Positions 1 through 30,357 of a DNA stretch of 30,357 bases are shown here, piece by piece. Numbering within the stretch: the first letter of the stretch is position 1; every line of letters begins with the position of its first letter. The stretch is taken from positions 1 to 30,357 of the forward strand of contig JAHFHC010000011.1 of the NCBI GenBank assembly GCA_023247085.1, given 5' to 3'. The DNA is from Microcaldota archaeon. GTDB taxonomy: Archaea > Micrarchaeota > Micrarchaeia > Norongarragalinales > UBA8480. Made by a program: the position numbers and the translations under genes. The notes below the pieces were generated by a model. It made no database searches. It was not told where the DNA came from and worked only from the letters and a program-made list of their open reading frames with translations.

Positions 1-1710
1 AATTAAAGAAACTTCATCCAAAGACTCATTACTCTCAACCGCAACCACCATACTATCATTAACCAAAGTACTTCCCTGACTCGGCGTCGAACCAACAAAA
101 CCCACAGAAAGCAAAACAGGTGCGCGTGTAATAGTAAGATTTCTCGGATTGGTTAAAGAAACACCTTCGGCACTTGGTGTGAATAAATAAGAGCCGGGGA
201 GTATGTGGTCAATTGTAGTTATAAACCGAGTTGAGGAAGCTGGCGTCATATGGTAAGTTGTTACATTGTATTGATCAAGATTCCGCCATATTATGTCCGC
301 GCTTGGAAGTGGTTGGCTTGAAGTGATTGCAATAGTCACGCTGTTTGTCTCTGATAAGGTTGTTCCATCTGCTGGTGTGGGCGCTACAAACGTTGCTGAA
401 GGAGGTAAAATTGTTATTGAAAGGGGCGATGTAGTTGTAGATTCGCCAGTTGGAATCGTTCCTACAGCGAAAAAGGAAACACGACCACTAACTCCAGTTA
501 TGTTTGCTTCATATAATTCATTTGTAATATTAGTCATTCGCATTCTACCTATGGATAGCGGCTGCTGGAAGTAAAGTTGTGCAGATGATAACGTTTTATC
601 TGATGAAATTCGAATCGTTACATGCGTTCCTGCAATTGTGGAACCATATGTTGGAGTTGGAGCGACGAAATCTATCACTGGTGGTTGGCTTCCATCTCCG
701 CCGTAGCCTCCAATGGATAATATAGTTTCTTGAGAAATCGTTTGTGCACTTGAATATGCTGTTGCAGGCATTGAACTTGTTGCATTTACCATGTAAACGC
801 CAGGCGTAAGCTCAAGTGCGGTAATCGTATGTGCTTTTTCTAGTCTGCCATCTGCAATTTCAACGTGATGGGTTTCATCGTCTAGATCAGTTATTTCGAC
901 TGTGCTTGGTGTGTTTAAGCTTGTATCCCAAGTTATAGTTACTTCGCCAGTTGAATAATCCACGACTTCGGCTTGCAAATTAGACATTGAAAGTTGTAAA
1001 TTACACCAAAGAAAACTACTTTGTTTATATGCGTTAAACGCACCGTTGTAATCTTCAATAAATTGAGGTATGCCTAGGGTGTTATTTTTGGAATTATATC
1101 CTGCGCCAAATACTTTGCCAGAATAATTGCGTGGAATTTTTGCATATGGATTTGGACAAGCGGCTGTGTTTACAGTTGCGCCGTATCGCTCGCAAATGCT
1201 TAAAGCGTTATTTCTAGTTTGATTAGGATTCTTTGGCGCTAGGTGTTCATCTCGCATTATTCCAGCTAAAGGCCCGCCATCGTATAGTGGGTTAAAACAC
1301 CCAGAGCAGGCTATTTTGTGGGTTGAGTTTGTTGTATTGCAGTCTAATCTGTTTAATTGCGCTTGCGTGTATTGCACTACATCTTTGTAAACTTGTGGTT
1401 CATTACTTTGTATAATAGTTGGAGTAAATGGTTGTTTCGGCGTTTTTTCTAGGTTTGAGTCTTTTGCCGCAGTGTTTTTTTTGTCTATTGTTGAAGTTTG
1501 CTTATTTGCAGTATTGGTTTTAGCGGTTGTAACTGCATTAGTGGCTTTGTTCGGATTAATTTTGGTTGTTTCTTTTGCTGAGTTAAAAGCGTTTTTGTTA
1601 TAAGCAAATCCGTTGCTGTAAGACGCGGCAAATAATGGCACAGCCAAAGTAATAAGTAAAATAAAAACGAGTATTGTTAGGTGTCTGCCATGAAGTAATG
1701 TCATGGACAT
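1..1710 (-). CDS. Secreted surface protein with tandem Ig-like repeats (partial, 3' end beyond window)
   Basis: The reading frame is open from an ATG at 1710 (a second ATG at 1704) to the left edge, giving 570 codons without a stop, so this is the N-terminal part only. Residues 1-30 look like a signal peptide or N-terminal anchor: a short basic start, a long Leu/Ile/Val stretch, then AVPLFAAS. A Thr/Lys/Asn-rich low-complexity linker follows, then a Cys-containing region, then Ig-like modules. Three of these modules start with F-V-x-x-T-P...G-x-T at 669, 390 and 99, a period of 93-97 residues. NxS/T sequons are frequent, as in exported archaeal glycoproteins. A TTAAAAAG box centred near 1731 is about 27 nt from the second ATG, which fits a leaderless transcript starting at 1704. 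It lies 60 bp after asnS on the same strand. The function is unknown; an adhesin or cell-envelope role is inferred. Confidence 0.8.
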   Translation of the reverse strand, partial: MSMTLLHGRHLTILVFILLITLAVPLFAASYSNGFAYNKNAFNSAKETTKINPNKATNAVTTAKTNTANKQTSTIDKKNTAAKDSNLEKTPKQPFTPTIIQSNEPQVYKDVVQYTQAQLNRLDCNTTNSTHKIACSGCFNPLYDGGPLAGIMRDEHLAPKNPNQTRNNALSICERYGATVNTAACPNPYAKIPRNYSGKVFGAGYNSKNNTLGIPQFIEDYNGAFNAYKQSSFLWCNLQLSMSNLQAEVVDYSTGEVTITWDTSLNTPSTVEITDLDDETHHVEIADGRLEKAHTITALELTPGVYMVNATSSMPATAYSSAQTISQETILSIGGYGGDGSQPPVIDFVAPTPTYGSTIAGTHVTIRISSDKTLSSAQLYFQQPLSIGRMRMTNITNELYEANITGVSGRVSFFAVGTIPTGESTTTSPLSITILPPSATFVAPTPADGTTLSETNSVTIAITSSQPLPSADIIWRNLDQYNVTTYHMTPASSTRFITTIDHILPGSYLFTPSAEGVSLTNPRNLTITRAPVLLSVGFVGSTPSQGSTLVNDSMVVAVESNESLDEVSLI

Positions 1711-1770
1711 ATATATTGTTTTTGGTTCTTTTTAACCTTTCGACGTGCTCGTTTTTTATGCTTTTTACTT

Positions 1771-3108
1771 TTATGGCGCTAGCCTATTTATATTCCTTGG
1801 AAATGGGATTGCGTCCCTAACTGAATCTAGTTTCAATAGCCACCGGCAAACACGTTCTGCACCCATGCCAAAACCAGCATGTGGCACTGACCCGTATTTG
1901 CGTAGTTCAAGGAACCAAGTGTAGTCTTTTGGATCTAGGTTTTGTTCTTTTAGCCTGCGTATTAATTCATCGTAATCCGCTACTCTTTCAGAGCCGCCGA
2001 TTATTTCCCCAATCCCTTCAGGCGCCAACAAATCTCCATCGAGCACGGTTTTCGGATCCTTTGGATTGATTTTCATGTAAAATGCGCGTATTTCCTTGGG
2101 TAAATTAATGAGAAACACTGGTTGCTTGTTCTCTGCAACTAATATTTTTTCTTCGTCAAGACCAATTCCATCTCCCCACTTTATCTTAACTCCTTTTTTT
2201 TGTAGGATTTCAACTGCTTCATTGTAAGTCATGCGTTTAAACGGGGCTTTAATTGCCAGTAATTCTTTCGGATCCCTGCCAAATCGTTTGAGTATATCTG
2301 CCTCGTGTTTTGCAAGATAATGGCAAAAGTATTCCACCATTTGCTCTTGCAATTCGAGGTTCATGTCAAAGTCGAACCACGCCATTTCTGGTTCAAGTTG
2401 CCAAAATTCAGTTAAGTGACGTGGCGTCCTACTGGGGTCAGCGCGAAAAGATGGTGCGAATACGTACACTCTGGGGTTACCTGCAATTACTGCTTCGCTG
2501 TACAATTGGCCACTTTGTGACAAATAGGCTTTTGTGTCGAAGTACTTTACTTCAAATACTTCTGACCCGCCTTCACAAGCTGAGTTTGTAAACAACGGTG
2601 GTTGAATTTCAATGAACCCCTTGCTATCGAGGAACTCCCGGCATGCTTTCATTAAAGAATTTTTAAATTTCAACGCGTCTGCAATGCGTTGTGACCTAAC
2701 CCACAAGTGACGTTGGTCAAGAAGAAATTCAATGCTTTGGTCTTTGCCAATTGGAAACGGTTCGCCACGAAATAGCATTTTGAACTCGTTAACTTTAACC
2801 TCAAAGCCACCTGGCGCTCGCTCGTCTTTTTTAACTGTTCCAGTAAGAGCAACGACGCTTGATTCCGGGTAAATTGGTTCAATTTCCTTCCAAGTTGCAT
2901 CGCCCAACTGTTCTTTGTCAAGCGTACATTGTATTACCCCCGTTCCATCTTTAACAACCACAAAGTATAAATTGTTGGAACCACGCGAGCGATAAACCCA
3001 ACCGCGAATCGCCACTTGCTTGTTTTCATGACTTGGCAAATCCTTTACATTAGTAAATAACGCGCTTTGTTCAGAGAGCGTTTTGTCTAGAATTTCATTT
3101 AACTTCAT
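1771..3108 (-). CDS. asnS: Asparaginyl-tRNA synthetase
   Basis: Class IIb aminoacyl-tRNA synthetase that charges tRNA-Asn with asparagine in the cytoplasm. The N-terminal OB-fold anticodon-binding domain (about residues 10-120, with IRGWVYRSR) is followed by the class II catalytic core. Motif 2 reads FRADPSRTPRHLTEFWQLEP, close to AsnRS (R-x-L-x-EFW-x-x-EPE) rather than to AspRS. Motif 3 near the C-terminus reads GFGMGAERVCRWLL. The length of about 445 aa is normal. The ATG at 3108 is preferred over an in-frame GTG at 3117, because AGGTGG at 3119-3114 would be its ribosome binding site with a normal spacer and the GTG lies inside that site. The presence of AsnRS implies direct Asn-tRNA formation rather than only the amidotransferase route. 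Confidence 0.93.
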   Translation of the reverse strand: MKLNEILDKTLSEQSALFTNVKDLPSHENKQVAIRGWVYRSRGSNNLYFVVVKDGTGVIQCTLDKEQLGDATWKEIEPIYPESSVVALTGTVKKDERAPGGFEVKVNEFKMLFRGEPFPIGKDQSIEFLLDQRHLWVRSQRIADALKFKNSLMKACREFLDSKGFIEIQPPLFTNSACEGGSEVFEVKYFDTKAYLSQSGQLYSEAVIAGNPRVYVFAPSFRADPSRTPRHLTEFWQLEPEMAWFDFDMNLELQEQMVEYFCHYLAKHEADILKRFGRDPKELLAIKAPFKRMTYNEAVEILQKKGVKIKWGDGIGLDEEKILVAENKQPVFLINLPKEIRAFYMKINPKDPKTVLDGDLLAPEGIGEIIGGSERVADYDELIRRLKEQNLDPKDYTWFLELRKYGSVPHAGFGMGAERVCRWLLKLDSVRDAIPFPRNINRLAP

Positions 3109-3192
3109 TTTTCCCACCTTTTTAACAAAAAAGAAATTTTATAGCCTATGATACGATTTATTGTTTTATCTACAATAATAAAGAGTGAAAGC

Positions 3193-3247
3193 TAAAAAAA
3201 CATTTGCATCAAAAAAGCGACAAAAAGAAAGAAAAAAATAGGAAAAA
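3193..3247 (-). terminator. T-rich terminator after the copA transcript
   Basis: On the minus strand this stretch is a series of T runs (TTTTTTTC, TTTTTG, TTTTTTGATG, TTTTTTTAG) with no stable stem. Archaeal termination is often at oligo-T tracts. It lies just beyond the stop of the 19-aa ORF at 3286, not directly behind copA, so that small ORF is probably on the copA transcript. The assignment is by composition only. Confidence 0.45.
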
Positions 3248-3285
3248 CGAAGATAAGCCAAAAATACTAAGGGCGCCAAATTTCT

Positions 3286-3345
3286 CTACTTTCCCCCGCT
3301 GCAGCAATTGTCTTTCTCCTTCTTTTTTGTGTTCTTTTCAGCCAT
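3286..3345 (-). CDS. 19-aa Lys-rich Cys-Cys peptide downstream of copA
   Basis: A very short ORF reads MAEKNTKKKEKDNCCSGGK. It has an ATG start, a TAG stop and a strong ribosome binding site, GAGGTGA at 3357-3351, six bases before the ATG; this is better than the site in front of copA itself. It follows copA by 63 bp on the same strand and precedes a T-rich terminator, so it looks like the last gene of the copper operon. The charged N-terminal half resembles an unstructured tail, and the vicinal CC near the C-terminus could bind a soft metal such as Cu(I). Nothing proves that it is translated. It could be a small copper scavenger or chaperone, or a chance ORF. The function is inferred from position and the CC pair. 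Confidence 0.5.
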   Translation of the reverse strand: MAEKNTKKKEKDNCCSGGK

Positions 3346-3408
3346 TTTTTTCACCTCATTACATTTTTTTTGATAATCTTCAATTTTTTTCAATACGCTT
3401 CTCATTCG

Positions 3409-5628
3409 TCATTTGAACAATTTGTCAAGCACTGTTCTTTTCGGATACCATTTCATAGTCAATGCATTGGACACAACTGAAACTGAAGATAATGCCATTG
3501 CTGCACCAGCAAATAAGGGATTTAACAAAACGCCGTAAAATGGGTAAGCTACTCCAACTGCAACTGGAATAAGTATAACATTATAGCCAAATGCCCAGAA
3601 TAAATTTTGTTTAATTTTTGCAACTGTATATTTGCTTAAGTCAATTGCAGTTGCAACATCTCTCACGTCGCTTTTTACAAGCACGATTTGCCCGCTTTCC
3701 ATTGCCACGTCAGTACCTGAACCCATAGCTATTCCGAGGTCAGATTGTGCCAATGCCGGTGAATCATTTATCCCATCTCCAACCATTGCAACTACTTTGC
3801 CATTCGCTTGCAATTCTTTTACTTTATCGGCTTTGTTTTGCGGTAACACGTGCGCCAATACATTTGATGGTGAAATTCCCACTTGTCCGGCAATTGCTTT
3901 TGCAGTGCGTTCATTGTCGCCTGTAATCATGTAAACTTCGATTCCACTGCCTTTCAACTTTTCAACTGCTTCTTTTGAAGTCTCTTTTACTGCATCGGCA
4001 ATTGAGATTAAACCAATTGCTTTTTTGTTCACCACTATGAAAACTCCGGTTCGGCCATTTTCTTCAGTTTCGTCAAGCGCTTCTTCAAAGCCATCAGTTG
4101 AAATTTTTAATTCTTTCATGAGTGAAGGTGACCCGACAGTTACTTTTTTGCCCTTTACAGTTGCGGTTATTCCTTTGCCGCTAATTGCTTTGAATTGTTT
4201 TGGCTCGGTTATTGCGAGTTTCTCTTCTTTAGCTTTATTGACAATTGACTCAGCAAGTGGATGTTCTGACCTGCTTTCTGCACTTGCGGCAAGCGCTAAA
4301 ACGACTTGGCGTTTTTCGCCCAACGTGTAAACGTCAATCACTTCTGGCTCTCCTTTTGTTAAAGTTCCCGTTTTGTCAAATATAACTGCGTTCACCTTTT
4401 TTGCCACTTCAAGTGCAGCCGCACTTTTAATCAATATACCTTTTTCAGCTCCTTTTCCAGTGCCCATTATAATTGCAGTTGGTGTAGCGAGGCCAAGCGC
4501 ACATGGACACGCAACTATCAAGATTGAAATGAAAATTGTTAAGGCAAAGAGAAAAGTTTGACCTGCGATGAAATACCAGTATACAAACGCAACAACTGCG
4601 ATAACTGCAACAACTGGGACAAACACGGCAGATATCTGGTCAACTAGTTTTTGAATTGGTGGCTTGCTATTCTGTGCTTGTTCAACGAGTTTGATTATCT
4701 GCGCAAGGAGAGTGTCTTTGCCCACCTTTCTTGCTTTGAATGTAATTGAACCGTGTTCGTTAACTGTTCCTGCCACTACTGCGTCGCCTTTGCGTTTTGT
4801 CACAGGCATACTTTCTCCAGTAACCATGCTCTCGTCAACCGTACTCTCTCCGCTTATGACAACTCCGTCAACTGGCATTTTTTCTCCGGGCTTTACAATC
4901 ACCAAATCGCCGACAACCACTTGCTCAATTGGAATTTCAATTTCTTTTTTGTTTCGTATCACAAGCGCGGTTTTCGGCGCGAGACCCATGAGTTTCTTAA
5001 TCGCTTCACTTGCACTGCCACGAGCGCGTGCTTCCAAAAAACGGCCAAGGAGAATAAACGTTGCAACAACCGCTGCGATTTCATAATACGCTTCTCCACC
5101 TATTCCAGCAAACGTAACTGCTGTACTGTACAGAAAAGCTGCACCCACCCCGATTCCAACTAATGTGTCCATTGTCGGCATTTTGTTAATTATCCCGCGT
5201 GCGCCGCGAGTGAAAAATTCTCTTCCAGCGTACATGACTGGAAATGACAGTAGGAATTCAATGTAAAACAAGTTACTTGCAATAATATCGGGAAAAATAA
5301 TGCCAACGAAGCCGCCCATTGCTAGAACAAGGAGTGGAATGGAAAAAATAGCTGCGAGAATCACTTTCAGTTTATACTCTTGAATTTCTTTTTCCTCTGC
5401 ATTTGCACTTTGCTTTACACTTTCCGCAGTTTTTTCAACCAAAGTGTAGCCCGCGGACGTAACGGCTTCTTTTATCTTTTCAATTGGCGCTGTGCCTTCA
5501 ATAACTGCATTACGCGTGGCAAAGTTAACATTCGCGCTATTTACTCCGTCGAGTTTTTTCAATTTTTTCTCTATATTGGCTGCACAAGATGCGCAGTGCA
5601 TTCCTATTACTTCAAATTCACTGATCAT
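3409..5628 (-). CDS. copA: Copper-exporting P-type ATPase (P1B-1)
   Basis: ATP-driven pump that exports Cu(I) across the cytoplasmic membrane. It has one N-terminal heavy-metal-associated domain with [12 protein letters not shown] (Cys 12 and 15), then membrane helices. The actuator TGES is at about 270-273, the transmembrane CPC metal site at 374-376, the phosphorylation site DKTGT at 418-422, the HP motif at 456-457, TGDN at 569-572 and the hinge GDGIND at 617-622. The last membrane segments contain the M-x-x-SS pattern seen in P1B-1 Cu+ pumps. The length of 739 aa is normal for a single-HMA CopA. It begins 11 bp after the Met-rich membrane protein gene, so the two are probably one operon, and it lies opposite a TRASH-domain regulator. 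Silver could also be a substrate. Confidence 0.96.
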
Positions 5629-5639
5629 TTTTTCACTTC

Positions 5640-6164
5640 TTATTTTATAGTGTAGTTAAACACAAATGTGCCAGCTATTGCGATTATGAAAATCGCTACA
5701 AACAATGCAAGCAGCGCCTTTGGCATCTCCTCTTTTCCAGTTTCTTTGTATGCCACGTAAGCTATTTCAAAGCTCATCAACGCAACTGACGCGATCAAGA
5801 ATTGCATAAATAATTGTAAGTTTACAAAGCGCATCATGAACCCAAGCATGGCGCCCATTGTGCCGCCCATGAAACCAGCCATTACTCCCTCCATTCTTCC
5901 AAGTGGCCCGCCGCTTCTACCAATTGGTATTCCAACAACGAGGCCTGCGATTGTCCCCAATATAGTGCCCATTAAATAGTCTCCAGTTGGCAAAGCATAA
6001 AGCACGCCGACAATGAGTCCAGGCAAGTTTCCGTACATCATTCCGTTCATCATACAACACATTTCGCTTAAACGCGCTTTACGCTCATAAACATAGTAAA
6101 GCGAGAGTAGCGTCATTGCGCCCATTGTTATAAATGCAAAAACCCACGGAAACATGTCAACCAT
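5640..6164 (-). CDS. Met/Cys-rich membrane protein of the copper island
   Basis: A protein of about 174 aa with four or five hydrophobic helices. A cytoplasmic-looking loop near residues 30-45 carries [12 protein letters not shown], and later helices hold [12 protein letters not shown]-type Met/Gly motifs. Clusters of Met and Cys are typical of Cu(I)-binding segments, and similar Met-rich integral membrane proteins are known beside copper ATPases in other prokaryotes. It is the first gene of the minus-strand unit, just before copA. The ATG at 6164 has GGTGA six bases upstream; a TTG at 6170 and an ATG at 6155 are alternatives, the latter fitting a leaderless transcript from the TATAAAAT box at 6183-6176. 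Its role in copper transport or sensing is inferred from composition and neighbours, not from a recognised catalytic motif. Confidence 0.7.
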
Positions 6165-6175
6165 TTTCAATCACC

Positions 6176-6195
6176 ATTTTATACAAATTATTTGT
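6176..6195. promoter_or_regulatory. TATA-like box and palindrome in front of the membrane protein/copA unit
   Basis: The minus strand carries TATAAAAT at 6183-6176. Immediately upstream and touching it is the perfect inverted repeat ACAAAT-t-ATTTGT at 6183-6195. A repressor bound here would block TBP/TFB access. It is one of several palindromes between the divergent copper genes. No binding data can be read from sequence, and AT-rich palindromes do arise by chance. Confidence 0.4.
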
Positions 6196-6240
6196 TTATC
6201 ATTTATCTTTTTTTCTTTATTACTTTGCTTTTCTTTATTT

Positions 6241-6274
6241 AACGAGAAATTATCGTTATATCTATTTTAGATAT
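6241..6274. promoter_or_regulatory. Candidate operator palindromes of the divergent copper promoter
   Basis: Two inverted repeats lie next to each other. The first is a near-palindrome with arms AACGA and TCGTT at 6241-6257. The second is ATATCTA-ttt-TAGATAT at 6258-6274, with perfect 7-bp arms. They sit 17-50 bp upstream of the regulator's TATA box and between the two divergent genes, where an autoregulating dimeric winged-helix repressor would be expected to bind. The assignment rests on symmetry and position only. Confidence 0.45.
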
Positions 6275-6290
6275 GTTGTAAACAGATAGG

Positions 6291-6298
6291 TATAAATA
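6291..6298 (+). promoter_or_regulatory. TATA box of the PadR-TRASH gene (leaderless)
   Basis: TATAAATA is centred 27 nt before the ATG at 6322, the spacing at which archaeal transcription starts on or next to the start codon. There is no convincing ribosome binding site before that ATG. The gene is therefore likely to be read from a leaderless mRNA, which also decides the start codon. Confidence 0.6.
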
Positions 6299-6321
6299 AG
6301 TTGCTGCCGAAAAGTACTCAT

Positions 6322-6747
6322 ATGGCTATTGCAGTAACTAGTTTGTCGAAAATTGCAGTATTAATATTGTTACTTCAGAAACCAAGGCACGGTTATGAGC
6401 TGATGAAAGATATGCGCGAGAAATTTGGCTATAAGGTAAGCGCAGGCCAAATCTATCCATTTTTATCTGGTCTTGTGCGTGCTAAACTAGTTATAGTAAG
6501 CAAAAAAGGTCAACGCGATAAAAAAGTTTACACTTTAACGTCCGCTGGCTCAACTTTTGCTAATAAGGCACTTCATAGTTTTGAAGAATTAATTGAACTA
6601 GCAATTGCAAAGAAACTTCGCCAATGCGCGCACTGTGGCTGTAAGGTATTTGGCAATTCTTACAGTGAAAAAATCAACGGCAAAAAATTGCACTTCTGTT
6701 GCGGCTCTTGTGCAAACGCATTTAAAACAATTAAACGTGGAATATAA
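6322..6747 (+). CDS. PadR-like winged-helix regulator with C-terminal TRASH metal-sensing domain
   Basis: A 141-aa transcription factor. Residues 8-75 match the PadR winged helix, with ILLLQKPRHGYEL, then GQIYPFLSGL as recognition region and a basic wing before VYTLTSAG. Residues 100-136 form a small cysteine domain: C102-x2-C105-G-C107, then C126, C127 and C130 before an AF pair. C105-x20-C126-x3-C130 fits the published TRASH signature C-x(19-22)-C-x(3)-C of metal-binding domains. Archaeal copper regulators such as CopT/CopR pair TRASH with a different (Lrp-like) helix-turn-helix, so the PadR partner is unusual. It is divergent from the membrane protein/copA unit and leads a plus-strand unit with the cupredoxin. 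It most likely represses both units and is released by Cu(I); that role is inferred. The ATG at 6322 is chosen over a TTG at 6301 because of the TATA box. Confidence 0.82.
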   Translation: MAIAVTSLSKIAVLILLLQKPRHGYELMKDMREKFGYKVSAGQIYPFLSGLVRAKLVIVSKKGQRDKKVYTLTSAGSTFANKALHSFEELIELAIAKKLRQCAHCGCKVFGNSYSEKINGKKLHFCCGSCANAFKTIKRGI

Positions 6748-6777
6748 ATATTTGAAAATTTCTGGTGATATTATAAA

Positions 6778-7188
6778 ATGGCTAAAATTTTACAGATAAT
6801 TTTACTCTTATTCATCTTCGGCATAGTTGCAGCTATTCCAATCATGTTAAACAACGCTTCATTTACAGGTGCTTCATCTTTAGGCGCAGGCGGCGCTTCA
6901 ACAGCTCAACTTGTGAACGGCGTACAAGAAATTAAGATACATGCCTCCACTAGCGGCTATTCTCCTTCTGCTTTTACAGTTAAAAAAGGAATACCCGTAA
7001 AGCTACTTTTCAGCGCAGATAAATACGCTGGCTGCGGCACTCAGCTTATAATACCTGATTTTGGTGTCAATGTAATTGCAAGCGAAGGCCAAGAAGTGCC
7101 AGTTCAATTTACTCCAAACCAAGAAGGGGTTTTTGCCTATCGCTGTTCAATGAACATGTTTAAAGGAAAAATGACTGTTGTCGCGTGA
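6778..7188 (+). CDS. Membrane-anchored cupredoxin-like protein
   Basis: A 136-aa protein with one N-terminal hydrophobic helix (residues 4-23), a short Gly/Ala/Ser linker and a cupredoxin-type beta-sandwich domain (about 48-136). Likely copper ligands are C86 in AGCGTQ and the C-terminal loop YRCSMNMF, with C123, M125 and M127. This resembles plastocyanin-like domains associated with copper ATPases, where Cys and Met dominate over the His ligands of classical blue copper proteins. The domain should face the outside of the cell. It lies 30 bp after the regulator, with GGTGA nine bases before the ATG. It may store extracellular copper or shuttle it to or from the pump; that is inference. Confidence 0.8.
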   Translation: MAKILQIILLLFIFGIVAAIPIMLNNASFTGASSLGAGGASTAQLVNGVQEIKIHASTSGYSPSAFTVKKGIPVKLLFSADKYAGCGTQLIIPDFGVNVIASEGQEVPVQFTPNQEGVFAYRCSMNMFKGKMTVVA

Positions 7189-7192
7189 TGAA

Positions 7193-7621
7193 ATGAAAAT
7201 CACAAGTGTCTTACAACAAAAGCGCTTTCTTGCAATTTTTATTTTTCTCTCTCTTTTGTTTACTGTATTTTATTTTTTGGTAACTGGCACGTACGTGATC
7301 TCCCTATACCAATTTAACGCTACTCTTGAACCACTCCGACTATTCTTGATAATCTTGATTTCTATTTTAACTGGACTTTCAATCACGTTGATGTTTTACA
7401 AACGTGAACAACCCCTTGTCTGTAGCCAAAACGCACCAGCTTTTTTTGGAAGTATAATTGGATTATTTACAACTAGTTGCCCCATTTGTTTTCCTCTCCT
7501 GTTAAGCGCAGTGGGGGTTGGTGGGAGTTTTGCACTTACAATCTCACAAAATGCAGTGCCAATTCAAATTGCAAGCATCATCTTGTTAATTGCGTCAATT
7601 TGGCTGATAACAAAAAAGTAG
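7193..7621 (+). CDS. Small membrane protein with CPxC motif, cupredoxin partner
   Basis: About 142 aa with roughly four transmembrane helices. Near residue 95 is TTSCPICFPLL, a Cys pair with proline (CPIC) at the edge of a membrane helix, followed by SAVGVGGSF. CPxC pairs in membranes can carry soft metals or take part in thiol chemistry. A further Cys lies in the preceding loop (LVCSQN). The ATG at 7193 lies 4 bp after the cupredoxin stop, so the two genes are almost certainly co-transcribed; an in-frame TTG at 7178 would overlap. The family is not one I can name. Copper (or other soft metal) transport with the cupredoxin is the best guess from context. Confidence 0.65.
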   Translation: MKITSVLQQKRFLAIFIFLSLLFTVFYFLVTGTYVISLYQFNATLEPLRLFLIILISILTGLSITLMFYKREQPLVCSQNAPAFFGSIIGLFTTSCPICFPLLLSAVGVGGSFALTISQNAVPIQIASIILLIASIWLITKK

Positions 7622-7622
7622 T

Positions 7623-8777
7623 TTATGGCAAGAAGTCTTGGTTCTTTATTTTTTCTGGCAAGTAAGTGTTGGAAATGTATTGCAGTGATTTGCTTGACAG
7701 TGCTTGGATTTCAGCTTTGAGTTTCTTCTCTAAAAATAAGTCGATTTCGCTTTGCCATTCTTTTGTCTTAAACCACGCGTATGCTTTCATTTCCTCTGCG
7801 CGCTTTATGTCAACTTCTTTTGCCTTAATTGTAACGTTGCGCAAGTCATAATGTTCAATGTCACTTGTGCTCATGCCTAGGAACTTCAAATCTGGACAGC
7901 CAAGTCTATTGCTTTCGTGAGCTAATGCCATTGAACCGTACTTCATAGTTGAGTAAATGTACCACCCGTATGGGTCGGAATCGGTTAAACAATAACAAGG
8001 TATTTTCAATTCTGTGCTAATGCGTTGTAGTAACCGTCTCGCTCCACGTGCGGCTTGCCCTGCAGTTGTCATTAGTAAACACTTGTTTTTCTTCCAGTAC
8101 CCGTCTTCGTTTAAACGGTCGAAAATAGCGTTTTTCTCTGCAACTAGCACATATTCGATTCCAACGTCTTTGAATTCAATTTGTTCTACAATCGAAGGCA
8201 CAGCCCAGCCGCCTGAACCCATTCTGGATAAGTCAATACTATCTACCTTGTCTCTCACGCGGTCAAGTACAGTTAAATCTCCAGCCATTCTGCCTTTAGG
8301 TTCTGCGCGTAAATGTAAGCGTTCACGAAAACTATCCATTGCTACTTCTAAATCTACAATTGCCAAGTCACTTTCTTTTTGTTCGTCAATTGTGTCTTCC
8401 TTGAATCCCTTTATAGTGCGTTTCTTAGCATAGTAAAGGTCTCGAAGAGTAGCGGTTAAGTTATTTCCAAGCAAATCTTTCTTTACATAAGATGCAACAA
8501 GCATAGTTTGCATGAACCTGCGCGCGTGTGCTACGTTAAACAAGTAACGCTTTGACATTTTGTCGCCAAGCAGAATTTTTTTCTGTTTTTCATCGAATAA
8601 AACATTAGCGCTACCGCGAACTGGGATATCAATGTGCAAGTTATCGCCTGCGTCAACTTCTTTTACAAGCTCTGAACCTAGTTGCGAGATTTTTGTTTGC
8701 ATTTCTTCGCGTTTCTCTTCAGGAGTTTGAGTTTTTGATTTATTTTCGGTTTTTGCCATGTGAATATTTTTACCCAT
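7623..8777 (-). CDS. top6A: DNA topoisomerase VI subunit A
   Basis: Catalytic subunit of the archaeal type IIB topoisomerase, homologous to Spo11. It cleaves both DNA strands through a tyrosine, leaving a covalent 5' link. The winged-helix 5Y-CAP region holds LRDLYYAKKR with the active-site tyrosine pair at 115-116. The Toprim domain follows with the metal-binding Glu in VLVAEKNAIF and the acidic TDSDPYGW motif. The length of 384 aa is typical. The first 25 residues are Lys/Glu-rich. The ATG at 8777 follows the top6B stop by 7 bp; an internal ATG at 8759 is possible. Its 3' end faces the copper island and is only one base from the end of the convergent membrane protein gene. Confidence 0.96.
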   Translation of the reverse strand: MGKNIHMAKTENKSKTQTPEEKREEMQTKISQLGSELVKEVDAGDNLHIDIPVRGSANVLFDEKQKKILLGDKMSKRYLFNVAHARRFMQTMLVASYVKKDLLGNNLTATLRDLYYAKKRTIKGFKEDTIDEQKESDLAIVDLEVAMDSFRERLHLRAEPKGRMAGDLTVLDRVRDKVDSIDLSRMGSGGWAVPSIVEQIEFKDVGIEYVLVAEKNAIFDRLNEDGYWKKNKCLLMTTAGQAARGARRLLQRISTELKIPCYCLTDSDPYGWYIYSTMKYGSMALAHESNRLGCPDLKFLGMSTSDIEHYDLRNVTIKAKEVDIKRAEEMKAYAWFKTKEWQSEIDLFLEKKLKAEIQALSSKSLQYISNTYLPEKIKNQDFLP

Positions 8778-8784
8778 GCGTAGT

Positions 8785-10431
8785 TTATTCGTCTTGAATT
8801 TCTTTTTCCGCTTCTTCGTCTAAATCTTCAACTTCTGCCTTTTCTGCTTCTTCATCCATTGCTTCCATTAAAGCGGTTCTTTTTTCCGCGATCTTGCGCA
8901 GTTTATCTTGAAGGTCTTTTTGTGGTTTGCCTGTAATGTCGTGAAGTGCTTCTGCCACTTCGCCAATGTACTTGAAAAATATTTGCCTGCGTTGCTCTTG
9001 TTCCTCTGCTTTTTGCATTGCATGAAGATAAATACTCACTTGCCGTGCGCAGTCCATAATCGCATTGCGCATCTCTTGTACGATTTCATCTTCTGGGCTT
9101 ACTGCCATTTTGCCTGCGCCAGTATAAGGCACGTGTATGCTAACTAGGTTAATGAAAATTGAAATTGGTTGATTTTCCCAGTCTTTTAAGTCATAGCGAT
9201 TCCAGTCAATATTTTTCACTGCTTCCATTGTTGCACAAGACCCAGCGTCAAATAACAATGGCGTGCGATTAGCATAGCGAAGTACTTCTGCTTTAGTTTG
9301 GCCGCCGATGTTTGCCCCGGCTTTTCCACCATATGCAATTGCTGCTTCAACTAGAAATGGAATTCCGCCCCGGAAAACTTTTGGCTTTCTTTCAATTACC
9401 TTTAGTTCGTCAGGTTGTAACAAATTCTTAAGTGACTTTTCTATGTGTGATTCGCCAATTGGAATCATGGCATCTGTTTCTGGCGCAATCCACTTTAATT
9501 TTTGAATTGTATTTACAATTTTTTCAGCTTCTGGCCACGTTAATGCGCGCGGCGCCCTGTCAAAATTGACATCTGGTATCAAAGTTGCGATTTCTTTTAC
9601 TTTATCAGCAGAGAAACGGGAAAATTCGCTGGTTAAAAATGAAGCGATTTTGCGGCTTGTGGACGCGTGTGCCATTTCAATTAAATCTGAAGTTGTAATG
9701 CCCAGCGGATGAGGCTGCACTGCCTTTGGCTTTGCTGGAACTTCTTTCACCGCACGTGGAAATACGATGACTTCTTTGTTTGGCTCAACTAGCGTAATTT
9801 GGCAGTGCGGGTTAGCAAGGGCAGTGCGGCGCAAGTATTCATAAACACTGTACTCGCTTCGATTGTAAGTAACTTCAGAAAATTCAAATTCAATGCGTAT
9901 TCCCCTGTAATTTTTTGAATATTCTTTTTCATTTATTATAACCGGCGAGTTGCTCTTGACGTCAATTGCCAAGTCGCACTCGTATACTTTGTGATCGCCA
10001 ATACCGCTCTTAACGTGGGTATTTTTTCCAGTTGTTAGTTGTGAGAATAGCACTGCATACGAAATTCCAATTCCCTGTTGCCCGCGTTTTTGTTTCATCT
10101 GGTGAAACTTTGTACCAGCCAGTAGTTTCCCAAATGCTTGGCCAATATTTTTCTTTGGCACTCCAGTCCCATTATCTTCAGTTATAACTTTTATATGCCC
10201 GTCTGGCAACTCTTGTATCTCCACGTAAATATCCGGCAATACCCCTGCCTCTTCAGCAGCGTCTAAACTATTGCTAATTGCCTCGTGAATAATTGTGGTT
10301 AACGAACGCACTTTTCCAGAATATCCTAACATTTGCCTGTTGCGTTTGAAGAACTCGGCAACTGAGTATTCCTTGAACTCCTTTGAAAGTTGTTCTTCTG
10401 TTGGTAACGGTGGTTGTTTTACTTCTGTCAT
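8785..10431 (-). CDS. top6B: DNA topoisomerase VI subunit B
   Basis: ATPase subunit of topoisomerase VI, which gates strand passage. The N-terminal GHKL (Bergerat) ATPase is clear: N-box [15 protein letters not shown] at about 50-64, DNGTGVP for the G1 box, and [11 protein letters not shown] for G2. The transducer domain follows, with a conserved Lys-containing TTGKN loop. The C-terminus ends in an acidic tail rich in Glu and Asp. At 548 aa it is in the usual range. It lies 6 bp after the KH-domain gene and 7 bp before top6A. The B-A pair next to RIO1 and translation factors is a long-known conserved archaeal arrangement. Confidence 0.96.
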
Positions 10432-10437
10432 GAATTA

Positions 10438-10953
10438 TCAATTCTCTGCTGTATTTTGAGACTCTAAGAATCGGTAAACGCTTTCGTGGGGTGACCCTTC
10501 TAAAAGGCGGATAATCGCTTCTTTTGCATTTTGCAAGCCCTGGAATTTCCCAATAATTGAAACGTTATTTGTTAAGTTCGAAACCATTATATGTGTGTCG
10601 CTTAACTCTTCCAGTTTCTTCTTTGCCTTACCGCCTTCGCCAATTATTCTAGACTTAGCGCGTTCAATGCCTTTTTCTTTTCTTCGAAAGGCACTTTCTA
10701 AATCAACTGTTTCAATGAAGTATTCGTCAGAAAACAATTTATATGCGTGTTTTGGCTCAAAACCATAAATTAATGCTTTTATCACTTGTTCAGCGATCCA
10801 TTCAGCCCCGCCTTTTTCCTCATCTTTAGCGCTTATTTCAATTTCGTCGTTCGTCTTTATTTTGAGGTAGACTTCGCCGCGTTCTTCAACTTCTTTTAAA
10901 ACGCCTGCAGTGAGGTGCCGTTTGCTTGACTTTGAAATTTTAAATGCGCGCAT
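10438..10953 (-). CDS. Archaeal Dim2/Pno1-like KH-domain ribosome biogenesis protein
   Basis: A 171-aa RNA-binding protein with two KH-type modules. The second holds the GxxG loop in RIIGEGGKAKKKLEEL, after ERAKS. In eukaryotes Pno1/Dim2 helps 18S rRNA maturation, and the archaeal homologue binds the 3' end region of 16S rRNA and aIF2-alpha. Its place beside RIO1, aIF1A and aIF2-beta fits a small-subunit maturation role. A TTATAAAAT box near 11000 gives it its own promoter after a 124-bp gap from rio1. The start is the ATG at 10953, and the stop is 6 bp before top6B. Confidence 0.88.
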   Translation of the reverse strand: MRAFKISKSSKRHLTAGVLKEVEERGEVYLKIKTNDEIEISAKDEEKGGAEWIAEQVIKALIYGFEPKHAYKLFSDEYFIETVDLESAFRRKEKGIERAKSRIIGEGGKAKKKLEELSDTHIMVSNLTNNVSIIGKFQGLQNAKEAIIRLLEGSPHESVYRFLESQNTAEN

Positions 10954-11077
10954 AAAACAAAAACTCTCGATTAATTGATTCTTATTGACTAATTTTATAA
11001 TTTTTTTAATTACTAATTGTTTTTTTATTGTTTAATATTATTATTTATTTTTCTGGGCAGTTGTAGCAATGTAGCGT
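10954..11077 (-). promoter_or_regulatory. AT-rich spacer with promoter for the dim2-top6B-top6A unit
   Basis: This 124-bp gap separates the translation-factor half of the cluster from dim2-top6. It is almost entirely A and T. On the minus strand the best TATA-like box is TTATAAAAT at about 11001-10993, which would start transcription near 10970 and leave a short leader before the ATG at 10953. No RNA gene is visible here. Confidence 0.45.
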
Positions 11078-11836
11078 CTATTGTTTTAAAACGCTTGCCA
11101 TAACTTCTTTTTCCGAAGTGTCAACGCCGTTTTTTGCGAAGAATTTTGCAATGTTTCGACAATCTGCTTCTAGGAATTGCCTTGCTAGCGGGTGTTCTTT
11201 TTTCACACTTTGCGCCCAGTCGATTAACCAAACTCGTTCTCCGTCGGTTAAAATGTTAAATTCATTTAAGTCTGCATGCACGTAACCTTTTCTCCACAGT
11301 TTAGCCATATTGTCAACTATTTTTTCAAACAATTTGCTCACGTCAACTTCTTCTAGTGGTAATTCTTTCAACCGTGAATACGGTACCCCCTTTTCGCCCA
11401 GGAATTGCATCACAACTATGTTATCGCGTTGCTTTAATGGAACCGGTGCAGATACCCCTGCGCTTTGACACGCTTTAAGATTAGAATATTCTTTTCTTGC
11501 CCATAGTTTTACAAGTGAACGGTAATTCATGCGAAGTGACGGAAAACGAGGATCGCCTTCAATATACTTAATCATACTGCGCTTGAGAAAAGAAGAAGTT
11601 TCATACTTGAAAATTTTAACTGCCACGTCGCCATTTGGTGACCTTGCTTTAAACACAACTGCTTCCTTGCCTTCAGAAATTGGGTAATCTAAACCGCTAA
11701 TTACTTTAGCATTTTTCAAAAAACTGATTACGTAAATGGTTTTGTCATCAAGCACGTGCCCAGCTATCTTGTTTACTCCGTGTAATATTTTATCCTCGCG
11801 CTTCGGGCGCTTGCGCTTTTCTAATCGTCTAGCCAT
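11078..11836 (-). CDS. rio1: RIO1-type atypical serine protein kinase
   Basis: Atypical kinase/ATPase of the RIO family, involved in late small ribosomal subunit maturation. Visible motifs: glycine-poor nucleotide loop ISEGKEAVVFKA, the Lys of VAVKIF, the catalytic loop YVHADLNEFNIL (Asp and Asn), and the metal-binding LIDWAQSV. The RIO1-type flexible loop after the Lys strand contains FLKRSMIKYIEGDPRF. At 252 aa it is a normal archaeal length. The very basic N-terminus (RRLEKRKRPKRED) probably contacts rRNA. It begins 7 bp after aIF1A, so it is co-transcribed with it. Confidence 0.95.
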   Translation of the reverse strand: MARRLEKRKRPKREDKILHGVNKIAGHVLDDKTIYVISFLKNAKVISGLDYPISEGKEAVVFKARSPNGDVAVKIFKYETSSFLKRSMIKYIEGDPRFPSLRMNYRSLVKLWARKEYSNLKACQSAGVSAPVPLKQRDNIVVMQFLGEKGVPYSRLKELPLEEVDVSKLFEKIVDNMAKLWRKGYVHADLNEFNILTDGERVWLIDWAQSVKKEHPLARQFLEADCRNIAKFFAKNGVDTSEKEVMASVLKQ

Positions 11837-11843
11837 AATTAGT

Positions 11844-12146
11844 CTACGTTTTAATTATTCCCATTCGCTTGAGGTTGTCCGCTTGTGATTTTGTATACCT
11901 ATAAGCAATGTCCGCTTTTTCATTTGGTTCAATTGACCATGGCTCAACTAGCACGTAGTCTCCTTCAATTACCCAAATGTGTTTTTTGATTTTGCCAGGT
12001 ACCCTGCACATTCGTTCTTTGCCGTCAACGCATTGTACGGTCATGCGCGCCCCGCCCATTAATTGCGTAACTACGCCGAGAACTTCGCCTTTTCTAGGTA
12101 AGCGCACTCTTGCTTCTGTTTGTCCGGTTGGTCCATTATAAGTCAT
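11844..12146 (-). CDS. eif1A: Translation initiation factor 1A
   Basis: A 100-aa OB-fold factor of the IF1/eIF1A family that occupies the A-site of the small subunit during initiation. The OB core runs from about residue 18 to 80, including EVLGVVTQLMGGARM and RVPGKIKKHIWVIEGDYVLV, which are characteristic of the archaeal and eukaryotic factor. It lies 3 bp after aIF2-beta and 7 bp before rio1, within a translation initiation and ribosome maturation operon. Confidence 0.95.
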   Translation of the reverse strand: MTYNGPTGQTEARVRLPRKGEVLGVVTQLMGGARMTVQCVDGKERMCRVPGKIKKHIWVIEGDYVLVEPWSIEPNEKADIAYRYTKSQADNLKRMGIIKT

Positions 12147-12149
12147 TTT

Positions 12150-12572
12150 TTATTCACGCACTGGATTAACTGCACCGCATGCTTCACATTTCAAAACTTT
12201 ACCATGTCGCTCGCCAGTTGACTGTAAGTGAGTGTCTGGCTTTCCACATTGAGAGCAAAGCACTTGTGTTTTGCAGTATAAATTTAATTTTTCGTTTACT
12301 TGTTTATCGCGAAACTTTCCATGTAAAAGTAATCTCCCGCCTTGTTGTAGTTCTCCTGGAACCGCAAGTTCCTTGAATAGAAATTTAGAAACTTCTTCTG
12401 GCTTACGGCGTAATTTAGAACACGCGTTTTCAAAATTTTTCACAATTGTTTTACTGCCTTGATTTAACACTTCAACAATCGGGCACTCAAATCGCTCGCC
12501 TGTAAAAGTGTTTTTTTTCGGCAACTTTGCATACAAATTATCCAGTAAAGCTTCGTAGTTATAATTACTCAT
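12150..12572 (-). CDS. eif2B: Translation initiation factor 2 subunit beta
   Basis: Beta subunit of the heterotrimeric aIF2, which delivers initiator Met-tRNA to the small subunit. The N-terminal helix NYEALLDNLYAKLP matches the gamma-binding helix of the family. A central alpha-beta domain follows, and the C-terminal zinc ribbon shows CSQCGKPDT then CEACGA. The ATG at 12572 is preferred over a GTG at 12590: a TTTATTAA box at 12605-12598 lies about 29 nt upstream of it, so the GTG would fall before the likely transcription start. The length of 140 aa is typical. Confidence 0.93.
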   Translation of the reverse strand: MSNYNYEALLDNLYAKLPKKNTFTGERFECPIVEVLNQGSKTIVKNFENACSKLRRKPEEVSKFLFKELAVPGELQQGGRLLLHGKFRDKQVNEKLNLYCKTQVLCSQCGKPDTHLQSTGERHGKVLKCEACGAVNPVRE

Positions 12573-12655
12573 AGCTAACAAGTTAGACACTCGGTTATTA
12601 ATAAAGGTCGACTATTTTTTTTCCACTGGAGATTTTGCGATTGGCGGTTCGGTCT

Positions 12656-13456
12656 TTAAAGAAGCATGGCAATCCCAATTCCGAGTAGTGTTCCGAGTGT
12701 TATTGGCGGTAGTGCCGGCCAGTAGCCACGGTGTTTTTCAAGGAACCACAACAATATCCCAATGCCTAAAATTGATCCAATTAAACCAAACACTGCAGGT
12801 AACGAAAAGAGCAATATTTTTATTCCAACTTTATTAGCAGCTACGATTAACATAGCTGGAATAACTAAGTCGCCTGTGCCGAGCTCGAGTTTTTCTTTGT
12901 TTCCCGTAATCTTCAATGAAAAAGCAGCTTCACGTTGGTTTAAATTTTTCGCAAGTGTCACCATGTGCTTAGTGTAAAAAACAGCAACTACGTCGTAAAT
13001 TGCAAGTAAAGTTGCTAATATTGCGGCTGGTAAAACATCCAAGCTAGAGCCAAGTAATGCGCCAACTACAATTACTGTTGCGATTAAGAAGTATTGCCGT
13101 GTTTCGGGCCACTTTAGCCTAATTGCAATTCCAATTATGGCTACGATTTCTGGAATTGGAAATGCGAAAAATAAAGCAAGGAGAAGTTGAATTGCTGTGA
13201 ATTGCATTAGTAACTCGAGCAAGCGGAATAATATTTTGCCTTTATAGTATTTTAGCACCACTAGGAGAATAACAGCGAATACAACTATTGTTGCAAATAA
13301 AATGAAAGAGTTGTCTGTACTAGCGGAGTTTTGTACAAATGAAACTGATTGTTGAATAAACTTTGTACCAAGGAGCAAAGCAGCTATTTGTACAAATGCG
13401 AATATCAAAAAAGTTTTTGTAATTACTTGTTTCAAAAAGACAAAACCGCCGTACAA
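12656..13456 (-). CDS. Presenilin/signal peptide peptidase-type intramembrane aspartyl protease
   Basis: A polytopic protein of 266 aa with about nine hydrophobic segments. The three signatures of family A22 are all present: YD at 154-155 within LAIYDVVAVF, GTGD at 193-196 within LGTGDLVIP, and PALP at 247-250. The two Asp residues form the active site inside the membrane. Archaeal homologues are the structural models for human presenilin. Likely substrates are signal peptide remnants or other membrane helices, but none can be named here. The start is uncertain: no ATG is present near the beginning. The TTG at 13456 is used, and a TTG at 13435 preceded by GGCGGT is an alternative. It lies between mcm and aIF2-beta. 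Confidence 0.92.
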   Translation of the reverse strand: MYGGFVFLKQVITKTFLIFAFVQIAALLLGTKFIQQSVSFVQNSASTDNSFILFATIVVFAVILLVVLKYYKGKILFRLLELLMQFTAIQLLLALFFAFPIPEIVAIIGIAIRLKWPETRQYFLIATVIVVGALLGSSLDVLPAAILATLLAIYDVVAVFYTKHMVTLAKNLNQREAAFSLKITGNKEKLELGTGDLVIPAMLIVAANKVGIKILLFSLPAVFGLIGSILGIGILLWFLEKHRGYWPALPPITLGTLLGIGIAMLL

Positions 13457-13527
13457 TTGTAGACTATAATCAGATAAAAAGAGATGAGTCGACTGACCAG
13501 CTTAACGAAATTTGCTTATGTGGGCTT

Positions 13528-16500
13528 TCACCAGTCTGTTTTCTTTCTTGCTGTTTTAACTTGTCCTGGTCGTGGTTCGTATAAGTCGCCTTGTCGTTTT
13601 AAGTCGTCTATCATTTTTCGGCAAGATGGTTCGTCTATGTTAACTGCTGCGCATTCTTTTACTACGTCGTCAACTTCCACTACGTCGAATTGTTTTTCGA
13701 GGCTGTTGATGACGTTGATTAGTGTACGTAGCTTGTCGACTTTGCTCTTGGGCTGGCCGATGTTTACTATGTCTGAGTCAATTACGCCTGTTTCTTTGTC
13801 CATGAAAATGTCATGTAGGACAAACGAGACAAGTCCAATTGCGCGTTCAGCGTCTTGTAGTTCAACTTTTTGTGATAGGCGGACTTTTGCGCTTGCTTCT
13901 GCTAGTCGGATGACTCCTTCAACTTGGCGGGCGGTTATTGGAAATGTGTTGCTTTTTTTGCCAAGTTGGCGTAAGTCAATGTAAAATTCTTTGATTTTGT
14001 CAATTGCTTCTGGGGTTAATTGTGGAAACACGGTTCGTCGAGCGTATGCGACGTATTTGCGGAGGAATTCAGGTTCAAGTGGGGCAAGTATTTCGCTGTC
14101 AACTGGCACTTTTTCTTTTGATGCGCCAAGCGTGTGTCCAAGTACAATGTGTTCAACTAACTTGCGGTCATGTGCTTCGTCTAAAATATCTCTAATAGCG
14201 AATATCAAGTCAAACCTGCTGATGAGGGTAGCTGGGATGTCGAATTGCGTTGCTGGTGGAGTGTTTGGGTCAAATCTGCCAAATTTAGGGTTTGCAGCTG
14301 CAAGTATAGCTGCCTTGGTTTGAAAAGTTGTTACCATTCCCGCTTTTGCGATGCTGATTTTTTGCTGTTCCATTGCTTCGTGAAGTGCACTGCGGTCGTC
14401 GTCGGACATTTTGTCAAACTCGTCCATTAGCACCATTCCGCCTGAAGCAAGTACCATTGCACCTGCCTTGAGAATCCACCCGCCAGTTAACTCGTCTTTT
14501 TCAGCTGAGGCTGTGTTATGAACCAGTAATCCATTTGCCAGGAATGCGTGTTGTCCTGGAATTGTGAAGTCATATACCCATTCGCTTTTCGGTGGCCGAC
14601 GTTCTAGATTAGCTACGTGTTCCCATTGCACATCTGTTTCTGAGAGTACTTTGAGTATATTTGCTTCTGGCGCGTCGCATTGCTGTTCTAAAAATTCGGC
14701 TATTTTAGACAAATATCGCCGTGATGGAAGGCAAGGGCTTGTGTTTCGTATATGCGTCCATGAAATTATTGACTGTGGAATGTGATAACGCTGCCTTAGA
14801 ACTTGTAGCCACGTTGTTATAGGTAGCACATCTACATTTGTGTTGGACTTGGTCTGAACTGATAGTAAGTTTTCGAGTTTTGCTTGTTTTTCTTTTCTCC
14901 AGAAGCCAATGTTCTTTGCATATGCTTCGAAGTTTTCTTTGCCGCGTATCTCTAGTTGGTATTGTAATTGCTTTGTTTCTACTTTTTTGCTTTGAATTAC
15001 GCTTATTTTGCCACGTTTGTCCCTTATTCGCAGTTTTGCAGTTACCCCGAACCATTCAAACAAGATTAGTAATTTCCTAGCGGCTTTTTTGCTTGCTGTT
15101 GTTAAGCCAATTGACGCTGACCCGTGTTTTGGCAGTGCAACATAGCCATCAGTGTCCATCCAGCCGCGTATAAACGCCGCTACGTTTTCTACCCCGCTTT
15201 GGGTTATTGACGGCGGTAAGTCAATTAAGTGTGATTTTTCTCCAGCTGGTGCGCCTAGCTTTGTAAAGATGTCTCGAATCACAGTTGAAGCGACTCGGAG
15301 TTGTGGCGTCTTATTTTCGTAGGAAAATACGTTTGGAGTTACTGTAAATTCTTCTTTGAATAATTTGCATAAGTATTTCAAATAAGGCACTGAACTTGAA
15401 GTTATTCTGATGCCGCCGTGTTTTCCAACGGCTAAATCGCCGTCTCCGGCAACTACTCCTGCTAAGTAAGCTATTTTTGGTGTTAGGGTCAACGGGATTG
15501 AAACGTAGCTTCCTGCGCCGGTTTCAAGTTTTGTCACTTGTTCGAGTAATTTGTTTTCCGTTATTTCGGCTTCTTTACACATTGAACGTAGTAAATCAAG
15601 TGGGATTCTATGATTTGTCAAGCGGTATGCGTAGAGCAAGTCTCGAGTTATACCATAAGTTGAAGCTACGTTTTGCAGCGAGCCTTTTTTCTTTGCTATT
15701 TTATCCGTTACATTTGTAAAGAACGGCGTAATCGAGTTAGCTATATATATATTTGGAGAATAAACAAGTGGAAGCAAGTGCGTTGGTTTGCCTTTTAGGG
15801 CTGGGTGTGCGCGTGAAGATGCTATCCATTCACTTCCAGTTAATTCGCCTGATTTTTTCCATTTTATCTCGCTGTTTTCAAACACTAATATTGGCGTGGC
15901 AGTTGTTAGCGCGAGGTGTTTTCCGCGGCTAGTTGTTAAGCCAATCATTTCTTGCGGCGCCTTAATTTTCCAAATCTTCGTGGCAGGTGCAAAACCAGTT
16001 TTAAGTTGGTCAAGATCAAGTGTAGCCACTTTGAGATTTGCTTCGTTTGAAAACGCTCCTGGTTCTTCTTCTGTGCTGTCTTCATTTTTAAATTTAGCTT
16101 CAATCAATTGTCCAATTTCATGTAACCCCGCATCGTTTAACTCAACTAGCGAATCGCCTTCTACACAAAGACCAACGCCCGAGGTTCCTTTTCCACTTGT
16201 GAAAACTGCTTTAGGCGCCAAGCGTACAATATATTGTAAAATCGCGCTTTTTCCGATTCCGGGGTCTCCTATAAGCAAAATGTGCGTGTCGTTTCGAATA
16301 GTATGGCCATCTGGAAGTCTTTTGTTGGGTGTACCGCCAAATAGTTGAAGGGCAACTGCTTGTTTTAATTCATTATAACCATAAATGCTCGGAGCAATGC
16401 TCTTGTTGATTTTTTCAAACACATCTGCTTTGCTTGCAAGTTCCTTTATACGTTGTTCTTCTTCTTTTGAAATTTCAATTTCTTCAAACTCCTGTTGCAT

Positions 16501-17262
16501 TTTATGCAAGTGAATTACGTCCATGTACTTGCTGTACACGCTGCTCTTGCCTTTACCTTCTTTATTTGGCTTCAAACGCAAAACGCCAGTTAAAACTAGT
16601 TTTTCGCCAGGTGATATTTTGTTTACCAAGTCAGTCTCTAGCCACAAGTCAACGTGTGAAGTTGGCGAGTTACCGCGTAGTTTTTCAACTAATTCTTGTA
16701 TGCGCGCACGTTGCAAGTTAACGAATTCACTTTTTTCTTCAAGTAAATTAAAATGATTGCGGCCACACTTACACTGCGTTGGCGGCTTAATTGGCTCAGT
16801 TTTATCTGGAGTAGTTGTAGTAATTTGCCAACAATGCACGCATTCCCATAATGCGGTTTGCATCCTCGGATAAATATCAGTAATCCAACTTACGGTTCCC
16901 TCGACCCTAATAATTTTATCAAGTTGACTTGCACCTAGGTTTTGCACTGAAGCACTGTAAACATCTGGCAAATTGAAAAGCCGCAATTTTGGCAAATAAA
17001 GTTCCTTTGCAATAATCAACGCGTGAGTATTAAGAGAACGCATTGCATCCTCTGCAATTGGAATATACTTATCAGGAAAAGCAACTAAATTATCAGCTAA
17101 TTCAGGGTTAAACCGCTGTAATTCGGAATAGTCAAGCTCTAAACAAGGCTGTTGTGGAAATAACGTTGCTAGTGTTGTCAGCTCTTCATTTTTTCTAGTT
17201 GAGAAAAATTCTTCGAATTGAGCGTAAATTTCTTCGCGTTTAATTGTAACTGCCTCTTCCAC
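13528..17262 (-). CDS. mcm: Replicative helicase MCM with an in-frame intein
   Basis: The 1244-aa precursor consists of a 693-aa MCM helicase split by a 551-aa intein after residue 365. MCM unwinds DNA ahead of the replication fork. The N-terminal part has a zinc-binding region (C141-x2-C144, C164-x-C166) and an OB fold. The AAA+ core has Walker A GDPGIGKS at 332-339. After the intein come Walker B MVLMDEFDKM, the sensor 1 AAANP and the arginine finger SRFD. The C-terminus ends in a winged-helix-like region. The start is GTG at 17262, with GAGGT about eight bases upstream. Without splicing the ATPase site would be disrupted, so splicing must work if this is the only MCM. It begins a minus-strand run of information genes. 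Confidence 0.96.
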   Translation of the reverse strand: MEEAVTIKREEIYAQFEEFFSTRKNEELTTLATLFPQQPCLELDYSELQRFNPELADNLVAFPDKYIPIAEDAMRSLNTHALIIAKELYLPKLRLFNLPDVYSASVQNLGASQLDKIIRVEGTVSWITDIYPRMQTALWECVHCWQITTTTPDKTEPIKPPTQCKCGRNHFNLLEEKSEFVNLQRARIQELVEKLRGNSPTSHVDLWLETDLVNKISPGEKLVLTGVLRLKPNKEGKGKSSVYSKYMDVIHLHKMQQEFEEIEISKEEEQRIKELASKADVFEKINKSIAPSIYGYNELKQAVALQLFGGTPNKRLPDGHTIRNDTHILLIGDPGIGKSAILQYIVRLAPKAVFTSGKGTSGVGLCVEGDSLVELNDAGLHEIGQLIEAKFKNEDSTEEEPGAFSNEANLKVATLDLDQLKTGFAPATKIWKIKAPQEMIGLTTSRGKHLALTTATPILVFENSEIKWKKSGELTGSEWIASSRAHPALKGKPTHLLPLVYSPNIYIANSITPFFTNVTDKIAKKKGSLQNVASTYGITRDLLYAYRLTNHRIPLDLLRSMCKEAEITENKLLEQVTKLETGAGSYVSIPLTLTPKIAYLAGVVAGDGDLAVGKHGGIRITSSSVPYLKYLCKLFKEEFTVTPNVFSYENKTPQLRVASTVIRDIFTKLGAPAGEKSHLIDLPPSITQSGVENVAAFIRGWMDTDGYVALPKHGSASIGLTTASKKAARKLLILFEWFGVTAKLRIRDKRGKISVIQSKKVETKQLQYQLEIRGKENFEAYAKNIGFWRKEKQAKLENLLSVQTKSNTNVDVLPITTWLQVLRQRYHIPQSIISWTHIRNTSPCLPSRRYLSKIAEFLEQQCDAPEANILKVLSETDVQWEHVANLERRPPKSEWVYDFTIPGQHAFLANGLLVHNTASAEKDELTGGWILKAGAMVLASGGMVLMDEFDKMSDDDRSALHEAMEQQKISIAKAGMVTTFQTKAAILAAANPKFGRFDPNTPPATQFDIPATLISRFDLIFAIRDILDEAHDRKLVEHIVLGHTLGASKEKVPVDSEILAPLEPEFLRKYVAYARRTVFPQLTPEAIDKIKEFYIDLRQLGKKSNTFPITARQVEGVIRLAEASAKVRLSQKVELQDAERAIGLVSFVLHDIFMDKETGVIDSDIVNIGQPKSKVDKLRTLINVINSLEKQFDVVEVDDVVKECAAVNIDEPSCRKMIDDLKRQGDLYEPRPGQVKTARKKTDW
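14515..16167 (-). mobile_element. Intein with LAGLIDADG homing endonuclease inside mcm
   Basis: The insertion lies between ...SGVGL and TASAEKDE of MCM, in the conserved loop after Walker A. It starts with Cys and ends with His-Asn; the +1 extein residue is Thr. Block A is CVEGDSLVELND. Block F is VYDFTIPGQHAF, and block G is NGLLVHN. Between them is a two-motif LAGLIDADG endonuclease: LAGVVAGDG at intein 235-243 and FIRGWMDTDG at 332-341, both with their acidic residues, so the endonuclease could still cut. Block B reads LTTATP at 87-92, with Thr at position 91 where most inteins have His. Extra segments at about 164-200 and 454-496 look like helix-turn-helix modules. At 551 aa it is a large, full-length intein. 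Confidence 0.95.
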
Positions 17263-17515
17263 TAGAATACTACCTCTTTGCCAAAAAGTATGTGCTTTAT
17301 TGCATACGCTCTCACAGTTTACTCGCTCGTGTATTAAAGCATTTTTTAGGGATTAGTGGAACCTAGGGGGCATAACCTTTTCGCAACACGTCACTGCCGG
17401 TAAAACTACTGTCAAGTATTAGCGTGTGCCTCTAGCTTTATCTAATGGGTAAAATAAAGCAAAAACGCCGTTGGTTTTATTAATATCTATGTCGTTATAC
17501 TGCATAAGATATCAA
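17263..17515. promoter_or_regulatory. Divergent intergenic region between mcm and the surface protein gene
   Basis: These 253 bp hold both promoters. For mcm, GAGGT at about 17276 is the ribosome binding site. For the plus-strand gene, TTTATTAA at 17476-17483 lies 36 nt before the ATG at 17516 and would leave a leader of about 10 nt. An inverted repeat GCTTTAT...ATAAAGC (17435-17441 and 17454-17460, 12-nt loop) sits just upstream of that box. I looked for a tRNA or other RNA gene in the less AT-rich stretch 17350-17430 and found none that I could support. Confidence 0.5.
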
Positions 17516-19375
17516 ATGAAAAAACTATTCTTTTCTCGTTTATTTACCCCCCTATTTTTATTTGTTTTATTGGGGTTATTTGCTTCAAACGCACTTGCAT
17601 TGCCAAGCGCTTCTTGTTTTGAATTAGTTTCCCCACTTCCAACAACCACATCAGCTGCACCGTTTTTCACAATTGGCGCTGATGGCACATTTTACGTTAT
17701 GGAACAATTTGGCACTCCAGTAGACAGCGGAAATGCCGTGCTTTACAAAAGCGCTGATGGTATTACATGGTCAAGCTCTTCAGTTCCATTAACGCACGTA
17801 AATTCATTTAATTCGCTTCCAGATTCAAATAATCCGGGTGTGTTGTTTGCTGGTGGAGTAAATTCTTATGCTGTATCAAAAGATGGCGGTCAAACTTGGA
17901 TTAAAAAAGGCGGAAGTGGCAGTTCAAGTTTAAATGGAAATTTTTCTTCCACTACACTAAATACACAAAGTAGCAAGCAAATACTAGTAATTAATACTTC
18001 AAATAGCTCAATTTATAGACTAAACCCTAGTACTGACAATTTAGATATTTTTAACCAAACCACTTGGGGTCCGCTTTTCCAAAACATCACTTCTTACGGC
18101 GATGGAGTTTTCTTAACTTACTACTTAAGCCTTCCCGTAGTGATCTTATTAAACACAACAACTCGCGAATCATACGTTGCTTCAGACCTTGGCGATATGA
18201 CGGCATGGCTAGCGCTTTCAGATGGCTCGTTTATAATTGGGAGTTCAAGTGGTAACGTCGTTAAGCACAACGATTCTTGGTCAGGAACAATAGCTGAAAT
18301 AGGTGCGCCAATTCTCTCGTTTGTCGAACAAAACGGTAAAGTCATAATATTTGCAAATTCAACTGATCCTGCTAGGTCAGTTGCTGTTTACAATAAAGCC
18401 GACGCGAGTTTATCTTACATTGAACTTAATTCAACAACCCCTTCGTCAGCCTTTTTGCCTGTTAGAAGCTTAATTCGCTCTGCAGACAATAAATTATACG
18501 TACTTGGTTGGAAAAATGCTACGAATCCATGGAGACTAAAAACATTAAACTCAGTGTGTCCATCGTCAAACAACGCGCCTGTAATTGATAGTTTGCTCCC
18601 TCCAAGCAACGCAACATACGATTTATACCATCCTGTCCCCTTCAGTGTAAACGCATCTGATGTTGACAATAACTTGCTAAGCTATAACTGGACTCAATTA
18701 ACTGGTCCAGCTTTAAACACATCTAACCTAGTTAGCGGCGCGTTTAATACATCTTCCTTTGAAGTTAGCTTTTACGTTCCAGGAAATTATACGTTCGCAG
18801 TAAATGTAACTGATGATGGCTCACCATCGGCAAGCGCCATTGCCACTGTTTCAGTAAACGCAGCTCGCTCAGAAGGAACTTGCGCTTCGAGTTCTGAATG
18901 CAATTCTGGTCAATCCTGTGTACAAAATGAATGCGTAGCTTCTGCACCTGCTTGTACCTCTAACTCTCAATGTGCTGACAATGAACGATGTTCGAACAAT
19001 GCATGCGTTGAACTAACATGTAATACCGATAATTTACTGTACAATCACTCGTGTGTTCCACTTTCTTCAGTAAAGATTTGCGCAAATACTCCTCACGCTG
19101 AACCTGGAAGCTGCTGTAATGGACAATGGATGCCTGGGCTCAGCCAATGCCCTGCGCCTATTAACACAAGCGCTACTATACAACCCACGCAAAACCCAAT
19201 TGCTTTTGTAGATTCACTAACAAAAGGCGGCGCCAGCAACACGCTTCTACTCACTGGCGGCGCAGTGCTTTTACTGTTACTTTTAGCACTAGTTTATTTC
19301 TTATTCTTAAAGAAAAAACCGCCAAGCGAAGATGAACCAGTTGAAGAATCCCTAAGCGAACAGTCAGATAGATAA
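17516..19375 (+). CDS. Secreted, membrane-anchored BNR-repeat/Cys-rich surface protein
   Basis: A protein of about 619 aa with the layout of a type I surface protein. Residues 1-29 are a clear signal peptide (MKKLFFSR, hydrophobic core, then SNALALPS). The next 330 residues contain BNR/sialidase-like Asp-box motifs such as YKSADGITWS and SKDGGQTW, which suggest a beta-propeller. A cadherin- or PKD-like domain follows (IDSLLPPSNATY ... VDNNLLSYNW). A Cys-rich stretch of repeated C-x5-C-x5-C units (SSECNSGQSCVQNEC and similar) comes next. The end is one transmembrane helix with a KKK stop-transfer and an acidic cytoplasmic tail. Many NxS/T sequons suggest glycosylation. No catalytic sialidase residues could be identified, so binding or adhesion is more likely than hydrolysis. 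The ATG at 17516 is chosen because it begins the signal peptide. Confidence 0.8.
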   Translation: MKKLFFSRLFTPLFLFVLLGLFASNALALPSASCFELVSPLPTTTSAAPFFTIGADGTFYVMEQFGTPVDSGNAVLYKSADGITWSSSSVPLTHVNSFNSLPDSNNPGVLFAGGVNSYAVSKDGGQTWIKKGGSGSSSLNGNFSSTTLNTQSSKQILVINTSNSSIYRLNPSTDNLDIFNQTTWGPLFQNITSYGDGVFLTYYLSLPVVILLNTTTRESYVASDLGDMTAWLALSDGSFIIGSSSGNVVKHNDSWSGTIAEIGAPILSFVEQNGKVIIFANSTDPARSVAVYNKADASLSYIELNSTTPSSAFLPVRSLIRSADNKLYVLGWKNATNPWRLKTLNSVCPSSNNAPVIDSLLPPSNATYDLYHPVPFSVNASDVDNNLLSYNWTQLTGPALNTSNLVSGAFNTSSFEVSFYVPGNYTFAVNVTDDGSPSASAIATVSVNAARSEGTCASSSECNSGQSCVQNECVASAPACTSNSQCADNERCSNNACVELTCNTDNLLYNHSCVPLSSVKICANTPHAEPGSCCNGQWMPGLSQCPAPINTSATIQPTQNPIAFVDSLTKGGASNTLLLTGGAVLLLLLLALVYFLFLKKKPPSEDEPVEESLSEQSDR

Positions 19376-19493
19376 AACGGGGGAAAAAGACAGTCTGCCT
19401 TTGTTTTTTGCTATTTCGGCATTTAATTCGCGTATGTAATCGGTTTTTTATTCTTTTAACTCCTTCAATATCTTTCCTTGAGCTTTGGTTTCT
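19376..19493 (+). promoter_or_regulatory. Spacer with weak T-rich terminator and ileS promoter
   Basis: A T-rich tract (TTTGTTTTTT at about 19400-19410) follows the surface protein stop and could terminate it. A second T-rich/TATA-like stretch at 19444-19459 (TTTTTTATTCTTTT) is at a suitable distance for a transcript starting near 19480, just before the ileS ATG at 19494. There is no structured RNA or small ORF with a good ribosome binding site here. Confidence 0.35.
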
Positions 19494-22400
19494 ATGCCAC
19501 TAGAAAAATTAACTAATTACACTGCAAAAGAACTTGAAGAAAAAGTTCGTGCTTACTGGGAAAAAGAACAAGTTCCACAAAAAACGCAGAAGACACGCAA
19601 AGACAAAAAATTCTTTTTACTTGACGGCCCGCCGTATACAAACGCTGCACCACACATTGGCCATGTTAAGACAACTGCTTGCAAGGATATTTGGACAAAG
19701 TACAAGCAAATGCGGGGATTCACAGGTTTTCTACAGCCTGGCTTTGACTGCCACGGTTTACCAACTGAAGTAATGGTTGAAAAAGAATTGAAAGTAGTTT
19801 CTAAATCTGACATTGAAAACAAAATTGGGATTGCCCAGTTCGATGCAAAGTGCTTAGAAAAAGCAGTAAACACCGAAAAAAATTGGGTTGACTATTACAA
19901 ACTTCTAGGCGCATGGCGCGCTTATTTCGAGCCATACTTCACTTACAAGGACACGTACATTGAAAGCGCATGGTGGACTGCTAAGAACCTACATGAAAAA
20001 GGCTTGTTTGTAGAAGGAAATAGAGCAATTCACTGGTGCCCACGCTGCGAAACTAGCCTTTCTGGCTATGAAGTTAGTGATTCATACAAGGATTTACAAG
20101 CGCCATCACTTTACTTGAAGTTCAAAGTCAAAAATGTTAACGAATACTTGCTAGTGTGGACAACAACGCCATGGACATTACCTTCCAATGTAGCAATTGC
20201 AGTTCACCCCAAGGAAACATACGTTCGTGCTACATGCAATGGCGAGAACTATATACTTGCTAAAAAGCGCGTTGAAAGCGTTGAAAAAGAAACCGGCAAA
20301 AAATTCAAAATAATTTCAGAGTTTTCAGGAAGCGAACTAGATGGCCTTGAATACGAACCACTAATGGACTTTGACTCACAAAAGTTCACAGGCGGACACA
20401 AAATTATACTTTCAATTGTAATAATGGCCAACAAAAAATACAAAAAACACGGTTACATTATGGGCGACGGCAAAGCAACTGTTAACCTGGAAGAATACGA
20501 TGAATTTGTAACAATGGACGCCGGCTCTGGCCTTGTACACTCGTCACCTGCAAATGGACAATCTGACAACTTCGTCGGAAAATACTACGATTTACCAATT
20601 GTTTCAACTGTTGACGAAAAAGGCCGTTTTATTGAAACCGTTGGTGAATTAGCAGGAACAACAACTACAAACGCCGATCCTCTGATAATTGAAAAACTTG
20701 ACCAACAAGGCAAAATTTTCAACGTTGAATACTTCACCCACCGGGCATCAGTATGCTGGCGGTGCAAAACCCCCTTAATTTTCCGCTTAAGCAAACAATG
20801 GTACTTGAAAGTTGACCCATTAAAAGAAAAAATCCTCGCTGAAAACGAAAACATAAACTGGATGCCTGACTTTGGCAAAACGAAGTTCCAAAATTGGATT
20901 GCCGACCGCGAAGACTGGTGCTTATCCCAGCAACGCTATTGGGGTATTCCAATACCAATTTGGACTTGCGAAAAATGCAACAGCCACGAAATAATTGGAA
21001 GCCGCGCTGAACTAATTCAAAAAAGCCTTACAAAATTAGATGAAAAGAAATTAACTGACCTCCACCGCCACGTAGTTGATAACATTGTGCTAAAGTGCAG
21101 CGCATGCGGCGGAAATTCAAAGAGAATTAAAGACATTTTTACAGTGTGGTTTGACAGCGGAATTGCACCATGGGCATCACTAGGTTACCCCTTCAAGAAC
21201 AAAGAATTATTCGAGTCAATGTTTCCAGTTGATTTAGTAACCGAATCGCAAGACCAAGTGCGTGGCTGGTTTGATTCACTTATGCTGTGCTCAGTCGGAG
21301 TCTTCGGCCACACGCCTTTCAAATCAGTTGCAATGATGGGCTGGGTTGTCGACGAAAAAGGAGACAAAATGAGCAAAAGCGTAGGCAACGTTATCCCTGC
21401 TGCTGAAGGAATTGCAAAACTCGGCGCAGACGTTATTCGATTATACTACTGTAGTGAAGTTGCACCTTGGGAAGTCCAAAAGTTTTCATTTGAACAAGCA
21501 AAGAAACCAAAACAAGCCCTTTCAATATTATGGAATTGCTTCACTTTCCTAGAAACCTACAAAGACGCTAACTGCAAGTTGAAAATACTCACTCAAAACG
21601 ACGTGAAAAAATTTGCACTTGAAGACAAGTGGATTTTATCGCGCTTAGATTCTACCATAACTCAATTTTTAAAACACATGGATGCTTTTGAATTTCACAG
21701 CGCTGGCCGTGCAGCAATGGACTTCATTGTCGATGATTTATCCCGCGCTTATGTTAAATTAATTCGCGATCGCATGAATGCCAATGCTGACAAAACTTCA
21801 CGCCAACAAAGCGAACAAACACTCGGTTATTGCGTTTACACAATTTCAAAACTACTAGCACCAATAACCCCGTTTATCTCCGACTACATTTACTTACAAT
21901 TACAGCCACTGTTCAACGAGAAATTTGCCAGCGTGCACTTAGCTTCACTCCCATCTGACTCTGGCTTTACTGATGTTGAACTAGAAAAACAAATGCGCGA
22001 AGTGTTTGCAATCACTGAAGCTGCTAATGCATGCCGCCAAGAAGCTGGAATTAAACTCCGCTGGCCAATACGCGAAGTAATCCTAGTTAACAAAGAAAAA
22101 GTTGCCGCTGTTGAAAACCTACAGGGCATTTTAAGCAAAATTAACAATTGCGAGTCAGTTATCCTTAAGACAAGCGAGCCAACTGGAAAGAAATTCGCTT
22201 CAAAAGATTCAATTGTTGGCAAAGTTTTTATTTCAACTCAACGCGACGAGGAACTAGTTCACCAATCAATGTACCGCGAAGTTGTACGCAGCATACAAGC
22301 CGGCAGAAAAAACACCGGCCTTGTAGTCAACGACAAAATTGAACTCTACATTCACACTGACGACGCGAAGCTTCAAAATTACTTGAAGAAAATGCAAAAA

Positions 22401-22517
22401 GAACTCAGTCAACACGTGGGCGCAACTAAAGTAACCTTTGCAGAAGAAGGCGGAGAAAACGACGCATCTGTACAAGTTGAAGACACGCTAATCGCAATTC
22501 GATTCAGCAAAGTCTAA
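19494..22517 (+). CDS. ileS: Isoleucyl-tRNA synthetase
   Basis: Class Ia synthetase charging tRNA-Ile. The HIGH motif appears as HIGH in PPYTNAAPHIGHVKT near residue 50. The KMSKS loop is DKMSKSVGN near residue 625. The CP1 editing domain, which removes misacylated valine, holds WTTTPWTLPSN and HSSPANGQSD; the His and the Asp nine residues later are kept, although nearby residues differ from the common FGEDD form. Zinc-ligand Cys pairs are visible at WCPRCET, VCWRCKT, CEKCNS and CSACGG. At about 1007 aa it is full length, with an anticodon-binding helical domain and C-terminal extension. The ATG at 19494 is preferred over a TTG at 19485. It is followed 17 bp later by an aminotransferase gene. 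Confidence 0.95.
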   Translation: MPLEKLTNYTAKELEEKVRAYWEKEQVPQKTQKTRKDKKFFLLDGPPYTNAAPHIGHVKTTACKDIWTKYKQMRGFTGFLQPGFDCHGLPTEVMVEKELKVVSKSDIENKIGIAQFDAKCLEKAVNTEKNWVDYYKLLGAWRAYFEPYFTYKDTYIESAWWTAKNLHEKGLFVEGNRAIHWCPRCETSLSGYEVSDSYKDLQAPSLYLKFKVKNVNEYLLVWTTTPWTLPSNVAIAVHPKETYVRATCNGENYILAKKRVESVEKETGKKFKIISEFSGSELDGLEYEPLMDFDSQKFTGGHKIILSIVIMANKKYKKHGYIMGDGKATVNLEEYDEFVTMDAGSGLVHSSPANGQSDNFVGKYYDLPIVSTVDEKGRFIETVGELAGTTTTNADPLIIEKLDQQGKIFNVEYFTHRASVCWRCKTPLIFRLSKQWYLKVDPLKEKILAENENINWMPDFGKTKFQNWIADREDWCLSQQRYWGIPIPIWTCEKCNSHEIIGSRAELIQKSLTKLDEKKLTDLHRHVVDNIVLKCSACGGNSKRIKDIFTVWFDSGIAPWASLGYPFKNKELFESMFPVDLVTESQDQVRGWFDSLMLCSVGVFGHTPFKSVAMMGWVVDEKGDKMSKSVGNVIPAAEGIAKLGADVIRLYYCSEVAPWEVQKFSFEQAKKPKQALSILWNCFTFLETYKDANCKLKILTQNDVKKFALEDKWILSRLDSTITQFLKHMDAFEFHSAGRAAMDFIVDDLSRAYVKLIRDRMNANADKTSRQQSEQTLGYCVYTISKLLAPITPFISDYIYLQLQPLFNEKFASVHLASLPSDSGFTDVELEKQMREVFAITEAANACRQEAGIKLRWPIREVILVNKEKVAAVENLQGILSKINNCESVILKTSEPTGKKFASKDSIVGKVFISTQRDEELVHQSMYREVVRSIQAGRKNTGLVVNDKIELYIHTDDAKLQNYLKKMQKELSQHVGATKVTFAEEGGENDASVQVEDTLIAIRFSKV

Positions 22518-22534
22518 ACGGGTTAATTATTTAA

Positions 22535-23722
22535 ATGTCAACTGAATTATCCAGACTCGCAAATAGCTTAACCCTTTCACCCACTCGCACTTTTGACAAA
22601 CAAGCCAGAGAATTAGCCGCAAGTGGAAAAAAAGTTTTGTTCTTCACTTTAGGCGAGCCGGACTTCCCCACGCCAAAAAACATTAAACGCGCTGCCTTCG
22701 CTGCCATAAAAAACGATTTCACGCATTACACTCCCGTACCGGGCATTCTGGAACTCAGGCAAGCAATTTGCGACAAATTCAAACGCGACAACAACCTAGC
22801 TTACTCACCAGACCAAATCGTCGTAAACGCTGGAGTTGCCAATTCACTATACCTTGCGTTTAACTGCATTCTAAATCCAGGCGACGAAGTTGTAATTCCA
22901 GTGCCCTCATGGCCAACTGTATTTTCTCAAGTTAAAACAACTGGCGCCGAACCTGTTTTTGTACAATGCAAAGAAGAAAACGATTTTGAATTACAATTTC
23001 AAGACGTTGCTGCTGCGGTTACACCAAAAACAAAATGCATTGTACTAAACTCACCTTGTAACCCGACTGGTGCAGTTATTCCAGAAAAAACCATTAAAAA
23101 AATATGCGAGTTAGCAAGCGAGAAAAATTTATGGCTATTGTCAGATGAAATTTACGAGAAATTAATTTATTCTGGAAAACACATTTCGCCAGCCTTGTAC
23201 CACCAAAATACAATTACACTCCACGGCGTTTCAAAAGCATATGCAATGACTGGCTGGAGAATAGGCTACACCGCTACACCAATTCAACTTGCAACTGCAA
23301 TAACTTCACTGCAAGGGCTCGCGATAGGCAACCCAACTAGCGTTTCACAAAAAGCAGCTCTTGAAGCATTAAATGGTTCACAGGGTTCAGTTTCAAAAAT
23401 GAAAAAAGAATTCCGCAACCGACGCGATTCGATTGTAAAGCTCATCAACGAAATTCCCTATCTACGTGCTAACCTTCCAAAAGGGGCATTTTATGCTTTC
23501 ACCAATGTTTCAAACTTGTTCGGCAAAAAAACACCCGGTGGCAAAACACTGCTAAATTCCGTTGACGTTTCCAATTATTTCTTAAACGAAGCCCTTGTCG
23601 CAACCACACCCGGCCAACCATTCGGCTCCGACGCACACATCCGCTTCTCCTACGCGTGTTCACAAGAACAAATAATTGAAGGAATGCAACAATTGAAAAA
23701 AGCGGTGGAAAAACTAACGTGA
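22535..23722 (+). CDS. Class I/II pyridoxal-phosphate aminotransferase (aspartate aminotransferase family)
   Basis: A 395-aa fold-type I PLP enzyme of the AspAT Ib group, which moves amino groups between aspartate (or an aromatic or other amino acid) and 2-oxoglutarate. The PLP Lys lies in HGVSKAYAMTGWRIGYT. Other fixed motifs are the substrate-side GEPDFPTP near residue 40, NSPCNPTGAV, SDEIYEKLIYSG (the cofactor Asp and Tyr), and the C-terminal Arg in HIRFSYACS, which binds the substrate carboxylate. Exact substrate choice cannot be read from sequence. It is 17 bp after ileS and overlaps the NUDIX gene by 4 bp, so the three are probably one transcript. Confidence 0.93.
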   Translation: MSTELSRLANSLTLSPTRTFDKQARELAASGKKVLFFTLGEPDFPTPKNIKRAAFAAIKNDFTHYTPVPGILELRQAICDKFKRDNNLAYSPDQIVVNAGVANSLYLAFNCILNPGDEVVIPVPSWPTVFSQVKTTGAEPVFVQCKEENDFELQFQDVAAAVTPKTKCIVLNSPCNPTGAVIPEKTIKKICELASEKNLWLLSDEIYEKLIYSGKHISPALYHQNTITLHGVSKAYAMTGWRIGYTATPIQLATAITSLQGLAIGNPTSVSQKAALEALNGSQGSVSKMKKEFRNRRDSIVKLINEIPYLRANLPKGAFYAFTNVSNLFGKKTPGGKTLLNSVDVSNYFLNEALVATTPGQPFGSDAHIRFSYACSQEQIIEGMQQLKKAVEKLT

Positions 23723-24219
23723 TTGAAGTACTAGATGTTGTCAATGATAAAGACGAGGTAATCGGCAGTGCGCCTTATAGTGAAATTTACGCTGCTAAAT
23801 TTCCGCATCGCATTTGCCACTTGTTTATTTTCAACGACGCTGGCGAAATGGCTTTACAACTTCGCAGTAAAATAAAATCTTTTTGTCCCGGCCTCTGGAG
23901 CACTGCTGCTGGCGGACACGTGCAATCTGGCGAAACCTATGAAATTGCTATTATGCGCGAGTCAATGGAAGAAATCGGCGTAGCGCCACTGGCTAAATTT
24001 TTAGCTGTTGACCGTTACAACGATCCTAGTTTTGGCCACTTTAAGTTTCTAGGCAGTTTCACTTCGACTTACAATGGCGAATTTGAAATTAATTTAAAAG
24101 AAGTGGAAAAAATTTCATTTTTTCCATTGAAAGAAATTCAAGAAATGATAAACCAAAAAGAAAAATTTCACCCTGAATTGCTGTTTCTTTTAGAAAAGTA
24201 CTTTGGGATTAAAAAGTGA
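23719..24219 (+). CDS. NUDIX hydrolase, IDI-like
   Basis: A 166-aa protein with a complete Nudix box, G-x5-E-x7-R-E-x2-E-E-x-G, in GGHVQSGETYEIAIMRES and EEIGV, which binds the metal for pyrophosphate cleavage. The first part (VLDVVNDKDEVIG, then HRICHLFIFN) resembles the subgroup that includes type 1 isopentenyl-diphosphate isomerase and related bacterial YfcD-like hydrolases. The lack of other IDI landmarks makes a diphosphate hydrolase more likely. The start is a GTG at 23719 overlapping the aminotransferase stop (GTGA), a sign of translational coupling. Confidence 0.88.
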   Translation: MIEVLDVVNDKDEVIGSAPYSEIYAAKFPHRICHLFIFNDAGEMALQLRSKIKSFCPGLWSTAAGGHVQSGETYEIAIMRESMEEIGVAPLAKFLAVDRYNDPSFGHFKFLGSFTSTYNGEFEINLKEVEKISFFPLKEIQEMINQKEKFHPELLFLLEKYFGIKK

Positions 24220-24221
24220 AA

Positions 24222-24260
24222 ATAAAAAGAAGTAATAATAGAAAAAAAAGTAAAAAATAA
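24222..24260 (-). terminator. T-rich terminator of eS17
   Basis: Read on the minus strand, the 43-bp gap after the eS17 stop is a series of T tracts, including a run of eight T. This is the usual form of an archaeal intrinsic terminator. The plus-strand neighbour has no T run here, so the signal serves the minus-strand gene only. Confidence 0.5.
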
Positions 24261-24262
24261 AT

Positions 24263-24484
24263 TTAAGCAGTTGCTTCTTCTGCTTTTTGGCTTTGCTTTA
24301 TCTTCTTTTCTTGATTCGTAATTTCGCCAACTAGCTTGTTTAATTCAATTTTGCTTTGCATTTTCAAGCCCATTGCTTTAAGCATTTGTTTATTCTTAGT
24401 GAAATTAACCCCAAACTGCGCTTGATACTTCGCCACAAGCTGTTTGCCTAATCTCTTAACATTTGATCCTTTTACTCTGCCCAT
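24263..24484 (-). CDS. rps17e: 30S ribosomal protein S17e (eS17)
   Basis: A 73-aa basic protein starting MGRVKGSNVKRLGKQLVAKY, matching the archaeal and eukaryotic eS17 N-terminus (MGR...K...A..L..KY). A helical middle part follows with NFTKNKQMLKAM and the SKIELNKLVGEIT helix, then a Lys/Glu tail. It is a structural protein of the small subunit, absent from bacteria. The size is close to the usual 60-80 aa. A TTTTTAAAT box near 24530 could be its promoter. Confidence 0.85.
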   Translation of the reverse strand: MGRVKGSNVKRLGKQLVAKYQAQFGVNFTKNKQMLKAMGLKMQSKIELNKLVGEITNQEKKIKQSQKAEEATA

Positions 24485-24546
24485 ATAATAAATTCAACTC
24501 TTGATACTAATAGTGCCTGAACCCATTTAAAAACCCGCTTGTTCTT

Positions 24547-24951
24547 TCACAAGTTTTTGTTTATCGCTTTTGCCATTTGCGCAGCTTCGTGGCCAATTCG
24601 CTTTGTAGGCGGCCACAAGTGCAAGCCGTCATTCTCCATGCGTGGCACAACGTGAACGTGATAATGAAATACGCTTTGTCCTGCTGCTGTGCCATTAGCT
24701 TGTAAAATATTTACTCCATCTGCGTTGAAAGTTTTCTTCACTGCGTTTGCAATTTTTTTAACTGTTTTTGCAACTAGCGCGGTATCTTCTTCGCTAGCAG
24801 TTAATAAGTTTTCATGATGGTGTTTTGGAATAACTAGGGTGTGTCCATTGCTAATTGGGTTAATGTCCAAAAAAGCAAACGTGTGTTCATCCCCGTAAAT
24901 CTTGTGCGACGGGATTTCTCCTTTGATGATTTTACAAAAAATGCAGTCCAT
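24547..24951 (-). CDS. HIT-family hydrolase (histidine triad nucleotide-binding)
   Basis: A 134-aa protein of the Hint/HIT family, which hydrolyses nucleoside phosphoramidates or dinucleoside polyphosphates. The histidine triad reads FHYHVHVVPR near residue 100. The zinc-type N-terminus CIFCKIIKGEIPSHKIY is present, as is LDINPISNGHTLVIPK. Its ATG at 24951 is only 20 bp from the edge of the inverted-repeat element at 24971. A CTATTTAC sequence that spans the end of that element lies about 22 nt upstream of the ATG and may be its TATA box. Confidence 0.93.
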   Translation of the reverse strand: MDCIFCKIIKGEIPSHKIYGDEHTFAFLDINPISNGHTLVIPKHHHENLLTASEEDTALVAKTVKKIANAVKKTFNADGVNILQANGTAAGQSVFHYHVHVVPRMENDGLHLWPPTKRIGHEAAQMAKAINKNL

Positions 24952-24970
24952 GTTTCTAACCTGTAAAAAG

Positions 24971-25213
24971 TAAATAGCCCCGAGCGGATTTTCGATTCTC
25001 TCGGGTTTTCTTTTCCGTGAGGCTTTTCTTTTATCAAAAGAAAAGGTTCTTCGAACCGCTGTCGCAGGCTTCCCTTAAAAGGCCGCTCAATCGCCGCAGG
25101 CCTTTTAGACCTCTGGCTTTTTGCGGCCTTTTTCCAAAGGCCCGTATCCTTGACCATAGTCCTAAAACTATTTTCAAATAGAAATTAGTTTTTCTAGACG
25201 ACGGGGCTATTTA
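24971..25213. other. Hairpin-dense element with perfect 12-bp terminal inverted repeats
   Basis: The ends are exact inverted copies: TAAATAGCCCCG at 24971-24982 and CGGGGCTATTTA at 25202-25213. Inside is GC-richer DNA folded into a row of hairpins. The arms are 25023-25032 with 25036-25045 (10 bp), 25045-25049 with 25053-25057 (5 bp), 25077-25084 with 25099-25106 (8 bp), and 25125-25131 with 25136-25142 (7 bp, with loop GGAA when read on the minus strand, a GNRA tetraloop). CCCGAG at 24979-24984 can pair either with CTCGGG at 25000-25005 or with the far terminal arm. No credible protein is encoded. It could be a structured RNA or a MITE-like mobile element. SRP RNA and RNase P RNA core motifs were sought and not seen. 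Confidence 0.6.
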
Positions 25214-25371
25214 TACTTTTAATGTATTTGTCAAGGGATTTATATTTATCGCCTACAAAAGAAATCTTCTCAGCGAATAATTTAATCTGGTTTATACCGC
25301 AATCAGAATTTTTAAATTGGGTATCGTTTATATTATGTTGTAGTATTAGTGTTTTTCGAGGTGTTGGGTTT
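25214..25371 (+). promoter_or_regulatory. hsp20 upstream region with TATA box and strong ribosome binding site
   Basis: TTTATATT at 25327-25334 is placed to start transcription near 25357. GAGGTG at 25358-25363 is the ribosome binding site, eight bases before the ATG at 25372. This decides the start against in-frame upstream codons at 25222 and beyond, which would lie before the promoter. No heat-shock operator could be recognised. Confidence 0.5.
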
Positions 25372-25923
25372 ATGGTAGTTAAGAAACGTAAGTCGCAATT
25401 TGGGTTTAGTGGATTTCCTTTTGACAATAGTGATTTGTTTTCGGATTTTGAAAGCAGTTTTGGCTTTGGACAAATAGATGAATTGATGAACCAGTTGCTG
25501 GAAGATATGGCAAAGCGGCAGAAAAATGTGAAGCCAGGCGAGCCAATTGTCTACGGTGTAAATATTAGGGTTGGTCCAGATGGTAAGCCGCATGTGCAGC
25601 AGTTTGGAAACGTTAATCGCGGTGAAGTTAAAGAAGAACGCGAACCATTAGTTGATGTAATTAACCACGAGAAAGAAATTCGAGTAATTGCAGAACTCCC
25701 GGGTGTTGAAAAGGATAATATTAAACTCAAAACTACGCCGGATAGTATTTCAATTTCAGTTCATGATTCACATCACAAGTTTGCCAAGACAATGAAATTA
25801 CCTGCGTTGGTTTTTGAAGACAGTGCAAAAGCAACTTACAAAAACGGCATTTTAGAAGTGGTAATTCAGAAAAAGAAACCAAGTGAAAAAAAACAAGAAG
25901 GAAAAACAGTTAAGATTGAATAG
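25372..25923 (+). CDS. hsp20: Small heat-shock protein, Hsp20/alpha-crystallin family
   Basis: A 183-aa ATP-independent chaperone that holds unfolding proteins. The N-terminal part (1-55) is rich in Phe, Asp and Ser (FGFSGFPFDNSD, FESSFGFG), as in sHSP oligomerisation arms. It is followed by GVNIRVGPDGKPHVQQFGNV, a segment common in one archaeal Hsp20 subgroup. The alpha-crystallin domain covers about 88-165, with PLVDVINHEKEIRVIAELPG and the final ATYKNGILEVVI motif (the A-x-x-x-N-G-V/I-L signature). The Lys-rich tail lacks an obvious I-x-I/V motif other than KTVKIE. Confidence 0.93.
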   Translation: MVVKKRKSQFGFSGFPFDNSDLFSDFESSFGFGQIDELMNQLLEDMAKRQKNVKPGEPIVYGVNIRVGPDGKPHVQQFGNVNRGEVKEEREPLVDVINHEKEIRVIAELPGVEKDNIKLKTTPDSISISVHDSHHKFAKTMKLPALVFEDSAKATYKNGILEVVIQKKKPSEKKQEGKTVKIE

Positions 25924-25928
25924 TTTAG

Positions 25929-27077
25929 TTAGCTTGCCCTAAAGCTACGGTGAACTATCTGATTTACTATTTCTTCCACTTCTTTTATATTTCCTTTACG
26001 CGCATGTGCAAGTGCGTTGCTAATACTTGTTCTAATGGGTGTCCTGGGTTCCATACTTTGACCAATTAACCGTGCTGCAAATAATTTAATTGTCAGTGCA
26101 AATTCTCCAATCCCGTGTTCGTACTGGCTTTCAAGAATATTATTTTCTGTAATCGGGTGGCCAGTGTCAAAATCAAAGAATTCAATCGGACTTGCGTTTC
26201 GACTTGCAAACGGTGACCCCATTCTATCTTCCCATAAGCAGATTTTACGCCTATCCGCAATGTGAAGCAAAACTAATCCTCGCGCAATAAATTGCTTTAG
26301 TAACTTCCGCTTTGCTTCTATTTCAACATCTCTTACTTTCACATGCTTCTTAATCCATGTTCTTCTTGCATCATCAAGGTAAAATTCAGTTATTCTTTCT
26401 GGATGCTGTGCGGTGTATGCATGTACTCGTTCTTGACCAAAAAATTCGCCTAGCCACATAAGTTCAAATTGTTCTCTAGTTATATCTACGCGTCTTATTT
26501 TTTTACCTGCTGCAATTTGTAATGGTTTGAAAACCGCAGCGTGTTTTATCACCGGAAGTTCCGTTACGCCATGCTGCGCCGCCCAATTAACAAGCGGATT
26601 TTTTTCACGTTTAGCTTTTTTATATTCTTGTTCCAATGCAGTAAGCGTGTCAATAGCTGTTTTTACTCCTTCCAAAGTAGCGCCTCCATAAAATTGCCGT
26701 TCGAGTATTTTTGTACCGGAGTTTCTTACAAAGCTTGTTGGTTGTCCATGTGCGCCGGTGCCTTTAAACACAAATTGCCGTTTAGGCAAGTTAACTGTAT
26801 GAATACTGCGTTGGTGAATTGTCTCATATCTGTTATGGTTTTCTTCTTCAGCATCAAATGGTTTCCTAAAAGGAATAGCGTATAAGTGTTCAATATCTTC
26901 TGGAGTTTTGCCAGCTGCTTCGAATTGCTTGCGTAAGCGTGGCATGCTTTTAATACGTACTATTATGCGGCGTCTTTCCATTTCTGCCAAAGCTTTTTCG
27001 TCAAAAGGTAATTTAGTGTCAAGCTTAGCATAAACTAAACGTGTTTTTTCGGAAAAGATTGGCCGGGGTTGTATCAT
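25929..27077 (-). CDS. Orphan 382-aa protein with weak kinase-fold resemblance
   Basis: I do not recognise the family. The protein is soluble, basic and without signal or membrane segments. Residues 101-150 hold FVFKGTGAHG, then a short strand, then QFYGGATLEGVKTA; this order (KGxG, then a helix with a Glu) recalls the nucleotide-binding lobe of SelO/Fic-independent AMPylases and other kinase-like folds. Later, H272-I-A-D275 in LLHIADRRKICLWED and the FFDFDTG motif at 300-306 are placed like a catalytic loop and a DFG-type metal site, but the usual Asn after the catalytic Asp is missing. It could be a divergent kinase, a pseudokinase or something unrelated. It stands alone on the minus strand between hsp20 (convergent, 5 bp apart) and a toxin-antitoxin pair (divergent). 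The ATG at 27077 has a TATTTAATCA box about 40 nt upstream. Confidence 0.75.
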   Translation of the reverse strand: MIQPRPIFSEKTRLVYAKLDTKLPFDEKALAEMERRRIIVRIKSMPRLRKQFEAAGKTPEDIEHLYAIPFRKPFDAEEENHNRYETIHQRSIHTVNLPKRQFVFKGTGAHGQPTSFVRNSGTKILERQFYGGATLEGVKTAIDTLTALEQEYKKAKREKNPLVNWAAQHGVTELPVIKHAAVFKPLQIAAGKKIRRVDITREQFELMWLGEFFGQERVHAYTAQHPERITEFYLDDARRTWIKKHVKVRDVEIEAKRKLLKQFIARGLVLLHIADRRKICLWEDRMGSPFASRNASPIEFFDFDTGHPITENNILESQYEHGIGEFALTIKLFAARLIGQSMEPRTPIRTSISNALAHARKGNIKEVEEIVNQIVHRSFRAS

Positions 27078-27174
27078 AATTATTGCACTTGGTGAATCGG
27101 CTTTGTTGGTTATGATTAAATACCGTTCGCTTGTTTTTTATTAATTCCCAAACAACAGCTTTATTAATGCCATA

Positions 27175-27184
27175 TTAATATTAA
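27175..27184. promoter_or_regulatory. Palindromic candidate operator of the toxin-antitoxin pair
   Basis: TTAATATTAA is a perfect 10-bp palindrome 15 bp upstream of the antitoxin GTG. It lies just downstream of a TTTATTAATG TATA-like stretch at about 27160-27168. Antitoxins of this type usually bind such short palindromes at their own promoter. An AT-rich palindrome this short has a real chance of being accidental. Confidence 0.35.
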
Positions 27185-27199
27185 ATTAAGGTGGTATTA

Positions 27200-27439
27200 G
27201 TGGTGCAGGCGATTATCAGTATTTCTGACCATGCGAATATGGTTTTGAACGTTGTCAAGGCTAAATATGGCCTTAGAGATAAATCAGAGGCAATTAATAT
27301 GATGGCAGAGCAGTACGAAGAAAATGTGCTTGAGCCTCAGCTTAGGCCGAAATATGTTGAAAAAGTTAAGCAAATTCAACGCGAGGTTCCAATAAAAGTT
27401 GGAACTGTTTCTCAACTGCGAAAAAGGTATGTTGACTAA
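27200..27439 (+). CDS. DUF2683-type antitoxin
   Basis: A 79-aa protein reading MVQAIISISDHANMVLNVVK and continuing into KYGLRDKSEAINMM, the typical start of DUF2683 proteins found beside RelE-like toxins in archaea. The N-terminal strand and helix pair resembles a ribbon-helix-helix DNA-binding fold. The C-terminal part (EPQLRPKYVEKVKQIQ, then VGTVSQLRKRY) probably wraps the toxin. The GTG at 27200 is chosen over a GTG at 27191, because AAGGTGG at 27188-27194 is then a proper ribosome binding site and MVQAII is the family's usual beginning. It ends 3 bp before the toxin gene. Confidence 0.8.
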   Translation: MVQAIISISDHANMVLNVVKAKYGLRDKSEAINMMAEQYEENVLEPQLRPKYVEKVKQIQREVPIKVGTVSQLRKRYVD

Positions 27440-27442
27440 ATT

Positions 27443-27712
27443 ATGACCTATTCTTTGCTTATCAGACCCAGTTTAGATGAAAAATTGAAAAAGCTAGTTA
27501 AGAAAAATAGAAAACAGTTTGAAATAATAATGAAAAAAACTGAAGAAATAGTTGAAAATCCGCAGCATTATAAAAATTTACGCGCCCCGCTTCAAAATTT
27601 TAAACGAGTTCACATTGATAAGCACTTTGTCTTGTCTTTTTCAGTTGATGAAAATTCAAAAACAGTTACTCTTGAAGATTTTGACCATCATGATGAAATA
27701 TACCGAAGCTAG
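27443..27712 (+). CDS. RelE/ParE-family toxin
   Basis: An 89-aa basic protein with the RelE fold order: a first strand YSLLIRPSLDEKLKKLVKKN, helices, then FKRVHIDKHFVLSFSVDE and TLEDFDHHDEIYRS. The final HHDEIY motif is common in RelE/YafQ-like mRNA interferases that act on ribosome-bound mRNA. It starts 3 bp after the antitoxin, forming a standard type II toxin-antitoxin pair. Whether it is active, and which of RNase or gyrase-type activity it has, cannot be told from the sequence. Confidence 0.82.
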   Translation: MTYSLLIRPSLDEKLKKLVKKNRKQFEIIMKKTEEIVENPQHYKNLRAPLQNFKRVHIDKHFVLSFSVDENSKTVTLEDFDHHDEIYRS

Positions 27713-27724
27713 TCTTGTGTTTTT

Positions 27725-28342
27725 CTAAATTTCGGCAATTACTCTGCATGGTGCGCCGTCGTTTTCTAATTTCAACGGTAGCGCGTAGAGTTTGAACCTT
27801 TTACAGCTGATTTTATCCAGATTAACTAAATTCTCTAGGCTTAAGATGTCATGGTCAAATAAAATCTTGTGCACGTCGTACGGTGAATTATCTGGAGAAA
27901 AAGAGTCAATTCCAAGAATGTTGATGTGTTTTTCAACAAGCGCAGTTGCTAGTTCTTCGCTTACAATTGGGTTGCTTGTGAAATAATCGCTTTGCATGGA
28001 TTTTTTCGAGTGGTCTGTTCTTAGCAGAACGATATCGCCGCGTTTCACTTCATTTACATTAGCATGTAATTCTTTTTGTCCGACACAATTTAACAAAACG
28101 GCTTCTCCAATAAAAGTTTCAAGTGGAAAATCTTTTAATTTTTTTCCGTTTTTTGCCATGTGCCACGGCGCATCAATGTGAGTGCCAGTGTGGGAGTTAA
28201 GCGTAAAATCAGTTTGGTAAATAGCGCACTTTTTGTCTTCAGTTATAATTTCTTTTATTAGTGGCGCCGGATCTTCAGGATAAACTGGTAAATGTGCATT
28301 AACGGGCATTGTCAAATCAATGTAAGTTGGCGTTTTGTTCAT
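27725..28342 (-). CDS. Metal-dependent cyclase / kynurenine formamidase-like hydrolase
   Basis: A 205-aa member of the putative cyclase family (PF04199-type), whose members include bacterial KynB and isatin hydrolase. The family signature HTGTHIDAPWHM is at about residues 51-62 and supplies the metal-binding His and Asp. IDLTMPVNAHLPVYPEDP at the N-terminus and GDIVLLRTDHS, then GIDSFSPD, are also typical. There are no tryptophan catabolism genes nearby, so the true substrate is unknown. Its ATG at 28342 overlaps the stop of the upstream PEP-utilising-domain gene (ATGA), so the two are translationally coupled and may act together. Confidence 0.88.
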   Translation of the reverse strand: MNKTPTYIDLTMPVNAHLPVYPEDPAPLIKEIITEDKKCAIYQTDFTLNSHTGTHIDAPWHMAKNGKKLKDFPLETFIGEAVLLNCVGQKELHANVNEVKRGDIVLLRTDHSKKSMQSDYFTSNPIVSEELATALVEKHINILGIDSFSPDNSPYDVHKILFDHDILSLENLVNLDKISCKRFKLYALPLKLENDGAPCRVIAEI

Positions 28343-29763
28343 ATTTTTTTCACGCTTAATCTTTCAGTATCTACTTCGACATCGTCGCCATTTTTAAATA
28401 ATTTTGTAGCATTTTTATAGCCAATTATGCATGGCGTGTTTAATTCACGCGCAATTACAGCAGCATGACATGTTATTCCGCCACCTTCTGTGATAAACGC
28501 AGCTGCTTTTTTCATAGCAGGTAAGTAATCAACACAAGTCCACAATGCAATTAGGACTTCGCCTTGCTCGAAGTTTTCAATGTCTTCTGGGCTGCGCACG
28601 ATCCTTACTTTTCCACTTACCTTGCCAGGGCAAGCGCAGAGCAACTGCAGCTTTGACTCAATTTTTTCAACGTTTTCAAGTGCAGTTTTGATTTCCTTTG
28701 CGTCCATTAATCTACCAGTTGACGCATCAGTGTGCATTCCAGCTCCGTTTGCAAGCCGCTCATTCAGGAGTGGTTCATTTGCCTTTCTCTGTATAACTGC
28801 GCTGTACAATTCGCTTTCAGTGTACATCCTTAGCTGTCTATTCGTGATACAAAGCCGTTTGTATATCTCTTTGTAAAACGGCTGTAGTTTATGTTGCCCG
28901 TAGCTCAATACGAGTTCGGCTTCATTGCGCGTAAACGAAAAAATTTGAATAATTTCTGGTAAATTTGAGTTAATTCCCTTCAGCACTGGTGCACTTTTAT
29001 CTAGTGTACTTTGTCCAAAGTTTTCCAATTCGCCTTTACGCTGCTCTAATTTTTCTTTTCCTTTTTTTATTTTTTCGCTTATTTGTAAAGCGTAGTAGTC
29101 AACGCCCCAACTTTGGTTAAACAAGAACACTGGAATGAATCCGTATTCGCTTGTCAATTTTTTTAATTTGTTGAGGTGTTTAGTTGCAATTTCATCTGCG
29201 GTAAATGCAGTTGACCCTGTTTGTTTGTTAATTATTTCGAGACAAGTTGAAATAACTGCTAGTTCTTCTTTCATTGTAGTTGAAGGCCAAGGGGGCATTG
29301 TCACTTGTGCTATTTTGCTCTTGTCGATTATTTTTAACAATTTTTCGGTATATATTGGTTCAGCGATCATTCCCAACTGGTCAAACGGGGTGATATCGTT
29401 AATGAAAGTTCGGGTTTTGCTAACCACTCCTGCTAATTCTTCATCTGATAATTGACTGGCGGTTACGCGGGTGACTTTTTCAATTTTTTTCTTTACGATT
29501 TCCGCAGCGGTTTGGAACTTATTTTGATGTTTATGAAAAAACGCCAAGTCACTTTCCTTTTCGCTGCACCATTTTCCTAATTCATCAAGATAATTTCGTC
29601 CAAAAAACAAGTAGTGAATTCCGTCTTTCCAAATGAACTGCGCCGTGCGTTCAATTGGGCAAAGTTTCACCAAGTTCTGGTTAGCTTTTACATTAGCCCA
29701 CAAGAATTCGTCAAGCAAAAGCCCGCTTTCCCAAGTTCCAAACAAAACAAATTTTTCAGCCAT
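28339..29763 (-). CDS. Stand-alone PEP-utilising mobile (phosphohistidine swivelling) domain protein
   Basis: A 474-aa protein. The last 90 residues are a clear PEP-utilising enzyme mobile domain: GKVSGKVRIV, then VLIALWTCVDYLPAM, then GGGITCHAAVIARELNTPC, where the His is the phosphorylated residue in PEP synthase and PPDK. The first 380 residues are mostly helical and are not an ATP-grasp domain or the PEP-binding TIM barrel, so the enzyme cannot act like PEP synthase alone. Similar two-part proteins exist in archaea and bacteria without known function. The ATG at 29763 is preferred over an in-frame GTG at 29787 because it begins MAEKFVLFG without an extra tail. It is coupled to the cyclase gene by a 4-bp overlap. 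Confidence 0.85.
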   Translation of the reverse strand: MAEKFVLFGTWESGLLLDEFLWANVKANQNLVKLCPIERTAQFIWKDGIHYLFFGRNYLDELGKWCSEKESDLAFFHKHQNKFQTAAEIVKKKIEKVTRVTASQLSDEELAGVVSKTRTFINDITPFDQLGMIAEPIYTEKLLKIIDKSKIAQVTMPPWPSTTMKEELAVISTCLEIINKQTGSTAFTADEIATKHLNKLKKLTSEYGFIPVFLFNQSWGVDYYALQISEKIKKGKEKLEQRKGELENFGQSTLDKSAPVLKGINSNLPEIIQIFSFTRNEAELVLSYGQHKLQPFYKEIYKRLCITNRQLRMYTESELYSAVIQRKANEPLLNERLANGAGMHTDASTGRLMDAKEIKTALENVEKIESKLQLLCACPGKVSGKVRIVRSPEDIENFEQGEVLIALWTCVDYLPAMKKAAAFITEGGGITCHAAVIARELNTPCIIGYKNATKLFKNGDDVEVDTERLSVKKI

Positions 29764-29940
29764 AAGTGACGAAGTTAATTTACGCACTGAAGATAGTAAT
29801 TAGTTTGCTTTTTTTCGCTTCCTGTCGTATGCGTTTACGTTAAACGCCGGTTTTTTAAATGTTTATCTGCTTAGTTCAATTTGCTCAACGGGACGCTGAT
29901 GTGATTCAATATCGCATCGTGACTTTAAGGGGAATCCACA
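29764..29940. promoter_or_regulatory. Divergent promoter region between the PEP-domain gene and sucC
   Basis: This 177-bp region has a TATA-like stretch TTTTTTAAATG at about 29853-29863 and an AAGGGGA at 29927-29933 that can serve as the ribosome binding site of the plus-strand gene, although the spacer of about 7 nt is preceded by an unusually long leader if transcription starts near 29885. I looked for a C/D-box RNA in the stretch with GCTGATGTGATTC and found no D box. Confidence 0.35.
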
Positions 29941-30357
29941 ATGAAATTATTCGAATATGAGTCCAAAGCACTTGTTGCAAAGTACGGCATACCTATACCG
30001 CAAGGCAAGTTATTTGAAAAAGTCGAAGATATAGATCGAGCGGGGGTAGTCAAAGCGCAAGTTCTCGCAGGAAAAAGAGGAAAAGCAGGCGCTATTAAAA
30101 TCACTGATTCAATTGAAGCAGCAAAAACAGCGGCATCACAAATTTTAGGGCATAAAGTGCTTGAAGAAACCGTTCGCTCTGTTTACATTGAAGATAAAGT
30201 TGATATAAAACAAGAATATTTTCTTAGTTTTGTTTACGATACTCGCACTAAAATGCCGGCGCTAGTGCTTAGTGTCGATGGCGGAGTGGAAATAGAGGAG
30301 TTAGCCAAAACAAAGCCGGATAAAATACTAAAATATTCAATTAACCCTCTTGAAGGG
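29941..30357 (+). CDS. sucC: Succinyl-CoA ligase (ADP-forming) beta subunit, partial
   Basis: The first 139 codons are present and the frame is open to the right edge. The start MKLFEYESKALVAKYGIPIP is the usual SucC N-terminus. VVKAQVLAGKRGKAGAIKI is the ATP-grasp loop of the family, and the text continues with EYFLSFVYDTRTKMP and a glycine-containing VDGGVEIEELA as in SucC. The beta subunit binds ADP/ATP and succinate, and the alpha subunit, expected just downstream, carries the phosphohistidine. A related ADP-forming acetyl-CoA synthetase beta subunit is an alternative, less likely from the opening residues. Confidence 0.85.
   Translation, partial: MKLFEYESKALVAKYGIPIPQGKLFEKVEDIDRAGVVKAQVLAGKRGKAGAIKITDSIEAAKTAASQILGHKVLEETVRSVYIEDKVDIKQEYFLSFVYDTRTKMPALVLSVDGGVEIEELAKTKPDKILKYSINPLEG

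Follow-up and report, generated by a model that had tools for sequence, protein, structure and literature searches.

A tRNA-Gln(UUG) gene with three introns and a dispersed intron family with a mirror-type core in a micrarchaeal lineage

Identity of a structured 243-bp element

What is the strongly folded, apparently non-coding segment at positions 24971-25213 of the window (the whole 30,357-nucleotide stretch of DNA that was analysed)? The initial annotation described it as a GC-richer island without coding capacity, bounded by perfect 12-bp inverted repeats, and suggested an undescribed non-coding RNA, possibly a switch, or a MITE-like insertion. The repeats (24971-24982 and 25202-25213) and further hairpins are present, and the element has no real coding capacity. 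Its GC content does exceed that of the window (0.444 vs. 0.401), but the distinction is weak, as 14% of 243-base windows reach 0.444. Inverted repeats of 12 bp are not in themselves rare at this window size (2 found, against a shuffle mean of 1.2), so the unusual feature is the fold: relative to dinucleotide shuffles, z scores were -6.25 and -6.06 on the two strands, and 0 of 200 shuffles folded as well. Elsewhere in the window, at 13528-17262, lies an MCM helicase-like gene, a 1244-aa frame with an apparent intein.

The element is almost certainly a minus-strand tRNA-Gln(UUG) gene with three introns, encoding a multi-intron archaeal pre-tRNA that would be spliced by an epsilon-2 endonuclease. 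The gene spans 24975-25208 and comprises 73 exon nt and 161 intron nt. Excision of the introns yields AGCCCCGTCGTCTAGTGGTCAAGGATACGGGCCTTTGGAGCCTGCGACAGCGGTTCGAATCCGCTCGGGGCTA, a 73-nt sequence identified by ARAGORN as tRNA-Gln(ttg); ARAGORN finds no tRNA in the unspliced gene, which was missed by gene finders because the three introns interrupt it. On the minus strand, exon 1 (AGCCCCGTCGTCTAG, 25194-25208) provides the 5′ strand of the acceptor stem and the start of the D arm, and is identical in a paralogue (C35) and in relatives. Exon 2 (TGGTCAAGGATACGGGCCTTTGG, 25134-25156) carries the D arm and the UUG anticodon, exon 3 (AGCCTGCGACAGCGGTTCGAA, 25050-25070) the 3′ side of the anticodon stem, the 5′ side of the T stem and the T loop to A59, and exon 4 (TCCGCTCGGGGCTA, 24975-24988) T60, the 3′ strands of the T and acceptor stems, and A73. 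The tRNA hallmarks A1-U72, U8, A14 and TTCGAAT are present, and the apparent 12-bp inverted repeat combines the acceptor stem of 7 bp with an extension not conserved in orthologues.

Exon identity and exon boundaries are supported by computation. The ends of the element (AGCCCCGAGCGG...CTAGACGACGGGGCTA) are kept in relatives, with very different lengths between them. The L038 locus carries a plain, intronless 73-nt tRNA-Gln whose 5′ and 3′ parts are the reverse complement of these ends; this tRNA-Gln(ctg) has an identical acceptor and closely similar D and T arms. tRNA-Gln genes contain no intron at L038, one at L049, and two both at L025, which adjoins the same HIT gene, and in the C35 paralogue, and the orthologues, whether they carry no intron, one or two, have the exons in common. 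In genome G001, introns interrupt both the anticodon loop and the T loop of tRNA-Gln, and there is another gap near the anticodon stem. As only two tRNA-Gln starts were found in the genome, a MAG of 36 contigs in which a further gene could be missing, the gene at 24975-25208 is probably its sole UUG decoder.

The proposal of a structured non-coding RNA was thus correct as to class, although the identity is a known one. Inverted termini and a strong fold on both strands would suit a MITE or a riboswitch-like RNA spanning all 243 bp, but this idea is refuted by the tRNA reading, and we consider it extremely improbable. The termini form a tRNA acceptor stem and not a transposon end, and within the genome both ends recur only once more, in the C35 gene, so that the full-length second copy is simply the other tRNA-Gln gene; it is the middle that exists in many copies. 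At best, MITE-like would describe the T-loop intron, which is a member of a dispersed family. A minority of family copies have duplicated flanks, but the flanking repeats measure 12-52 nt, occur at only 8 of 74 cores and show no fixed-size target duplication, and no partner transposase was found among the two enzyme families tested (Y1 transposase and reverse transcriptase). The alternative pairing of the terminal arm with a local CTCGGG does exist here; it is lost in the paralogue (CACAGG) and in a congeneric orthologue (CACGGG), which removes the basis for a two-state switch. No Rfam family reached its gathering score, the matches at the level of E-values all being sub-threshold (e.g. STAXI, E 0.001, under its cut-off).

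Three introns and the splicing endonuclease

The D-loop intron (37 nt, 25157-25193, minus strand) has a central helix GUCU/GGAC, a 5′ bulge AGA and an inner helix AAAACUA/UAGUUUU; there is no clear outer helix, hence its assignment as a relaxed motif. The central helix reads GUCU:GGAC here and GUCU:AGAC in the C35 paralogue, and the intron is missing from the syntenic G002 orthologue. A canonical bulge-helix-bulge (BHB) characterizes the anticodon-loop intron (position 37/38, 63 nt, 25071-25133, minus strand). Read by hand, it consists of an outer helix CGGGC:GCCUG, a bulge GAA, a central helix CUUU:AAGG, a bulge GGA and a 10-bp inner helix; RNAfold agrees on the outer and inner helices, but its MFE structure pairs UUU with GGA. 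The G002 orthologue, which lies beside the same HIT gene, has CUUU:AAAG as its central helix. The interior of the present anticodon-loop intron is inverted relative to the same-site intron of the G001 tRNA-Gln, suggesting an event at the DNA level, for example recombination between its arms. Without the T-loop intron (position 59/60, 61 nt, 24989-25049, minus strand), the T loop has 7 nt (TTCGAA|T); folds of three homologues show a central UUCG:CGAA helix and, on the 3′ side, a bulge of 3 nt. Where exactly splicing would occur within the bulges was set by hand, using the canonical rule and the orthologues.

The family of the endonuclease is likewise supported by computation. The G002 enzyme (387 aa) matches the ARMAN-2 epsilon-2 EndA (PDB 4fz2) over its full length (E 6e-128) and keeps the catalytic Y, H and K and the loop Y-K, the catalytic and loop residues named in PMC6379350 and PMC12397907. 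It is slightly shorter than the ARMAN-2 protein (~387 vs. 395 aa), and its activity is predicted. Genome G000 encodes the same epsilon-2 endonuclease, with an N gap. From these sequences, the genus is predicted to have a broad-specificity epsilon-2 splicing endonuclease of the ARMAN-2 type. An intron within the endonuclease gene was considered and rejected, the short frame in G000 being due to the N gap and the core copy lying past the stop codon. That copy (L021:1440-1530; G000:C26 ~3840-3930) is an antisense intron core between endA and the next gene, with a duplicated flank of ~29 bp; a congeneric genome has no core copy behind endA.

By analogy with established archaeal tRNA splicing, the gene would be transcribed into a pre-tRNA of ~234 nt whose three introns would fold into BHB or relaxed motifs. 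The epsilon-2 type endonuclease would cut both bulges of each intron, and ligation, presumably by RtcB, would unite the four exons as a regular tRNA of 73 nt. Multi-intron archaeal tRNAs are already known, and this gene adds one more such case. As in the tRNAs of Thermoproteales and ARMAN-1/2 (reviewed in PMC4033280 and PMC6379350), up to three BHB or relaxed introns occupy the D, anticodon and T arms, together with a broad-specificity endonuclease, and as in the intron transposition of Thermoproteales, similar introns are found in different tRNAs. Unlike in these groups, the core of the shared introns is conserved and includes a mirror third strand, and one such intron lies in 16S rRNA.

A dispersed intron family and its mirror core

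The T-loop intron is a member of a repeat family dispersed among the tRNA and rRNA genes of the lineage. With a covariance model of its core we found 39 copies in the genome, almost all of them within tRNA genes, and 23 per congener; 63 of 147 relatives have at least one core, in a patchy distribution. Sense location within a tRNA-like frame was judged by requiring an acceptor stem, U8, A14, a T stem and TTCRA; this fixed rule replaced an earlier screen by excision and ARAGORN that was useful for single-intron genes only. Among the best 30 of the 39 copies, 21 lie in the sense orientation within such a frame, and most others are in tRNA or 16S genes by eye. Overall, 38 of 68 cores are in sense within a tRNA frame, whereas the rule placed only 1 of 226 random positions and none of 200 shuffles in this way; 3 cores are antisense. 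One copy interrupts 16S rRNA (L013:1564-1616), after GGTAAAA and, by eye, near E. coli position 781, a known site of archaeal rRNA introns.

In a set of 40 genomes, core number shows a strong anticorrelation with the number of visible tRNAs (Spearman -0.71), and per complete genome a median of 12 tRNAs is visible to the Rfam model in core-rich genomes, vs. 38. In G009, G027 and G039, 2, 5 and 7 tRNAs are visible to RF00005, and these genomes have 36, 26 and 35 cores, respectively. The family is probably tolerated because splicing would remove its members.

The core consists of a pyrimidine strand Y (a U-run, C and a second U-run), a loop, R1, which is the complement of Y, a linker and a purine run, R2. 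In the T-loop intron, on the minus strand, these are Y (UUUUCUUUU, 25036-25044), its Watson-Crick partner R1 (AAAAGAAAA, 25024-25032) and the third strand R2 (AAAAGAAAA, 25006-25014). In asymmetric copies R2 keeps the order of Y and hence mirrors R1: an exact mirror was found in 24 of 41 and an exact Watson-Crick relation in 0 of 41, which rules out an alternative hairpin between R2 and Y. The total mirror distance was 31, whereas 10,000 permutations never gave less than 89. In a replication with 40 further regions, about half from genomes new to the analysis, the exact mirror relation held in 19 of 29 and the Watson-Crick relation in 1 of 29 (distance 31 vs. a minimum of 57); these regions were found with the core model, which in part guarantees an R2 but does not impose its asymmetry. 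Related genomes and overlapping families supply several of the copies, which are not all independent, so the permutation figures overstate the count of independent events; the mirror relation nonetheless recurs in different copies with different run lengths. A relaxed search gave a preselected set of 136 near-perfect cores, with all three strands agreeing in 127, one deviation in 9, and no wobble (T-G-G) triplet in any.

Mirror-type cores also occur outside tRNA genes in 7 virus contigs (L204-L210, IMG/VR), at least two of which carry RNA Flavo-1, suggesting Bacteroidetes hosts. A BLAST search of a phage collection with a viral core copy gave no match. In the literature searched, from which subscription papers were mostly absent, we found no description of a mirror core in tRNA introns.

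DNA-level and RNA-level readings of the core

As a sequence arrangement, Y-R1-R2 is the signature of a putative class II purine-motif intrastrand triplex, and the level at which the core acts, as well as its mode of spread, is inferred. One reading is that the T-loop introns represent a mobile DNA repeat with a core that forms such a triplex in DNA, and that splicing by the broad-specificity endonuclease lets its insertions in tRNA genes survive. We give this slightly less than an even chance; it would add a mechanism to the tRNA-Gln explanation without replacing it. The mirroring of R1 by R2 is the class II purine-motif arrangement (PMC4666352), the strands agree throughout most of the preselected near-perfect cores (127 of 136, no T-G-G triplet), and the cores in the 7 virus contigs lie apart from tRNA genes. 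The bacterial class II triplex repeats PIT, BoxC and TMECO (PMC4666352) share the order 5′-Y-R-R(mirror)-3′, are repeated within genomes and are patchy between close relatives; they differ in being G/C-rich rather than A/T-rich, whereas the present cores lie inside archaeal tRNA introns and have longer linkers (6-18 nt, vs. 3 nt in the E. coli motif), which counts against the triplex. Mobility would explain the direct repeats of 12-52 nt, which flank 8 of 74 copies but 1 of 336 controls, and the antisense copy with a duplicated flank past the endA stop codon. Several flanking direct repeats or tRNA fragments begin exactly at tRNA nucleotide 1, and partial tRNA fragments lie beside a core and a full tRNA gene at L050:1587, L069:1399, L026:1290, L038:1578 and L008:1768. 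A 5′ tRNA fragment also accompanies intron gain in the tRNA-Thr of Caldiarchaeum (PMC3293823), although there the element is 1.8 kb long and has a recombinase, while the cores here are ~50 nt with no evident enzyme. Indeed, no transposase tracks the copies: Y1 transposase and reverse transcriptase are absent or unrelated, and neither is associated with cores as a mobiliser.

A role confined to DNA also does not predict the bias of cores in tRNA genes, 38 sense vs. 3 antisense. This bias favors a role in RNA, in which the Y-R1 hairpin of the pre-tRNA would receive R2 in its groove, through a pseudoknot-like minor-groove interaction or a novel purine triple, and the docked strand would present the intron for splicing. 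The 5′ Y-R1-R2 order is that of RNA pseudoknot minor-groove triplexes. The three tRNA-Gln T-loop introns also contain another hairpin, CUCACGG/CCCGUGAG, which covaries and has R2 as its loop. We nevertheless regard an RNA role as unlikely: the strict matching of G to C-G is atypical for A-minor triples, other introns of the same genes have no core, and RNA is reported not to form purine-motif triplexes (PMC4666352).

We put forward only tentatively, and with considerable doubt, that a mobile DNA repeat needing a purine-motif triple strand for its function was the ancestor of such archaeal tRNA introns, and that tolerance through splicing let such repeats colonise most tRNA genes, leaving one relative with 2 model-recognisable tRNAs. 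For the origin and spread of archaeal tRNA introns, the mirror-core family, with ~40 copies in one genome and absence from some near relatives, offers a handle on whether spread occurs at the DNA or the RNA level. Standard tRNA finders overlook most tRNA genes of core-rich genomes, and tRNAs overlooked in this way can distort both estimates of genome completeness and inferences about codon decoding.
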